This document shows, piece by piece, positions 1 to 64,000 of a DNA stretch of 64,000 nucleotides. Position numbers and translations under genes: made by a program. The notes below the pieces were generated by a model, which was given only the letters and a program-made list of their open reading frames with translations, made no database searches and was not told the origin of the DNA. Each line of letters opens with the position of its first letter. The stretch's first letter is position 1. Location: the NCBI GenBank assembly GCA_903847975.1, contig CAINFC010000252.1:213220-277219 (forward strand), read 5' to 3'. The DNA is from an uncultured Acidobacteriota bacterium (GTDB taxonomy: Bacteria > Acidobacteriota > UBA6911 > CAINFC01).

Positions 1-1
1 T

Positions 2-757
2 GCACTCGATACGGCCCGCAGCGCCGGAAGCCGGCTTATGGATTTTTTCCAGCGGAAAATCGACATTCAGTGGAAAGGCAGCGTCAACCTGGTTACCGAA
101 GCCGACCTGGCTTCGGAGGAGCTGATTGTTCATGCCATCCGCAAGCGCTATCCCGGCCATCGCTACCTGTGCGAAGAGGGGAACAGGAGCGACGCCGGCG
201 ACTCCGTCTACCGATGGATTGTCGACCCCCTGGACGGCACCACCAATTTTGCCCATGGATATCCCTGCTTCAATGTTTCTGTGGCCCTGGAGCAGGAAGG
301 AGAAATCATGCTGGGCGCTGTCTACAACCCGGTTCTGGACGAGATGTTCCATGCGGTCCGATCCCATGGGTCGTACCTCAATGGGAAGAGTATCCGGGTT
401 TCCGATATCGGCGACCTGGGGAATAGCCTGCTGGTAACCGGTTTCCCCTACGACATTCGCACCAGCCAGGACAACAATCTGGAGCATTTCCGGAGATTTT
501 CCCTGCGCGCCCAGGCCGTCCGCCGGGATGGCTCGGCCGCGCTGGATTTTTGCTATGTAGCCGCCGGCCGGTTTGACGGATTCTGGGAAATTCACCTGGC
601 CCCCTGGGATGCCGCTGCCGGAGCTCTGATCGTCCGGGAAGCCGGTGGAACAGTCAGCAATTACCGGGGGGATTCCTTCGACCTGTTTGCCGGTCAGGTA
701 GTCGCCAGCAACGGCCTGATTCACCCCCAGATGATCGACACCCTGAAAGACACGTAG
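2..757 (+). CDS. suhB: Inositol monophosphatase family protein, 5' partial
   Basis: The reading frame is open to the left edge, and the residues before the first visible Met (position 38) still align with the family N-terminus, so the true start lies upstream of the window; 251 residues are visible. Family landmarks are present: the metal-binding EEG (about 173-181), the signature DPLDGTTNF (224-250) and a C-terminal WDAAAG followed by EAGG. Members hydrolyse inositol-1-phosphate or related phosphate esters with Mg2+ in the cytoplasm; SuhB also takes part in rRNA transcription in some bacteria. The C-terminus is complete. The stop codon is followed after 52 bases by the DAHP synthase start, so the two may be co-transcribed. 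Exact substrate cannot be read from the sequence. Confidence 0.9.
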
Positions 758-809
758 CTTGGAGTACCTTCCCTCCCCTGGTAAAGATTTCACGCAAGGA
801 GCCGCGACT

Positions 810-1826
810 ATGATCATTTCCATGAAACCCCATGCCACCAAGGAACAGATCGAGCATGTTTGTGACCGGATCAAGGAATTCGGCTATCAGGCTCACCCAA
901 TCTTCGGTGCGGAAAGAACTGTAATCGGAGCCGTCGGCGATGGAAGGGCCCGGGACTACATTCAGGCTCTGGAATCGGCTCCCGGCGTGGAAAGCGTGAT
1001 CCCCATTCAGCGCCCCTTCAAACTGGTGGGAAGAGAGCTGAAAAAAGAAAAATCGGTTCTTCAAATCGACGAAATCACCGTGGGCGGCGACCAATTTGTC
1101 CTGATGGCCGGCCCCTGCTCGGTGGAAAGCAGGGAGCAGATTCTCATCACCGCCAGGGCGGTCAAGAAGGCCGGTGCGGTGATGCTTCGGGGCGGGGCCT
1201 TCAAACCCAGAACCTCTCCCTACGACTTTCAGGGACTGGAAGAAGAAGGCCTTAAACTGATGGCGGAAGCCCGTCAGGAAACCGGCCTGAAGATCGTTAC
1301 GGAAATTATCTCCTCGGATGAACTGGATGTGGTGGCTCATTATGCCGACGTCCTGCAGATCGGCGCCCGCAACATGCAGAATTTCGCACTGCTGAAAGCA
1401 GTCGGCCGGACCCGGAAGCCGGTTTTGCTGAAAAGGGGCATGATGTCCACCATCAAAGAGCTTCTGATGTCCGCCGAGTATATTCTCTCCCAGGGCAATC
1501 CCAACGTCATGCTTTGCGAACGAGGCATACGCACCTTCGAAACCTATACGCGCAATACCCTGGATATATCGGCCGTTCCCCTGCTCAATGAGCTGAGCCA
1601 CCTCCCGGTGATCGTCGATCCCAGCCACGGCACCGGAATTCGCAGCCTCATCCGCCCCGTTTCCAAAGCCGCTCTGGCCGCAGGTGCCGACGGATTGATT
1701 ATCGAGGTCCACCCCAATCCGGAGGATGCTTTTTCCGACGGCCCGCAATCGCTCCTTCCCGAAGAATTCCAGGCGCTGGTGCAGGAACTGCAGGGGTACC
1801 TGGCCCTGGAAAAAAGGCACCTCTGA
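810..1826 (+). CDS. aroF: 3-deoxy-7-phosphoheptulonate (DAHP) synthase, type I-beta with N-terminal regulatory domain
   Basis: Condenses phosphoenolpyruvate and erythrose-4-phosphate in the first step of the shikimate pathway. The ATG at 810 is chosen because an AAGGAG ribosome site lies about 8 bases upstream and it gives 338 residues, the length of the Thermotoga enzyme; an upstream TTG at 759 has no such support. Residues 1-70 look like the ferredoxin-like regulatory domain that confers Tyr/Phe feedback inhibition in the Thermotoga homologue. The barrel carries AGPCSVES (metal Cys about residue 103), [21 protein letters not shown] and DPSHGTG. It stands just upstream of a leuA-leuB-pheA-iorA series, so this end of the window is devoted to aromatic and branched-chain amino acids. 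Confidence 0.95.
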
Positions 1827-1862
1827 CCCCATCTCCAAAAAGTGGTGGACGGGACAGCGGTT

Positions 1863-1883
1863 CTGCCGTCCCGATTGGGACTT
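1863..1883. repeat. Copy of dispersed palindromic intergenic repeat
   Basis: This stretch matches CTGCCGTCCCGATGGGACTT, found at 48253-48272 and inverted at 48445-48464, except for one inserted T. The core GTCCC/GGGAC is self-complementary. It lies in the 268-base gap between the DAHP synthase and the TetR promoter, where I see no gene. Confidence 0.6.
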
Positions 1884-2036
1884 ACCCCGTACGGGAGCCA
1901 ACCCGGAAATCAATTTTTATCTTCTATTTTCCTCCTGTGCTTCCCGTCTTCCTGTAAAAACACAGGGACCACAAGAAAGCAAGACCGGGAATAAAACGAA
2001 AGGGCCTGCCGTTTCTGGAACTGTGTTTCTTTCCCC

Positions 2037-2065
2037 TTGACACCCGGTATTCCGGGCGGTATTAT
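2037..2065 (+). promoter_or_regulatory. Sigma-70-type promoter of the TetR gene
   Basis: A perfect TTGACA (2037-2042) is separated by 17 bases from TATTAT (2060-2065). The predicted transcription start near 2072 falls inside the palindromic operator at 2067-2086, which is the usual arrangement for autorepression. Confidence 0.75.
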
Positions 2066-2066
2066 C

Positions 2067-2086
2067 TACCTACCGTTCGGTAGGTA
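2067..2086. promoter_or_regulatory. Palindromic TetR-family operator
   Basis: TACCTACCGTTCGGTAGGTA has two perfect 9-base arms around a TT centre. It abuts the -10 element and lies 8 bases before the TetR start codon. ACCNACCG-type palindromes are known targets of TetR regulators of acyl-CoA and fatty-acid genes such as Thermus PfmR; that link is an inference for this gene. Confidence 0.75.
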
Positions 2087-2094
2087 AGCACGAT

Positions 2095-2733
2095 ATGACA
2101 GACAAATCAAAAGAGGCAGCCGGGGGCGATTCCAGACGACCGGAAATCTTTCATGTGGCCGCCCGCCTTTTCCACGAGAAGGGATTTGCTCAAACCTCGA
2201 TGAGCGATATTTCCGCTGCCCTGGGGTTGACCAAAGCGGGTTTGTACCATCATATTCTCAGCAAGGAGCAGCTCCTGCTGGCCATTTTCAACTACGGACT
2301 GGATCTGCTCGAAAGGGAAGTCGTCCAGCCGGTTGCTGAAATTTCAGACCCGGAAGAAAAGCTGCGCCGGCTGATTCAAAAGCATATCCAGCTGATCCTG
2401 CAGAAACGGTTTCATGAGATCACGGTGATCCTTCATGAAAACCGGACTCTTCACGGCAAATCGCTCGACCAGATCAATCAGCGCAAGAAAAAATACATCC
2501 GTTTCCTGGAAAACATTCTGGCCGATATCGCCCGAAAAAATCCGCGCGGGAAAATCCAGCCTAAACTCGGGGCCTTCGCCCTGCTGGGCATGATCAACTG
2601 GCTTTATCAATGGTACAATCCGCGCGGCCCGGTCTCCCAGGATGAGCTTACCGAACAATTTACCGAGCTTTTTCTGCGAGGTTACGGGACGGGCGGCGCC
2701 GCATCCCCGTCCTCCCCCCGCGCGGCCCGTTGA
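2095..2733 (+). CDS. TetR/AcrR family transcriptional regulator
   Basis: This 212-residue protein has an N-terminal TetR helix-turn-helix at about residues 17-62, with the typical run FAQTSMSDISAALGLTKAGLYHH. The C-terminal part is an all-helical ligand-binding and dimerisation domain rich in basic and aromatic residues. The gene sits directly behind a strong promoter whose start site is covered by a perfect palindrome, so it very probably represses itself. The ribosome site is weak and partly overlaps the operator. The operator type resembles those of fatty-acid and acyl-CoA regulators, but neighbouring genes are for amino-acid synthesis, so its other targets probably lie elsewhere. Ligand unknown. 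The C-terminal tail is Pro/Ala/Ser-rich and looks disordered. Confidence 0.9.
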   Translation: MTDKSKEAAGGDSRRPEIFHVAARLFHEKGFAQTSMSDISAALGLTKAGLYHHILSKEQLLLAIFNYGLDLLEREVVQPVAEISDPEEKLRRLIQKHIQLILQKRFHEITVILHENRTLHGKSLDQINQRKKKYIRFLENILADIARKNPRGKIQPKLGAFALLGMINWLYQWYNPRGPVSQDELTEQFTELFLRGYGTGGAASPSSPRAAR

Positions 2734-2803
2734 CGGATGACGAATTCCTGTTTCCTGGACCTAATTCTTCTTATACTAAAATCTTATTCCCGGAGAACTT
2801 TTT

Positions 2804-4354
2804 ATGAACAATCGCATTTATATTTTCGACACCACCCTCAGGGACGGCGAGCAGTCGCCCGGGGCCAGCATGAACCTGGAAGAAAAGATGAAAATGGCCC
2901 ATCAGCTGGAGCGGCTCCACGTGGATGTCATCGAGGCGGGTTTTCCGATCGCCTCCGACGGCGACTTCGAGTCGGTGCGGGAAATTGCCAGGGAAATTCG
3001 CGGATGCACGATTGCCGGACTGGCCCGCGCCACCCGGGGAGACATTGACCGGGCCTGGGAGGCCTTGCAGTATGCTGCCAGGCCGCGCATCCACACGTTC
3101 ATTGCCACCTCCGACATTCACCTGGAATACAAGCTGAAGAGGTCCCGGGAACAGGTCCTGGAGCAGACCGCGGAAGCGGTTGCCTATGCCAAATCGCTAT
3201 GCCCGGAAGTTGAGTTTTCCGCCGAAGATGCCGGCCGAAGCGATATCGATTATCTCTGCCAGGTGGTGGAAGCCGCCATCCGGGCCGGGGCTGACGTGAT
3301 CAACATCCCCGACACCGTTGGCTATTGCCTGCCGTCGGAGTTCGGCGCCAAAATTGCCGCCATCCGGCAGAACGTTCCCAACATCGACCAGGCGATCCTG
3401 AGCGTACACTGCCACAACGATCTTGGCCTGGCGGTAGCCAACTCCCTGGCTGCCATCCAGAACGGTGCCCGCCAGGTGGAATGCACCGTCAACGGCATCG
3501 GGGAGCGGGCCGGCAACGCCTCCCTGGAGGAGATCGTAATGGCCCTGTATGTGCGCGGAGACCTCATGCAATTCAACTGCGGCGTAAAAACCGAAGAAAT
3601 CTTCCGTTCGAGCAAGCTGCTCTCCAACCTGACCGGGCTGGTGGTCCAGGCCAACAAGGCCATCGTGGGGAAGAATGCCTTCGCCCATGAAGCCGGAATT
3701 CATCAGGACGGGGTTCTCAAAAAGTCGATCACCTACGAAATCATGACCCCTCAGGCCGTCGGCCTTCCCACCAATAACCTGGTCATGGGCAAGCACTCCG
3801 GCAGGCATGCCCTGGACAAGCGCTACAAGGAGCTGGGGTACGAGCTGAGCAAGTCGGAGCTGGACAAAGCCTATCTCCTGTTCACCAAGCTCGCCGACCG
3901 GAAAAAGCAGATTTTTGACGAGGATCTGCTGGTTATCGTCCATGACGGGATCCGGGTCATTCCGGAAACCTACCACCTCAAATATATCCAGACCGTCGGA
4001 GGCAATCAGACCATCGCCACAGCTACGGTGAAGCTATCGCGCGAAGATTCCATATTCATCGACTCCGCCACGGGAGACGGGCCGGTGGATGCCACCTATA
4101 AAGCCATTGATCGGATTGCCGGCATGAGCGGAAAGCTCCTGGATTACTCCCTCAACTCGGTGACCCGCGGTAAAGATGCGGTGGGCGAAGTTTACGTGCA
4201 CGTGGAGTTCGATGCCAAAACCTTCACCGGCCAGGCGGCCAGCTCGGATATCATCGATGCCAGCGCACGGGCTTATCTCCATGCCCTGAACAAGGCGCTT
4301 CACGAGAGGCAGCACCACTGCTCCTCCAGGAAATCGGACGAAGAAATGATTTAG
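2804..4354 (+). CDS. leuA: 2-isopropylmalate synthase
   Basis: Condenses acetyl-CoA with 2-oxoisovalerate, the committed step of leucine synthesis, in the cytoplasm. The 516-residue length fits LeuA. The HMGL-like barrel begins with [15 protein letters not shown] (from residue 9) and has the metal-binding HCHND and the NGIGERAGN motif. The C-terminal third, about residues 390-505, matches the LeuA allosteric dimerisation domain that binds leucine. A GGAG about 8 bases before the ATG supports the start. The 70-base gap after the TetR gene shows no leader peptide, T-box or terminator, so it may be read from the TetR promoter. leuB follows, but leuC and leuD are not in the window. Confidence 0.93.
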
Positions 4355-4448
4355 GGCCGGCCGTCGAAACGGCCGCTGGTTCTATCCTCTCTTTTATGGT
4401 AGATTTCTTTGCGCCCCATTTACATTTACGTTTTCCAAAATACAAATT

Positions 4449-5516
4449 ATGAACTACAGAATTCTGGTTTTACCCGGCGACGGGGTCGGTCCGGAAGTGA
4501 CCTCCGAAGCCATCAAGGTTCTGAACCGGGTTGCGGAGCGGAACCAACTAACCCTTCATTACGAATACGCCCTGATCGGCGGAGCGGCCTACGATGCGGT
4601 CGGAGTACCGCTTCCCAAGGAAACCATGGCTTTATGCCCCGGAGCGGATGCCGTTCTGCTCGGGGCCATCGGCGGGCCGCAATGGGATCAGCTGGGGCCC
4701 GGGTTGCGCCCCGAATCGGGCCTTCTCGGAATACGCGCCCACCTGGGGCTTTACGCCAATTTGCGTCCGGCCAAGGTATCCACCCCGCTGGTGGAGGCCT
4801 CTCCGCTGAAACGGGAAGTGGTGGAAGGGGTAGACCTGGTGATCGTCCGCGAGCTCGCCGGAGGAATCTATTATGGCACCCCTAGGGGAATCATTGAAGA
4901 CGGACCTCAAAAAACCGGAATCAACACGGAAATCTACCGCACTCCGGAAATCGAGCGCATCGCCCACGCGGCTTTTCAGCTGGCCCGGAAGCGGCGCCGG
5001 AAAGTGACCTCGGTCGACAAAGCCAATGTCCTGGAAAGCTCGCAGCTGTGGCGCGAAACGGTCACCCGCATCGGCAGGGAGTATCCGGATGTCGCGCTGG
5101 ATTTCCTGTATGTGGACAACTGCGCCATGCAGCTGGTCACCCATCCCCGGCGCTTCGATGTAGTCCTTACCAACAACATTTTCGGCGACATCCTCAGCGA
5201 TGAGGCCGCGGTGATCACCGGATCGATCGGGATGCTTCCCTCGGCCAGCCTCGGCACCGGGACAGCCCTCTATGAGCCGGTCCACGGATCGGCTCCCGAC
5301 ATCGCCGGGAAAGGAATCGCCAACCCTCTGGCCACGATTCTCTCGGCCGCCATGATGGTGGAACTTTCCTTCCAGCTGCCGGAAGCAGCCGGCCGCATTG
5401 TATCCGCCGTCGAAAAAGTCCTGGAGGAAGGTTACCGCACGGCGGACATCGCCTCGCCGGGGCAACCGACTGTGGGGACCGTCGAGATGGGCGATCTGGT
5501 GGCGGAACGTATCTGA
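4449..5516 (+). CDS. leuB: 3-isopropylmalate dehydrogenase
   Basis: Oxidatively decarboxylates 3-isopropylmalate to 2-oxoisocaproate with NAD+, the third leucine-specific step. The 355 residues contain GDGVGPEV near the start, [10 protein letters not shown], the catalytic [27 protein letters not shown] and the NAD-binding [18 protein letters not shown]. No clear Shine-Dalgarno precedes the ATG and the upstream 30 bases are AT-rich. The 94-base gap after leuA holds a small GC-rich stem (CGGCCG-TCGAAA-CGGCCG, 4358-4375) without an adjacent T tract, so it is a weak attenuator or processing candidate at best. pheA starts 15 bases after the stop, indicating one transcript. Confidence 0.94.
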
Positions 5517-5531
5517 CCTCGACAGGGCCAT

Positions 5532-6335
5532 ATGAAAATCGGCTTTCAAGGGGAACGGGGCGCTTACAGCGAGATTGCCGCCAAGCGGATCTATGGAGAA
5601 AAGATCCGCACCGTGCCTCTTCCCAGCTTTGAGCAGGTTTTTGAGAAGGTGGACGACGGCAGTCTGTCCTGCGGCATCGTGCCGCTGGAAAACTCCCTGG
5701 CCGGAAGCATTCTCCAAAACTACGATCTTCTGCTTCGACATAAGCTCAGCATTGTCGCCGAGGTTTCCCAGAGAATCACTCACAACCTGATCGTCCACCC
5801 CGGGTGCCGCTTTGCGGATCTGCGGGAGGTCCACTCCCACCCCCAGGCGCTCATGCAGTGTGAAAAGTTCCTTTCGCGCTGCCCGTCGCTCCACAAGGTT
5901 CCCTCGTACGACACCGCGGGGGCCGTCAAATGGATCAAGGAAAATAAACTGCACCACGCGGCGGCTATTGCCAGCACCTGGGCCGCCGAATTATACGATA
6001 TGCAGGTTCTCCAGCAGGGGATCGAGAGCGACCCGGAAAATTACACCCGCTTCGTTGTGCTGCGCCGGCACCCGCGCCCCTCCAAGAACGCCAAAAAGAC
6101 CTCCATCGTTTTTTCCCTGCGCAGCGTGCCGGGGGCTCTCTTCAAATCCCTGAGCGTCTTCGCGCTCCGGGACATCGATCTGCTTAAAATCGAATCCCGT
6201 CCCCTGCACGGCAAGCCATGGGAATATTTTTTTTACGTCGATTTTTCCGGGAACACTTCCGATCCGAATTGTCGCAACGCCCTTAATCACTTGACTGAAA
6301 TTTCTACATTTTTGCGTGTTCTTGGCTCCTACTGA
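5532..6335 (+). CDS. pheA: Prephenate dehydratase with C-terminal ACT domain
   Basis: Converts prephenate to phenylpyruvate in phenylalanine synthesis. It is a monofunctional 267-residue form with no chorismate mutase domain. The catalytic periplasmic-binding-like domain has GFQGERGAYSE at the N-terminus, NSLAGSI, and the TRF motif inside ENYTRFVVL. The ACT domain (about 188-265) carries the phenylalanine-binding signatures PGALF and ESRP, so end-product inhibition by phenylalanine is expected. It lies 15 bases behind leuB and 38 bases before an iorA-like gene whose usual substrates include phenylpyruvate-type 2-oxo acids, which makes this a compact aromatic/branched-chain 2-oxo-acid block. 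Confidence 0.94.
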   Translation: MKIGFQGERGAYSEIAAKRIYGEKIRTVPLPSFEQVFEKVDDGSLSCGIVPLENSLAGSILQNYDLLLRHKLSIVAEVSQRITHNLIVHPGCRFADLREVHSHPQALMQCEKFLSRCPSLHKVPSYDTAGAVKWIKENKLHHAAAIASTWAAELYDMQVLQQGIESDPENYTRFVVLRRHPRPSKNAKKTSIVFSLRSVPGALFKSLSVFALRDIDLLKIESRPLHGKPWEYFFYVDFSGNTSDPNCRNALNHLTEISTFLRVLGSY

Positions 6336-6373
6336 ATTGTGATACCGAAGAAACGCAAATCCGGGCGGAAATC

Positions 6374-7978
6374 ATGAAGGAAAAGCTACTTCTCGGGGAT
6401 GAGGCGGTTGCCGTGGCCGCCGTGCATGCCGGAATCACGGCCGCTTACTCCTACCCGGGGACGCCGGCAACGGAAATCATGGAATGCCTGCGGGCTTTAT
6501 CCTCCTCCGACGACGGCCGATCTTTTGGAGCCTTCTGGTGCGCCAACGAAAAAACGGCGTATGAAGAAGCGGCCGGCGTCTCCTTCGCCGACGGCCGATC
6601 CCTGGTTTCCATGAAGCATGTCGGCCTGAACGTCGCTGCCGACCCTTTTATCAATTCGGCACTTGTCGACCTTCGCGGCGGGCTGGTCCTGGCGGTGGCC
6701 GATGATCCGGGAATGCACAGTTCCCAGAACGAACAGGACAGCCGCTTTTATGCCGATTTCGCCCGGACCATCTGCCTGGAACCCTCCTCCGCCCAGGAGG
6801 CCTATGACATGACCCGGGAAGCCTTCCTTCTCTCCGAGCGCTGGCAAATCCCGGTTCTCGTCCGGCTTGTCACCCGGCTGGCCCACGGCCGATCCGCCGT
6901 CCGCCTTGCGGAATGCGAAACCCGAAAACCGGTACGCAAAGGAGAGCAGGTTGACGGCTGGATTCTCATCCCCTCCAACGCCCGCAGGCAATGGAGAAAG
7001 CTGCTGGACCTGCAACCCCGACTTCTCGAGTGGAGCGAAGGCTGCCCTTACAACCTTATTTCTCCCGACCCGGGTCAGGCCGGCTGGGGGGTGATCACCT
7101 CGGGCATCGCCCGTAATCATTTCGAGGAAAGCCGTAAAGAGCTGCCGGATCCTCCAGCACACCTGCACATCGGCGCCTACCCGCTGCCGATGGAAAAAAT
7201 TCGCGAGTTCGCCAGGAATCGGAAGAGCCTGTTGATTCTGGAGGAAGGGTATCCGTTTATCGAGAGGTCCCTGCGCGGCCTGCTTCCGCAGGCCGTGGCC
7301 ATCGAAGGAAAGCTTTCCGGGCGCCTGCGCGAAGACGGAGAGCTGACCCCGGATGCGGTGCGCCAGGCACTTCTCCTGCCTCCCCGGCCCGTCAAGCACT
7401 TCCTGGCGGGTCCTTTGCCACCCCGGCCGCCGCAACTTTGCTCGGGATGCCCCCATGCCGATATCTTTCACGCCATTCAGATCGCCCGGAAGACCTACCC
7501 CGAGACCGCGATTACATCCGACATCGGCTGCTACACCCTGGGCGCTTTACCTCCTTATTCGGCGATTGAAAGCTGCCTTTGCATGGGAGCCTCGGTCAGC
7601 ATGGCCAAAGGCGCCGCCGATGCCGGTTTGCACCCGGTAGTGGCGGTCATCGGCGACAGCACTTTCCTGCATTCCGGAATCACGCCGCTCATCGATGCCG
7701 TTGCCGCCAATGCCAACATGACCCTGATCATTCTGGACAATGCCGCCGTAGCCATGACGGGAGGGCAGCCCCAGCTCCTGCCTTCCTCCCGACTGGAGAA
7801 AATCGTCCTGGGGCTCGGAGTGGAACCGGAACACCTGAAAATCATCACCGCCCTTCCCCGGGAAACGCAAAAAAACAGTGAGACCCTCCTTGCGGAAATG
7901 AATTACCGCGGCCTTTCGGTGCTGATCGCCGTGCGGGAATGTGTCGAAACCGCGAAGAAAAAGAAAACCAAAGTCTGA
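6374..7978 (+). CDS. Indolepyruvate:ferredoxin oxidoreductase alpha subunit-like protein lacking the ferredoxin domain
   Basis: IorA enzymes are thiamine-diphosphate proteins that, with IorB, oxidatively decarboxylate aryl pyruvates to aryl-acetyl-CoA and reduce ferredoxin. This 534-residue protein has the N-terminal pyrimidine-binding part (GDEAVAVAAVHAGITAAYSYPGTP region, residues 8-30), the CSGCPHAD motif, and the ThDP pyrophosphate site GDSTFLHSG followed by ILDNAAVAMTGGQP. Typical IorA proteins are about 600 residues and end in a 2[4Fe-4S] ferredoxin domain; here the protein stops right after VLIAVRECVETAKKKKTKV, so no ferredoxin cysteines exist. No iorB gene is adjacent. It could take electrons through a separate ferredoxin or a distant IorB, or perform a non-oxidative reaction; the sequence does not decide. 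Confidence 0.75.
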   Translation: MKEKLLLGDEAVAVAAVHAGITAAYSYPGTPATEIMECLRALSSSDDGRSFGAFWCANEKTAYEEAAGVSFADGRSLVSMKHVGLNVAADPFINSALVDLRGGLVLAVADDPGMHSSQNEQDSRFYADFARTICLEPSSAQEAYDMTREAFLLSERWQIPVLVRLVTRLAHGRSAVRLAECETRKPVRKGEQVDGWILIPSNARRQWRKLLDLQPRLLEWSEGCPYNLISPDPGQAGWGVITSGIARNHFEESRKELPDPPAHLHIGAYPLPMEKIREFARNRKSLLILEEGYPFIERSLRGLLPQAVAIEGKLSGRLREDGELTPDAVRQALLLPPRPVKHFLAGPLPPRPPQLCSGCPHADIFHAIQIARKTYPETAITSDIGCYTLGALPPYSAIESCLCMGASVSMAKGAADAGLHPVVAVIGDSTFLHSGITPLIDAVAANANMTLIILDNAAVAMTGGQPQLLPSSRLEKIVLGLGVEPEHLKIITALPRETQKNSETLLAEMNYRGLSVLIAVRECVETAKKKKTKV

Positions 7979-8023
7979 CGGTCGGCCTTTCATGAAATTT
8001 TGATCGGATCCTGGTGAACTCCT

Positions 8024-9610
8024 ATGCCGCTTAAATCGAAAGCATCCCTTTGGTGGATCGCGCTGGCACTGGTCCTCCTCCCGCACCTTCTGTTTTTGTC
8101 CTACCGGCTGAGCGAACCTGTCGGAGGCTACCAGTCCACTCTGGAATCCACCAACCTTCTGGTAGCCCGGCAATTCGAACAGAGGTCTTTTCTGAATCCC
8201 TCCCTGGACGGGAAAGCGCCCTATTTCGAAACTCCTGTTCTTTATCCCTATCTCATTTCCCTTCTTTCCAGGATCACCGGGAACCCGGCAGCCGCGGGCC
8301 GTATTCTGTCCATCACCGCCTACGCAGGAAGCACCCTGCTGCTCTTTCTGGCCGGTACATCTCTTACTTCCCTGCCTGTCAGCTTTGCTGCGGCCGCCCT
8401 TTACGCTTCTCTGCCGATAAGCCTGATGATTAGCAGAAACATCCAGGCCGACGGGCTGATGATCTGCTTTCTTCTTCTGGCCTTTCTGTTCTTTCAAAAA
8501 CGAAAAAGCGGCAGCGCGGTCTCTGTTTTTTCCAAGTGGGTTCCGCCCATCGCCTTTGCCGTAGCTTGCCTTTGCAGCTATACCGCCTGGGTCGCCGGGG
8601 CCGGCTGGGCGGTATATCGGATTTTGCGATTTCGGGGATCAGACGGATGGAGGAACAAAACCGTCCGCGGAGATCTGGCTCTGGGAATCGGGATTCCCGC
8701 ACTTGTTTATTTTCTGTGGGCGCTTCCGGGACCCGGTTCCTGGGCGGACAGCTTTCTGGCCGCTTTCCAGATGAAGAACCCTTTTCTGCTCTTCCAGTCC
8801 CTGTCCCTTCCACTGGAAGCTTTCTGGGCCTGGTCTCCCCTGGGCTTTCTGCTGCTGGTTTCCGGAATTCTCCTGCACCTGCGCCTTGGCGAGGGACAGG
8901 ACACTCCGCTCCGGTGGATTTCGGGTGCCTTTCTTCTGCTGTTTCTGTTTTTCTCCAAATACTCGTTTTACCTCGTCGGCCTGACGCCGTTTACGGTGCT
9001 GCTGGCGGTACCCGCCTGGGGAAAGGTACTCTCTTCCGCCTTCTGGAAAAAAGCCAAATGGATTATCTGGGGGGCCACGCTGGTCCTCGGCAGCCTGGTG
9101 GGCTGCTGTCTGGTGGTGCAGTCGAAATACGGTTTTGACGAGATCTACCAGATTCGTAGGCTGTTGCTGGCCGGGGGACATGCCAGCAGCTCTGTGTTTG
9201 TCCAGGAACCGGTTTTTCAGACCCAGGTCCGAACCTTTCAGTACTATTTTGATTCCGAATCCATTTTCAGCATCGAACGGGTTCCGGTAGACAGCCGGAA
9301 CCAGCTGCAAACCGGCAAGCTGGGCGGCTGCGCCTGGGTTTTCCTCTACTCCGAAAAGGATCCTTTTGCCATTGGAACCGTGATACGGCGCTCCACCAAC
9401 TTGGTCGTGCTTTTTAACCGCCTGGTTCAGCTGGAAAGAAAAAGCCCGCACTTTTTCCGGGTCGACAGCTGGAACATCAGCAAAGGAAGCAACCTACCTG
9501 CCTTTGGACTGAAGATCGTGGAGGATCCTCCCATGTACGGCGTCCGGACTTATCCGGTCGGAACGCAGATTTTTAAAGAGGGATCCAAATTCCTGTTCAA
9601 GGAAAAATAG
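8024..9610 (+). CDS. Polytopic membrane glycosyltransferase of the GT39/ArnT type
   Basis: This 528-residue inner-membrane protein has an N-terminal transmembrane helix, a first periplasmic loop (about 28-75), then about eight to ten further hydrophobic segments and a soluble C-terminal domain from about residue 380. The pattern fits PMT_2/ArnT glycosyltransferases, which move a sugar from a polyprenyl-phosphate donor to lipid, glycan or protein at the outer face of the inner membrane. The family's acidic residues in the first loop appear as the Glu in QSTLESTN, not a clear D-E pair, so activity is inferred. It is followed after 7 bases by an LpxL-like acyltransferase and then an ABC-2 permease, all plausibly one operon for surface glycolipid assembly. 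Confidence 0.65.
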   Translation: MPLKSKASLWWIALALVLLPHLLFLSYRLSEPVGGYQSTLESTNLLVARQFEQRSFLNPSLDGKAPYFETPVLYPYLISLLSRITGNPAAAGRILSITAYAGSTLLLFLAGTSLTSLPVSFAAAALYASLPISLMISRNIQADGLMICFLLLAFLFFQKRKSGSAVSVFSKWVPPIAFAVACLCSYTAWVAGAGWAVYRILRFRGSDGWRNKTVRGDLALGIGIPALVYFLWALPGPGSWADSFLAAFQMKNPFLLFQSLSLPLEAFWAWSPLGFLLLVSGILLHLRLGEGQDTPLRWISGAFLLLFLFFSKYSFYLVGLTPFTVLLAVPAWGKVLSSAFWKKAKWIIWGATLVLGSLVGCCLVVQSKYGFDEIYQIRRLLLAGGHASSSVFVQEPVFQTQVRTFQYYFDSESIFSIERVPVDSRNQLQTGKLGGCAWVFLYSEKDPFAIGTVIRRSTNLVVLFNRLVQLERKSPHFFRVDSWNISKGSNLPAFGLKIVEDPPMYGVRTYPVGTQIFKEGSKFLFKEK

Positions 9611-9617
9611 TCCGGCG

Positions 9618-10547
9618 ATGACCTTCGGGCACTTTTTGAAATGGTTGGACTACCATGTGATCCTGAAAGCCGGGGGTTATATGCCGCCCGCCTGGGCTTA
9701 CCGGATGGCCCGGATCCGGGCGGCTTACCGGTATCGCTCCCGCCACCTGGTGCGGGAAGCAGCCCGTCGGCATCTGCGTCTGGCCTTCCCCGAACGTACG
9801 GATCCGGAGCTGGAAAGAATGGTCCGGGACTTTTTTATCAGCCCCTGCATGGATGAACAGGAAACCTTCTTTCAGCCGCGCCTGACCCTGACCGGCATCC
9901 GGCATTTTGTCGATCTCCAGGGGGTGGATCAGATTCACCGCTGCCTGAGCCGCGGCAAGGGTGCCATTGTTTTTTCCGCCCACAATGCCAGTGTCTGCCT
10001 TTTTGCATCCATTCACGGACTTCTGGGATTCAAAACCAGCGCTATCGTCCGACCGGTTGATCCGGTGAACGATGTTCTTCACCCGGTGGTCAGGACTTTT
10101 GCCTTCAAAAGACAGCAATGGATGGAAAAGATTTTACAAAGGCCCTATCTTTCACCCGGCCCCGGGGATTTGAGAAAAGTGATCCGCTGCCTGGAGGCCA
10201 ATGAAATTGTTATTGCCCTGCTGGACGTTCCCCCGGAACTCTCCCGGAAAAAAATTGCCGTCGATTTTTTCGGAAAAAAATGCCTTTTCCCGGCAGGCAT
10301 CGTCCGTCTGGCCGAAGAAACCGGCTGCGGACTTATTTTCTGTCGGAAAGAATACCACCCCGGATGGAACCGACTCACCCTGCAATGGGAAGAAGCGATT
10401 TACTCCACCGGAAACCTGAGAGCCGACATGCAGAAATGCATAGGCCGAATGGAAGACATGGTGCGCCATCAGCCAAGCCAGTGGTACTGGTGGGACTGTT
10501 TCCCCATGCTATGGGCTCCGGAGGGGCCGAGTGATGTGGATGGTTAA
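9618..10547 (+). CDS. LpxL/HtrB-like lipid acyltransferase homologue with degenerate catalytic motif
   Basis: Lipid A late acyltransferases transfer an acyl chain from acyl-ACP to lipid A at the inner membrane. The 309 residues follow this fold: an N-terminal amphipathic/hydrophobic segment, the core FSAHNASVCLFA, a second motif around RPVDPVNDVLHPVVR, and the C-terminal stretch ending MVRHQPSQWYWWDCF, which corresponds to the family's P.QW.W motif. The catalytic HX4(D/E) should lie in the first motif, but here the sixth position is Cys (H-N-A-S-V-C), so the acidic partner is missing. It may be inactive, use another residue, or act on a different lipid. Its last 14 bases overlap the ABC permease gene, so translation is probably coupled. 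Confidence 0.7.
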   Translation: MTFGHFLKWLDYHVILKAGGYMPPAWAYRMARIRAAYRYRSRHLVREAARRHLRLAFPERTDPELERMVRDFFISPCMDEQETFFQPRLTLTGIRHFVDLQGVDQIHRCLSRGKGAIVFSAHNASVCLFASIHGLLGFKTSAIVRPVDPVNDVLHPVVRTFAFKRQQWMEKILQRPYLSPGPGDLRKVIRCLEANEIVIALLDVPPELSRKKIAVDFFGKKCLFPAGIVRLAEETGCGLIFCRKEYHPGWNRLTLQWEEAIYSTGNLRADMQKCIGRMEDMVRHQPSQWYWWDCFPMLWAPEGPSDVDG

Positions 10548-11325
10548 ATCGTTATTCCGCCACCGGATGTTGATCCTGGAGCTGGTACGACGGGATTTGA
10601 AAATCCGCTACCTGGGATCCGCACTGGGATTTGTCTGGACCATCATTCACCCGGTGCTCTCTCTGGCCATTTATACGGTCATTTTTTCTCTCGTTCTTCG
10701 AGTGCCCATGGGCCGCGAGGCAAGCACTTTCAGCTTTGTGCTGTATCTCTTTTGCGGTCTCCTGCCTTGGCTGACCTTTCAGGAATGCCTTTCGCGCTCG
10801 GTGGTCTGCATTCCGGAAAATGCCAACCTGGTTCAAAAGATGAAATTTCCCACGGAAGTTCTGTCCCCCATCCTGGCCCTTTCCGGTTTCATACAGCAGC
10901 TGGTAGGCACCGGCATTTTTCTTGCCGTTCTGGTCGGAAGCGGCCGGATGCCGGGAGCATCCCTTCTTCTCCTGCCGCTCCTTTACTTGTTCCAGCTTTT
11001 AGCCATGGTCGGTTTAGGGTGGCTTTTATCCAGCCTATACGTCTATTTTCGTGATATCTCGCAGGTTCTGGGAATCGTCCTGAATGTCTGGTTCTGGCTC
11101 ACTCCTCTGGTTTATCCGATCGATAAGGCTCCGGCTGAATTCCAGAAGATTCTGGCTCTGAATCCCATGAGCCACCTGGTCGGTATCTGCCGGGCCCTGT
11201 TTCTGGAGGGGAGCCCGGGCAGCCTGGCCTCCTGGGCCTATGTGGCCGCCTTTGGAGCCGCCAGCTTTTGCCTCGGCATGGCCGTACTGAAACGGCTGAA
11301 GCCGGACTTCCCGGATCTTATTTAG
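10534..11325 (+). CDS. wzm: ABC-2 type polysaccharide export permease (Wzm/TagG-like)
   Basis: An integral inner-membrane protein of 263 residues with about six hydrophobic segments and the family's N-terminal amphipathic motif LVRRDLKIRYLGSALGFVWTIIHP. It forms the channel of an ABC exporter for lipid-linked O-antigen or related polysaccharide. The ATG at 10534 is preferred over GTG at 10531 because GGAGG ends 8 bases upstream of it. It overlaps the acyltransferase gene by 14 bases. The likely ATPase partner lies immediately downstream but on the opposite strand, and the two stop codons overlap (11318-11325). Such permease/ATPase pairs normally share one strand, so an inversion is suspected. 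Confidence 0.88.
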   Translation: MWMVKSLFRHRMLILELVRRDLKIRYLGSALGFVWTIIHPVLSLAIYTVIFSLVLRVPMGREASTFSFVLYLFCGLLPWLTFQECLSRSVVCIPENANLVQKMKFPTEVLSPILALSGFIQQLVGTGIFLAVLVGSGRMPGASLLLLPLLYLFQLLAMVGLGWLLSSLYVYFRDISQVLGIVLNVWFWLTPLVYPIDKAPAEFQKILALNPMSHLVGICRALFLEGSPGSLASWAYVAAFGAASFCLGMAVLKRLKPDFPDLI

Positions 11326-12526
11326 TCTTCCACTGGTGATCCAGGCGGCAGACGCCCATCTCCCGGGTTTTGTGGATCACCGTAAACGGGTAAAAATCCT
11401 TCCAGATGTCAAAAGCCATCATTCCTTGACCGTCCCCGGTCGCTACAGAAATGAAATAATGGCCGCTGAGAAGTTCCAGGTTCGTGAAAGTCAGTTCAGT
11501 GTAGTACTGATCGTCCCCTAAGGGAATCATGGGTACCTGGTCGATCTGCGTGGTAATCGAATAGCACTGCAGTTCTCCGGCCCGCTTGATGCCCAGGCCG
11601 ACCGCAGGCCAGGAAACGGTGGGGCTGAAGCGGGTCCAGATTTTCACCACCATCGGGTCGCCGGTCTGGAATTCGGCGGATGGATTTCCCTGGCGGTCAC
11701 AAACTTCCACTTTGGTGAGGACCCCCAGGCAGCCTTCGGTGAGTTTGGCTTCATGGCCGGTCGACGGGCTCTCCGCCGGTGACTTGCTCATCTGGTGATC
11801 GATATAATCTTCCGTTACCAGGCGGGGATCGCCGTATCCGGCCATCTTTCCGCCATGAATCCAGATGGCCCGGTCGCAGACTTCCCGCAGCTGGTACATA
11901 TTATGAGAACAGAAAACGATCGTTTTGCCGGACTGCCGGTAGCCCATGATCCGATCCAGGCATTTTCTTTGAAAGCTCTGGTCTCCCACGGCCAGCACCT
12001 CATCGATTACCAGCACATCCGGGTCGAAGCCCGTGGCGCACGAAAAGGCCAGACGGACGAACATTCCGGAAGAGTAAATTTTTACCGGGCGATCGATAAA
12101 AGGGCCTATGTCGGCGAAAGCGATAATCTCATCCATTCTTTCCCGGATCTGGTCGCGCGAATAGCCGATCAGCATCCCGTAGGTGTAAATGTTCTCGCGT
12201 CCCGTGAATTCGGGATGAAAGCCGGCTCCCAGCTCCAGGATGGACGTCACCTTGCCCGCAATCTGCACCCGGCCTTCCGTAGGGAACAAAACGCCGCTCA
12301 GGATTTTCAACAGCGTGCTTTTTCCGGCCCCGTTTTGACCGATGATTCCCAGCGATTCCCCACGGGCCACCGAGAAAGTAATTTGTTTTAAAGCCCAGAA
12401 TGCCTGGTAATGGCTCCGACGAAAAATGGCATCCAGAAAGCGCGTTCGAGGATTGGGATAAAAGCGGTACAGCTTTCCCAGGGTATCACATTCAATCGTG
12501 CAGGAAGTGGCGGTGGGAGTGCTCAT
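11318..12526 (-). CDS. wzt: Polysaccharide ABC exporter ATPase with C-terminal carbohydrate-binding domain (Wzt-like)
   Basis: Residues 1-250 form an ABC ATPase: Walker A GQNGAGKST (63-71), the Wzt-type signature YSSGM, Walker B DVLVIDEVLAVGD and the H-loop CSHN. Residues from about 265 to 402 make an extra beta-sandwich like the Wzt domain that recognises the non-reducing end of the finished O-antigen before export. The open frame reaches further upstream, but the ATG at 12526 shares ATGA with the stop of the preceding glycosyltransferase gene, which is strong evidence for translational coupling; the longer frame is out-of-frame overlap with that gene. It works with the convergent permease at 10534-11325 at the cytoplasmic face of the inner membrane. 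Confidence 0.9.
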   Translation of the reverse strand: MSTPTATSCTIECDTLGKLYRFYPNPRTRFLDAIFRRSHYQAFWALKQITFSVARGESLGIIGQNGAGKSTLLKILSGVLFPTEGRVQIAGKVTSILELGAGFHPEFTGRENIYTYGMLIGYSRDQIRERMDEIIAFADIGPFIDRPVKIYSSGMFVRLAFSCATGFDPDVLVIDEVLAVGDQSFQRKCLDRIMGYRQSGKTIVFCSHNMYQLREVCDRAIWIHGGKMAGYGDPRLVTEDYIDHQMSKSPAESPSTGHEAKLTEGCLGVLTKVEVCDRQGNPSAEFQTGDPMVVKIWTRFSPTVSWPAVGLGIKRAGELQCYSITTQIDQVPMIPLGDDQYYTELTFTNLELLSGHYFISVATGDGQGMMAFDIWKDFYPFTVIHKTREMGVCRLDHQWKTK

Positions 12527-13971
12527 GGCTTGCGGCGATTCCATTGCCTGGAGAAAAACCGGCGGGTCTGCCTCCATGCCTCCTGCCACCCGGACTGCCG
12601 GAGGTGGCGGAAAAACTCGGCATATAAAGCCGGCAGGGACTTGCGGCCGGACGGCAGAGGCTGGGGCGGATCGGGTTCCCGTCGCAATTCCCCGGCCTGT
12701 CGCTCGCCGAGCGCTTCTATCTCCAGCTCCAGCCGGCGCTTCTGCGTTTCCAGCTCCCGCGTTTCCCGGGCGATCCGGTCCCACTCCGCCTGCAGGCTGC
12801 GAATGTGATTCCCGTACCGGGTCTCCAGCATGGAACCGGCATCTGTAAAAAGAGCATCCAACTGGAGACGGTCGACCAGGCGCAACTCGGTCTCTTCGTA
12901 GCCGGGATCCACGACGATGGCCCGGAAGGGATCGCAAAAAAGGCTAAAGATCTGCTCGTCCGGCAGACGGCGTCTTTTCTGTACTTCCGCGCGCTTGATC
13001 CACAAATCCGGCAGAGCCTTGAAAAAATCGTCCAGCACCACCAGGTGATTGATGGCCTCCCGGCTTTGCCAGAGAATGTGCTCCGGAGGGATCCCGGAAG
13101 AAGGTATTTCTGATTGCTGCTTCCCCCAGAGGTAAAAGGATTGCCGGTCGGCTCCGGAGAAAAAGAGAGCTCGCCGCACGGCAGCGACAACGGCCGTTGG
13201 CAGAATCCGGGCCAGGGATGCATCGCCGTAATTTTTAAAAATGGTAAACAGGGCATTCCGGTGCATCAGATAGCGCATTTTTTCCTCACGGGCTTTGCTG
13301 AGAGTGCCGTGAAGCTTGTGATACACCCGCGATTTAGGAGCCAGAACGACGCGGAAGCCCTCGGTCCTGAGACGCCAGCCCAGGTCCACATCTTCATAGA
13401 TCGCAAAGTAGGAAGGATCGAATCCGCCGCAATCCAGGAAGACCCGACGCTGGATCAGCATGGCCCCGCCGCAGGGGAACAGTAGCTCGGACTCCGCTCC
13501 GGCATCGAAATCGGATGCGGATTTCCCCTGATTCAGCTGTTCAGCATATCCCAGAAACTGCAGCGCTCCTCCTTGAAAATCGATCGCCTTTCCGTCCCAG
13601 CTGAGGATGCGCGACGCGATGCAGATGCGCCCGGCGGCCTCATCCAGGCAGCGGACGGCTTCTTTCAGCCAGGAGGCATCGGCCCGCATGTCGTTGTTCA
13701 GAAGGGCAACGAAATCCCCCCGGGCCTCCCGGGCGGCCACGTTATTGGGCTCGGCAAAACCCTGATTTTCCTGGTTTCGGATGAGCCGAACCTGGGGATA
13801 GGCGGCCTCCAGTCTTTCCACCGTACCATCCGTCGATCCGTTATCGACCACCAGAACTTCGATTTTCTCGCGCGGATAATCCTGGGACAATATGGAAGGG
13901 AGGCAGTCCTGCAGATGGTGCCACCCGTTCCAGGTGACAATCAGAACGGAAATGGATGGATACTCTTGCAT
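12523..13971 (-). CDS. Family 2 glycosyltransferase with C-terminal coiled coil
   Basis: A cytoplasmic GT-A fold enzyme, 482 residues. The start at 13971 places SVLIVTWNG directly at the N-terminus as usual; the longer frame would overlap the upstream gene. Landmarks are VVDNGSTDGTVE, the metal-binding LLNNDM, a PCGGAMLIQR acceptor loop and EDVDLGWRL. After the catalytic domain (about 1-290) comes a helical region with a charged heptad-rich segment (about 400-440). It resembles rhamnosyl/mannosyl transferases of O-antigen clusters; the sugar is unknown. It overlaps wzt by four bases (ATGA) and follows another GT2 gene by 37 bases, so it is the third gene of a four-gene operon read leftward from 17208. 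Confidence 0.85.
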   Translation of the reverse strand: MQEYPSISVLIVTWNGWHHLQDCLPSILSQDYPREKIEVLVVDNGSTDGTVERLEAAYPQVRLIRNQENQGFAEPNNVAAREARGDFVALLNNDMRADASWLKEAVRCLDEAAGRICIASRILSWDGKAIDFQGGALQFLGYAEQLNQGKSASDFDAGAESELLFPCGGAMLIQRRVFLDCGGFDPSYFAIYEDVDLGWRLRTEGFRVVLAPKSRVYHKLHGTLSKAREEKMRYLMHRNALFTIFKNYGDASLARILPTAVVAAVRRALFFSGADRQSFYLWGKQQSEIPSSGIPPEHILWQSREAINHLVVLDDFFKALPDLWIKRAEVQKRRRLPDEQIFSLFCDPFRAIVVDPGYEETELRLVDRLQLDALFTDAGSMLETRYGNHIRSLQAEWDRIARETRELETQKRRLELEIEALGERQAGELRREPDPPQPLPSGRKSLPALYAEFFRHLRQSGWQEAWRQTRRFFSRQWNRRKP

Positions 13972-14008
13972 GGATCGGCTGGTAAGGATTGGCGAGAGGA
14001 TGGTCCCT

Positions 14009-15427
14009 TCAGGCGGATTCCCAGCAGATTTTTTGAAGGGCCACGCCCAGCTCGCGTCGATCGCCATTTCGGAAAATCCGATCCGGGGACCAGGTCTTTT
14101 CCAGCCGGATCACCACTTCCAGGCACAAATCGGAATGACGGACCTCCACGAAAAACTCCTCCCAGCCGTCCCGGTTAAACGAGAAATGCCCGGCCCTGAT
14201 GCCGTTCAGATAAACAGTTCCTTCCGCAGGAACGCCTGAAGTGGCGCCCATGGTATAGATTTTCAACTGCAGCCGGCCCGGTGCATTGCCACCGCAGAGA
14301 AAAAGAGAGGCTTCCTGCTGGGTCCATCGTACTCTTTTCCCCCGGCCGGAAGGATTCATTTCCAGAGGATACCAGCCGTAGGACAGGCATCCGATTTCGT
14401 TCTCTTCCATGGCAACCTGGCGGACTACCCTTTTGGTGGAAAGAAAGGAAGCCGCAGAGGCAATCGGATAATCGGGCAGGACCAGGGGTACTCGGGTGCG
14501 CGGGTCAATCAGGCGGGACAATTCCCTGTCCCGTGCGACTCGGGTAGACTGTACCTTTTTTCTTTCCGCCAGTGACCGGGGAAGATTCCGGATATTCCAT
14601 GCGAAATTGCGCAGGAGGATCCACTTGCGGCCGGGGCTTTGACCCATACGCAACAGAGAGGCAAGAGCACGGGCAAGGTTAGGCAGCTCGTAATGTTTGA
14701 TCAGGGAGCGGATGTTGTTTCTTTCCCCGATATACTCCCGGCGTTCTGCGCCCATGGTATGCAGAGAAGTTCCACCGAATTTGTGATACACCACGGCCTG
14801 AGGAACCGTTCGGATCCTCCCGCCCTGCTGCCACAGTGTCCAGCAGAGATCTACATCCTCGTGATACATGAAAAAATCTTCATCCATGCCACCGGCCGCT
14901 GCATAGGCTTTTTTTCGAATCAGGCAGGCTCCGGCACAGGCAAAAAAGACCTCTTCCGGCTGATCGTACTGGCCATGATCCGGCTCGAACATGCCCCGGT
15001 CCCAGGTATAGCCAATCCGGTTCATCGCTCCTCCAACCCCATTTAACACCTTGCGCACATCGAAAAGCTTCATTTTGGATGCGAAAGCCACAGAGCTTTT
15101 GTCCTTTTCAGCTTCCTGAACCAAAGCTTCCAGCCAGGACGTTTCCACTTCGACATCGTTGTTCAGAAAGGCCAGAAGATCCCCGCCCGCCTGGCGGACC
15201 GCAAGGTTGTTGGCAACGGAAAATCCGGAGTTGTAGTCCAGAGGAAGGATTTTCACCCGGGGAAACTCCCGGGCCACATACTCGCAGCTCTGATCGCGGG
15301 AGCCGTTATCCACCATCAGAACCTCAAAGTTTCGAAAGCTGCTTTCATAAACGGAAGTCAGGCAGTCTTCCAGGTGATGCCTGCCGTTAAAATTGACGAT
15401 GACTAAGGAAACGTCCTGGGGCATGTA
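14009..15427 (-). CDS. Family 2 glycosyltransferase with C-terminal beta-sandwich module
   Basis: The catalytic GT-A domain spans about residues 1-270, with VSLVIVNFNG at the N-terminus, VDNGSRDQS, FLNNDVEVE, a CAGACLIRK loop and HEDVDLCWTL. I use ATG 15427, which puts the Rossmann strand four residues from the N-terminus as in its neighbour; ATG 15466 would add 13 residues and overlap the upstream gene. From about residue 355 a second domain, beta-rich and beginning GCLSYGWYPLE, ends the protein. A similar segment (LSNGWIYPDG onward) starts the adjacent methyltransferase protein, suggesting a shared glycan-binding or assembly module. Probable role: adds sugars to the lipid-linked polysaccharide exported by Wzm/Wzt. 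Confidence 0.83.
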   Translation of the reverse strand, partial: YMPQDVSLVIVNFNGRHHLEDCLTSVYESSFRNFEVLMVDNGSRDQSCEYVAREFPRVKILPLDYNSGFSVANNLAVRQAGGDLLAFLNNDVEVETSWLEALVQEAEKDKSSVAFASKMKLFDVRKVLNGVGGAMNRIGYTWDRGMFEPDHGQYDQPEEVFFACAGACLIRKKAYAAAGGMDEDFFMYHEDVDLCWTLWQQGGRIRTVPQAVVYHKFGGTSLHTMGAERREYIGERNNIRSLIKHYELPNLARALASLLRMGQSPGRKWILLRNFAWNIRNLPRSLAERKKVQSTRVARDRELSRLIDPRTRVPLVLPDYPIASAASFLSTKRVVRQVAMEENEIGCLSYGWYPLEMNPSGRGKRVRWTQQEASLFLCGGNAPGRLQLKIYTMGATSGVPAEGTVYLNGIRAGHFSFNRDGWEEFFVEVRHSDLCLEVVIRLEKTWSPDRIFRNGDRRELGVALQKICWESA

Positions 15428-15438
15428 AGGGGAGTCTT

Positions 15439-17208
15439 TCAGGAACGGAAGTTTTTTCGGATCCATTTCCAGACCGTGCGAAGCACAACCTTCCAGGTGG
15501 GAGAATAGATCTCGTGGTGCAGCAGTTCAACCTGACGGCGAAGCTCGGCCGTTTCCCGTTTTTCCTGCTCGGCGAGCAGGTTGTTTAATTCCAGCTGATG
15601 CAACCTTATCAGCGTTTCCTCTTTTTGGATTTCAGAGGCATGTCTCTCAACCTCCAGGCCGCGAATATGTTCCTCCAGGCCGCGAACGTGCTCTTCCAGG
15701 CCCCGGATGTGGGTTTCCAGGTTGTTCCGGTGCATCTCCTGGTTCGCGGAATGGCTCCGTGCGTCCTGCAGTTCCTTTTCAAGATTTCCGGAAAGAAGTT
15801 TGGCCAGATCCAGCTGCTCTTTCAGCATATTCTGGTAAATCTGCTGCTGAATAAGATTTTGCTCCCGTGAAGCCAGTAAAAAGGAAAGTCGGCCGGCTTC
15901 TTTTTGCAGCGTTCCGATGCGGTTCAGGCTGAGCAATTCGAGGAGCACCTGCCCCAAACTGGCCCAATGGGAGGGCATCTGTCCGATCCCGGCGGAAACG
16001 AAATCTTTCCACGGAAGACCGTTTAAGCGGCCGGACCGGCCGATATCTGCAACCAGAATATGCCGGTAGGAAGGAGTCTGCTTGTCGAATTGGAAAAAAT
16101 ACCGGTTGTAATAGCGGTTTATTTTTTCCGCCAGCTGATCGCACTGCAGCGAAGAGACGAAGAAGTTGACCGATTGCATGAAAAACCATCGGGGCAGGTA
16201 CCCGTTGGGCAGCGATATGCATTGGACTCCCTGCTCTTCCAGCCAGCCTTGGATTTCCTCGAGCACCGGCAGACCGAACTGCTGGTGCTCCGCCAGAAAG
16301 GAATGCCGATATCCCAGCTGATTCTGAATGAACAGATCCAAAGCCGATTCCGCGTCTTCCAGAGCAGGATCGGCAAACGGACAGCCGAGAATGAGCCAGT
16401 CCGATGAGGTTTCCAGCAGCTTCCGGAGAAAATCTTTCCGACAGGCGGGGGGTACGTGCTCGAGGACATCCAGGCAGATGACGGTCGAGAACTGACCGGG
16501 AAGAAAAGGAAACGAACCCTCCTCCAGGAGAACAAAATGGGGAAGATCACAGGATCTCGTATCGGCAAGCGTCACCTGGAACCCGGGCAGAAAGTCGGCT
16601 ATGCTGCCCATGTGTCCGAGGCTTCCGCCCATAACTCCGCCGTAATCCAGGATGCTGACTCGGGAACGGTCAACATCCGGCGTATAAAGAAGGTTCACGA
16701 TTTCCCGGACGCCCGCATAACGCTGGAAAAGATCGAAGGGGAAGCTCTCCACGAGATATTCATGGGAAACCGGATGCCCGGAAACATGCACGGATTCGAC
16801 GGGAAGCCTTTCCAGCCCCTGCTCGAAAAGAAACCGGATCTGATGACCGCCGCAACTGATTAAGAAAGGAGGAGTACAGAACTCTTTCGTATCGGGGCAA
16901 TTTTCCAGGTAGAACCTTTCCAGGGGGCGGTCGTCAGCCAGGCAGAGGAAAGAGCCGGTCAGTCCGGATTGAGGAACCCGGATTCGAATCGTGAGAAGCC
17001 ACGGAGCGGACTGCGAATTGTACAGGCGTACAAACGATTCGGGGCCCGCAACGGGAACGCTTCCGGACCCATGATTTGGTCCATCTGGATAAATCCAACC
17101 GTTGGAAAGGGAAAGATCCAGTGAGGACCGCAGAGGGTTGTCCAGTTGGATAATGCCGTCCACTGCTTTCACTTGAAGCTTCCCGCCGGGGAGACCCCCT
17201 GAATTCAA
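15439..17208 (-). CDS. SAM-dependent methyltransferase with C-terminal heptad-repeat coiled coil, possible O-antigen chain terminator
   Basis: The 589-residue product has three parts. Residues 25-135 are a beta-rich module similar to the end of the neighbouring GT2. Residues about 160-390 are a class I methyltransferase: motif I ILDYGGVMGGSLG (186-198), then VICLDVLEHVPP. From about 430 to 570 runs a long coiled coil containing near-perfect seven-residue repeats (GLEEHIR/GLEEHVR) and ending in a basic, aromatic tail. WbdD, which caps O9a O-antigen by methyl-phosphate transfer and sets chain length with a coiled-coil ruler, has the same logic beside Wzm/Wzt, although it also has a kinase domain not seen here. 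The start is TTG (17208), 19 bases after the upstream stop; no better start is visible. Confidence 0.7.
   Translation of the reverse strand: MNSGGLPGGKLQVKAVDGIIQLDNPLRSSLDLSLSNGWIYPDGPNHGSGSVPVAGPESFVRLYNSQSAPWLLTIRIRVPQSGLTGSFLCLADDRPLERFYLENCPDTKEFCTPPFLISCGGHQIRFLFEQGLERLPVESVHVSGHPVSHEYLVESFPFDLFQRYAGVREIVNLLYTPDVDRSRVSILDYGGVMGGSLGHMGSIADFLPGFQVTLADTRSCDLPHFVLLEEGSFPFLPGQFSTVICLDVLEHVPPACRKDFLRKLLETSSDWLILGCPFADPALEDAESALDLFIQNQLGYRHSFLAEHQQFGLPVLEEIQGWLEEQGVQCISLPNGYLPRWFFMQSVNFFVSSLQCDQLAEKINRYYNRYFFQFDKQTPSYRHILVADIGRSGRLNGLPWKDFVSAGIGQMPSHWASLGQVLLELLSLNRIGTLQKEAGRLSFLLASREQNLIQQQIYQNMLKEQLDLAKLLSGNLEKELQDARSHSANQEMHRNNLETHIRGLEEHVRGLEEHIRGLEVERHASEIQKEETLIRLHQLELNNLLAEQEKRETAELRRQVELLHHEIYSPTWKVVLRTVWKWIRKNFRS
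15651..15734. repeat. 21-base tandem repeats encoding coiled-coil heptads
   Basis: Four consecutive 21-base units start at 15651, 15672, 15693 and 15714; the first two are nearly identical (CCTCCAGGCCGCGAA at their start) and the last two diverge. Each encodes one heptad on the minus strand. Copy-number change would lengthen or shorten the coiled coil by whole heptads without a frameshift. Confidence 0.8.
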
Positions 17209-17227
17209 GTCCAGGCGAAACCCAGGT

Positions 17228-18688
17228 TCACTTCCTGTTTTTCACGGTCAGGCAGCGGAAAAACAGGTCCACTTTCTTATCCGTCGTTCTGGCCCACAAA
17301 AAGAAAATCCTGTCTTTATGAATGGCAATTTGCGGGTTGGCATATATCGTGTTATCTTCCGAGTTCAGGTTCAGCACCACATTGCTATCCAGCCAGGTTT
17401 TGCCGTCATCCAGGGAATAGTTGGCCACAATCTTCCTCTTTTTGTCGACCTGGAACTGATTCCAGGTCGCAGCCAGAATGCCGTCTTTGGCAGCCACCCG
17501 AAGCTGCTCCGAGCGGATTCCATCCCCAGGGTTGATTTTCCCTTTTTCATTTCCGCCCAAATGCCAGGTCTCCCCGAAATCCGGAGAGCTCATGTGCATG
17601 ATGTGATTCCCCTTTTCCTCGGCATTGAGCCAGAAAAGGTGAATTTTTCTTCCTTGCCCGTTTTTAATGAAAAGGCAGGATTGCCCGGAAGGCCGATTGC
17701 TGAAAACAATCCGATCCGCACTCCAGGTTTTGCCGCCATCCAGGGAACGATCGAAATAAATGGCTCCGAAGCCATCCGGCAAAAAGTAAAGCCAGGTCGC
17801 CGCCAGGCCGTTCTCCCCGTCCCCGGTCATCTGGGGAAAATCCATGTGGTTTTCCGGGTTGTCGTTGACCCGCATGGCCGGACTCCATGTGACCCCGTAA
17901 TCTTCACTGCGGCAAAACTGAATCGCGCAGTTCTTTCCTTCTTCCGCATGAGAAAACATTAGAAATACGTTGCCTCCGGCACCGGGCACAATGGAAGGAA
18001 AAGACGATACGCCATTCCCCGGTTTGCCGGGGGTCAACCGGATATCTTCTTTCGGCCAGGTATCGCCAGAATCCTGTGAGGCATTGAAATAGAGATCCGA
18101 AAGCCGGTTGCGCTCATCCTTCCAGGCAGAGTAGAGTTTTCCATTGCCTCCATATACCAAATCCGGCGCAAAAGCGCCCCCGAATTTGCTTATGGAGCGT
18201 TCTTTCTCCCAGCTTTTCCCGCCGTCCTTGGATTTGGCAAACACATCGATCTTTCCCCCGCCGCCGACCGCAAGAGGAGTCGATACCGCTTTGCGCCATC
18301 CAGCTACATATATTTCGCCTTTGGCGGAATCCACGGCGACAGCGGGAAAGTCCTCCCAGGATTTCTGGCTCTGAGAAAAAACAGGAACCGGAGCGCTCCA
18401 CGCCTTCCCGTCCTGCACCAGGGACTGGAAAACCATCCCGGCAGCTTCCCCGCGCGTCCAGACCACAAAAGGATTTCCTTTCCCATCCGCCTCGAGCGCC
18501 GGGTGGCGCAGGTAGGTGTATTCCAGGGGATGGTCACCCCTCGGATTGACCTGCAGGGTTTCCGACAATTTCCATTGTGCCGTATCCTGTTCGGAACGAA
18601 TTGGATCAGAGGACGGACCTGTTCCGCACCCATTGATACCGAGAAACGCTAGGAGGGAAGGGATGATTAAAGAGCGCAGGGAAAGCAT
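17228..18688 (-). CDS. Asp-box (BNR) repeat lipoprotein, sialidase-like propeller
   Basis: With ATG 18688 the product is 486 residues and starts MLSLRSLIIPSLLAFLGING followed by Cys, a plausible lipoprotein signal peptide; a TTG at 18724 would only extend it. Six Asp-box motifs are visible: SKDGGKSW, SQDSGDTW, SEDYGVTW, SLDGGKTW, SPDFGETW and SLDDGKTW. They mark a six-bladed propeller of the sialidase/exo-glycosidase superfamily. The Arg triad of true sialidases cannot be confirmed by eye, so enzyme activity is not claimed; many such proteins only bind glycans or other ligands. It precedes the polysaccharide operon by 19 bases on the same strand and may be co-transcribed with it. Confidence 0.75.
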   Translation of the reverse strand: MLSLRSLIIPSLLAFLGINGCGTGPSSDPIRSEQDTAQWKLSETLQVNPRGDHPLEYTYLRHPALEADGKGNPFVVWTRGEAAGMVFQSLVQDGKAWSAPVPVFSQSQKSWEDFPAVAVDSAKGEIYVAGWRKAVSTPLAVGGGGKIDVFAKSKDGGKSWEKERSISKFGGAFAPDLVYGGNGKLYSAWKDERNRLSDLYFNASQDSGDTWPKEDIRLTPGKPGNGVSSFPSIVPGAGGNVFLMFSHAEEGKNCAIQFCRSEDYGVTWSPAMRVNDNPENHMDFPQMTGDGENGLAATWLYFLPDGFGAIYFDRSLDGGKTWSADRIVFSNRPSGQSCLFIKNGQGRKIHLFWLNAEEKGNHIMHMSSPDFGETWHLGGNEKGKINPGDGIRSEQLRVAAKDGILAATWNQFQVDKKRKIVANYSLDDGKTWLDSNVVLNLNSEDNTIYANPQIAIHKDRIFFLWARTTDKKVDLFFRCLTVKNRK

Positions 18689-18735
18689 GGGGATTTTCTT
18701 TCTAATCCTTTGGGAGTTTTTCAAAGCAAGAAACG

Positions 18736-18766
18736 AAAAAAAGGGGGCTCAAAAAAGCCCCCTTTT
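18736..18766 (-). terminator. Intrinsic terminator of the secreted-protein gene
   Basis: On the minus strand a GGGGGC...GCCCCC stem with a T-rich loop (18743-18762) is followed by seven Ts (18742-18736). It lies 40 bases after the stop of the gene at 18805-20088. Confidence 0.88.
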
Positions 18767-18804
18767 CGATTAAGAATGGGAATTCCTAATCTTGAACTGT
18801 ATAA

Positions 18805-20088
18805 CTATTGGGTTTCCGCAGCACCAGCCAGAACCGAAATCAGAATCGGCGAACCGGTCGCCGTGATGTTAGAATCGGTCCGGAGGAGGCCATTGGAATC
18901 CTTGCGGCCTTCGCCGATCAGCAGATCGCCGTTCCCGTAAGCAGCCAGAGCCTGGGAGATCCAGCCGAACAGGCTGCCCTGGGCACTGCCGATAGCGGTA
19001 ACGCTCATTCTCAGCCAGCCACCGAGCTGTACGTGTTCAACAAACGCCAAGCTCAGGAAATCGCCGCCGACCTGTCCGTCCTTACTGCTCACATACCACT
19101 GGTTGGCAGCAGTTCCGGCAACACCGCGCGGGGAAATCGTCCATTCGGTCAAGCACTTGATGTCGCGCTGCGGAACGGACAGAGCGTTCTCGTAGTTGTC
19201 GAATACGAAAGAGGTTACCGAGGAGGTATCCGTTTCGATCTTGAACCACATGGTCGCAGTCTGATAGTTGTCCTTGAAAGCCACCATGGTCAGGCGGTTT
19301 CCGAAGGCGCTCTTGGCGGCGTCGATCTGATCAACAGCCAGCGGCTCGAAGAAATGGTTCACATAGAGCAGGTTCGGACGGTACATCTGCAACCATTTGC
19401 CATTGGTCGGTCCAAGCAGAGTGTGACCGGCAACGCAGCCAGCCGGAATCGGAGCAATCTGACCGATGGCATAAGGAACCATCTGGCCCTGCTGGGTCAT
19501 GTTGAAGTTGATCGGGCAGGAAGAAGCAGGCAGCGGAGCACCAAGTGCATCAACGGCCATACGAGCGATGGCGTTGGTGCCCCAGGTCGAACCTTTGCCT
19601 ACGTTGGTGATGAAAATCTGACCAGTCAGGTAGTTGAAAGCGATCGCCTGATGATTCGCAGGATACTTGGAAGCATCAATAGCGGTAGCGGTCATCAGGT
19701 AGCGGTTATCCGTGGCATAGCCGCGAACCTGCTGTCCCTGGCGGTTCAACTTGGTGGTCATAACCTTGGAAGGAGTGATCACGTAGGTCTGGCCGGGGGT
19801 CAGAATATCCACATAATTGAAATGCTCGGAGCAATCAGGCAGATAATACTGATAGTGGATCGCTACGTAGGTATCGATCGAGGTGTTGGTGATGGTCAGA
19901 TAGGACAGGAAAGTGCTACCGGTACGGGAAGCAGCCCCATCTTCAAAGAAATAAAGCAACTGGCTTCCTACCCTGGAATTGTAGGGGGAAGGAAGAATAA
20001 CGGACATTGCATCTTGGGCACTCGCAAACTGAGCCATCACGAGGACGAGCACAGGAAGGAGCAATAATGCACCAAAAAACTTCTTCAT
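18805..20088 (-). CDS. Secreted protein of unknown function, probably highly expressed
   Basis: I do not recognise the family. The 427-residue product begins with a clear signal peptide (KKFFGALLLLPVLVLVMAQ, cleavage after ASA-Q) and is then rich in beta-forming, Asn, Thr and Tyr residues, with a few Cys (PDCSEHF, SSCPINF, GCVAGH, IKCLTEW) that could make disulphides. No transmembrane segment follows, so it is periplasmic or extracellular. The start is ATG 20088 behind an AAAGGAG ribosome site; a TTG at 20091 is in frame. It has its own promoter (20162-20191) and a strong terminator, so it is a monocistronic unit. Codons look more biased than in neighbours, consistent with high expression. 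It may be a surface-layer or adhesion component. Confidence 0.7.
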   Translation of the reverse strand: MKKFFGALLLLPVLVLVMAQFASAQDAMSVILPSPYNSRVGSQLLYFFEDGAASRTGSTFLSYLTITNTSIDTYVAIHYQYYLPDCSEHFNYVDILTPGQTYVITPSKVMTTKLNRQGQQVRGYATDNRYLMTATAIDASKYPANHQAIAFNYLTGQIFITNVGKGSTWGTNAIARMAVDALGAPLPASSCPINFNMTQQGQMVPYAIGQIAPIPAGCVAGHTLLGPTNGKWLQMYRPNLLYVNHFFEPLAVDQIDAAKSAFGNRLTMVAFKDNYQTATMWFKIETDTSSVTSFVFDNYENALSVPQRDIKCLTEWTISPRGVAGTAANQWYVSSKDGQVGGDFLSLAFVEHVQLGGWLRMSVTAIGSAQGSLFGWISQALAAYGNGDLLIGEGRKDSNGLLRTDSNITATGSPILISVLAGAAETQ

Positions 20089-20161
20089 CAAGTTCTCCTT
20101 TCAGAAAGGTTAATGTTTAAATATTCTAACATTCGATAAAAGCGCAATTCAAAGTGGTTGA

Positions 20162-20191
20162 ATCTTAGCATCGGTACTGTCATCCTGTCAA
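20162..20191 (-). promoter_or_regulatory. Sigma-70-type promoter of the secreted-protein gene
   Basis: Minus-strand TTGACA (20191-20186), 18-base spacer, TAAGAT (20167-20162). The 5' leader would be about 65 bases and ends in the strong AAAGGAG site. Confidence 0.55.
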
Positions 20192-20310
20192 GAGGACGGT
20201 TCCGGCTAAAATCCTACCCAAGCTTCCTGTTAAGATGGGATAATTGGTAAAAAGTTGCAATTAAATTTTACGAAGGGGTTCAGGACCGGATGACCCATGA
20301 ATCCTATCCG

Positions 20311-20772
20311 TTACTTTTTCTCGTCCATATCCCCAAAAACCCTTGTTTGCGTTAGATTAATGTACCAGTCGTCCTTTTCAAAGACCCAGGATTCCTTCAT
20401 CCGCGAAGAACCCTTCTGCAACCCTTCTCCCCCACCGACCGGAAGCTGCATTCTCCAGTCCTGGCGGACAGTGGCTTCACCTTTCATCCCACTTACCTCG
20501 ATAGCTTCAATCTGAAACCCGGAAGAACGGAATGCATCGCGGTTGTCCCGCAGAAAGGCTTCTTTGCTGGTACTCTTTTTTTCCTGCGAAGAGATCATTC
20601 CATAAATCCGATTCCAGTCTCCCGCCAGGCGGTAATCCCAGTATTGCCTGACGCGCGTGTCCAGGGATTCCCTGGTCGGTTCTGCCACTTTGCAGCCGCA
20701 GGCAAAACCTGCCAGTAAAAAAACCAGAAAACACCTGCGGGACCCAACAGCATGGGTTCGGGCGGAAATCAT
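20311..20772 (-). CDS. Small predicted lipoprotein of unknown function
   Basis: With ATG 20772, supported by AAAGGAGAAGG 7 bases upstream, the product has 153 residues. The N-terminus is basic, then hydrophobic (CFLVFLLAGFACGC), with Cys residues suited to lipid attachment. The mature part begins TRESLDTRVRQYWDYRLAGDWNRIYGMIS and continues as a short alpha+beta domain with KESWVFEKDDWYI near the end; this pattern recalls NTF2/SnoaL-like domains seen in small lipoproteins, but the assignment is tentative. It starts 57 bases after the stop of the large Ig-like protein gene on the same strand and is probably co-transcribed with it. Confidence 0.6.
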   Translation of the reverse strand: MISARTHAVGSRRCFLVFLLAGFACGCKVAEPTRESLDTRVRQYWDYRLAGDWNRIYGMISSQEKKSTSKEAFLRDNRDAFRSSGFQIEAIEVSGMKGEATVRQDWRMQLPVGGGEGLQKGSSRMKESWVFEKDDWYINLTQTRVFGDMDEKK

Positions 20773-20829
20773 GAAACCCTTCTCCTTTCGCATGTGATGT
20801 GGGAACCGGGGAACTATCGGATTCATTTC

Positions 20830-22929
20830 TTATTTGGTCCTTACATGCAGCCAGTACACATTGGAGGTCTGGACCTGGTGGTTGCTGTAGCGATAGGCTA
20901 AAAATACGCCCACCAGGTAGTCCCCGGTGACCGGATCAATCGCGTTTCCATTGATGCCCTGCATGGTAATGTAGTTTGCTGGAATGGTCGCGGTACCCTG
21001 GCTGGAATTGGTTATCTGAACGGGTAAAACATCCCCTCCGGTCACGTCGGGATGAAAATTATTCTGCAGGTTGACCTGGTAGACGGTCGGGAATCCGGAG
21101 CCGCTGATCCTCAAATGCTGCTCGCCGCTGTTCAGCATCATCACCGAAGGCTCAATGGAGCTGATGATCAGATCCGGCAAAGTAGTGCTGGTTGTGGATA
21201 CCCCCGATGTCGTGGTGGTGGTCGTGGTGGTGGTTACAAACAGGGTGGTGGTGGTCGACCCGATCACCGTGGTTGTGGCGCTGCAGTTCGAGGTAACCCG
21301 GAGATAGATGGAGCCGGAGGTGATGTTGAGCGTTTTGTTTTTCACCTGGACCGCTTTGCTCCCGGCGGTGGCGGTAACCGAAGCAGGCACCGTGGCGCTC
21401 AAATTTCCGGGGCTGTTATAAATGGTCGCCATTTCCACCGTATCGATAAGTACCGCGCTGTCGGCCGTAAACCGCATCCCCTGCACAATAAAATTCGATA
21501 TCTGCCCCGAGCCGGGCGCCACGCACTCCGGATAACTGCTGAACACCACAGGGTCGCTGGACGTCAGAGTGGTAGTGGTGCTGGAACTGGGCACGATGGA
21601 AGTGGTGGTAATAATGATAGTGGTCGAAGCGTTGGTGGTAGTGGTGGTCGTCGTTGTCGAAGTCGTGGTGGTTGTCGTTGTCGTGGTAGTCGTGGTGGGG
21701 ATTACCTGAAAGGAAAGCGGGCCCGCCTCCGGAAGGGTCATGGAGGCCCCGCCATTATCAGTCACCCGCAGCTGCAGGGTGTGAAAACCGAGAGAAAGAC
21801 CGGAATAGCTTACCCAGTTGGAAAAGCCGACATAAGGACACCCGGTGAAATTCCCTTTGGCGGCGCAGACATCCGGCCGCGAAACGGTGTTCGACAGGGA
21901 CCCGATGCGGATGCTGTCGATAAAAACATCGATGGAATTCAATCCCGCCGAAGCCAGGGCCCACCCCTGCAGATAGAGGGGTCCGGAGCTGGGCGCAATA
22001 CTTCCAGAAGGTATTTCCAGGTTGGCGTAGAGAACCGAGGCCACCTTATTAAAAGAAATCGGTGTGGAAGGAATGTCTTTTTGCTGTCCGCTGGAAGTCA
22101 GAACCCGAGCCTGCAGCGTGTGTTTGCCGACCGAAAGATTGAGCACGTTGATTGTCGCCTGGAATCCGGAATTAAGACAGCCCGAATAGCCGGGATATGC
22201 AGCACAGACGTCGTTTCGGGCTGCACCGTAGGCGGCCATCCCGGAAGGAACGCCGTCCACCAGGATGCTGACGGAAGTAATCGGCTTGTTGGACAGAGCC
22301 CAGCCCGAGACCGACAGGGAGCTGTAGGTGGAGGCTCCCGGAACGGGAGCCTCCACGCTGCCGTAAATATCTGTGTCCACTTTGCGAATGATGACCGGAG
22401 GGTTGTTGACGTTGTATCCGACCCCGCCGGGAGTAGTCACCCGCAGGTTGACCATATGCTCTCCCACCGGAAGGGATGAAATGTCTACGGAGGTGGAAAA
22501 TCCTACCAGAGGACACTGGGAGTAATTTCCCAATGCCTTGCAGACGTCGTCCCTCCGGACTGTGAGCTGGATATTCGACTTCATAACCGTGCCGCTGACA
22601 ATCAGTTCGACCAGATAAGTAGGGGTGGTGGTGTACACCCAGCCATATACGTTGAGCAGGGAGGAAGTAGTCGTTCCGCTGGTGGGCTGGTCAAGGTACC
22701 CGAAGGGAGCAGCGGTTCCAGCTTCGGCAATCACCCTTTCAAGGGAATAGGGGGTTCCCGGATTGATCTCCAGTTTTTCCACAGAGGACCTGCCTGTTGG
22801 TTCCTGTGCCGGGTCCGTCTGAGCCGGAACGGCGCCAGCCAGCAGCACAGCCCAAAGCAGAAAAAACAGAGTCGGATGGCTTAAATTTTTTAAATACATA
22901 AGCTTATACTTTGATTTCATTACGACCAT
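20830..22929 (-). CDS. Large secreted protein with three Ig-like repeats, Thr-rich linkers and IPT-type domains
   Basis: After a signal peptide (ending AVPAQ) come three tandem domains of about 105 residues starting near residues 80, 190 and 300. Each has the pattern xGWxxxxxxxxxVxIxVDG...RxDVCxAxxxYxxCxxxGF, with a Cys pair that can form a disulphide. They belong to a bacterial Ig-like family of surface proteins. The C-terminal half has two more beta domains (about 470-560 and 600-695, IPT/TIG-like) separated by linkers of almost pure Thr (about 415-460 and 562-590). ATG 22929 and ATG 22920 both have acceptable ribosome sites. The neighbour at 23120-25372 is a paralogue. No catalytic motif is seen; adhesion or a structural surface role is likely. 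Confidence 0.75.
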   Translation of the reverse strand: MVVMKSKYKLMYLKNLSHPTLFFLLWAVLLAGAVPAQTDPAQEPTGRSSVEKLEINPGTPYSLERVIAEAGTAAPFGYLDQPTSGTTTSSLLNVYGWVYTTTPTYLVELIVSGTVMKSNIQLTVRRDDVCKALGNYSQCPLVGFSTSVDISSLPVGEHMVNLRVTTPGGVGYNVNNPPVIIRKVDTDIYGSVEAPVPGASTYSSLSVSGWALSNKPITSVSILVDGVPSGMAAYGAARNDVCAAYPGYSGCLNSGFQATINVLNLSVGKHTLQARVLTSSGQQKDIPSTPISFNKVASVLYANLEIPSGSIAPSSGPLYLQGWALASAGLNSIDVFIDSIRIGSLSNTVSRPDVCAAKGNFTGCPYVGFSNWVSYSGLSLGFHTLQLRVTDNGGASMTLPEAGPLSFQVIPTTTTTTTTTTTTSTTTTTTTTNASTTIIITTTSIVPSSSTTTTLTSSDPVVFSSYPECVAPGSGQISNFIVQGMRFTADSAVLIDTVEMATIYNSPGNLSATVPASVTATAGSKAVQVKNKTLNITSGSIYLRVTSNCSATTTVIGSTTTTLFVTTTTTTTTTSGVSTTSTTLPDLIISSIEPSVMMLNSGEQHLRISGSGFPTVYQVNLQNNFHPDVTGGDVLPVQITNSSQGTATIPANYITMQGINGNAIDPVTGDYLVGVFLAYRYSNHQVQTSNVYWLHVRTK

Positions 22930-23119
22930 TCCTAACCTTTACGTTGAATAATCCCTTGAGGCACTCGTTTCCTTAAAGCCAGGAGCCGTTCCGGAAACAT
23001 TATTAAAGATGCCTAAAAAAATCAAAAGGTTGCATTTTACCTTACAACTGACTCTGGGCTTATGTTAACAGATCCCGAATCATGGATTTGGTGATGCCGG
23101 TCTTGTATGGACTGAATTC

Positions 23120-25372
23120 TCAATAGGCGACCACCTGCAGCTGGGCAACCCCAACGGATTCGGTCATATCAAGATTTCGTACTTTGACCGGCCGGAAACC
23201 GGCTGTGTCCGTGAAAAGAGTCGGTACGGAAGTTGTAACGGAATTGGAGCTGATGTAGTTTGCCTGGAGTTCCATATAGGGTGCTCCGTCGGATTGTGCT
23301 ATCAAAACCTTGCAGCCCGGCTGGAAGTTGGCGCCGGAAATATTAAGCGTGAAGGCGGTTCCGATACCCTGCGGCACCTGTGCCGGCGTGAGCTTGGTGA
23401 TGACCGGGGCCGTACCGGGGACGGTAATGGTCGTAGTGGAACTGGTGCTGGTGGAAGTTGTCGTGCTTGTCGTCGTGATCCCCCCGGTGGGAACAACCAG
23501 GAAATCAACCGATGGCGATTCTTTTCCGTCCGCATTGCGCACGACGACCGCCCGATATCCGGCAGCCAGGATATCCGCGCCGTTGATCTGGGCAAACAGA
23601 GCCAGCGGGGCAGCCAATAGAGTGGACTTGGCGACTCCGCCGAAGATCACCTGGCTCCCGGAGTTGAATCCCGTTCCATATACCTTGAGTGTGAAGGGTC
23701 CGCTGCCGGCATAAACGCTTACCGGATCGATCTGGACAATCTGCAGCTGATCCGGGGAGAGCGTGGTCGTCGTGGACTGGTCGGGCGTGGTGGTCGTACT
23801 GCTGAAGATGGTGGTAGTGGTGATGGTTGCAGGAACATCGATGACGTCGAAGTAGAGTACATTGGATTCCAGGCTTCCGTTTTTAACCAGGACCGGCTTC
23901 GCTCCCACGGTAGCAATATCCCCGGCCTGAATCGTGGCATTGATCGTGCTCCCGTAACCAGGATAGGTGGTGGGCCTTTCCTGTCCGTTGAAAACCACCA
24001 CGCTGCCGCTGTTGAATCCGGTTCCCAGAATGCTGAGAATAAAGCCGCTGCCTCCGACCACCGTGGAGTAGGGGCTGAGTTCATAAATAGCAGGAGTGCC
24101 CGAGACCAGCGTGGTCGTGGTCTCATTCGAAGTAGTGGTTGTAGTGAAAAGCGTTGTGGAGCCGGTGGTCGTTGAAGTTGTAGTCGGAATCAGAGAGGAG
24201 ACCGTGAACGGGATCGGACCCTGTGCCGGGAGAAGGATGCTGGTACCGTTCACAGCAACGGCCTGAACCCGCAGCTGGTGAGGCCCCTGCGCCAGGCCGC
24301 TATAGTATAAACGGTATTCGAAACCCACGTTAGGGCAGCCTGGAAAGCTGCCTAGGGCAATGCAGACATCCGGGCGAAAGGCCCCGAGCGAGGCATTAGC
24401 GACAACCATATCGTCCACCAGTATTTCCACCCTCGAAATCCCCTGCGGCGAAACCGCCCATCCCGAAATCCAGAGATCCGACAGGTCGGAAGGTGGAGGA
24501 CCCGATGGGGAGTCCAGAACACCGACAACGTAGGAAGAGGGCTTGATGACTGTCCGGGGAACAGCGGGGAACGCAAAGGTCACCCCCCCTACATCCCGGG
24601 CGCGCATCTGGATGGTATGGGCTCCCGCGGAAAATAAATTGGAATTCAAAGCAAAAAAGAATCCCGAGTTGGCACACCCGCCAAAACCGGCATACGGAAC
24701 ACACACATCCGGGCGGTAGGCGCCGTAATCCGCATAGCCCACCCCGACACCGTCGACCAGTACCTCCACATTCTGAATAGTCCGGCTGCCGACCACCCAG
24801 CCGGAAAGAGCCAGGGAGCCGACAAAAGACTGCCCTTCCTGCGGTTGCTCGAGATTTCCATTAAACTCCACATTTGCTTTAACCACCAGCGGCATATTCA
24901 GACTCGTCCCGGAAACGCCTGTCGTATCGGTGACCCGTAAGGCAATACTGTGGGTACCCGGAAGCATAAAACTGGTACTCAGGCTGGTGCGGAATCCGAC
25001 ATAGGGGCAATTCGGAAAAGTCCCCAGGGCTGCGCAAACGTCCGGGCGCGCAACCGATAAAGGAACATTCTGGACAACCGCTTCTCCGTCGACCAGAATC
25101 GCCAGGTTGGCAATCGGCATATTCCCGACTGCCCAGCCGATAACCTCCATCGATCCGAACACCGAAGATCCGTTGGAAGGCGTTTCCACGTACCCAAACG
25201 GCCGGGTGATTTCCGCTTCAGGCTTGATAAGCCTCAGATAGGAGGTATCTATGGCGGCAGGTTGAATTTCGTGGGTCGGGTGCACATCGCCGGCAAGTAC
25301 TGCACTTCCGGATAAAAGCAAAAGGATTCCGGATAAAAGGAAGAGTAAATCGGCATGCTGTGATCGCTGCAT
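23120..25372 (-). CDS. Large secreted protein with three Ig-like repeats and three IPT/TIG domains
   Basis: The 750-residue product starts at ATG 25372 behind AGGGGG; its signal peptide ends near SAVLAGD. Three N-terminal domains repeat the GWAV...VEILVDG...RPDVC...FPGCPNVGF pattern (about residues 60-165, 170-275, 280-385), each with two Cys. Three IPT/TIG-like domains follow (about 425-510, 540-625, 660-745), each with GTGFNSGS or an equivalent, joined by Thr/Ser-rich linkers. This is the same plan as the gene just downstream, so they arose by duplication. No enzymatic motif is visible. The Thr-rich linkers could be O-glycosylated, and a GT39-like transferase lies in the nearby polysaccharide cluster; that connection is inference only. 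Confidence 0.77.
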   Translation of the reverse strand: MQRSQHADLLFLLSGILLLLSGSAVLAGDVHPTHEIQPAAIDTSYLRLIKPEAEITRPFGYVETPSNGSSVFGSMEVIGWAVGNMPIANLAILVDGEAVVQNVPLSVARPDVCAALGTFPNCPYVGFRTSLSTSFMLPGTHSIALRVTDTTGVSGTSLNMPLVVKANVEFNGNLEQPQEGQSFVGSLALSGWVVGSRTIQNVEVLVDGVGVGYADYGAYRPDVCVPYAGFGGCANSGFFFALNSNLFSAGAHTIQMRARDVGGVTFAFPAVPRTVIKPSSYVVGVLDSPSGPPPSDLSDLWISGWAVSPQGISRVEILVDDMVVANASLGAFRPDVCIALGSFPGCPNVGFEYRLYYSGLAQGPHQLRVQAVAVNGTSILLPAQGPIPFTVSSLIPTTTSTTTGSTTLFTTTTTSNETTTTLVSGTPAIYELSPYSTVVGGSGFILSILGTGFNSGSVVVFNGQERPTTYPGYGSTINATIQAGDIATVGAKPVLVKNGSLESNVLYFDVIDVPATITTTTIFSSTTTTPDQSTTTTLSPDQLQIVQIDPVSVYAGSGPFTLKVYGTGFNSGSQVIFGGVAKSTLLAAPLALFAQINGADILAAGYRAVVVRNADGKESPSVDFLVVPTGGITTTSTTTSTSTSSTTTITVPGTAPVITKLTPAQVPQGIGTAFTLNISGANFQPGCKVLIAQSDGAPYMELQANYISSNSVTTSVPTLFTDTAGFRPVKVRNLDMTESVGVAQLQVVAY

Positions 25373-25461
25373 ATGCACCCCCTGCTTATGAAAAGCAGAT
25401 TTTCCTTATAAATGACATGAAGTTTGAAAGCATAAATACGCTTCATTCAAAGCTATTATAA

Positions 25462-25490
25462 AAATAAACCACGACCCATATGATTGTCAA
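25462..25490 (-). promoter_or_regulatory. Candidate promoter for the Ig-like protein gene
   Basis: Minus-strand TTGACA (25490-25485) with a 17-base spacer to TTATTT (25467-25462); a TATAAT lies 7 bases further on. The surrounding 268-base divergent intergenic region is AT-rich. Confidence 0.4.
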
Positions 25491-25574
25491 TAAAAAAGTT
25501 GGAAAAGAATTTCTGGTGCGTTTCCCCGGAAAAAACTTCCTTTTTTCCTGGCCCCAGGGCATTCAAAATTCATG

Positions 25575-25603
25575 TTGCAAACAGGTGTGATTCCTGGTAT
25601 TTT
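25575..25603 (+). promoter_or_regulatory. Candidate promoter for the selenoprotein gene
   Basis: TTGCAA (25575-25580), 17-base spacer, TATTTT (25598-25603), about 45 bases before the start codon. Both boxes are imperfect, so this is tentative. Confidence 0.3.
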
Positions 25604-25646
25604 CTAACCACAGCATTATTATAAGAATAAAAGGAAGAGGTTTTAC

Positions 25647-26396
25647 ATGAAAAAAGCGATATTTCTTTGGGTTGCTTTTTTAATAATGGCTTCCGCCCAA
25701 GTCACGCCAGCCCAAAGGCCGCGGCTCGAAGTGAAGCAGGATGTGGTAAATCTCGGAGAACTTCAGGAGGGAGAAGTAGTCGAGCACCTGTTTACCTTTA
25801 CCAATGTGGGTGATGCGACCCTGCAAATTTTCGATACCTTCGCCGATTGAGGGTGCACAGCCGCGGTTGCCAGTTCGGCAACCATACCTCCCGGAAAATC
25901 GGGAACCGTCAAAGCTTCCATTAACACCAGGGGCCGGGTTGGCGATCTGGAAAAAGGGGTTCATATTGTCAGCAACGATCCGCTTTCTCCTCAAAGAACA
26001 CTAAAACTCAGGGCAGTTGTAAAAAATTTTCATCAGCTCGCCGGTTCGAATTTCCGTCCTGAGCTCATCTTTTCCAAGGGTTGCGGCTCCTGTCATGCCG
26101 TTCGGGCCAGTAACCAGTCCGGGGAGAAGTTATTCAAAGCGGTTTGCCAGGTTTGTCACAATCCGGCCAGCACCATAGCAAAAACGGGAGATAGCTTTCC
26201 CAAAAACCGCCAGCCCAACCTGCTTCGGGCAGCCATTGCCAAAGGTGCCACGGGCATGCCCGGCTTTTCCTCTTCCGTAGGAGGACCACTCAGTAGTGCC
26301 CAGATTGAAAGCCTGGTTCAGTACTTTCAACAGAGCACACCTTCTCCGTCCACGGTGGGAGATGCCGCAACGAAAAGCAAATCTCCGGTTAAATAA
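25647..26396 (+). CDS. Predicted selenoprotein: DUF1573 domain with Sec in the CGCT motif, fused to cytochrome c
   Basis: An AAGGAAGAGG ribosome site precedes ATG 25647. The frame runs to TGA at 25848-25850 and then stays open for 181 codons to TAA at 26394-26396, giving 249 residues if TGA is read through. Residues 1-22 are a signal peptide. Residues about 25-125 match DUF1573 on both sides of the TGA: NLGELQEGEVVEHLFTFTNVGD before, IPPGKSGTVKAS and IVSNDPLSPQRTL after. The family motif is CGCT; here it reads TGA-Gly-Cys-Thr, so selenocysteine 68 replaces its first Cys. The C-terminal domain has CGSCH (146-150), CQVCH (167-171) and MPGF (Met 204), so it is a periplasmic haem protein. A SECIS-like hairpin follows the TGA. 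A nonsense mutation is the alternative, but no other damage is visible. Confidence 0.8.
25848..25890 (+). promoter_or_regulatory. Bacterial SECIS-like hairpin downstream of in-frame TGA
   Basis: After TGA (25848-25850) and 14 bases comes GGTTGCC (25865-25871), loop AGTTC (25872-25876) and GGCAACC (25877-25883), a perfect 7-bp stem. The loop has G at its second position followed by T, as in known bacterial SECIS loops bound by SelB; the E. coli fdhF element also starts its upper stem with GGUUGC. GAGG (25849-25852) can pair with CCTC (25887-25890) to extend the structure around the TGA. Confidence 0.75.
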
Positions 26397-26462
26397 AATT
26401 GATTACGGTTGCCGGGGTGAGCGGGAAAGCCGCCCAACGGCAAAGCATCGGCTGGATTTAGA

Positions 26463-28478
26463 ATGAGTGGTACAAAGGACCCGTGGGGAAAATACTATTC
26501 CTGGTCAGTTCGGATACTGCTTTATTTCCTAATTGTATTTTCCCCCCTGCTGTTTTCTGAGAGGTTTGGCCTCGTCCGCCTGAAACTGGACTGGGGACTC
26601 CCCTATCGGGAAGATATGGTTTATTTTACAGGCCTGCTCCTGCTGGGCCTCGCCTTTTTCCGGTTTTTAGCAAGCCAAACATGCCCCCCTTCCCTGGAGA
26701 CTCTCAAAAATTCCCTAAGAATCCGGCGGAATCCTGTCCTCCTTTTTCTGTTAATCCTTATTCCCTGGCTGATTTGCTGTTGCTTCTGGAGTCCAGATCC
26801 CTTCGCCGGGCGTCAATCGCTTTGGTACTTTTTTGCGTGCGCAGGAATTTTCTGGACCGTCTGGCAGGAAGCAGACTCGCATTTTGCCAGGCGGGCAGCC
26901 CAGTGCCTGCTTTTGCCGGGGTGGCTGAACGCCGTCTGGACATTCCTCCAGCAGCGCGGATTGGATCCTATTTTCATGACGGATCGCTGGTTGGAACTGG
27001 CGGGAGAACGCATTTTTACCGTGGGCTTTTGCGGAAATCCGAACTTCCTGGCCCCGTTCCTGCTGATCTGCCTGATCGCCTCCGTCGCGCTGCTGATCAC
27101 TTCCAGGCGCCTGATAGCCCGGTTGATTTATGCCTGCTCCCTGCCGGTTTTTCTCCTCGCCCTGGTTTTCACACAGACTTTTTCCGTCTATATCGGTTTT
27201 CTTTTCTGTACCCTGCTTACCGTGGTATTTCTTTCCAAGCAGGGAAGCCTGAAGGTCGGACTGCTGATTGCTATTACCGGGTTGGCTATCTGTATTCTGG
27301 GTGTGAGCCTGTATTATACGGATGTTCTCAACGAAGAATACAAAGAGCGCATAGCCGTGCTATACCAGGCGTTTCTGGATCAGAATTGGGATCGGCTGCT
27401 TCACGGAAGAAATTTCGCTTACGCCTTCACCTGGGAAATGATTCTGGATCACCCCTGGAAAGGATTTGGATTGGCTTCATTTTCCCGTTACAGCCACCGG
27501 TATGCATCGGAACTCCCCCAACTGGATTACTTCCAGTACGCAAGAAATTACCGCTTTTACAAAGAAGCACATAACGAACTTCTTCAAGTCTGGGTGGAAA
27601 CCGGCCTTCCCGGCCTTCTGCTGTCGCTGGCCGCCCTTTTTCTATGGAGTCGTTTTCTCTGGAAAAAACTCCGCCGGAATTGCTTCCTCGGACATTCCGA
27701 TCCACAGGGCGAAAATTCACTCCATCAGAAAAGGGAAGCGATTTGGATGGCCTGGTGGGGAATGGTTGCCGCCAGTCTGGTTGTGAACAGCCTGTTCAGC
27801 TTCCCCTTAAGGCTGCCCCATTTAGCTGTTCTGGCTGTCCTGGGATTCGGTATTTCCCTGCGCATCGCACGGAGCGGGTCTCCCGACTTGTTGCGGGAAC
27901 GGAACGGAACGACCTTTTTTTTCACCTCTTTCAAATGGATTGCCGGAGCCGCCGCCGCTTTCGTCCTCTGCTGGCTTGCATCTCAAAACATCGATTTAAT
28001 CCGGTCCCGGACGATCCGGGAGCGGGTCGCACCCCAGGTTCACCTGCTGGCCGGAGAACTCCAGAAAACGGAGGAGCCGATTACGCCACGGATCATGGAC
28101 CTTACCAACCAGATCGCCAAGGATGTAAGCCTCGCCGTTCGGCTGGATCCCTACTCCGCTCAGAATTTTATCCACCAGGGTCTGGTTGACTTCGCCACCT
28201 TCCGGATGCCGTCCGCCATGGCGGCGCTGGAAAAGGCCGAGCGGCTGCAGCCCGGCGCGGAGCTTTACGCCAACATGGCCGTTTTTTCTCTGCGGATGAA
28301 GAGCTATGACAAGGCGGGGGAATACGCCCGCAAGGTCCTGCAGTTCAATCCCTTTCATGAAACGGCCCAGAATGTGATGAAATACCTGGGGGAGGTAAGA
28401 ACCAGAAGCCGCTACCCGGCGCTGATGAAATGGGAATATGTCCCTCTGGCCGAACCGGAAGTCGTGCGGATTCCGTAA
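26463..28478 (+). CDS. O-antigen ligase/polymerase family (Wzy/WaaL-like) membrane protein with C-terminal TPR-like tail
   Basis: The 671-residue inner-membrane protein has about 12 hydrophobic segments. The large periplasmic loop carries the family signature EAHNELLQVWVETGLPGLLL (about 375-395), with the His-Asn essential in O-antigen ligases. Such proteins either polymerise repeat units or ligate the glycan to a lipid or protein acceptor. After the last membrane helix (about 480-500) a soluble region ends with a TPR-like pair (AMAALEKAERLQPGAELYANMAVFSLRMKSYDKAGEYARKVLQFNP spans it), as in several ligases and PglL-type enzymes. It follows the selenoprotein by 66 bases and is convergent with the small membrane-protein gene at 28488. 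Polymerase and ligase cannot be told apart here. Confidence 0.8.
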   Translation: MSGTKDPWGKYYSWSVRILLYFLIVFSPLLFSERFGLVRLKLDWGLPYREDMVYFTGLLLLGLAFFRFLASQTCPPSLETLKNSLRIRRNPVLLFLLILIPWLICCCFWSPDPFAGRQSLWYFFACAGIFWTVWQEADSHFARRAAQCLLLPGWLNAVWTFLQQRGLDPIFMTDRWLELAGERIFTVGFCGNPNFLAPFLLICLIASVALLITSRRLIARLIYACSLPVFLLALVFTQTFSVYIGFLFCTLLTVVFLSKQGSLKVGLLIAITGLAICILGVSLYYTDVLNEEYKERIAVLYQAFLDQNWDRLLHGRNFAYAFTWEMILDHPWKGFGLASFSRYSHRYASELPQLDYFQYARNYRFYKEAHNELLQVWVETGLPGLLLSLAALFLWSRFLWKKLRRNCFLGHSDPQGENSLHQKREAIWMAWWGMVAASLVVNSLFSFPLRLPHLAVLAVLGFGISLRIARSGSPDLLRERNGTTFFFTSFKWIAGAAAAFVLCWLASQNIDLIRSRTIRERVAPQVHLLAGELQKTEEPITPRIMDLTNQIAKDVSLAVRLDPYSAQNFIHQGLVDFATFRMPSAMAALEKAERLQPGAELYANMAVFSLRMKSYDKAGEYARKVLQFNPFHETAQNVMKYLGEVRTRSRYPALMKWEYVPLAEPEVVRIP

Positions 28479-28487
28479 AAGGCGCCT

Positions 28488-28859
28488 TTATTCCGGGCGC
28501 TTATCCGGCGGAGTAAGGCGCAGAAAAACCCACACGGAAAAAATCAGAAAAAGACCCGCCAGCAGCAGGTAGGGCCAGGGACTTCCCAGGATCCCGGGCT
28601 TCCCTGCGGTTGCCCGTTCGAGAAATTCCCCCCAGTGGGAAGGCACTAACAAACTCTTTTCCGGCGGGAAAAAGTGTCCGCTGGTTATTTTCAGGGATCC
28701 ACCCCGGAAACGTTCGGAGTACTGGAAATAGGCAAAAAGGGCATTGACCGCCCAGATCCAGAATCCTGTTCCCAGAAGGCAGAGTAACACCTTAAGGCGA
28801 AGCCGGTACCGCCGAACCCATGGACCCGGGAAGAGTCTGATTCTCGATAAGTCTGTCAT
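28488..28859 (-). CDS. Small membrane protein of unknown function
   Basis: This 123-residue product has two predicted membrane helices (about residues 22-44 and 94-114) with a central periplasmic or cytoplasmic loop containing GGSLKITSGHFFPPEKSLLVPSH in two pieces. The N-terminus is strongly basic. I do not recognise the family. It starts 9 bases after the stop of the Wzx-like flippase gene on the same strand, so the two are co-transcribed and it may assist polysaccharide export or assembly. Confidence 0.55.
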   Translation of the reverse strand: MTDLSRIRLFPGPWVRRYRLRLKVLLCLLGTGFWIWAVNALFAYFQYSERFRGGSLKITSGHFFPPEKSLLVPSHWGEFLERATAGKPGILGSPWPYLLLAGLFLIFSVWVFLRLTPPDKRPE

Positions 28860-28868
28860 CGATACCGG

Positions 28869-30194
28869 TTATATCTCCCTGCCTAGAAGCCGCCACAGCC
28901 GGAAGGCATATCCCCCAAACAACAACACCTCGGAAGCTACGCTGGCCAGAGCGGCCCCGTAACGGCCATACCCCGGTGCCAGCAGCAGGTTGATCGTGAT
29001 GCTGCACAGAGCGGAAACGGCCAGGATGCCGGTCATTTTGCGCTCCTCGCCCACGGCGATCAGCATATAGGAAAGCGGCAGGGAAAGAAAGATGAAAAAA
29101 ATCTTAAGAACCAGAATCTGCAGAACGGGGATCGATTCGTCAAAACCGGTACCATATAAAAGCCGGATGATGAACGGTGCCGCGGAGTACAGAATCAGGC
29201 TGCTGGCCATCCCTAAAGAAAATGTCAGAAACAGCAGCCTTCGGGTGATGCGGGCCGTCTGCGAAACCCCTGCACCCTGAAAGGTACGGGACAGCCTGGG
29301 AAAAATGGAAAGGGACAGGCTGCTCGGCAGAACGTGCATGACTTCAACCAGCTTGAAGGCTGCGCTGTAGATCCCGACCTCCTGCGGCCCTCTCAAAATC
29401 TGAAGAATACTGACGTCGATCCGAAAACTGACCGCTCCCAGCAATCCTCCCAGGGCGATCGGCCAGGCTTTCTGCAGCGCATTTTCCCAAACAGCCACGT
29501 CCGCGCGTATCCTGACTTTCCCGACCCACCGGTTGGTCAGCATCCAGCTGAGACCCAGCGAAAAAACTTCCGCCACCACCAGGCCCATAAGGACGCGTTC
29601 CAGGTACCCTCCGGAAAAAAGGACCAGGAGGCCCAGGGCAGCACGAATAAAATGGTTGGAGGCCCAAAGGATTCCGTGCAGCAGGAAGCGGTCAAACGCA
29701 TCCCCGTAGAACCAGAGGAGAGATGAAATGGAGTTGAGAAAAATAACCGTGGAGTAAATCAGCAGTTGCCGCTGCACCGAGGATTCCAGCGGTAAAAAAA
29801 GAAATGAGAGATTGATGCAGGAATAGGCCAGAACCGAGGAGATCAGCTTCAGGCTCAGAAGGTTGGAGAGCAGATTCTCCCCGTCGGCAGGAGAGTGCGG
29901 TGCCGCCTCCCTGGTGATCAGAGTATCCATTCCCAGGTTGGAGATATAGGTTCCCAGGATCGTGGTGGAAACCACAAAGGAAAATACCCCGAGCGCCTCC
30001 TGGCCCATCAGCCGGGAAATGGCCAGAAAAAGCGCAAACTGGGAAAGCATGTTGATCCCGCGAGCGGAAAGCAGAAGAATGCCGTTGCGGCTGGTGGTCC
30101 AGAGCGTCGCCAATGGTGACTCTTCCGCCAGCATCCACTTGCTCGCCTCACTCGTCGGACTCTTTTGCCAGGGGAATTGCATCACCGCATACAT
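28869..30194 (-). CDS. wzx: Polysaccharide flippase (Wzx/MviN-like, MOP superfamily)
   Basis: With ATG 30194 the product has 441 residues and about 12 to 14 membrane helices. The opening helix (NGILLLSARGINMLSQFALFLAISRLMG) and the EALGVFSFVVSTT that follows are typical of Wzx-type flippases, which move undecaprenyl-linked repeat units across the inner membrane. Conserved-looking features include FRIDVSILQILRGPQEVGIYSAAFKLVE and the C-terminal GYGRYGAALASVASE. The open frame extends upstream to 30308 but would overlap the divergent ComM-like gene, and no ribosome site supports it; ATG 30182 is another option. Together with the Wzy/WaaL-like gene it suggests a second, Wzx-dependent glycan route next to the Wzm/Wzt exporter. 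Confidence 0.83.
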   Translation of the reverse strand: MYAVMQFPWQKSPTSEASKWMLAEESPLATLWTTSRNGILLLSARGINMLSQFALFLAISRLMGQEALGVFSFVVSTTILGTYISNLGMDTLITREAAPHSPADGENLLSNLLSLKLISSVLAYSCINLSFLFLPLESSVQRQLLIYSTVIFLNSISSLLWFYGDAFDRFLLHGILWASNHFIRAALGLLVLFSGGYLERVLMGLVVAEVFSLGLSWMLTNRWVGKVRIRADVAVWENALQKAWPIALGGLLGAVSFRIDVSILQILRGPQEVGIYSAAFKLVEVMHVLPSSLSLSIFPRLSRTFQGAGVSQTARITRRLLFLTFSLGMASSLILYSAAPFIIRLLYGTGFDESIPVLQILVLKIFFIFLSLPLSYMLIAVGEERKMTGILAVSALCSITINLLLAPGYGRYGAALASVASEVLLFGGYAFRLWRLLGREI

Positions 30195-30307
30195 TATCAG
30201 ATTCACGGTGATAAGACTAGATCTGCGCCCGCTTCCGGAAGGATTGACAACTATTTTTCGCAAAAAAGCCCCGCGGACCGTTGAACCACTGGAGGAGGAT
30301 CGACCCA

Positions 30308-31843
30308 ATGTTATACAAGGTTTTCAGCGCAGCGGTTTTCGGCATCAAAGCCTACCTGGTTCATGTGGAGGTAAACGGAACGTACAGCCCCAGTTTCTCG
30401 CTGCTTACCGTGGGCCTTCCGGATACGGCGATCAAAGAGAGCAAGGAAAGGGTGCGGGCCGCCCTTAAAAACTGCGGTTTCGATATCCGCCAGGAAAAAT
30501 TCACCGTGAACCTGGCCCCGGCCAATATCCGCAAGGAAGGTTCCTCCTTCGATTTACCGGTAGCCGTAGGGATCCTGGGCACCTCCAAAGGAATCCGCCG
30601 GGAGCACCTGGACGATTTCCTGCTCCTCGGGGAGCTGTCCCTGGACGGCGCGGTTCGGCCGGTCAGGGGAGCCCTGTCGGTGGCCCTGATGGCCCGCTCG
30701 CGGGGAATCCGATCTCTCCTGGTTCCGGAAGCCAACGCTTCGGAGGCGGCTGTTGTGGAGGGCGTGGCTGTCTACCCCGCCAGGAACTTGTCCCAGGTCG
30801 TAGAGTTGCTGAATGCCGAAGCGCTCCCGCCGCCGGTTCCGACCAACCGAACCCGCTCTGATCCGCCGGACGGAGTACAGGATGCCGATTTCCGGGAGGT
30901 CCGCGGCCAGCACAATGCCAAGCGCTCCCTGGAAGTAGCGGCCGCCGGAGGCCACAACATCCTGATGATCGGCCCGCCCGGGTCGGGGAAGACCATGCTG
31001 GCCAAGCGAATTCCAACCATACTTCCCCCGCCCACCTTCGAGGAGGCGCTGGAAACCACACAGATCCATTCGGTCTCGCTCTGCACCCAGACCGTGGAAG
31101 GACTGGTTTCGCGCCGACCCTTCCGGGCCCCGCACCACACCATCAGCGATGCCGGCCTGATCGGCGGAGGATCCGTTCCCCGCCCCGGAGAAGTGAGCCT
31201 GGCCCACAACGGGGTATTGTTTCTGGATGAGCTTCCCGAGTTTGACCGCCGGGTGCTCGAAGTTCTCCGTCAGCCGCTGGAGGACGGCACGGTTTCCATC
31301 GCCCGGGCCGCCGCGGTCGTCGATTTCCCGGCACGCTTCATGCTGGCTGCGGCGATGAATCCCTGTCCCTGCGGCTTTTTCGGCTCCTCGATCCGAAACT
31401 GCTCCTGCACCCCGCCCATCATTCAGAGGTACATTTCCCGGATCTCCGGCCCTTTGCTGGACCGCATCGATCTGCACATCGACGTTCCCGAGGTCAAATT
31501 TCGCGAAATGGCCTCCGCCCAGCCGGGTGAGGACTCCCTGACCATGAGGAACCGGGTGGTGAAAGCCCGGCAGATTCAGCTGCAGCGCTTTCAGGGCAAA
31601 GGGCTTTTCTGCAATGCCCAGATGCCGCCGCGGCTGATCCGGAAGCATTGCCTCATCAGTCCGGAGGGGCAGAAAAAACTGGAAAGCGCCATGTCGCGCC
31701 TCGGGCTCAGCGCCCGGGCCCACGACCGGGTGCTGAAAGTCGCCCGGACCATTGCCGACCTGGCCGGCCACGAGGAAATCCGCTCGGAGCACGTCTCCGA
31801 AGCCATCCAGTACCGCACCCTGGACCGCAACCTCTGGGTCTAG
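30308..31843 (+). CDS. comM: ComM/YifB family Mg-chelatase-like AAA ATPase
   Basis: ATG 30308 is preferred because GGAGGAGG lies about 8 bases upstream and [13 protein letters not shown] matches the family N-terminus. The 511-residue protein has an N-terminal Lon-protease-like (ChlI) domain, then an AAA+ core with Walker A GPPGSGKT (222-229) and Walker [10 protein letters not shown], followed by a Cys-rich segment (NPCPCGFF and CSCTPP) that may bind zinc, and a C-terminal helical domain with the usual DLAG and SEAIQYR. ComM is a hexameric helicase that promotes branch migration during natural transformation; the role here is by family. It is divergent from the flippase gene. Confidence 0.92.
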
Positions 31844-32128
31844 AAATCGACACAGGCAGGGTTTCGCGGACTTTCCATCTCACACCACCCCCCCGACGCA
31901 TGAGCCCGTACCGGACGGTTCGGTTGGGTGAGCAGTTTACGAACCAGAAATCCCGGCAGCTCGAAGGAGCCGAAACAGGCATCAGGCAAGGCCATGGACT
32001 TACCCTCTCAAGACACTTTTTGTTCATCGGTGCCCCCATGAACTTCTTTGCACTTGACGCCTGCCGTTACTTCGCGTACCTTACTTCATGATAGTCTCTC
32101 CGGGTGAACAAATGCTTCATTCCAGCAC

Positions 32129-32900
32129 TTGAAAACCATGATCTTTTTTAATCCCAAAGGACGTTCCCTCCGGTTCGCCGGTCACCTGCTTCTTTTCCTG
32201 ATGATCCGCGCTGCTGCCGCTTCCGCTGGCCCGCCATCCGATTACGATCGGGCTTACCGGGCTGGCCAGGAGGCCTATATATATGGGTTTCCGCTGCTCG
32301 CCTTCCACAGGCCAGGGCCTTATTCCTGGACAGTGCCAGGATTCACAACGGCTATTGGCTGGGGGGCTTCGGCCGATACGGAGAGAACTGCACGCTTCGC
32401 GCCGTTGTCGCGCAGGCAGGACCGGGAGCATTCACACCGGAGCAGGCCATTTATGCCATGACCGCGACCGACCGGGACCTGCAGCCCTCAACGGGTCCAC
32501 CGGGTACTTTCTGCACATGGAATCAACCCCTCCGGCAACCGAGGGCTGGACGCTCACGGTTTACGACCGGAACGGAGCCCTGGTCGCCAATTCCATGAAT
32601 CGCTACCAGCTCACCAACGAGTCCCCGCTCACCCGCAATGCGGACGGTTCGGCGGACATCTACCTCCAGGCAGGCGCTCCTTCGGACCCGCGCCTCCAGG
32701 AAAACTGGCGGCCTACTCCGAACCACGCCGCGTTCGAGGTCATCTGGAGGCTTCTGGCACCGAATCCCGCCGACATCCGAAGCATTCTCGATGGCAGCGG
32801 ATGGCAGCCGCCACCCATCCGCGCCGTGCCGCGAGCATTGGCCTGCGCCTGCAAATTAAGCCGGCACCCGGAAGGCCCCGCGATATCGATTTCAGAATAG
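32129..32900 (+). pseudogene. Decayed DUF1254/DUF1214 exported protein gene
   Basis: Parts of one protein appear in three successive frames. Frame of 32129 gives a signal peptide and the DUF1254 start (YDRAYRAGQEAYIYGFPLLAF). From about 32335 the frame of 32338 gives DUF1214-like IHNGYWLGGFGRYGENC and LRAVVAQAGPGAFTPEQAIY. From about 32480 a third frame gives LNGSTGYFLHMESTPPATEGW, LTVYDRNGALVANSMNRYQL and WRPTPNHAAFEVIWRLL. Intact members exceed 400 residues, so an internal deletion of much of DUF1254 accompanies the two frameshifts. No ribosome site is visible. The 285-base gap before it (31844-32128) holds no gene that I can see. Confidence 0.75.
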
Positions 32901-32906
32901 GAAAAG

Positions 32907-32936
32907 CAAAAAGGCGGCCATATTGGGCCGCCTTTC
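32907..32936 (-). terminator. Second (distal) terminator of groESL
   Basis: AAGGCGGCC/GGCCGCCTT stem around ATATTG; on the minus strand the stem is followed by five Ts. It also has Ts on the plus side, so it may serve both directions behind the decayed gene. Confidence 0.8.
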
Positions 32937-32939
32937 CGG

Positions 32940-32966
32940 AAAAGCCGGCGCCAAGCGCCGGCTTTT
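32940..32966 (-). terminator. First terminator of groESL
   Basis: A 12-bp stem, AAAAGCCGGCGC / GCGCCGGCTTTT, with a three-base loop, 42 bases after the groEL stop. The stem's own U-rich side gives the T tract. Confidence 0.75.
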
Positions 32967-33007
32967 GGTATATAGGTCTTTAAACGATACGTTGTTTTGA
33001 CTCGGAA

Positions 33008-34663
<1,656 letters not shown>

Positions 34664-34715
34664 TTAATTTAAAAATTCGCTTTGGGAAACTTTACCGGGA
34701 TCCTTCGGGGCTCGC

Positions 34716-35006
34716 TTAAGAGCCCAGAATGCCGAGGACTTCGTCCTCGCGCATGATCAGAAACTCCTGATCATCAATCTTGATTTCGGAGCCGGAATAT
34801 TTACCGAACAGAATTCGGTCTCCCGCTTTGATTTCCATGGGCACCTTTTGCCCGTTATCCAAAATCTTCCCGTTGCCGACAGCAATCACTTCCCCCTCCA
34901 TCGGCTTTTCTTTTGCCGTGTCGGGAATAATAATGCCTCCCTTGACCACCTCTTTTTCCTCAAGGCGCTTCACAAGGATACGGTCACGCAGTGGTGTTAC
35001 TTTCAT
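34716..35006 (-). CDS. groES: Co-chaperonin GroES (HSP10)
   Basis: The 96-residue lid protein has the N-terminal [14 protein letters not shown], the mobile loop [20 protein letters not shown], and the C-terminal [33 protein letters not shown]. Seven copies close the GroEL cavity. It is the first gene of the groESL operon; an AGGAGA-type site (minus strand, just before 35006) supports the start. Expression is predicted to be HrcA-controlled through the CIRCE element 76 bases upstream. Confidence 0.98.
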
Positions 35007-35081
35007 TTCCTGAATCTCCTTATAGTTCTGACTTTAAAACGTTTGCTTAGAATAAAACCTTCGGTTTCAACTAACAATTTG

Positions 35082-35108
35082 GTAGCACTCGCTTCAGTCG
35101 AGTGCTAA
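35082..35108 (-). promoter_or_regulatory. CIRCE operator (HrcA binding site)
   Basis: TAGCACTC (35083-35090), a 9-base spacer, and GAGTGCTA (35100-35107) match the CIRCE consensus with only the outermost base of one arm changed. It overlaps the predicted transcription start of groESL, so HrcA would block initiation. Confidence 0.95.
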
Positions 35109-35136
35109 ATATAACCACCGGTCGGCCGCTTGTCAA
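35108..35136 (-). promoter_or_regulatory. Sigma-70 promoter of groESL
   Basis: Minus-strand TTGACA (35136-35131), a 17-base spacer and TATATT (35113-35108), immediately upstream of and touching CIRCE. Confidence 0.88.
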
Positions 35137-35196
35137 GCGAATAGGAGGGAAGAGTTGCTAAAAATCCTGCGGGAATGGGTGGGTTTCTGACAGGAA

Positions 35197-35424
35197 TCAG
35201 CTTTTCAGGATTTCGATCTTCTTGCTCAGTGTGTTGCGATGAATGCCGATAGCCTGCGCTGTCCGGGTAATGTTCCCCTTGTGCAGGCGAAGAGCTTTTT
35301 GAATGAACTGCTTTTCAAATTGCGCGGCGGCCTCATTAAAGAGAATCCCCTTTTCCAGCATCTCTGTAATTAAGGACTCCAGACGATCTTTGAGCTTGGG
35401 GGTACCGGCTGCTGAGTCGCTCAT
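35197..35424 (-). CDS. Fis-type helix-turn-helix DNA-binding protein
   Basis: A 75-residue protein whose C-terminal half, FIQKALRLHKGNITRTAQAIGIHRNTLSKKIEIL in two halves (about 40-73), is a Fis/HTH_8 motif like the C-terminal domain of NtrC activators and of Fis itself. The N-terminal half is a short helical dimerisation region. Such stand-alone proteins are common in Acidobacteriota and Deltaproteobacteria-like genomes, where they are thought to bend DNA or tune transcription. It lies 60 bases upstream of the groESL promoter on the same strand but outside that transcription unit. Targets are unknown. Confidence 0.85.
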   Translation of the reverse strand: MSDSAAGTPKLKDRLESLITEMLEKGILFNEAAAQFEKQFIQKALRLHKGNITRTAQAIGIHRNTLSKKIEILKS

Positions 35425-35554
35425 TCCTTTTTCCCCTGTCCTTAAAATAATTAATACGTATCGTTAAATTAGGGAAAGATTTTTCGCTCACCTCGTGGAA
35501 AAGTCAAGCGGTGGGGATAATTTTGGTGCTCTCAAAAAATTTTTTAATTTGGGC

Positions 35555-35616
35555 CTGCCGTCGTGACGAGACTTTCCCCTTCCCTTTCGGGGCCGGAGTC
35601 CCGTAAGGAACGACAG
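35555..35616. repeat. Degenerate inverted pair of the dispersed palindromic repeat
   Basis: CTGCCGTCGTGACGAGACTT (35555-35574) and, inverted, AGTCCCGTAAGGAACGACAG (35597-35616) resemble the repeat at 1863 and 48253. They face each other across 22 bases in the 234-base gap after purC, and could form a stem in RNA. Confidence 0.45.
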
Positions 35617-35658
35617 AGCCGGACCGGACGCCGGTTGCTCCCCCGCCGGGAGAGAAAG

Positions 35659-36567
35659 CTACAGGGCTTCCTCCTCGAGCCGTGTCCCCGTCAGGATGTA
35701 ATAGGCTTCCAGATACCGGGCGGTGGTCGAGGCAATGATGTCGGCTCCCAACGCCGGGGCCGGCGGCTGCTGGTTCCAGCGGATCGACAGCAGGTAGTCC
35801 CGGATGAACTGCTTGTCAAAGCTCGGCGGCACCTGGCCGGGACGATATTCGTCCATGCTCCAGTAGCGGGAGGAATCGGGGGTCAGCACTTCATCGATCA
35901 GGACCACCTGCGAGCCGATCCGCCCGAACTCGAACTTGGTGTCCGCCAGCAGCAGGCCGCGCCGGCGCGCATATTCCGCGGCAAAGGAGTAAATGGAGAG
36001 GCTGGTTTTTTTCAGGTATTCCGCCAGCTCCTCCCCGACTTCCTGTTTCATTCTTTCGAAGGAAATGTTTTCGTCGTGCCCGGAGGAAGCCTTGGTCGCC
36101 GGGGTAAAGATCGGCTCGGGCAGCGGAGCATACTCGGGCAAACCGGCGGAAATGGGCTGCCCGCAGACCGTTCCGCTTTGACGGTATTCCTTCCAGCCGG
36201 ACCCCGCCAGGTAGCCCCGCACGACGCATTCCACCGGGATCGGCTCGGCCAGCCGGCAGATCGTGGTCCGCCCCCGCATGGTCCGGGCGGACTCCTCCGA
36301 CAGCGAAACCGGCAGATCCTCCAGCCGGGTGCTGACATAGTGAGTGGCCAGATCTTTGGGGAAGCTCTCGAACCAGAACCGCGAGATCTGTGTCAGAACG
36401 GTGCCCTTCCAGGGAATCGGGTCCGGAAGAACGCAGTCGAAGGCCGAGATCCGGTCGGTGGCCACCAGAACCAGGTAATCCTCCACGCGGTAAATGTCGC
36501 GGACCTTCCCCCGACCGACCAGCGTCAAGCCGGGTATTTGGGTAGAAACACAGATTTCAGAAGGCAT
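35659..36567 (-). CDS. purC: Phosphoribosylaminoimidazole-succinocarboxamide synthase (SAICAR synthetase)
   Basis: Joins aspartate to CAIR with ATP in de novo purine synthesis. The 302-residue length is the long, yeast ADE1-like form rather than the about 240-residue E. coli form. Visible motifs: GKVRDIYRVED, VATDRISAFDCVLPD, PVECVVRGYLAGSGWKEYRQSG, PIFTPATKASSGHDENIS, LADTKFEFGR and LIDEVLTPDSSRYW. It starts 22 bases after the smc stop on the same strand; co-transcription is possible but functionally unrelated. Confidence 0.95.
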   Translation of the reverse strand: MPSEICVSTQIPGLTLVGRGKVRDIYRVEDYLVLVATDRISAFDCVLPDPIPWKGTVLTQISRFWFESFPKDLATHYVSTRLEDLPVSLSEESARTMRGRTTICRLAEPIPVECVVRGYLAGSGWKEYRQSGTVCGQPISAGLPEYAPLPEPIFTPATKASSGHDENISFERMKQEVGEELAEYLKKTSLSIYSFAAEYARRRGLLLADTKFEFGRIGSQVVLIDEVLTPDSSRYWSMDEYRPGQVPPSFDKQFIRDYLLSIRWNQQPPAPALGADIIASTTARYLEAYYILTGTRLEEEAL

Positions 36568-36589
36568 AACCGATCCCCCTATGAATAAA

Positions 36590-39500
36590 TTAGCTGAAAC
36601 GAACGGATACGATACGGGATACCCCGGGCTCCTGCATCGTTACCCCGTAAAGATACTGCGCCGCTTCGATGGTGCGCTTGTTGTGGGTTATCAGCACGAA
36701 CTGGGTGGAGGCACTCATCTGGGTCAGCATGGAAATGAACCGTTGCACGTTGGCTTCGTCGAGTGGGGCATCCACCTCGTCCAGCAGGCAGAAGGGCGCC
36801 GGCCGGAAGCGGAAAATAGCCATCAGCAGGGCCAGGGCCGTCAGGGCTTTTTCTCCGCCGGATAAAAGCATCATGCTCTGCAGGCGCTTCCCGGGCGGAG
36901 AAGCGATAATTTCGATTCCGCTCTCCGATGGATCTTCCTCATCCAGAAGCCGCATTTCGGCGTGGCCGCCGCTGAACAGAATCTGATACACTTCGGCAAA
37001 ATTCCGGTTGATCTGCTCGAAGGCATCCTTGAACTGCTGGCTGGAGTGGCGATCGATCTCGTCGATGGTCTTCCGCGTGGTCTCGATGGAATCTTCAATA
37101 TCCTTTTTCTGGGCTTCCTGAAAGTTCTTTCTTTCCTCGATTTCCTGGAACTCCTCCAGGGCCCGCATGTTCACCGCTCCGAACTTGTCGATCTTCTGCC
37201 GCAGGTCCAGGCATTGGGCCTGCGCCTCTTCCAGGCTCACCGGCAGCGCGTCGCTGTCATCGGCTTCGGCCGGTTCGGCCAGCAGCAGCTCGGCCAGCGA
37301 GGTCTGGAACTCCTCCTGGCAGAAGCGGTCCAGGGATTCCTGCTCCGTCTCGCAGCGGGTCCGATCGGAGCCGGTCTGAGCCAGCGAGTCCCGCAGCTGC
37401 TCGTGCCGGGCCTGCCGCTCCTGGGTCTTCTTATCAAGATCCGCCCACCGCGACTTGGCCTGCTGCTGCTGCGTGCTCAGCGTGTGGAGCTCCTCCTCAA
37501 AGCCGGCCTGCTCCTCGGCAAACTGGGAGAGCAGGGCCGCCAGGCTCTCATTCGACTCCAGCAGCCCGGTGCTTCCGGAGTCGAGCCGCGCCGCCTCCGC
37601 AATGAACTTCTCCACCTGCCGTCCCAGATCCTCCGCATCCTGCTGCAAACGTACCAGCTCCCGCTCCGAGCTGCCGATTCTCTCCGCCAGCCGGGCGATT
37701 TCCGCCCGGACATCCGCCATGCGGTGCGCCACTTCCTCCTTTTTTTCCTGCAAGGCGGCCAGTTGAGCCTGCAGGTCGGAAAGGCTTTCCGCGCTGCTCT
37801 GGCTGCTCCCCTCCAGGCGGGCAATCTCCGTCTCCAGAGAGGCGATGCGCTCCCCCTGGCCGGCCTGCTCGGCAAGCAGGCTGTCCTTTTCCCTGCGCGC
37901 GATACTCTCCGCCTGCTCCAGCCGGACCCTTTCTTTTTCCAGGGTCTCCACCATGTGCTCCAGGCGGGTTTTTTCCAGCTCGGTCCGGTGGGTCTCGTTG
38001 AGGGTTTCCCGCAGCTGGTCGCGGAGCTGCTGGGAGCCGGTTCTCAGCCCGGATAACAGGCTGTTGGCCTCCTCCAGCTGCCGCCGGGCGGCGGCGCACT
38101 GCTTTTCCACTTCCCTCTTCTGGCGGCGAAAGCGGAGCACCCCCATGGTTCCATCCTTGTCGCCCACGGAGGACAGCAGTCCCCGCGGGGATAGATAATC
38201 GCCGTCCAGGGTCAGGAAGCTGTACTCCGGATGATCCGACGATATGCCCTTGGCCGCATCCAGATCGCGGACCAGCAGGGTGGAAAAGAAGTCCGGCTGA
38301 ATTCTCCGCAAGGCGACTTCCAGCTCCGGCTTCATTTCCAGCTGATCGCGCAGCCAGCCGACGGCCCCGCGCTCCCCCAGGTGCCCGTTGCCGTTGCCGG
38401 CCTGCGACCGCCCCTCCTGCCCGTTGGCCCCATGGAGGCTGAGAAAGGTGCATTTGCCCGCTTTGATTTGCCTGGCATGGCTTACGGCCAGCATCCCGTC
38501 GTCGATACTGTCGACCACCACGTACTGCAGCTGCTCGTTGAGATATTGCTCGACAACGTACTCGTACTCCGCCTTGGAATCGACCATGTCCGCCAGCAGG
38601 CCCTCATAGCGCACGTTTCCGGAGGCGTTGGAGCTCAGAAACTTCTGCGTCCCCTCGGAATAGTGGGCCCGCCGCTGCTCCATTTCCTCCAGGGAGGACA
38701 GCCGGTGCCGGAGCTGGGAGTAGCGATCCGAAAGTTCCTTGTTTTCCTGTTCGCACACCGCCAGCTTTTTCTGGGTGGAGGAAATCTCCTCTTCCAGGCT
38801 CCGGCCCCGCCCTTTCAGGTTTTCCCAGGAAGCGACGACATCTTCCTTCTTCTTCCGCTGAACGGCAAGATTGCCCTGGTTCACCGCCTTCTGTTCGGAA
38901 AGCCGCATCCCTTCCTGGTGCAGCCGCTCCAGCTTTCCCTCGGCCAGAGCGCGCTGCTTCTGGACCTGGGTCAGCTGGCCGCGAAGCTGCTGGATATGTT
39001 CCGAATGGGCCGCGGCCGCTTTCCGGATCTGCTGAATCTGCTGCTGCAGCTGGTCCGTCTGCCTCTGCAGCTGGTCCGAATCTTCCCGCAGCCGGTTTTC
39101 GTCCTGGCGCAGAGCGGCCAGATGGCTTCGCTGGCCGCTGAGACCCTGCTCCACCCGCTCGCGCTGCTCTGCATGCCCGACGGCCTTGGCGCGTGCCGCC
39201 TCCGCCTGGCTGCGCAGCTGAACCGCCCTTTGTGCGGACTCCTGCGCCTGCTTGACCTGGTAGTGAATCTGCTGCTCGGTTCGCTGCTTCTGCTGCTCGG
39301 CGCGCGACAGCCGGTCGCGCATATCGCGCATCCGCTCTTCGCGCGACTCCAGCTCTTCGGCCAGGGTTTCCCGCTCCTCTCCCAGCGCCGCCAGTTCCTG
39401 CCGGATATGACGGTCCTCTTCTTCCAGGCCGGCATAGCATTCGCGCAGCTCCCGCAGCCTCTCCTCCACCACCTGGAACTCCAGGCGGGTGCGATGCTGC

Positions 39501-40204
39501 AGCATGGCCCGGTATTCCTCTCTCAGCCGGGCGTAGCGGCGGGCCCCGGCCGCCTGGCGCTGCAGGGAGCGCAGCTGCCGTTCCAGCTCAAAAAGCAAAT
39601 CGGTAATACGGCTCAGGTTCTGCCGGGCGGCCTCCAGCTTGATGAGCGCCGCTTTTTTCCTGGATTTGAATACCGCAACCTTGGCCGCCTCTTCGATCAG
39701 CTGGCGTCTTTCCTGGGGCTTGGCGCTCAGAATCCGCTCGATCCGGCCCTGCTCGATCAGGGCGTAGGAGGTATGCCCCAGCCCGGTGCCCTCCAGAAGC
39801 TCGTAGATGTCCTTCAGGCGGCAGTGTTTGTCATCGATGAAGTACTCGCTCTCCCCGGTGCGGTACATCCGGCGGGTAATCGCCGCCTCTTCCGTGTAGC
39901 GCACCTCGACTTCTCCTGCCTGGCTGACCCGGGCCCGCTCGAATTCCCGAAAGCGCAAGGTGACTTCCGCCAGTCCCATGGATTTGCGCCTGGCGGTCCC
40001 ATTGAAAATGACGTCCTCCATTTTGTCCGCCCGGAGGCTTTTTACACTCTGTTCGCCGACGACCCAGTTGATGGCATCGGCAATATTGCTCTTGCCGCAA
40101 CCGTTGGGTCCGACGACGGCCGTAATGGCGGAGTTGAACCGCAGGGAGGTCTTCTCCGGAAACGATTTAAATCCGACCAGTTCCAATGAATCGAGTTTAG
40201 CCAT
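36590..40204 (-). CDS. smc: Chromosome segregation protein SMC
   Basis: A 1204-residue condensin ATPase. The N-terminal head has Walker A GPNGCGKS (32-39) in the context NIADAINWVVGEQSVKSLR, then a coiled coil (about 170-500), a hinge (about 515-660, with GLLADMVDSKAEYEYVVEQYL near its start) and the returning coiled coil. The C-terminal head carries the signature LLSGGEKALTALALL, Walker B FCLLDEVDAPLDEANV and the D-loop. The length and architecture are full and intact. It works with ScpA/ScpB, not in this window, to compact and separate chromosomes. ATG 40204 gives the expected MAKLDSLELVGFKSF start. Confidence 0.96.
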   Translation of the reverse strand: MAKLDSLELVGFKSFPEKTSLRFNSAITAVVGPNGCGKSNIADAINWVVGEQSVKSLRADKMEDVIFNGTARRKSMGLAEVTLRFREFERARVSQAGEVEVRYTEEAAITRRMYRTGESEYFIDDKHCRLKDIYELLEGTGLGHTSYALIEQGRIERILSAKPQERRQLIEEAAKVAVFKSRKKAALIKLEAARQNLSRITDLLFELERQLRSLQRQAAGARRYARLREEYRAMLQHRTRLEFQVVEERLRELRECYAGLEEEDRHIRQELAALGEERETLAEELESREERMRDMRDRLSRAEQQKQRTEQQIHYQVKQAQESAQRAVQLRSQAEAARAKAVGHAEQRERVEQGLSGQRSHLAALRQDENRLREDSDQLQRQTDQLQQQIQQIRKAAAAHSEHIQQLRGQLTQVQKQRALAEGKLERLHQEGMRLSEQKAVNQGNLAVQRKKKEDVVASWENLKGRGRSLEEEISSTQKKLAVCEQENKELSDRYSQLRHRLSSLEEMEQRRAHYSEGTQKFLSSNASGNVRYEGLLADMVDSKAEYEYVVEQYLNEQLQYVVVDSIDDGMLAVSHARQIKAGKCTFLSLHGANGQEGRSQAGNGNGHLGERGAVGWLRDQLEMKPELEVALRRIQPDFFSTLLVRDLDAAKGISSDHPEYSFLTLDGDYLSPRGLLSSVGDKDGTMGVLRFRRQKREVEKQCAAARRQLEEANSLLSGLRTGSQQLRDQLRETLNETHRTELEKTRLEHMVETLEKERVRLEQAESIARREKDSLLAEQAGQGERIASLETEIARLEGSSQSSAESLSDLQAQLAALQEKKEEVAHRMADVRAEIARLAERIGSSERELVRLQQDAEDLGRQVEKFIAEAARLDSGSTGLLESNESLAALLSQFAEEQAGFEEELHTLSTQQQQAKSRWADLDKKTQERQARHEQLRDSLAQTGSDRTRCETEQESLDRFCQEEFQTSLAELLLAEPAEADDSDALPVSLEEAQAQCLDLRQKIDKFGAVNMRALEEFQEIEERKNFQEAQKKDIEDSIETTRKTIDEIDRHSSQQFKDAFEQINRNFAEVYQILFSGGHAEMRLLDEEDPSESGIEIIASPPGKRLQSMMLLSGGEKALTALALLMAIFRFRPAPFCLLDEVDAPLDEANVQRFISMLTQMSASTQFVLITHNKRTIEAAQYLYGVTMQEPGVSRIVSVRFS

Positions 40205-40231
40205 GAAACACTTTCTTTCGGCCCCGGCGAA

Positions 40232-41113
40232 CTACCAGGAAACCTGTTGAAAGAATTGAACCACTCCCTGATCGTAGGCATCCAGCATCGGACCGCTCAG
40301 TTCCTCTTCCCGGGTTTTGGCGATCTTCCACGACTTGGCATGCGGCAAAGCGGTCAGCGCGGCAACCGACTTGCGGAAAGGTTCTTTTTCGTTTTGGGGA
40401 GAGACGATCAGGAGCTGCGGACCGTTCTGCCAGGATTTCAAATCCGGCATCGGAGGATCGTCCAGAGGGGATCGGAGCAGGATGGAGGTGAAAAGGCACA
40501 TGGCAAACCATGTCGGAAACACATCCTTTTCGGCCACATATTGCTTGAGACGGAAATCCAGATAGTCCTGTACCGCCAGGAAAGGCGTATCGAGAACCGC
40601 CGCCTTCAACGCCAATCCTTTCCGGGATGCCGTAAGCAGGGCGAAAGCGGAGGAGTTGATCCCCCAGGCTCCCAGCTTTTGAACCTCCAGATTTTTCTGG
40701 AGCTTCAGTTCGCCGGCCAGGGCAAGCAGGTCTTCGCTTTCCATCCAGCCCAGCGTGGCGGGAGTGCGGACCGCACCGCTCTGCCCCCGCAAAACAGGGA
40801 GAACCACGGAAAAGCCGGCACCATGCAGACGGTCCGCCAGACCCAGGAGCTTGGACCGGGATTCCCCGTATCCCTGGCATAGAAGAATTACAGGAGACGA
40901 GGGCTTAGCCGCGCTAAGCCAGACGGGCCATTCCAGTCCGTCCCTGGTTTTGTAGTTGAACTCCTTGAAATCAATGAAATAGGAAGAAGGATTGATGCTT
41001 TCCACCGCAGGAGCAGGGTGCGTTACGGTATAAACGGCATAAGCGGAAACGGAAACATACACCAGTCCGACGAGAAGTATAAAAGGAATCAGAAAAGAAA
41101 CGATGAATTTCAT
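40232..41113 (-). CDS. Membrane-anchored alpha/beta-hydrolase-fold protein with degenerate nucleophile motif
   Basis: The 293-residue product has an N-terminal signal anchor (about residues 3-27), so the rest is probably periplasmic. The fold is recognisable: VILLCQGYGESRSKLLGLADRLHGAGFSVVLPVLRGQSG (in two pieces) matches the oxyanion and first strands, and LGAWGINSSAFALLTA is at the nucleophile elbow. The usual GXSXG reads G-I-N-S-S, lacking the second Gly, so catalysis is uncertain. A conserved Asp region (LLIVSPQNEKEPFRKS) and a distal His are weak. It starts 28 bases before smc on the same strand. Confidence 0.6.
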   Translation of the reverse strand: MKFIVSFLIPFILLVGLVYVSVSAYAVYTVTHPAPAVESINPSSYFIDFKEFNYKTRDGLEWPVWLSAAKPSSPVILLCQGYGESRSKLLGLADRLHGAGFSVVLPVLRGQSGAVRTPATLGWMESEDLLALAGELKLQKNLEVQKLGAWGINSSAFALLTASRKGLALKAAVLDTPFLAVQDYLDFRLKQYVAEKDVFPTWFAMCLFTSILLRSPLDDPPMPDLKSWQNGPQLLIVSPQNEKEPFRKSVAALTALPHAKSWKIAKTREEELSGPMLDAYDQGVVQFFQQVSW

Positions 41114-41480
41114 TTCAAATATGCCCCTGTTTCAAAAAATCGAACCTGCCCCTGCTTCTCTGGTTTTCGCAAAATGAAAATAGTGTATATTGCGACACGC
41201 GGGGCCTCTTGTCAAAGGAATTTTTCAAAAAATGCGCCCTCAATCCCTATATGTTGTGTATTCAGTAAATTATAAACCCATATATTGTGACTGGCAATGT
41301 TTTTGTGCAAAGTACTTTGGTCTTCTGCCCTCACCCTTTCTCCGGATCTTCCCGTTCGCCTGTGAACAGAAAAAGCCGGGCCCGACCGGGCGTCGATTTG
41401 CTCCACGTCTTGACCTGCAACGGGGGGCGGATATATACTCGCCTATTTCGCATATGATTTTGAGATCCATTAAGATAAAG
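41114..41480. other. Intergenic region between divergent genes
   Basis: 367 bases, AT-richer than average, with no gene that I can support. A minus-strand TTGACA (41215-41210) followed by AATATACAC could be a promoter for the hydrolase-like gene. A frame from 41190 joins the S55 peptidase gene but has no signal-peptide logic or ribosome site. Confidence 0.5.
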
Positions 41481-43355
41481 ATGAAGCGACGTTTCTGTAC
41501 CCCCTGGCTTCCGGGGGTCGTTTTTTGCTTTTTATTGTCCTCCGCCGCCCGGCTGGGCGCTCAGAATGCGCCTTTTTTGCCTCTGACGGAGATCCAGCCG
41601 GGAATGAAGTGCACCGGGCGAACCGTCTTCAAAGGTTCCCAAATCGACAGCTTTCAGGGCGAAATCCTGGGAGTTCTGAAAAATATCGGCCCCAACCAGA
41701 ACGCCATCATCGCGCGCCTGACCGGCGGAGTGCTCCAAAAGGCCGGGATCTTCGCGGGGATGAGCGGAAGCCCGGTATATATCAACGATCGCCTGATCGG
41801 AGCCGTGGCCTGGTCCATCCCATTTTTGACCGAACCGATTGCCGGAATTACGCCCATCCAGGAAATGGTCGACGCGTTTCAGTCCGGGGCAACGATAAAC
41901 GTAACCGGAAGTCCGCGCACCCCGAAGGGCTCCTTCCGGTATGGCGGCTGGCGTGCTTTCAGGAAGAACATGGACCCCCTGCAATGGGCCGGCGGGACGT
42001 TCCCGGGGCGTTCCGCATCGTCTGATGTCCAGTGGCTGGGCAGCCCGGCCGCATCGGCCTCGCTCTCTCCTGCGGCGTTCCAGACCATCGCCACGCCGAT
42101 CACCTTTTCCGGCTTCGACGCCCGCACTCTTCGCCAGTTCGGACAGGGGTTGCAGTCCCTGGGCTGGATTCCCATGCGGGGAGGAAGCCAATCCACTCCG
42201 GGACCCGCGCGGCAGGATTCCGACCTGCAGGGGGGGGCGACGCTGGCCGTCTCCCTGATTGCCGGGGACATGGATATCAGCGCCAGCGGAACCGTCACCC
42301 TTCGCGACGGAAAAACGATCTATGCCTTCGGCCATCCCTTCCTCCAGCTGGGCCCCACGGAAATGCCTTTCAGCAAAGCCCAGGTCATAGAAGTGCTGCC
42401 CAGCCTGGAAAGCTCCATGAAGCTGTCCATCAGCACCGAACCGGCCGGCACGATCCGGCAGGACCGCGCCACCGGCATCATGGGGGTCCTGGGTGAGAAC
42501 GCCAGCCTGATTCCGGTGACCGTCCATATCACCAATGAGCGCCAGGTCAGGCGCTCCTTCCGGTTCTGGGTCATCGAGGACCGTTTCCTGACCCCGCTGC
42601 TTTTGAATCTTGCTATTTACAACACCCTGGTCTCCACGGAAAAAGCGCTGGGCTATTCCACGCTGCAGATGAAGGGGAAAATCGCCCTGGAGGGTCAGCC
42701 CGAGATTCAGCTCGAACAGACGGTTTCTTCGGCAGGCGACGGACCGATCGGCATTTCCCTGGCCGTAGCGATTCCCGTAAATTACCTGATGGCCTGCGGG
42801 TACGAGGATCTGCATCTACGAAATATCCAGCTGGAGGTCAGCTCCTTTGACGATTCCCGCGATGTCACCCTGGAGCGGATCTGGTACGACCGCACCGAGG
42901 TGCGCCCCGGCGAAGAGGTCATGCTGAACGTATTTCTCAAAAAGGAAAACGGCCAGGAAACAGAAGAAAGCTATCCCATCAGGATTCCGGAAGATGTGCC
43001 CAGCGGAACCATGCAGATCATGGTGGGCGACGGGGAAACCATGGAGCGCTACGAAGCCCGGGAAACGCCGCAGGATTTCATTCCCCGCGACCTCTCCCAG
43101 CTGGTCAGGCTGATCAACAGCCTGAAGAAAAACGATCGCCTTTACGTTCGATTGTATCGCCGGGAAGCGGGAGCGGCCATGGGAGCGGAAGGGCTCCCCG
43201 GACTGCCGCCTTCCATTTATGCCCTGATGCAATCGGCGCGCACCCGCGGCGGTTTCGAATATCTGCCTATCACCCCCTACATGGAATACGAGCTGCCGGC
43301 CATGGACGCCGTGATCCAAGGCGTCAAGTCTTTTGCCGTCAAGGTAGTGCGGTGA
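41481..43355 (+). CDS. SpoIVB-type (S55 family) exported serine peptidase
   Basis: From ATG 41481 the product has 624 residues with a signal peptide (MKRRFCTPWLPGVVFCFLLS, cleaved near LGAQ). The S55 signature AGMSGSPVYINDRLIGAVAWS (in two parts, catalytic Ser about residue 95) and FGHPFLQLGP, which would supply the His, are both present. S55 peptidases such as SpoIVB cut signalling partners across membranes; in non-sporulating bacteria the role is unknown. The C-terminal half (about 330-620) is beta-rich with a segment GQETEESYPIRIPEDVPSG. An earlier frame start at 41190 gives an implausible N-terminus. The beta-propeller gene starts 33 bases downstream. Confidence 0.8.
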   Translation: MKRRFCTPWLPGVVFCFLLSSAARLGAQNAPFLPLTEIQPGMKCTGRTVFKGSQIDSFQGEILGVLKNIGPNQNAIIARLTGGVLQKAGIFAGMSGSPVYINDRLIGAVAWSIPFLTEPIAGITPIQEMVDAFQSGATINVTGSPRTPKGSFRYGGWRAFRKNMDPLQWAGGTFPGRSASSDVQWLGSPAASASLSPAAFQTIATPITFSGFDARTLRQFGQGLQSLGWIPMRGGSQSTPGPARQDSDLQGGATLAVSLIAGDMDISASGTVTLRDGKTIYAFGHPFLQLGPTEMPFSKAQVIEVLPSLESSMKLSISTEPAGTIRQDRATGIMGVLGENASLIPVTVHITNERQVRRSFRFWVIEDRFLTPLLLNLAIYNTLVSTEKALGYSTLQMKGKIALEGQPEIQLEQTVSSAGDGPIGISLAVAIPVNYLMACGYEDLHLRNIQLEVSSFDDSRDVTLERIWYDRTEVRPGEEVMLNVFLKKENGQETEESYPIRIPEDVPSGTMQIMVGDGETMERYEARETPQDFIPRDLSQLVRLINSLKKNDRLYVRLYRREAGAAMGAEGLPGLPPSIYALMQSARTRGGFEYLPITPYMEYELPAMDAVIQGVKSFAVKVVR

Positions 43356-43388
43356 ACCCTGCCAATGAAAAATAGCGATGGAGTCGGA

Positions 43389-45677
43389 ATGAGCCTGCTG
43401 AAATCGAGTTTCTGGAAAAGAATCTGCATGGGATCCGCCCTCGGCGCCCTGGCATTATGGAGCGCGCCGGTACAGGCCGGGGGACCGCGAACCTGGGAGT
43501 CGGCCACGCAGGAGGAGCTTTTACGCGGGCGGCTGCAGAATGTCAGCCTGTCCAGCGAGGGAAAGCTTTTTCTGGCGCCGCAGCTGCAACCGGTCTATCA
43601 AATCGGCCCCGGGCTGCTCTTCTCCCTTTGTGCCGACGGATCCTCCAATTTCTTTCTGGGTACCGGCGGCGACGGCAAGGTCTATAAGGTGGATGCCAAA
43701 GGAAGCGGAAGCCAGTTCTACAAGGCGCCGGAACCGAACGTATTCAGCCTGGCGTGCGATCCCCAGGGCAACCTTTATGTCGGCTCCTCCCCGGACGGAA
43801 AAGTGTACAAGGTGACCCCGGGAGGACAGGCGGTGGAGTTTTTTGACCCTCAGGACAAATACATATGGGCCCAGGCATTCGACAAGAGCGGGAACCTCTG
43901 GGTGGCTACCGGCGGAAAAGGGCTGCTCCACAAAGTGGACAAGACAGGAAAAGGGGAAAAGGTTTACGACAGCGAGGAGGCCCACCTGATGTCCCTGGCT
44001 TTCGATCTGGACGGGAACGCCGTTGTCGGCAGCTCGCCGAACGGAATCGTCTTCCGGGTCACCCCCGATGGTAAGGTGTCCGTTCTGTTCGACTCCCTGC
44101 TGACGGAGATCCGGCAGGTCGCCATCGACCGCCTGGGAACCGTTTACGCCGCCGCGCTCTCCTCCTCGAGCCAGGACCTGACCAGCGCCCGAAAGGAAGG
44201 CGAGAGCAAGCCCCTGCTTGCCAGGTCCGGCCCGGCATCGGCCGGCCCGGAAAGTACTCCGCCACCGGATTCCTCCACAACGGTAGTGGTTACCGCGGGG
44301 CTTTCGGCGGGCCCGTCCTCGGGCGCATCGGCCGGCAGAGGCGGCGAAAAGTCGGTTATCTTCCGGATTCAGAAGGACGGAACCGTGGAGAGGATCTGGT
44401 CCTCCTCCACGGACCTGGTTTATGATATCCAGATACGGGACGACGGAAAGGTTCTGGCCGCAACCGGAACCCGCGGCCGGATCCTGGCCATCGACCCTGC
44501 CAGGAGCTACGCGATTCTGACCGAATCGGGCGAAGAGCAGATGGTCCGATTTGCCATGAGCGGGAGCACCCTCTATGCCGCTGCCGGAAACAAAGCCGCT
44601 CTCTACAGGCTTCTGCCGGCACGGGCCGCCAAAGGCAGCTTCGAGTCGGAGATCTTTGATGCCGGACTGCCCTCCGCCTGGGGCCAGATCGGGTGGACCG
44701 TGGCCAGTCCCGCCGGGACCACCATCGAGCTCTACACCCGCTGCGGCAATACCGCCGAACACAACAAGACCTGGAGCGACTGGACCGGACCCTATATCTC
44801 CCGCAAAGGGGAGACCGTCAAGAATCCGGTATCCCGGTACATTCAATGGAAAGCGGAGTTCAAAAGCGCGGGTGGCGACAAAGGACTGCTTTCCCAGGAC
44901 GACGCTCTGCAGAGCGTCACCGTTTCCTACCAGCAGACAAACGTTCGCCCGGTTATCGGCAGCCTTAACGTGCTCCCCCCGGGCATTTTCATGCAGAAGC
45001 TTCCTACCACGGTCACCGTCGACAGCGGCAGCTCCTCCGGTTCCGGGTCGGAAGACTCCGCCGCCGTCCTGGATGGGATTCTGTCCGGAAAAACCAAGAG
45101 CTTTGTCATTCCGCCGCGCCGGCAGCTGCGGGCCGGAGCCCGCTCGTTCCAATGGCAGGCTTCCGATGAAAACAAGGACAACCTGCTCTACCATCTTTAC
45201 TTCCGCGCGGAAAACGAGACGGAATGGAAGCTGCTGGAAAAGGATCTGGAAGACGAGTTTTTTTCCCTGGACAGCCGGCGGCTGCCCGACGGCGTTTACC
45301 GGATCCGGCTGCTGGCCGACGACTCCCAGGATAATCCCTATTCGCAGGGCCTATCCGGGGAAATGATCAGCAAGCCCTTCCCGATGGACAGCACTCCTCC
45401 GGTTCTGGAATCGGTGCGCCAGGAGGTCAAAGGGAAGCGCGTGGAAATTTCCTTCCTGGCCAAGGACGCCGGAAACCGGATCTACCGCTCCGAGTACTCG
45501 CTCGACGGCGGGCCCTGGCGGATCCTGGCTCCGGTGGACGGTGTCGCCGACTCGGCCCAGGAAGACTACCTGCTGCAGACGGAAGAGCTTCCTTCCGGGG
45601 AGCACCTGGTCGGTCTGCGCACCGCCGATTCTTTCGGAAATGTCGGCACCGCCAGAATTCTAATCAAGACGCCTTAA
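43389..45677 (+). CDS. Exported beta-propeller protein with C-terminal Ig-like region
   Basis: GGAG at 43380 supports ATG 43389, giving 762 residues with a signal peptide ending PVQAGG. Residues about 60-430 repeat short blades such as NLYVGSSPDGKVYKVTPGG, NLWVATGGKGLLHKVDKTG and NAVVGSSPNGIVFRVTPDG, typical of NHL/WD40-like propellers of the two-component-regulator type. A low-complexity Ser/Ala/Gly stretch (about 265-320) interrupts it. The C-terminal part (from about 440) is beta-sandwich-like with repeated aromatic Trp motifs. No catalytic residues are seen. It follows the S55 peptidase gene and may be its partner or substrate, which is inference from order. Confidence 0.7.
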   Translation: MSLLKSSFWKRICMGSALGALALWSAPVQAGGPRTWESATQEELLRGRLQNVSLSSEGKLFLAPQLQPVYQIGPGLLFSLCADGSSNFFLGTGGDGKVYKVDAKGSGSQFYKAPEPNVFSLACDPQGNLYVGSSPDGKVYKVTPGGQAVEFFDPQDKYIWAQAFDKSGNLWVATGGKGLLHKVDKTGKGEKVYDSEEAHLMSLAFDLDGNAVVGSSPNGIVFRVTPDGKVSVLFDSLLTEIRQVAIDRLGTVYAAALSSSSQDLTSARKEGESKPLLARSGPASAGPESTPPPDSSTTVVVTAGLSAGPSSGASAGRGGEKSVIFRIQKDGTVERIWSSSTDLVYDIQIRDDGKVLAATGTRGRILAIDPARSYAILTESGEEQMVRFAMSGSTLYAAAGNKAALYRLLPARAAKGSFESEIFDAGLPSAWGQIGWTVASPAGTTIELYTRCGNTAEHNKTWSDWTGPYISRKGETVKNPVSRYIQWKAEFKSAGGDKGLLSQDDALQSVTVSYQQTNVRPVIGSLNVLPPGIFMQKLPTTVTVDSGSSSGSGSEDSAAVLDGILSGKTKSFVIPPRRQLRAGARSFQWQASDENKDNLLYHLYFRAENETEWKLLEKDLEDEFFSLDSRRLPDGVYRIRLLADDSQDNPYSQGLSGEMISKPFPMDSTPPVLESVRQEVKGKRVEISFLAKDAGNRIYRSEYSLDGGPWRILAPVDGVADSAQEDYLLQTEELPSGEHLVGLRTADSFGNVGTARILIKTP

Positions 45678-45694
45678 GCTCATCGAGGTAACCC

Positions 45695-48163
45695 ATGGAT
45701 TGCGCCGGACACTGCGCCCTTTTGAGCAACGAAACCACCCTTTTACAGGCCCTGGAGCAGATGGCCCAGCATCTTTTCGCCAAGCGCTGGGCCACGCTGA
45801 CCCGCTCGGAGATCTTTCATGCCCTTTCGATGACCGTGCGGGATTGCCTTACCGACGGGCTGATCGAAACGGAAGAAAGGTACTCCTCCTCGGACATCAA
45901 GCGAGTCTACTACCTTTCCATCGAGTTCCTCCCCGGGAGGCTTCTCTACAACAACATGCAGAACCTGGGGATGCTGAATATCTGCCGCCAGGCCCTGCAG
46001 AAAGCGGGCATTTCCCTGGACAGCATTCTCGAGGAGGAGCCCGATCCGGGCCTGGGCAACGGCGGCCTGGGCCGACTGGCGGCCTGCTTCCTCGATTCCA
46101 TGGCTACCCTGGGTATTCCCGGGTACGGCTACGGCATCAATTACGAGTTCGGCCTGTTCCGGCAGGAAATCGACGACGGCAGCCAGAAAGAGGAGCCGGA
46201 CCACTGGCTTTCCGAGGAGAGCCCCTGGCAGATACGGCGCACCGACGAGTTCTGCGCGGTCCCGCTGTATGGCCGGATCGATCACGGCACCGACAAGAGC
46301 GGCAACTACAATCCCATGTGGCTCGATTTCGACACCCTGCTCGGGGTGCCCTACGACATGCCGGTCGTAGGCTACGGCGGCAAAACCATCAACCGGCTGC
46401 GGCTGTTCTCCGCCCGGGCGGCCAACAAGTTCGACATGCAGATTTTCAACGACGGCGACTATCTCAAGGCGGTCGAAAGGCAGATCACCACAGAGAAGGT
46501 CACCAAGCTGCTTTACCCCTCCGACAGCATCAAGGCCGGGCAGGAGCTCCGTTTGGTCCAGGAGTATTTCCTGGTGGCCTGCTCGCTGCGCAATATCCTG
46601 CGCCACTTCGACCAGGGCCCGGAAAAGACCGACTGGCGCAGGCTGCCGCAGAAAGTGGCGGCGCAGTTGAACGATACCCACCCGGCGCTGGCCGTGGCCG
46701 AGCTGATGCGCTTCCTGGTGGATCACCGCAATCTTCCCTGGGACACCGCCTGGGAGATTACCCAGGCCACGCTGGCTTATACCAACCATACGCTGCTCCC
46801 GGAAGCCCTGGAGCGCTGGTCCGCGCCGCTGCTGCAGCGGGTGCTGCCCCGCCACATCCAGATCATTTACGAGATCAACCGCCGCTTCATGCAGGAAGTG
46901 GTCACCCTCTGGCCCACCGATACGGCGCGGCAAGGCCGGCTGTCCATCGTCGAAGGAAACGGGGAGCAGCAGAGCATCCGCATGGCTCACCTGGCCATTG
47001 TCGGCAGCCACAGCATCAACGGCGTGGCGGCGCTGCACTCCGACCTGGTGAAAACCTCGCTGGTCCCCGATTTCTACCAGCTCTGGCCGGAGCGCTTCAA
47101 CAACAAAACCAACGGGGTCACTCCGCGCCGCTGGATGCTGCAGGCCAATCCGGGGCTTTCCGAGCTGATCACCCGGCGCATCGGCCCGGAATGGGTCTGC
47201 GACCTGGGCCGGCTGCGGCAGCTGGAGCGCTTTGCCGAGGACATGGAGTTCCAGCAGGAGTTCATGCAGGTCAAGCTGAACAACAAGCAGAAGCTGGCCG
47301 ACGAGATCTGGCACAGCACGCGGCTGGAAGTGGACCCCGCCTCGATGTTCGACACCCAGGTAAAGCGGATTCACGAATACAAGCGGCAGCTGCTCAACGT
47401 CCTGCATATCATCCACCAGTACCTGTGCATCGTCGAGGACAACCGCCTCCCGCCGGTGCCCAAGACCTACATCTTCGGCGGCAAGGCCGCACCCGGCTAC
47501 TGGGCCGCCAAACAGATCATCCGGCTGATCAACATGGTGGCCAAGAAGGTCAACAACGATCCGCGGGCCTCCGAATTCATCAAGGTCGTTTTCATGAAGA
47601 ACTACCAGGTCTCCCTGGCGGAGATCATCATGCCCGCCGCCGACCTGAGCGAGCAGATCTCCACCGCCGGCAAGGAGGCCTCCGGAACCAGCAATATGAA
47701 GTTCGCCATGAACGGGGCGCTGACCATCGGCACGCTGGACGGAGCCAACATCGAAATCATGGAAGAAGTCGGGCCGGAAAACATCTACATCTTCGGGCTG
47801 AAGGCCGCCGAGGTGCAGACCCTGCGCCAGACGCGCAGCTACCGCCCGGCCGAACTGTACGCCTCCAATCCCTATCTGCGCCGGGTGATGGACTCCCTGA
47901 ACTCCAGCCTGTTCTGCCCCAACGAGCCGGGCCTGTTCTGCTGGCTATACCAGGCGCTGGTCTACCAGGGCGACGAATATTTTCACCTGGCCGACTTTCC
48001 CTATTACGTGCGGGCCCAGGAGCTGGCCTCCGCCGACTACCAGCAGAAGAGCGTCTGGACCCGTAAGGCGATCCTGAACGTGGCCCGTATGGGCAAATTC
48101 TCGAGCGACCGCACCATCCAGGAATACGCCCGCGACATCTGGAACGTAAAGCCCTGCCTGTAG
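45695..48163 (+). CDS. glgP: Glycogen/maltodextrin phosphorylase
   Basis: Releases glucose-1-phosphate from alpha-1,4-glucans with phosphate in the cytoplasm. The 822-residue length is normal. Motifs include YLSIEFLPGRLLYNNMQNLG near residue 70, GLGNGGLGRLAACFLDSMATL (in two parts), RIHEYKRQLLN and the pyridoxal-phosphate site EASGTSNMKFAMNGALTIGTLDGANIE (in two parts, Lys about residue 669). A GAGG site precedes the ATG by about 8 bases. A very long reading frame (788 residues) in the +2 phase over the same DNA is a GC-codon shadow. A large hairpin lies 12 bases after the stop. Confidence 0.96.
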   Translation: MDCAGHCALLSNETTLLQALEQMAQHLFAKRWATLTRSEIFHALSMTVRDCLTDGLIETEERYSSSDIKRVYYLSIEFLPGRLLYNNMQNLGMLNICRQALQKAGISLDSILEEEPDPGLGNGGLGRLAACFLDSMATLGIPGYGYGINYEFGLFRQEIDDGSQKEEPDHWLSEESPWQIRRTDEFCAVPLYGRIDHGTDKSGNYNPMWLDFDTLLGVPYDMPVVGYGGKTINRLRLFSARAANKFDMQIFNDGDYLKAVERQITTEKVTKLLYPSDSIKAGQELRLVQEYFLVACSLRNILRHFDQGPEKTDWRRLPQKVAAQLNDTHPALAVAELMRFLVDHRNLPWDTAWEITQATLAYTNHTLLPEALERWSAPLLQRVLPRHIQIIYEINRRFMQEVVTLWPTDTARQGRLSIVEGNGEQQSIRMAHLAIVGSHSINGVAALHSDLVKTSLVPDFYQLWPERFNNKTNGVTPRRWMLQANPGLSELITRRIGPEWVCDLGRLRQLERFAEDMEFQQEFMQVKLNNKQKLADEIWHSTRLEVDPASMFDTQVKRIHEYKRQLLNVLHIIHQYLCIVEDNRLPPVPKTYIFGGKAAPGYWAAKQIIRLINMVAKKVNNDPRASEFIKVVFMKNYQVSLAEIIMPAADLSEQISTAGKEASGTSNMKFAMNGALTIGTLDGANIEIMEEVGPENIYIFGLKAAEVQTLRQTRSYRPAELYASNPYLRRVMDSLNSSLFCPNEPGLFCWLYQALVYQGDEYFHLADFPYYVRAQELASADYQQKSVWTRKAILNVARMGKFSSDRTIQEYARDIWNVKPCL

Positions 48164-48174
48164 GCAATTTCCTG

Positions 48175-48221
48175 CATCCCGAAGGGGTTCCCGGCTTTTT
48201 GCCGGGCCATCTTCGGGGATG
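48175..48221. terminator. Large hairpin after glgP, probable terminator
   Basis: CATCCCGAAG (48175-48184) pairs with CTTCGGGGATG (48211-48221), with one bulged G, enclosing CCCGGC-TTTTT-GCCGGG. There is no classic T tract after it, so termination efficiency is uncertain. Confidence 0.5.
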
Positions 48222-48252
48222 GCTTCGCAATAAATCGTTTTTTCGCCCGGCT

Positions 48253-48464
48253 CTGCCGTCCCGATGGGACTTGGGTTACCTTCGACCCAACCCGGCACTC
48301 GCGTGCCGGGCAACAATCTTGCCGTCTCTGACGGGACTTTGCCTCGGAACAACAGCCCTGTGCCGGTTTGCGCAGGGCCTCCCAAGGCCATGGCGCAGCA
48401 CAACGGTAGGATCTCCGCCATTTCGCCCCGCGTGGCACACACAGAAGTCCCATCGGGACGGCAG
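48253..48464. repeat. Palindromic repeat element with 20-base terminal inverted repeats
   Basis: CTGCCGTCCCGATGGGACTT (48253-48272) recurs exactly inverted at 48445-48464. Between them lie further hairpins: TTGGGT/ACCCAA (48271-48290), CCCGGCAC/GTGCCGGG (48291-48310) and a degenerate copy of the end motif at 48319-48339. It fills most of the 396-base gap between glgP and the next gene, where no protein gene is supported. It looks like a MITE-like or structured-RNA repeat; copies also occur at 1863 and 35555. Confidence 0.7.
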
Positions 48465-48559
48465 AACAGGCCCCATCAACTTTTTGCAGCTTCATCTGCG
48501 GGGATGCAATCGTAACAAAGCCGGAGTGGCGGCGGCATCCGCCCGGCCTTTGTCCGCCG

Positions 48560-49483
48560 TCAGGGTTTGATCGGAACGATCGGCCCTTCCTGGCTTTCCA
48601 CGTTGAACAGGCGGTACTGGGAATAGCGGTGACGGTTGCGGAAGAAATAGCCCTGAATCCTCATGGTCACCGAAACCTCCATCGGCAGCCAGAAGCTCCG
48701 GGGCACGCCCTTGAAGCGCACCTCCCCAAACCGGATGGCGGTGTTCTGCGACTCGAGACCGGCGTCCTTGCGCGGAGCCAGCAGCCCGGTGTGCATGCGC
48801 ACGATTTGACAGGAGGCGGGATCGACCCAGGCAAAGCCCTGCAACAGGATGGGAACGGTCTGATCGCGGACCCGCAGATAACGCCGGACCCCGGAAATTT
48901 CCGGGCGCTGGGCAAAGGCGAGCACATGGGCGTTTCCTTCCGACTTCTGCCGGCCCAGGTACCGGAAGCGGGAACCTTTCTGCTGCACCGGGTGAAAATA
49001 GATGGGGTGGGTGGCATAGCCGGAAGTCAGGAGGAACGAACCCTTCAGAGCCTCGGGCGTGAGCCGGTCGTCCTTTCGCTCGGTGCGGTACTCCTCGAAG
49101 CCGACATCGGCAATGTTCTCCTGCGGAGAGATCAGGTAGTAATAATCCTGCTGCCGGTAAAGCTGCTCCGCCAGCCCCGGCTCGGTGCGGTCCTGGCTGA
49201 CCCGCTCCAGCGCCGTGGTCCTGGGGAAGTCCTCAAACATGGCCCGAACCGCCTCGCCTACCTTCTGGAGCAGGGGAGGCAATTCTTCCTGGCTGCTTGC
49301 GGGCACCAGGCCTTTCAAGTCCTCCAGGCTCCGCTGCACCTCCGTTAGCGGCTGGTCCACGACCGTCCTGGCCCCCACGTAGGGGCGCATTTCTTCCGGA
49401 ACCGACTCCTGACCCCGGGAAAACGAAGAAAAGCCCGCCGGCAGCAGGAAACAACACAGTAAGATCCGGAAAAAACCAGGCAT
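48560..49483 (-). CDS. Secreted protein of unknown function
   Basis: The ATG at 49483 gives 307 residues with a signal peptide MPGFFRILLCCFLLPAGFSS; the longer frame to 49534 has no ribosome site and would reach the upstream gene. The mature part has a helical segment (about 40-95) then beta-rich sequence with YYYLISPQENIADVGFEEYR and RFGEVRFKGVPRSFWLPMEV (each within one strand-rich block). This looks like an acidobacterial exported family with a LolA-like feel, but I cannot name it. It lies 47 bases after the TPR-VWA gene on the same strand and may be its partner. Confidence 0.6.
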   Translation of the reverse strand: MPGFFRILLCCFLLPAGFSSFSRGQESVPEEMRPYVGARTVVDQPLTEVQRSLEDLKGLVPASSQEELPPLLQKVGEAVRAMFEDFPRTTALERVSQDRTEPGLAEQLYRQQDYYYLISPQENIADVGFEEYRTERKDDRLTPEALKGSFLLTSGYATHPIYFHPVQQKGSRFRYLGRQKSEGNAHVLAFAQRPEISGVRRYLRVRDQTVPILLQGFAWVDPASCQIVRMHTGLLAPRKDAGLESQNTAIRFGEVRFKGVPRSFWLPMEVSVTMRIQGYFFRNRHRYSQYRLFNVESQEGPIVPIKP

Positions 49484-49530
49484 TTGATTTCTTGCGACCC
49501 TGTTTTTATTATAATTCAAACCGGTGGGCC

Positions 49531-52500
49531 TCACTCCGGAAAATATCCTTCCCGGGCCCGAACCTTGAATCCCCTGCCGTTTTTCAGCACGACTTCCAGT
49601 CTGCGCCAGGCGGAATCGGCGGAGGGCCCGGGAGAAAACTGCAGCAGGTAACCGTGCGAAAGATCCTTGGAGATGGCCTCGAAGACCGATTCGATCTCCC
49701 CCGGCTCCCGGATGCCGAAAGACAAGCCTCCCGTGGATTTTGAAACGGTGCCCAGCTCTTCCATGAGCTTTTTGTTGTACAGCGCCATCCCCTGGGCCAC
49801 CGCATAGACCGGTATGCCGGCGGCTCTGGCTTGACGGATGGCCGTATCGGCCGTAATGGTGCTGCGGTTGTCCTCGCCGTCGGTAAACAGCACGATCACC
49901 TTTTTCCCCTGTTGTCCGGCCAGGAGGCGGGTCACACGGACCAGAGCGTTAAAGAGAGCGGTTTCTCCGTTCGCCTCGGCAGCCGCTACTGCGCGCTTTG
50001 CCGATCGCCTGTCCGTCGTGGCCGGCAGCGCCTGCCGGACTTCGTTCTGAAAGGTATAGACGGCGACCTGGTCCACGGGCCTCAGCCGTTCGATCAGTCC
50101 GATGGCGGCGTTTTTCAGTGCCGGCAATGCCTTGTGCATGCTCAGGGTGGTGTCGAGCACCAGGGCGCAGGTCAAAGCCGACTGGTGGGACTCGAAAGCG
50201 GCGACCGGCTGGCCTTTGCCGTCTTCCAGAACCGTAAAATCTCCCTGGGGCAAATCGTCGACATATCGCCCGCGCTCGTCGACGACCGTGGCGTAAATGC
50301 CGACCAGGCGGACATCGGCCCGGAACACATCGCTGCGGCCGCTCCCGGATCCGTTCCTGTCTTCGACAGGGGCGGATGGCTGCGGACCGGATTCCGGCGC
50401 CGGAACGTCTTCCTTTTCTCCCGCCTCCCCTCCTGGCTCCGCCAGGCTCCGCGCCAATTCTCCGAATCCCATGAATCCTCCGGAAAAACGGCTGCCTTCT
50501 CCCTGGCTCGATCGCATCAGTTCCGCCGGACGGAAAAGCCCGCCCTCCTTGAGGCTCTCTCCGGGAAACCGATGCTTGGCGACGAGCCGCGGGTCCTGCG
50601 AAACCAGGAAGCTGCGGTCGTCCAGCCAGGCGGCATATACGCGCCCGACCAGAGCAGCCAGGATTTCCTTTTCGGTGCGAGCTGCATCCAGCCCGGGAAC
50701 GTGCTGAAGGGCCAGAACATGATCGTACCGGCGCCGGTGTTCCCCGGCAAGCCGGAGAAGGTGATCCCGAACGGCGGCGTCCGGCGACCCGCTCTCGCCG
50801 GCCAAGTTCCCGAGGAGCTGGATGGCCGCCGAAAGGCTGCCGTTGGCCGAAAGCCTTTGGCACGCCTGGCGGAAGCCGGAGGCGGCATCGGATGGCGAGA
50901 GCGAGCCGGCTTCCGCTCCCAGGGCGATCAGCTCCACGAGCGCGTACCAGGCGCCCAGGACCGCTTCGCGCTTTTCCATCGTGCGTCCGCGCAGCCCCTC
51001 TTCAAAGGTTGCCAGCGCCGCCAGCTCCCGCTCTCCCAGGGACGGCAAACGGGCCAGCAAAGGAAGCAGCGGACGCCACTCGCTCCACCTGTCCTTGATC
51101 GCCCGGACCATGTCCCTGCTCAAAGGAGATTTACGCAGACCTTCCAGGCGGGAAAGCTCCAGGAACTGCGGAGCCGAAGCGGAGGAAAAAAGCGATTCTT
51201 CCCCCGATGCGATTTCCGGCCAGGATTCCCGGCCCCCCGGACACGCCAGTTGTCCGCCGGAGTCGGCCCGAATGGCGGCAAACCGCCGGGCCGCTTCTTC
51301 CGCGCTGTAGTCCCGATCCGTCATCCGGCCGCGGACATGCGCTTTGTAAAAAGCCCTGGCTCTTTCCGCGGTGGCCGTCAGGTAGCGGGCCGGCTCCTCG
51401 CCCGCTTCCGAGACGGCCAGGAAAAACTCGGCCGGCATTCCCTGGTCCCGGGTAAGCAGGCCGTGAAAAAAATCGGCCGGTTTCCCCGGGGAAGCGCCGG
51501 CCAGCTCCGCCCATACGGACTCCGCCGGGGGGCCGCCGGGCACCGGGACCGTGCCGCCCTGAATTCGAAATCGTCTTCCATACCGGTACAGATCCCCGGA
51601 GTGCAGCTCCGCCAGCCGGCGCAATCCGAAGGCCGAAACCAGGGCGCCGGCCGCATCCATCCCCGCCCGGCTCAGACCGGCATATGTTTTGGCCAGCCGC
51701 AGGTCCCGGCAGAACGCCTCGGCCAGCCCTCCGGCGATCGACCGGCGCTCCTGCAGCAGGTCCAGCCAGGCGTTGCCTCCCATCAGGGGAGCCTCCTCGG
51801 AAAGGATTTCAAACAAAAACGGCCGCCCGGCCTCCAGGGTCTCCTTCATTTCGACGGCATCGATGCCCAGTGCCACGGCAATCGGATGGCGAGTCACGTC
51901 GGCCTCTTCGTCCCCGTATTCCACGGTCCAGCCTTCGCCTGCCCTCCTGGCTCTCCACCCCAGGAGCTTCAGAACATCGGCGGCATGTGCGTCTGCCTGC
52001 TCCGTGCCGAGCGAGATTCTGACCTGGACTTTTCCCTCCGACGGTTCCCCAAGCCTGGAAAGCTCGGGAAGTGCAGCAAAGTAAGCCCGCAGGCTGTCCA
52101 GGTAGCCGGGAATGCCCGCCCGAAGAGAGGGCTCCATAAAGCGCACCAGCGCCTCGGTGTATCTCTCGAAAAAATGATCCGCAGATCCCGAGGGATCCGC
52201 ATGGGCAATCGCCGCCAGGGCCTTCCTGCCCCCGGGAACCCACACGGCCTGCACGGCTTTCACATTCAGATCCACATCTTCCAGGGGAAGCGGCAGAGGC
52301 GGGGCCGCCTCCCGGTCCGGGTTTTCCAGCCGCCGGCGGACCGCCGGGGCGTTGGCGGCATTGGGCTCCAGAGCCAGGTACCTGCGAAAATGTTCCGCCG
52401 CCCCGGACCAGTCCTGCCTGGCCTCCAGGATCAGGCCGCAAAGGTACTCCGCGCCGGGTATTTTCTGCTTCGAATCCAGCCGGAGTGCCTCCGCAATGTC

Positions 52501-53352
52501 TGCCGCCGCTTCGTCATAGCGCTGCAGCTGATACAGCGCCGCCGCCCGGTGAACAAATGCCTCCGGGTGGCGCCGCGCCGTGTCCCGGGCGATCAGCTCC
52601 CCGGCGCTTTCCGCGGCGCCGACCCAGTTTTTGGCGGCGCCTTCCATTTGCATCCGAAGAACCAGGCTGGTCAGGGATTTCGGGTCGGCTTCGGCCCCTT
52701 TGCGGTAGGCTTCGCGCGCTTCCTCCCACTTCTGCCGGTTCTGGAGAGCTGTCCCCAGGGCGTTCCAGGCCATGGCAAAATCCGGAGCGAACTGCACCGT
52801 GAGTCGAAACTGGCGCTCCGCTTCTTCGTTCTCCCCTTTGCGCAGGGCGGCCTGACCCCGATCCCAGCTCTTGCGCGCTTTCCGCGGGGGTTCCACGCCG
52901 GCCCGGATCTCCTCCGTCTCCAGGCTCCCCTTCTTTCGCAGGACCAGCGGCGGCAGCTCCCGGCTGGCGGCCATCTGCAGGTCATCCAGGTTGAGCAAAC
53001 CGGAGCGGTAACCGGAGAGCTCCGCCCGCAGCGTACATTTCAGCATACTCAGGGCGTTGCTGCCCCGGTTGCCCCATTCCCCGATCGACTCGAACTGGCT
53101 GGAGCGCAGAAAGTAGACCCCGTTCCGGTCGGTGGTGGCCTCGATCATCGTCCGTCCCGGACCGCAATTGCGCACAATCAGGGCCGGTTTGGGCGGCGGA
53201 GAGCCGTCTTCCATAATCACCTTCCCGGCAACCCCCGCCAGCTGCGCTTTCACAGAGGCAGTCCGGACAGCTAAAAGAAGAAGGAGGAAAAGACAGGCGG
53301 GAAGCCGCGGCCGCGAGAAGGGCGATGAAAGGATACCGTCAAAAAAAATCAT
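49531..53352 (-). CDS. Large exported TPR protein with C-terminal VWFA-related domain
   Basis: The 1273-residue product has a signal peptide (ending SVKAQ). A carboxypeptidase-regulatory-like beta domain (about 40-140) is followed by TPR helices (about 165-345, e.g. AWNALGTALQNRQKWEEAREAYRKGAEADP in two parts), a long unassigned helical middle (about 360-1000) and a C-terminal VWFA-related domain (about 1035-1273). The last begins VRLVGIYATVVDERGRYVDDL and has DTTLSMHKAL, a DxTxS-type metal site, and VLFTDGEDNRSTI. This VWFA type is characteristic of Acidobacteriota. It is probably periplasmic or surface-exposed and binds a protein partner. No ribosome site is obvious at ATG 53352; a terminator lies just upstream. 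Confidence 0.78.
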   Translation of the reverse strand: MIFFDGILSSPFSRPRLPACLFLLLLLAVRTASVKAQLAGVAGKVIMEDGSPPPKPALIVRNCGPGRTMIEATTDRNGVYFLRSSQFESIGEWGNRGSNALSMLKCTLRAELSGYRSGLLNLDDLQMAASRELPPLVLRKKGSLETEEIRAGVEPPRKARKSWDRGQAALRKGENEEAERQFRLTVQFAPDFAMAWNALGTALQNRQKWEEAREAYRKGAEADPKSLTSLVLRMQMEGAAKNWVGAAESAGELIARDTARRHPEAFVHRAAALYQLQRYDEAAADIAEALRLDSKQKIPGAEYLCGLILEARQDWSGAAEHFRRYLALEPNAANAPAVRRRLENPDREAAPPLPLPLEDVDLNVKAVQAVWVPGGRKALAAIAHADPSGSADHFFERYTEALVRFMEPSLRAGIPGYLDSLRAYFAALPELSRLGEPSEGKVQVRISLGTEQADAHAADVLKLLGWRARRAGEGWTVEYGDEEADVTRHPIAVALGIDAVEMKETLEAGRPFLFEILSEEAPLMGGNAWLDLLQERRSIAGGLAEAFCRDLRLAKTYAGLSRAGMDAAGALVSAFGLRRLAELHSGDLYRYGRRFRIQGGTVPVPGGPPAESVWAELAGASPGKPADFFHGLLTRDQGMPAEFFLAVSEAGEEPARYLTATAERARAFYKAHVRGRMTDRDYSAEEAARRFAAIRADSGGQLACPGGRESWPEIASGEESLFSSASAPQFLELSRLEGLRKSPLSRDMVRAIKDRWSEWRPLLPLLARLPSLGERELAALATFEEGLRGRTMEKREAVLGAWYALVELIALGAEAGSLSPSDAASGFRQACQRLSANGSLSAAIQLLGNLAGESGSPDAAVRDHLLRLAGEHRRRYDHVLALQHVPGLDAARTEKEILAALVGRVYAAWLDDRSFLVSQDPRLVAKHRFPGESLKEGGLFRPAELMRSSQGEGSRFSGGFMGFGELARSLAEPGGEAGEKEDVPAPESGPQPSAPVEDRNGSGSGRSDVFRADVRLVGIYATVVDERGRYVDDLPQGDFTVLEDGKGQPVAAFESHQSALTCALVLDTTLSMHKALPALKNAAIGLIERLRPVDQVAVYTFQNEVRQALPATTDRRSAKRAVAAAEANGETALFNALVRVTRLLAGQQGKKVIVLFTDGEDNRSTITADTAIRQARAAGIPVYAVAQGMALYNKKLMEELGTVSKSTGGLSFGIREPGEIESVFEAISKDLSHGYLLQFSPGPSADSAWRRLEVVLKNGRGFKVRAREGYFPE

Positions 53353-53404
53353 GATCGAATTATGAAGCTCGGAAAGTCAAAAAACAACCGGGAACAAACT
53401 CAAC

Positions 53405-53436
53405 AAAAAAGGCGGCCCCGGAGGGCCGCCTTTTTT
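53405..53436. terminator. Bidirectional intrinsic terminator
   Basis: GGCGGCCC (53411-53418) pairs with GGGCCGCC (53423-53430) with a four-base loop, flanked by six As and six Ts. It ends the minus-strand TonB-type gene (stop at 53457). Confidence 0.92.
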
Positions 53437-53456
53437 GAAACGGATTCCGCTTCTTT

Positions 53457-56400
53457 CTAGAAGAAGAAGGAAACCTGGAGACGTATACTGCGCGGGCCCA
53501 TGAAGCCGTTGGACATGCCGTACTGCGGATCCATGCGGACCTTCTGTGCAGTCATAAGAGCCTTGGTGTTGAAGCCTTTGAAAAGGTCGGCATCATGCGC
53601 AAAGGTCAGCTGGCCGTCGTCGTCGTGCAGCATGTCCTGGTACTTGTTGGTCACCGTGCTGGCGTTGAACAGGTTGAACACCGTCATTTCCACGCGCAGG
53701 CGCAGGTCCTCGTGGTTGGCGAAGGGCTTGAACTCGTGCATGACGTTGAAGTCGCTGCGGAAATAGGTCGGAGTGCGGCCCAGGTCGCCACGCCCGTACG
53801 GATAAACCGGCGTGGTGGAGATGGCGTTGATCTGCGAGGTCATCGGCGTACCGGACCAGAGCATGATGTTCGGAGCGAAGGTAGTCGCACCCAGCTTGTT
53901 GTTCAGCGTGTAGCCGCCGAAGAACTTGATGGTATGCGGACGGTCGGTAGCCAGGACGCCGTCGGCCATGACGCCCTTTTCGGTGTAGCCGAGCCAGGGC
54001 AGGTCGAAGTAGCGGTTCACGTTCGGGCTGGTACGGCCGTCTTCGTCGGAGCTGGCCAGTCCGGAGTAGTTGCCCGTCTGCCGCGACCAGGTGTAGGACA
54101 GTGCGTACTGGTAGCTCTTCGAGAAGCGCTGGTCCAGGCGTACTTCGATAGCATCGTAGTGCCGCTTGGCTTTGGGAGTCATCGGGAAACCGGCTTCCCA
54201 GGTCTTGGGATCGACGGTCAGTCCGAATCCCGGGTTGGCGATGTAGTAGACTTCGCCGTCCGCACCGAGTGTACCCACGTCTTCAATGGTCCGGATGAGG
54301 CGGCGGTTGGTGTAACGGACCGAAGCGACGAGAGTCGGGTTGATGCTGTAGTCGTAGCCGATATCGATCATCCGCTGCTTCATCGGCCGCATCTTGGGAT
54401 CGACGGTGCTGTTGTTCGGGTCGTTGGAGGGAATACGCCAGTTGATTCCTTCGAAGAAGCGTCCGGGGAGCTTCTTGGGGTCGGACGGGTAGCCGTAGTT
54501 GAACAGGGTCTTGTAAACCGAGGGATCCTCCAGAGCATAGTAGTAGGTCAAATAGATGTCGCCGCCGAAGGAGCCGCGCGGCAATTCATACTTCATGACG
54601 TCGTAGAAATCGCCCCAGGATCCGTAGATGCGCATCTTGCCGTCGCCCCTGGGATCCCAGGCCGCGCCGATGCGCGGGCTGATCTTCTTGCCCCAACCGA
54701 ATTCGATCGGCGGAGCCGCAGCGATCCCCTGTTTGGAGAAGCTGGGCAGGAACTCGCGCTCCAGGCGCAGGCCGAGGTTCAGGGTGAGGCGCTTGTTAAT
54801 CGTCCAGCTGTCCTGTACGTAGAGCCCCTGGTTGTCGCTGGAGGCTTCGCCCAGGGTTCCGTAGGTGTACCAGCGGTAGTAACCGTAGGTGCCGCGCTGC
54901 TTGCCGGAGCACTGGCTGGTCACGCAGGTGTAGCTCTGGTCCCAGTAGAAACGGTAGTAGCCTGTGGGATAACTCAGGGTGTTGACGTCGTTGGAAAGCC
55001 GGTTGGTCATCCACCCGAACTTCAGGTTGTGCTGCCCCTTGGCATTCAGAACGTAGGCGCCGTCGGTGCTGAGGTTCACGCGGGGATAGACGTTGTACTG
55101 CGTAAAGGCCGTGCCCTGCTGCTTCCAGCCGGTCGAAGTGAGAATCATATCCGAGGGGATATTGGAGAACATGGTGTTGGCAGTACTGTAGATAAAGGTC
55201 TTCGAGGAGTTGGCGTACCCATCCTTGTAGTTGCTGAAATTGCGTCCGCCGCGGAAGCTGATCAGCAGCTTGTTGGTGGCGATGAAATCCGCCTGGGCGG
55301 TAAAAATGTTGCTGGCGGAGTAGTTGCCAAGTCCGGCCCAATCGCGATCATATGCATCCGTACCCTGCAGAGCGGGCAAGTTGCCCCGTACGTAATTGGG
55401 ATTCCAGATCCAACTGAAGCTGGTGCGCAGCTTGCTCCAAGGGTTGTAGTCCAGCTTCCCAATCGTGTAATGTTGGTAGTCTTTGCGGGAATAATCTCCC
55501 GTCTTATTGTTGGAAAGGAAAGTCACCGTGCGGTTGGTGGTAGTCTGAGTCGGCATAAAGCCGGCAAAGAAGAACAGCTTGTCCTTGACGATCGGGCCGC
55601 CGAGACTCACGACCGGGTTCCAGGTCGAAAAATCGTCGAGCGTGTTCTGGAAATAGCGTACCTTGCTGCGGGTGGCATCGGTCGGATCCATTTCCAGGGT
55701 CGGCCGCGGGCGGGCCTGCATGCCATCGTTGTTATAATAAAAGCCTGCCTGACCGTGGAAAGCGTTGGTTCCGGTGCGGACCACGGCATTGACCACACCG
55801 CCCATGGCGCCGCCGTACTGGGCATCCATGACTCCGTTCTTGACCTGGACCTGCTGTACGGCTTCCACCGGGATCCTGTTCCTGGTGCTTAGAGTACCCT
55901 GCTGGACATCGGTGACTTCCATGCCGTCGATATAGTAGGTGTTTTCCGAACCGGAAGCGCCGTCGATCTGGTAGCCGCCGGCTTTGCCTTCGTTACGGGC
56001 GCCGGGAGCCAGCTGGACCAGGTCATAGAATCCGCGACCTTTCGGCAGCTGGTCGAAAAAGGCTTTATCGACGTTGACTGCGGAAGCGGTCGAGGTGGTG
56101 TCCACCATGATCGCATTAGCGGTCACGGTGACGCTTTCGGAAACCGCACCGACTTCCATTTTGAAGTCGACGATGGCGGCGCGGCCGAGAACCACGTTTA
56201 CATCCGTCTTTTTCTGGGTGGTGAAGCCGGTCACCGAGGCGCTGACCGTGTAGCTGGCCACCGGAAGGTTCGGCAGCTTGTAAAAGCCGGCCTGGTCCGT
56301 GGCGGTGGTTACGGCCCGTGTGGTGCCGGCAGCGGTAATTTCTATCTGGACATTGGGGATGGTGGCGCCGCTCGGGTCGGTGACCGTTCCCTGGATCGTC

Positions 56401-56501
56401 CCGGTCGTTTCCTGCGCAGCAACCGGCATCATGCCGGCCAGCAGGAACAGAAGCAAAGCGCCCGCCCAGAAAGGCAGATGCTTACTTATGGATCGCATCA
56501 T
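53457..56501 (-). CDS. Oar-like TonB-type outer-membrane protein with carboxypeptidase-regulatory domain
   Basis: A 1014-residue protein: signal peptide (ending PVAAQ), a carboxypeptidase-regulatory-like domain (about 33-115, GTIQGTVTDPSGATIPNVQIEI in one strand block), a plug domain with DGMEVTDVQQGTLSTRNRIP region and AVVRTGTNAFHGQAGFYYN, and a 700-residue beta-barrel of alternating aromatic strands ending LQVSFFF, a typical outer-membrane C-terminal strand. Acidobacteriota carry many such genes; substrates are mostly unknown, with polysaccharide or peptide uptake proposed. A GGAGGAG ribosome site lies 8 to 9 bases before ATG 56501, consistent with high translation. A terminator follows directly. 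No partner SusD gene is adjacent. Confidence 0.9.
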   Translation of the reverse strand: MMRSISKHLPFWAGALLLFLLAGMMPVAAQETTGTIQGTVTDPSGATIPNVQIEITAAGTTRAVTTATDQAGFYKLPNLPVASYTVSASVTGFTTQKKTDVNVVLGRAAIVDFKMEVGAVSESVTVTANAIMVDTTSTASAVNVDKAFFDQLPKGRGFYDLVQLAPGARNEGKAGGYQIDGASGSENTYYIDGMEVTDVQQGTLSTRNRIPVEAVQQVQVKNGVMDAQYGGAMGGVVNAVVRTGTNAFHGQAGFYYNNDGMQARPRPTLEMDPTDATRSKVRYFQNTLDDFSTWNPVVSLGGPIVKDKLFFFAGFMPTQTTTNRTVTFLSNNKTGDYSRKDYQHYTIGKLDYNPWSKLRTSFSWIWNPNYVRGNLPALQGTDAYDRDWAGLGNYSASNIFTAQADFIATNKLLISFRGGRNFSNYKDGYANSSKTFIYSTANTMFSNIPSDMILTSTGWKQQGTAFTQYNVYPRVNLSTDGAYVLNAKGQHNLKFGWMTNRLSNDVNTLSYPTGYYRFYWDQSYTCVTSQCSGKQRGTYGYYRWYTYGTLGEASSDNQGLYVQDSWTINKRLTLNLGLRLEREFLPSFSKQGIAAAPPIEFGWGKKISPRIGAAWDPRGDGKMRIYGSWGDFYDVMKYELPRGSFGGDIYLTYYYALEDPSVYKTLFNYGYPSDPKKLPGRFFEGINWRIPSNDPNNSTVDPKMRPMKQRMIDIGYDYSINPTLVASVRYTNRRLIRTIEDVGTLGADGEVYYIANPGFGLTVDPKTWEAGFPMTPKAKRHYDAIEVRLDQRFSKSYQYALSYTWSRQTGNYSGLASSDEDGRTSPNVNRYFDLPWLGYTEKGVMADGVLATDRPHTIKFFGGYTLNNKLGATTFAPNIMLWSGTPMTSQINAISTTPVYPYGRGDLGRTPTYFRSDFNVMHEFKPFANHEDLRLRVEMTVFNLFNASTVTNKYQDMLHDDDGQLTFAHDADLFKGFNTKALMTAQKVRMDPQYGMSNGFMGPRSIRLQVSFFF

Positions 56502-57039
56502 AAAGATTGTCTCCTCCTGAAAAAAGTATTTGCGCCCCTGTAGGAAAAATCCCTGGCCGGCGCAAAACCTGAACTATTTTTTGGTTTCGTTATTTAAGAT
56601 GGATAAACGGAAACCAAACCCATTAAACAAGCCACCCTTTTACGGGGGCCTACATTTCTACAGCAATATTCATTCCAAATCAAGTGAAAAGTATAAATAT
56701 AACTTATCAAGCCCATAGGCTTGGGGAGAGTACCTTGGTGTGAATCCGGTCCGATCGATGAAATGCGGTTAACCGAACCAGGGAAAAATCAGCCCGGAAG
56801 AAGGAAGGACCCAATAAAAACAATATGTTATGAAAAGTCCACCGGCTCAGGGGATCGTGGGATTCCTCTTTTTTTCTGCGGAGGGTTTTGGGTGTACTTA
56901 GCGCAGAACGGAAAAAACGGAATAGCCATCCTGTGAATTCGCCTTCCCCAACCGTTCTGCTGCCAATTTTTTCTATCCAAATAATTGAATATTAATTCAA
57001 TAAAATGAATAAAACATCAAGAGGAAGGGAGAGGATTTT
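56502..57039. other. Long intergenic region, promoter of the TonB-type gene and possible RNA
   Basis: 538 bases between the minus-strand TonB-type gene and tRNA-Gly. No protein gene is supported; short frames at 56530 and 56721 lack ribosome sites and family features. The AT-rich part next to 56501 should hold the TonB-gene promoter. A structured candidate RNA is listed separately. Confidence 0.6.
56708..56875 (+). ncRNA. Candidate structured small RNA with terminator-like end
   Basis: The region starts with a perfect 6-bp hairpin CAAGCC-CATA-GGCTTG (56708-56723). CCTTGGT (56733-56739) can pair with ACCAGGG (56777-56783), enclosing CGGT/ACCG and CCG/CGG stems. It ends with an AGGGGA/TTCCTCT hairpin followed by seven or more Ts (to 56875), as in a plus-strand intrinsic terminator, yet no plus-strand gene precedes it. 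It does not match any riboswitch or RNA family I know well enough to name. Confidence 0.3.
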
Positions 57040-57114
57040 TGGAGCGGGAAACGGGATTTGAACCCGCGACTTCGACCTTGGCAAGGTCGCACTCTACCGC
57101 TGAGTTATTCCCGC
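57040..57114 (-). tRNA. tRNA-Gly (anticodon GCC), CCA encoded
   Basis: The acceptor stem GCGGGAA/TTCCCGC, D-arm, anticodon stem CGACC/GGTCG with loop TTGCCAA and T-arm with GGTTCAAATCC are complete. The discriminator base is T and CCA is encoded at 57042-57040. It lies 30 bases after tRNA-Ala on the same strand, so they are probably one transcript. Confidence 0.97.
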
Positions 57115-57144
57115 TCTCAAAAATTAAAATGGGCTACTTTATAT

Positions 57145-57220
57145 TGGTGGAGCTGAGGGGGATCGAACCCCTGACCCCAAGACTGCCAGCCTTGTGCTCT
57201 CCCAGCTGAGCTACAGCCCC
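57145..57220 (-). tRNA. tRNA-Ala (anticodon GGC), CCA encoded
   Basis: Acceptor GGGGCTG pairs with CAGCTCC (one G-T wobble); anticodon loop CTGGCAG gives GGC; the T-loop TTCGATC is canonical. CCA is encoded at 57147-57145. It is the first of the two-tRNA unit. Confidence 0.97.
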
Positions 57221-57425
57221 ACTCGTAAATTCAACCAGAGCAGAAAATACCAAAAAAAGGCGTCCCGGTCAATACCCGGCGGAAATTTTCGCCGCGGCCG
57301 CGAGATTCTCCGGCCATCGAAGCCCAAATCCGGACGAAGCTGCAAAAAACAGGCCGGCTCCATCAGGAAGAATCCTTTCCATCTCCGGAGGAAGACTTGT
57401 GGGCCGCTTTGGGCCTGTCGGCCCG

Positions 57426-58376
57426 TCAATCTGCGGGGCACAGCAGGGCGGCCGCCAGCAGCGGCACCAGGATTTCGTGATGACCGGTGAAGGAAAATCC
57501 TTTTCCGCCGCCCTGTACCGGGCGGCGCACCACGTTCTGTGCCGGCCGGTAGTGCTGCAGAAAATCGAAATTGGCGGTGGTCAGCTCCTCGAGCGGCTGG
57601 CGGTTGCGGACCAGGGTGACCGCCTTCAGAAAGACCTCCGGCAGCACCACCGCCGAACCGACATTGAGAAAGGCCCCGCCGGGGTGCATTCCGGCCACCA
57701 GCGCGGCAAAAAGACGGAAGTCGCGGTGGCTGCACCCGCCCAGCGCCTCCCCGGAGCACTCCGGGTGGTTGTGGATGATGTCCGTGCCCACGGCAATGTG
57801 CACGGTCACCGGGATTCCCAGCCGGTAGGCCTCGTGGAGCAGGCTGCATCGGCCAAAAGGCGGTTTCCGCTCCGCGAGCCACTGCCCCAGGGCTTCCCCG
57901 GCACCCACGCCCGCGGCCAGCCCTTCCTTCAGGGCGCGATTCATTCCGGACCCGGTTTCTTCGGCCATTCCGAAGCTGCCGCTGCCCAGCTCGGCAGCCA
58001 CATCCTCGGAGGTCATGCCCGCCAGGGCGATCTCGAAATCGTGGATGGCGCAGGCCCCGTTCATGGCCAGACCCTGCACCCACCCTTTCTCTATCAGCGC
58101 GATCAGCACCGGGGCCAGGCCGACTTTGACCACGTGCCCACCACAGCCCCAGAGCACGGGCCTGCCGCTTTGCCGGGCCTTTCGCAGCCGCTCCACCAGC
58201 AGTCGCAGGTCGGCCCCGGCCAGAATGGCCGGCAGCCCTTCCCAGAATTTCCGGAAGGACAGTTCCGGCTCCGGGGCTCTGGCAAAATCGCCGGCGGAAA
58301 CCTTGCTGGTCCGGCTGAAAAGCGAATAGGTAGAAACCCCCTCCAGGGGAAACGGATCCAGCTTATAGCGGCTCAT
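57426..58376 (-). CDS. Deoxyhypusine-synthase-like uncharacterised protein
   Basis: The 316 residues are soluble, with WGCGGHVVKVGLAPVLIALIEKG (about 74-96, in one block), AMNGACAIHDFEIALAGMTSEDV just after, and TVHIAVGTDIIHNHPE (about 193-208). I associate this pattern with a bacterial family that is usually annotated as hypothetical or deoxyhypusine-synthase-like; a Rossmann-type NAD fold is plausible. The true substrate is unknown, since bacteria do not normally make hypusine. Its start overlaps the end of the Memo-like gene by 14 bases, so it is translated together with that gene and is likely to act with it. Confidence 0.5.
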   Translation of the reverse strand: MSRYKLDPFPLEGVSTYSLFSRTSKVSAGDFARAPEPELSFRKFWEGLPAILAGADLRLLVERLRKARQSGRPVLWGCGGHVVKVGLAPVLIALIEKGWVQGLAMNGACAIHDFEIALAGMTSEDVAAELGSGSFGMAEETGSGMNRALKEGLAAGVGAGEALGQWLAERKPPFGRCSLLHEAYRLGIPVTVHIAVGTDIIHNHPECSGEALGGCSHRDFRLFAALVAGMHPGGAFLNVGSAVVLPEVFLKAVTLVRNRQPLEELTTANFDFLQHYRPAQNVVRRPVQGGGKGFSFTGHHEILVPLLAAALLCPAD

Positions 58377-59640
58377 CGATCGGCTCCTTTGTTCCGTAAA
58401 ATGCCATGGAGGCGTAGGTTACAACCTGGCTTCGATCCGGGGCCACCGCCTGGCCGTAGCGCAGCAGCTTCCCCTGGCGGGCACCGCAGACCCGCAGCAG
58501 GGCATAGATGGGGGAGTGGCCGCAAATCCGGTAGGGGTCTCCGCAGCCGGCAATCCGGCCGGAAAATCCCTCGGCATCGATCTCCTCCGCCTGCTGCAGA
58601 AGCGAGCGGTCCGCCGCCCGCAGCTCCCCGAGCAGCGCATCGTCCACCGGCAGCCGGTCCCCGAACCGCGGGCCCATGTGGGCCAGATCGGCACCGGCGA
58701 TGAAGCAGACCCGGCGCTGCGACTGCCGGGTCAACTCCAGCAGGCGGTCCAGGAATTCGTCGAGATAGAGCCGCTGGTGCTTTTCTTCGATGGTGTTCCC
58801 CTCTGCGGGCACCGGGCCGCACAGAACGGGCAGGATCCGGAAAGCGTCCGGATGAGGAAACAGGTATTTCAGGAAGACCGCCTGGAATTCGATGCTGTGC
58901 TCCTGCCGGTGGGCCCACACCCCTTTCTGGTAGTTGAGGGGCAGGTCCTTGAGCAGCCTCTCGCCGAAAGAGCGGTCCACCGGGGCAACTCCCAGAGGGG
59001 TTTCGAAATCCTTCAGGCAGACGCAGAACGGATACGGCAGGGGCACATGGCTGGTCCCCAGCACCACGAACAGGTCAAAATGCCGGGCGCTGCGCAGCGC
59101 GCCGTAGGCCCAGCTGTAAACCGGCCCGCCCCGCTGGAAATCGATATGCGGAGCAACCAGCCCCGCCAGGTCCTCGATTTCCGGCAGAAGGTGGATTTCG
59201 CCGATCCCCTCCGGGTCGGAGAAGAAGCCGTCGATCTGCCGGCGGAGCCGCTCGGGATCGGACTCGTAGGCGGTTCCGGCATGTGCGGCCCGGCGGACAG
59301 CCGCCACCTGAAACTCCTCCTCCTGGCGGCGGCGGTAGGCGGCGAAATAATCGGACTCCAGAAAATAATTCCGGTCCAGGCTTTCCAGCAGCTCCATCAC
59401 CGTTTCGCGGTAAAGGATCTGGCCGAATTCCCGGAAATAAGCGGCCTGGATGTCGCGGAAGGTGTTGCGGCCGTCCAGGTGACCGGCAATAAAAAACGCG
59501 GCCGGGGGAAGGGTGACCACTCCCGTCGCCAGCCCTTCCTGGTCCCGCAGGCAGATCACCTTCCGGTTTTCGACGGTAGCCGGGAAAGCCTCCACCGGGC
59601 GGAGCCGCGGGCAGGGATCATCGATTGCGAAGGTCACCAT
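58363..59640 (-). CDS. Memo-family (AmmeMemoRadiSam protein B) protein with N-terminal PqqD-like domain
   Basis: From ATG 59640 the product has 425 residues. Residues about 40-105 (FFIAGHLDGRNTFRDIQAAY and LYRETVMELLESLDRNYFLES) resemble a PqqD-like winged helix. Residues about 125-425 are a Memo fold related to non-haem iron dioxygenases: VAPHIDFQRGGPVYSWAYGAL, VLGTSHVPL, HRQEHSIEFQAVFLKYLFP and FIAGADLAHMGPRFGD supply the conserved His and Glu. In the AmmeMemoRadiSam arrangement Memo stands with AMMECR1 and a radical SAM enzyme; neither is in this window. PqqD-like domains usually deliver peptides to radical SAM enzymes, so a peptide-modification role is conceivable. dusB ends 17 bases upstream. 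Confidence 0.8.
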   Translation of the reverse strand: MVTFAIDDPCPRLRPVEAFPATVENRKVICLRDQEGLATGVVTLPPAAFFIAGHLDGRNTFRDIQAAYFREFGQILYRETVMELLESLDRNYFLESDYFAAYRRRQEEEFQVAAVRRAAHAGTAYESDPERLRRQIDGFFSDPEGIGEIHLLPEIEDLAGLVAPHIDFQRGGPVYSWAYGALRSARHFDLFVVLGTSHVPLPYPFCVCLKDFETPLGVAPVDRSFGERLLKDLPLNYQKGVWAHRQEHSIEFQAVFLKYLFPHPDAFRILPVLCGPVPAEGNTIEEKHQRLYLDEFLDRLLELTRQSQRRVCFIAGADLAHMGPRFGDRLPVDDALLGELRAADRSLLQQAEEIDAEGFSGRIAGCGDPYRICGHSPIYALLRVCGARQGKLLRYGQAVAPDRSQVVTYASMAFYGTKEPIDEPL

Positions 59641-59657
59641 AGCGCCATAATAATACC

Positions 59658-60656
59658 TTAATCGCCGGGGCACCTGACTGCCGGGCCGCCGCCTGATTGA
59701 GCCAGGAAATCCTCGACGGCCCGGAGCAGGTCGTCCAGCCGCGCCGAGCGCTGGATCAGGTTCCGAAGGCGGGAGCTTCCCGGCAGCTCATGGGTAAAAT
59801 AGCAGGAAAACTTTTTCAGCCGGTCGAGCAGGAAGCGGTCCGAGCGGTCTTCCCGTGCGATGGCCAGGAAGCGCAGGAAGACCTGCCACCGCTCCCGCGG
59901 AGTCGGATTCCGGTAAGGCTCGCCCCGAAGAGCCTGCCAGGCCTGCCGGAGTATCCACGGATTGGTGAGCACCGCCCGCCCGATCATGACCCCCTGGCAC
60001 CCGGTTTCCTCCAGCATCCGGCGGGCATCCTCCGGCCGCTGCACGTCCCCGTTGCCGATGACCGGAATGCCCACCGCCCGGCGAAGATCGGCAATCCAGC
60101 GCCAGTCGGCTTTTCCCGCATAGCCGCTGTGGCGGGTGCGGGCGTGCAGGGTTACGGCTGCCGCTCCGGCTTCCTCCGCCACCCGGGCCACCTCCACGGC
60201 ATTGATCGAGGCGGCATCCCAGCCGGCCCGTATCTTGGCGGTCACGGGGATGCGGACGCTCCGGCGGACGCCGGCCAGAATGCACGCCAGGGCGGGAAGA
60301 TCCCGCAGCAGCTGCGCGCCGGCACCGGTCTGCACCACTTTGCGCACCGGGCAGCCCAAGTTGATATCCACAAAGTCGGCCCCGGCCTGCTCCGCCTCTT
60401 TGGCCGCTGCGGCCATGCGCTCCGGGTCGGCGCCAAAAATCTGGATGCCCAGCGGACGCTCCTGCTCCGCGAAACGAAGCATTTCCAGCGTTTTGGGGTG
60501 GCGCCGGAACAGCGCCTCGCTGCTGATCAGCTCGGTGAAAACCAGGCCGCACCCGCCCAACTCCTTGAGCACCCGGCGAAACGGAGAATCGGTAATCCCC
60601 GACATGGGCGCCAGGACAAGCGGCGGGTCCACGGAGATCGATCCGATGGTCAGCAT
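59658..60656 (-). CDS. dusB: tRNA-dihydrouridine synthase
   Basis: An FMN enzyme of 332 residues that reduces uridine in the tRNA D-loop. The barrel has PMSGITDSPFRRVLKELGG near residue 17, NLGCPVRKVVQTGAG with the catalytic Cys, the lysine motif VTAKIRAGWD, LHARTRHSGYAGKADW and IGNGDV, and ends with a helical tRNA-binding domain (about 250-325). It is the first of three tightly packed minus-strand genes with the Memo-like and deoxyhypusine-synthase-like genes. Confidence 0.94.
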   Translation of the reverse strand: MLTIGSISVDPPLVLAPMSGITDSPFRRVLKELGGCGLVFTELISSEALFRRHPKTLEMLRFAEQERPLGIQIFGADPERMAAAAKEAEQAGADFVDINLGCPVRKVVQTGAGAQLLRDLPALACILAGVRRSVRIPVTAKIRAGWDAASINAVEVARVAEEAGAAAVTLHARTRHSGYAGKADWRWIADLRRAVGIPVIGNGDVQRPEDARRMLEETGCQGVMIGRAVLTNPWILRQAWQALRGEPYRNPTPRERWQVFLRFLAIAREDRSDRFLLDRLKKFSCYFTHELPGSSRLRNLIQRSARLDDLLRAVEDFLAQSGGGPAVRCPGD

Positions 60657-60713
60657 GGCAAAAGCCGCTCCTCAGCAGGCCGCCCCGGCAGGAATGCGCC
60701 GCAAAGTCGTGCT

Positions 60714-62264
60714 TCAGGCGTCCGGGTCACAGAGACTGTCCCAGGTAACCCCGATGCGCGGGGCGGCGTAGCCGGCTTCTTTGAGGACATCGCCGTACAC
60801 CATCATCCAGTGAGAGTCGCGGACCTCCTCGAGAAGCCGGCGCCATTTCCCGTCGATGCGCACGTCCTGCTGCGACCGGCAGATTTCGAAAGATGGGTTG
60901 CTTTCCACCCGTCCCCGGATTCCCAGCCAGCGGCCGGTGGCATATTCCGGATCAATGAAGGACACCGTCTGCCCCTGGCGGAAATCCACTTTGGGAGCAG
61001 CCCCGTATTCGGATTCGTAATGGGTGGTGATCAGCGCCGGCTCGTAGCGGTCGCGGTCCATGCGCCGCGGCGAGGTGCAGTGCGCGCAGGTTACCATCCC
61101 GTTATGCGGAAACGTGGAGTTGTGCATGAATACCGGCTTGCGGGCCAGGTAGGAAAGCAGGATCCCCGCGGGAATGATGACGAAATCGGATTCGCAGAAG
61201 GCCACCAGCCCTTCGTCGTTCATCAGGCTCAGGGTCAAACAGGCGGTGGTTTTGGCCATCGGCATGATGGTGGACATGCAGTTGTTGATGGTAAACAGGT
61301 GGGTCCGGTTCTCCTTCAGGAGGTCCTTGAAAATGCCGTAAAGCAGGAAGGCGTTCACCACGAAGCCGCGGTCCGTGGCCAGCCGGGTGCGGGCCAGGGA
61401 GAGATACTGCGCGGCCCATTTTTCGGCCAGGCTCCGGCAGCGGGGGTCGGCGAAAACAGCCTGGATGCGGGCTTCCAGCGCCGGGTAGCCGTAGTCCAGG
61501 ATTTCGAACCGGTAGCGGTCGCGGGCCACCTGCGGCGCGCTGCCGTCATATTTGCCCATCGGGCCGCCGACGGCCACCACCCGCGACCCCATAAAATTGT
61601 GGGCGGCATGCAGGCCCCGCAGCCGCCAGAGCAGCTCGGACAGGTCGTCCACCACTACGTCGTGCACCGTGAGGCGCCGGCGGTCGTCGGGCTTGAACTC
61701 CTCCCGGTCGGGCTTCAGGTACCGGGTGCTCAGCGCTTCGTACCAGTAGTAGATCGGGCCGGACTGGTGGCGGACGAAAACCACCGTATTCCGGTCGGGA
61801 ATACAGGAGCGCAGCAGGTCGCCCGAGCCGGTGGCCGGAAAGACGATGGTGGCCTGGGCCCCGCCGGCATGCGCCCGGGCGGCCTGCTCCACGTCGGAAA
61901 CGGCCGCCACCGGCAGGAACTGCAGCGGAAATTCCGCCTGGCGGGCCAGCCCGGCCAGCTCCTCTTCGATGCGGCGGGCTTCCTGCAGCGCCGCCTCCCG
62001 GGTCTGGATGTCGCCCCAGGATTTCCAGGACCTGGCCTCTTTCCGCGCCGGGGTGGCGTACATCAGGATCGGCTGGACGCGCAGCGGCCGGGATACCGCG
62101 GCAAAAGGCCGCGACGGGTCCCAGTAGTCATCCGGCCAGGGCTCGGAAGCGGCCGACGCGAACGCCTGAGGCACAACCTGGCTTTTCGCGTCGGCGGCTA
62201 GGGCGGCCGCCGTGGACGTTCCCAGGAACTGGCGGCGATTCAGGTTCTGGCAGCAGTTGCACAT
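60714..62264 (-). CDS. Tat-exported L-fucose-isomerase-like protein
   Basis: The 516-residue product begins MCNCCQNLNRRQFLGTSTAA, a twin-arginine signal with an unusual Cys cluster ahead of RR. The mature protein follows the layout of L-fucose/L-arabinose isomerases: an N-terminal region with VVVDDLSELLWRLRGLHAAH, a middle with INNCMSTIMPMAKTTACLTL, and ACESDF-type FCESDFVIIPAG, HNSTFPHNGMVTCAHCTSP, HYESEYG and the late MMVYGDV. Catalytic Glu/Asp/His identity is not certain. Export is unusual because sugar isomerases are cytoplasmic. Tat-exported sugar-metabolism homologues occur in polysaccharide-degrading bacteria. The stop lies 57 bases before dusB. Confidence 0.7.
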   Translation of the reverse strand: MCNCCQNLNRRQFLGTSTAAALAADAKSQVVPQAFASAASEPWPDDYWDPSRPFAAVSRPLRVQPILMYATPARKEARSWKSWGDIQTREAALQEARRIEEELAGLARQAEFPLQFLPVAAVSDVEQAARAHAGGAQATIVFPATGSGDLLRSCIPDRNTVVFVRHQSGPIYYWYEALSTRYLKPDREEFKPDDRRRLTVHDVVVDDLSELLWRLRGLHAAHNFMGSRVVAVGGPMGKYDGSAPQVARDRYRFEILDYGYPALEARIQAVFADPRCRSLAEKWAAQYLSLARTRLATDRGFVVNAFLLYGIFKDLLKENRTHLFTINNCMSTIMPMAKTTACLTLSLMNDEGLVAFCESDFVIIPAGILLSYLARKPVFMHNSTFPHNGMVTCAHCTSPRRMDRDRYEPALITTHYESEYGAAPKVDFRQGQTVSFIDPEYATGRWLGIRGRVESNPSFEICRSQQDVRIDGKWRRLLEEVRDSHWMMVYGDVLKEAGYAAPRIGVTWDSLCDPDA

Positions 62265-62606
62265 AGGGCTCCTTCTTCTTCATAATGTATGGATAAAAGT
62301 CTCGCGGACTGATCCGGATCATTCGGCTTAGCTTACGGCCAACCCGCCGGGCTTGTCAAGGGAAAGCATGCGGCGGAGCAAGGCCCCGGCCGCCCCGCCT
62401 TCCGGTAAAAAGAAAGGGATCACGGGAAGATAAGGAAGACCAGGAAGCAAAGCGAAAGGTCCCGCGACACAAAGATTGCGACTTTATACCGACTTGACTT
62501 TTAACGGGCTTTCGCATATAAAAGAGCCTGATTTTTAAGCCGGATATGGGAGGGGACGGCCTCGGGCTTCGCCCTTCGCGATGACGGTCTTTCATATTGA
62601 GGAGAT
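62265..62606. other. Intergenic region with the Pit-regulator promoter
   Basis: 342 bases between divergent genes. It holds the promoter at 62494-62522 and no supported gene; short GC-rich inverted segments (CGGGCTTCGCCC near 62567-62578) could form a stem in the 5' leader. Confidence 0.6.
62494..62522 (+). promoter_or_regulatory. Sigma-70-type promoter of the DUF47-pit operon
   Basis: TTGACT (62494-62499), a 17-base spacer and TATAAA (62517-62522), about 85 bases before the start codon. No clear Pho-box repeat was seen. Confidence 0.7.
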
Positions 62607-63236
62607 ATGCTAAAACGACTTCTGCCGAGGGAGATGAGCTTCTTCGATTACTTCGAACAGATGGCACGGCTGATCGTGCAGATCTGCGAGGCCTTCGCCG
62701 AGCTTTGCGCCAAGGGGAACGATCTTCCGGCCCGCACCGCCCGGATCAAGGAAATCGAACATCAGGCCGACGGCATCACCTACAAATGCATCGACGCCCT
62801 GCACCGCACCTTCATCACCCCCATCGACCGGATGGAAATCCATCACCTGGCCAAACACCTGGACGACGTCATCGACTCGGTGGATACCGCCGCGGCCCGC
62901 ATGGTCCTCTATGAGATCACCGACATCCGCTCCGAAGCGGTGGAGATGGCCAAGGTGCTGGTCCGCTCGGGCAAGCTGATTCAGGAAACCATCCGGTATC
63001 TGCGCGACCTGTCCGACCAGGACAAAATCAACGAACTCTGCATCGCCATCCACGGACTGGAAAACGAAAGCGACGCTCTGCTGCGCGCGGCGCTGGGCCG
63101 CCTTTTCAAGGAAGAGGAGCGCTCCGCGATTTACGTCATCAAGTGGAAGGAGATTTTCGAACTCCTGGAGCGGGCTGCCGACCAGTGCGAGGATGTTGCC
63201 AATATAATTGAAGGCGTGGTCATCGAGGCGTCCTAG
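62607..63236 (+). CDS. DUF47 family PhoU-like phosphate transport regulator
   Basis: A 209-residue all-helical protein with PhoU-like repeats; acidic metal-binding clusters EIEHQADGITYKCIDAL (about 50-66) and HLDDVIDSVDTAAARMV (about 88-104) are typical of the DUF47 family. These cytoplasmic proteins bind Pit transporters and modulate phosphate uptake. A GAGGAG site lies 5 bases before ATG 62607, and the Pit gene starts 2 bases after the stop, the standard DUF47-pit operon. Confidence 0.92.
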   Translation: MLKRLLPREMSFFDYFEQMARLIVQICEAFAELCAKGNDLPARTARIKEIEHQADGITYKCIDALHRTFITPIDRMEIHHLAKHLDDVIDSVDTAAARMVLYEITDIRSEAVEMAKVLVRSGKLIQETIRYLRDLSDQDKINELCIAIHGLENESDALLRAALGRLFKEEERSAIYVIKWKEIFELLERAADQCEDVANIIEGVVIEAS

Positions 63237-63238
63237 CC

Positions 63239-64000
63239 ATGACCCTGCTCACGATCGTCGTGGCCCTGGCGGTGCTGGCGGCCCTGGTCTTCGACCTGAT
63301 TAACGGATTTCACGACGCCGCCAATTCCATTGCCACCGTTGTTTCCACCCGGGTTCTGAGCCCCAAAGCCGCTGTCTGGTGGGCCGCTTTTTTCAACTTC
63401 GTGGCCATGTTCATTTTCGCCCCCAGGGTGGCGGGAACCATTTCCAAGATCGTCATCATCGAGCCGAGCGACAAGGCATTCATCTTTGTGGTGCTCTGCG
63501 GGCTGCTGGGCGCCATTATCTGGAATCTGATGACCTGGTGGTGGGGCCTGCCCACCTCCTCCTCCCACGCCCTGATCGGGGGTATCGCCGGCGCCGGTAT
63601 GACCCACGCGGGGCACGGCGTCATCCGCTGGGACATTATCCGCAAGACCGTGGAATTCATACCGCTGGCTCCGCTGATCGGATTCGCCGTCGGTTTCTTT
63701 TTCATGGTGGCCGTCTACTGGATTTTTCGACGTTGGCGGCCCTACTCCGTGGACCGCTTTTTCCGCAAAGGGCAGCTGGTTTCGGCGGCCCTGTACTCCC
63801 TGGGTCATGGGGGAAACGACGCCCAGAAAACCATGGGGGTGATCGTCGCCCTGCTGGTGGCCGCCGGGATTTTCAAGGGGGACGAGCATCTTTCCCTGAC
63901 GGATATGAAAACCTCCTGGATCATTCTATCCTGCCAGGCGGCCATCGCCGCCGGCACGGCCATGGGCGGCTGGCGGATCGTCAAGACCATGGGAATGAAA
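63239..64000 (+). CDS. pit: Inorganic phosphate transporter, Pit family, 3' partial
   Basis: The window ends after 254 codons of an open frame. The N-terminus VFDLINGFHDAANSIATVVSTRVLSP (in one helix and loop) is the conserved PiT signature, and a second, internal copy of the motif, YSLGHGGNDAQKTMGVIVALL, appears near residue 188, reflecting the family's inverted repeat. About six membrane helices are visible so far. It is a low-affinity, proton- or cation-coupled phosphate (metal-phosphate) transporter of the inner membrane. It overlaps no other gene and follows its DUF47 regulator by 2 bases. Confidence 0.94.
   Translation, partial: MTLLTIVVALAVLAALVFDLINGFHDAANSIATVVSTRVLSPKAAVWWAAFFNFVAMFIFAPRVAGTISKIVIIEPSDKAFIFVVLCGLLGAIIWNLMTWWWGLPTSSSHALIGGIAGAGMTHAGHGVIRWDIIRKTVEFIPLAPLIGFAVGFFFMVAVYWIFRRWRPYSVDRFFRKGQLVSAALYSLGHGGNDAQKTMGVIVALLVAAGIFKGDEHLSLTDMKTSWIILSCQAAIAAGTAMGGWRIVKTMGMK

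Follow-up and report, generated by a model that had tools for sequence, protein, structure and literature searches.

The stretch of DNA analysed here, referred to as the window, is 64,000 nucleotides long and is contained in an assembly of 8.13 Mb that is 99% complete. It harbours a reading frame on the forward strand that starts with ATG, carries an in-frame TGA at codon 68 and closes with a TAA at 26394–26396; its features are collected in Table 1. Under standard translation, with TGA as a stop, the product ends at residue 67. Read through, the frame has no stop 3′ of the TGA within the gene, whereas the two alternative frames have 4 and 7. The resulting protein combines U-G-C at residues 68–70 with a PF07610 domain above cut-off, the two characteristics of DUF1573 selenoproteins, and two CxxCH motifs with a PF13442 domain above cut-off, the sequence characteristics of a two-haem c-type cytochrome. 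A first-pass annotation of this DNA had noted that the TGA replaces the codon for the leading Cys of C-G-C-T in DUF1573, and had described a frame continuing through both haem motifs to the TAA; translation and Pfam confirm this position, and the frame is stop-free to its end. The ribosome site that it had reported was also seen, with AGGAAGAGG 6 bases before the ATG. A scan for promoters and terminators returned 1 and 2 sites, respectively, versus 1.3 and 2.0 in shuffled sequences.

Table 1. Features of the TGA-containing gene, in positions of the window.
Feature	Position	Strand	Basis
DUF1573-diheme cytochrome c selenoprotein gene, 249 residues with TGA read as Sec	25647..26396	+	frame translation, Pfam, full-length homologues
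Ribosome-binding-like site AGGAAGAGG, 6 bases 5′ of ATG	25632..25640	+	by eye
Likely signal peptide, residues 1–22 (KK, hydrophobic stretch, TPA/Q)	25647..25712	+	by eye; model helix 2–14
DUF1573 domain (Ig-like / HYDIN-VesB-like), residues 27–125	25725..26021	+	Pfam PF07610 76.2 bits (cut-off 26.1); PF22544 55.2 bits
Sec codon UGA (very probable), residue 68, first position of U-G-C-T	25848..25850	+	column TGA/TGC/TGT in 101/101 sites examined
Partner Cys70 codon	25854..25856	+	Cys in 67/67 aligned fusions
bSECIS-type hairpin GGUUGCC-AGUUC-GGCAACC	25865..25883	+	loop start 21 nt past UGA; −11.0 kcal/mol
His129, candidate sixth ligand of haem 1	26031..26033	+	His in 58/67 aligned fusions
First haem c motif CGSCH, residues 146–150	26082..26096	+	Cys, Cys, His invariant in 67/67
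Cytochrome c domain (Cytochrome_CBB3, PF13442), residues 156–226	26112..26324	+	41.2 bits (cut-off 27)
Second haem c motif CQVCH, residues 167–171, start 21 residues from that of the first	26145..26159	+	invariant in 67/67
Met204 of MPGF, likely sixth ligand of haem 2	26256..26258	+	Met in 67/67; ligand role by analogy with cytochrome family

The genome that contains the window possesses the machinery for Sec insertion. SelA (544 bits, cut-off 267.9), SelB (343.7 bits, cut-off 242.25), SelD (357.7 bits, cut-off 125) and a tRNA-Sec with anticodon tca (77.1 bits, cut-off 47) are all present above cut-off, which answers the look-up of selA, selB, selC and selD that the first-pass annotation had proposed. 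SelB also exceeds its cut-off in 52 of 60 relatives; the comparison of SelB with TGA presence across these relatives says little, since the 8 genomes without SelB also have no match to the fusion protein, for which a match was obtained in 29 of the 60.

Across 101 DUF1573 sites examined, the codon at the column of residue 68 is TGA in 27, TGC in 54 and TGT in 20, so that the Sec/Cys pairing to be expected of a Sec codon, together with homologues carrying TGA, is indeed found (27 TGA versus 74 TGC/TGT sites). The 27 TGA sites comprise 21 from the search of 60 relatives, with the window's own included, and six more among the phylum-search matches listed; the 74 non-TGA sites are part of those found, and the ratio of TGA to Cys is not a prevalence because sites were largely chosen by their TGA flag. 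All 27 distinct TGA-bearing matches among those listed have the TGA at this same single column, and no second in-frame TGA occurs in approximately 100 codons around it at the 101 sites. The other stops encountered within matches, a TAA in L041 and a TAG in L067, are both at the C-terminal end and none is at column 68; the same applies to a TAA in the longer match of a paralogue from the window's genome, where the match extends beyond the paralogue's own stop. Duplicate loci, L048 (cytochrome part only), L059 (Cys) and L003 stand outside the count of 101, the last being the third DUF1573 match of the window's genome, a weak one at 24.9 bits with no C-G-C motif in its translation. A group of six short Sec-DUF1573 proteins from one family of the class (L044, L045, L096–L099) has U-A-C-T replacing U-G-C-T and a GGA-loop hairpin 21 nt past the UGA.

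In a tree calculated from a 106-column alignment with the column-68 codon masked, 12 Sec/Cys changes were counted, at least four of which are forced by well-supported branches; the alignment is short and many forks are without resolution. Judged from these sequences, Sec and Cys interchange repeatedly at column 68, as is expected of a redox site, and this repeated exchange marks the C-G-C motif of the domain as a very likely place of redox chemistry.

The hairpin downstream of the UGA, with a 7-bp stem and a 5-nt loop, fits the published bSECIS model, according to which a loop of 3–9 nt with G in its first two bases tops a stem of 4–16 bp, 16–37 nt from the UGA, at a minimum free energy of −7.5 or lower (PMC13188914). 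The hairpin region is only mildly stabler than shuffled sequences (z −1.18 to −1.79), with 22, 8 and 7 of 200 shuffles folding as well. Applied to 60 loci, one of them not scored, the published model accepts 12 of 14 Sec sites, yet it accepts 19 of 45 Cys sites too. Two of the latter are the Cys relative L021, which has the same AGUUC loop at −7.6, and, at −10.2, the Cys paralogue L049. The model was hence dropped as a lone discriminator. Given its looseness, a tighter test was adopted, on which the specificity of the hairpin rests: an uninterrupted stem of −3 kcal/mol or lower that carries, 17–23 nt past the UGA, a loop with G among its first two bases. By this test, which is post hoc in that it was set after the first sites had been seen, the tight hairpin is present at 21 of 27 TGA sites versus 0 of 74 Cys sites. 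It was found at 13 of the 15 first TGA sites and 8 of the 12 later-fetched ones, the latter being a partial hold-out that is related to the first set and accompanied by Cys rows that are not all new. At a threshold of −7.5 kcal/mol, the numbers are 5/15, 3/12 and 0/74 for first TGA, later TGA and Cys sites, respectively. A displaced-hairpin control (27–33 nt) gave 5/27 Sec and 1/74 Cys sites, and a tight stem anywhere in 16–37 nt was present in 24/27 Sec and 7/74 Cys sites. Only 4 independent Sec/Cys pairs lie on supported branches, and the hairpin follows the codon in 3.7 of them on average, too few for significance. In the second Sec fusion known to us (genome G001, see below), a 5-bp stem that differs from the window's can present an AGUUC loop at 21 nt (−4.5 kcal/mol), and a rival hairpin with a GUCA loop at 18 nt has an equally good score (−4.6); the Cys fusion of genome G006 keeps the AGUUC loop letters, but its simple stem is at +0.2 kcal/mol. 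Six TGA sites (L038, L042, L095, L100, L101, L104) are without the tight hairpin at 17–23 nt and may use another form of SECIS.

With SelA, SelB, SelD and tRNA-Sec in the genome, a SECIS-type hairpin behind the codon and Sec/Cys exchange in homologues, the first-pass reading of the TGA as a Sec codon is well supported, and SelB and tRNA-Sec very probably insert Sec at codon 68. Two of the findings that the first-pass annotation had named as refuting it, a genome lacking selB/selC and a lack of homologues with TGA at this column, are contradicted by these results.

The Sec form of the fusion between DUF1573 and a two-CxxCH cytochrome was found in two acidobacterial genomes, the window's own and that of a groundwater MAG (G001, JACQSX010000006.1). 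At an E value of 1e-30, the fusion is present in only 3 of 38 genomes of the class, namely these two and, in the Cys form, G006, which is of the same genus as G001; the G001 and G006 proteins are 66–69% identical. At least five further clear Cys fusions (G146, G169, G092, G272, G328) were found among 396 genomes drawn from the phylum, in a search limited to six scored candidates per genome, which may have missed others. Named genomes contributed 11 fusion loci, one Sec (that of G001) and ten Cys, the hosts of the Cys loci being an Acidobacteria bacterium, Melainabacteria/Vampirovibrionales, other Cyanobacteriota, a PVC bacterium and a Verrucomicrobiota bacterium. In the protein database, 86 of 120 listed matches (255 in all) contain both domains, i.e., at least 86; a database of ordinary open reading frames is not expected to show TGA forms whole. 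A query with the single protein had returned 2 matches only and a first scan of named genomes no relative; alignment queries did better.

The window's genome encodes, in addition to its one Sec fusion, one Cys-Ser-Cys paralogue that is 44% identical (L049, G000:C69:18693-19367, also L134), and one cell thus holds a Sec/Cys pair. A FAD_oxidored gene adjoins this paralogue (~0.2 kb), and a Sdh_cyt gene lies ~2.2 kb off. Among the ten Cys loci of named genomes, the one from an uncultured cyanobacterium (L058:4977-5873) has Cys-Cys for Cys-Gly-Cys.

Conservation was assessed on 67 aligned fusions, comprising 56 of the 86 two-domain database proteins and the 11 loci, with TGA entered as Cys. Residue 68, Cys70, both CxxCH motifs, Gly159 and Met204 are invariant, and position 129 is Asn or Ala in the 9 proteins in which it is not His. 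The starts of the two haem motifs are 21 residues apart in 15 of 15 fusions measured; L059 also carries both motifs. The predicted structure has a mean pLDDT of 84.7, with most DUF1573 blocks above 90, and a pTM of 0.59, the relative placing of the two domains being uncertain. In this model, Sec68 and Cys70 are situated in a loop between strands 59–66 and 71–75. The best Foldseek match is 2qsv, a Porphyromonas gingivalis protein of unknown function, and the matches that follow include HYDIN- and ASH-type domains; for the cytochrome part, sequence profiles point to fructose dehydrogenase, CcoP and cytochrome c6.

No redox pathway was recognised among the neighbours of the gene and of its relatives, which were inspected by eye, with nine neighbours scanned. 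O-antigen ligase-like genes adjoin both Sec fusions (window 26463–28478, Wzy_C; L050:5891-7795 in G001); the two proteins share 25% identity in blastp (E 1.6e-19), and their orientation differs between the loci. Just upstream of the fusion gene, on the opposite strand, the window encodes two large related proteins (20830–22929 and 23120–25378) that are ~35–37% identical and contain long threonine-rich runs.

The first-pass annotation had regarded the gene as founding a new selenoprotein family. This does not hold: DUF1573 with the motif UGC is already listed as a selenoprotein family in tables of PMC9312934 and PMC13188914, the former crediting it to Zhang and Gladyshev 2007, and a related model exists in NCBIfam (NF041425); in PMC10434189, DUF1573 appears only in a gene table. 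The window protein shares with the known family the Pfam domain above cut-off and the U-G-C motif, but adds a two-CxxCH cytochrome c, whereas the respective table rows in PMC9312934 and PMC13188914 name no cytochrome. To the OS_HP2 family (seleno)protein domain NF041425, it aligns over residues 33–126 with 66.3 bits, below the cut-off of 100, which is passed by one of ten other Sec-DUF1573 domains scanned (L040, 103.7 bits). The Cys DUF1573-diheme cytochromes have the same two domains, 21-residue motif spacing, conserved Met and GGPL-type stretch, but Cys for Sec and, at the Cys sites tested, no tight hairpin. The multiheme cytochrome selenoprotein ExtKL (NF040886) is likewise a c-type cytochrome with Sec, but its row in PMC13188914 gives neither a motif nor DUF1573, and the window protein has no match to NF040886 at E 0.001. 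No mention of a DUF1573-cytochrome fusion was found in the literature searched, which took in passages from PMC12013277 and PMC13188914 but no supplements and few subscription papers. The Sec form of the fusion is, hence, likely a new architecture within a known selenoprotein family.

Our favoured reading, to which we assign a probability of roughly 0.6, is that of an exported selenoprotein in which a Sec68-Gly69-Cys70 DUF1573 domain is fused to a two-CxxCH cytochrome and the Sec-Cys pair passes electrons to the haems. The protein would be exported from the cytoplasm by its putative signal peptide. Outside the cytoplasm, the selenol/thiol pair of Sec68 and Cys70 may oxidise a thiol-like or reduced-sulfur substrate and thereby close to a selenenylsulfide. 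Of the two electrons released, one would go to haem 1 (residues 146–150), perhaps with His129 as a ligand, and one to haem 2 (residues 167–171), with Met204 as the putative ligand, from where they could enter the respiratory chain. His/Met c haems of such a kind usually have a potential much higher than that of thiol couples, and the direction from substrate to haem was chosen for this reason; we hold it tentatively, at somewhat less than even odds. More tentative still is the most specific version of this reading, a self-contained extracytoplasmic selenol:cytochrome c oxidoreductase, in which the Sec-Gly-Cys of the Ig-like domain closes to a selenenylsulfide and hands one electron to each haem of the same chain.

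An alternative that we consider unlikely, though the strongest of those weighed, would reverse the flow of electrons: Sec68 and Cys70 would bind or reduce a metal or metalloid (e.g., Cu(I), Hg(II), or one of the selenite type), with the cytochrome supplying the electrons. A C-x-C pair in the loop that the model predicts for the Ig-like domain would make a plausible soft-metal site, and in L135, L138 and L139 Fur-like genes were seen by eye at a distance of ~3 kb from the Cys fusion, the one in L138 scoring 83.8 bits as FUR; however, a Pfam scan of four neighbours in the window revealed no gene for metal resistance, the other neighbours being inspected by eye. The cytochrome part does match ExtS, a selenite/tellurite-reduction cytochrome, but with 19.3 bits, far under the cut-off of 100, and the similarity of the haem domain is rather to carriers, among them cytochrome c6 and CcoP. 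Carrier-type haem domains of this sort make it more likely that electrons leave the thiol pair.

C-G-C tripeptides can act as disulfide catalysts. This precedent, together with the invariance of both residues of the pair in all aligned fusions, would suit a thiol-disulfide helper, in which U-G-C reduces or isomerises disulfides—e.g., the Cys pairs of CxxCH motifs—for haem attachment or elsewhere in the periplasm, the cytochrome being only a donor or an anchor. Such a role needs no haem domain, however, and inspection by eye, with nine neighbours scanned, brought up no ccm, dsb or res genes around the gene or its relatives; we rate it as improbable. A truncated gene, in which the TGA is a true stop, as the halt of standard translation at residue 67 would have it, or a sequencing error for TGC or TGT ahead of a dead downstream part, is highly improbable and was rejected, because the TGA occupies the same column in 27 sites, the tight hairpin is specific to TGA sites, all Sec genes are present and the frame is intact past the TGA.

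TGA-bearing matches are present in 17 of the 60 relatives (at least one in each, the window's genome not counted). Sec-DUF1573 genes therefore seem to be common among Acidobacteriota, where standard gene calling would truncate them. If the preferred reading of electron transfer from the Sec-Cys pair to the haems of the same chain is true, the oxidoreductase would link two-electron selenium chemistry to one-electron respiration, for which no description was found, and the haem-linked Sec form would let selenium chemistry deliver electrons directly into a cytochrome. With a very likely redox motif and two haem motifs on one chain, a domain of unknown function thus acquires a concrete, testable function.
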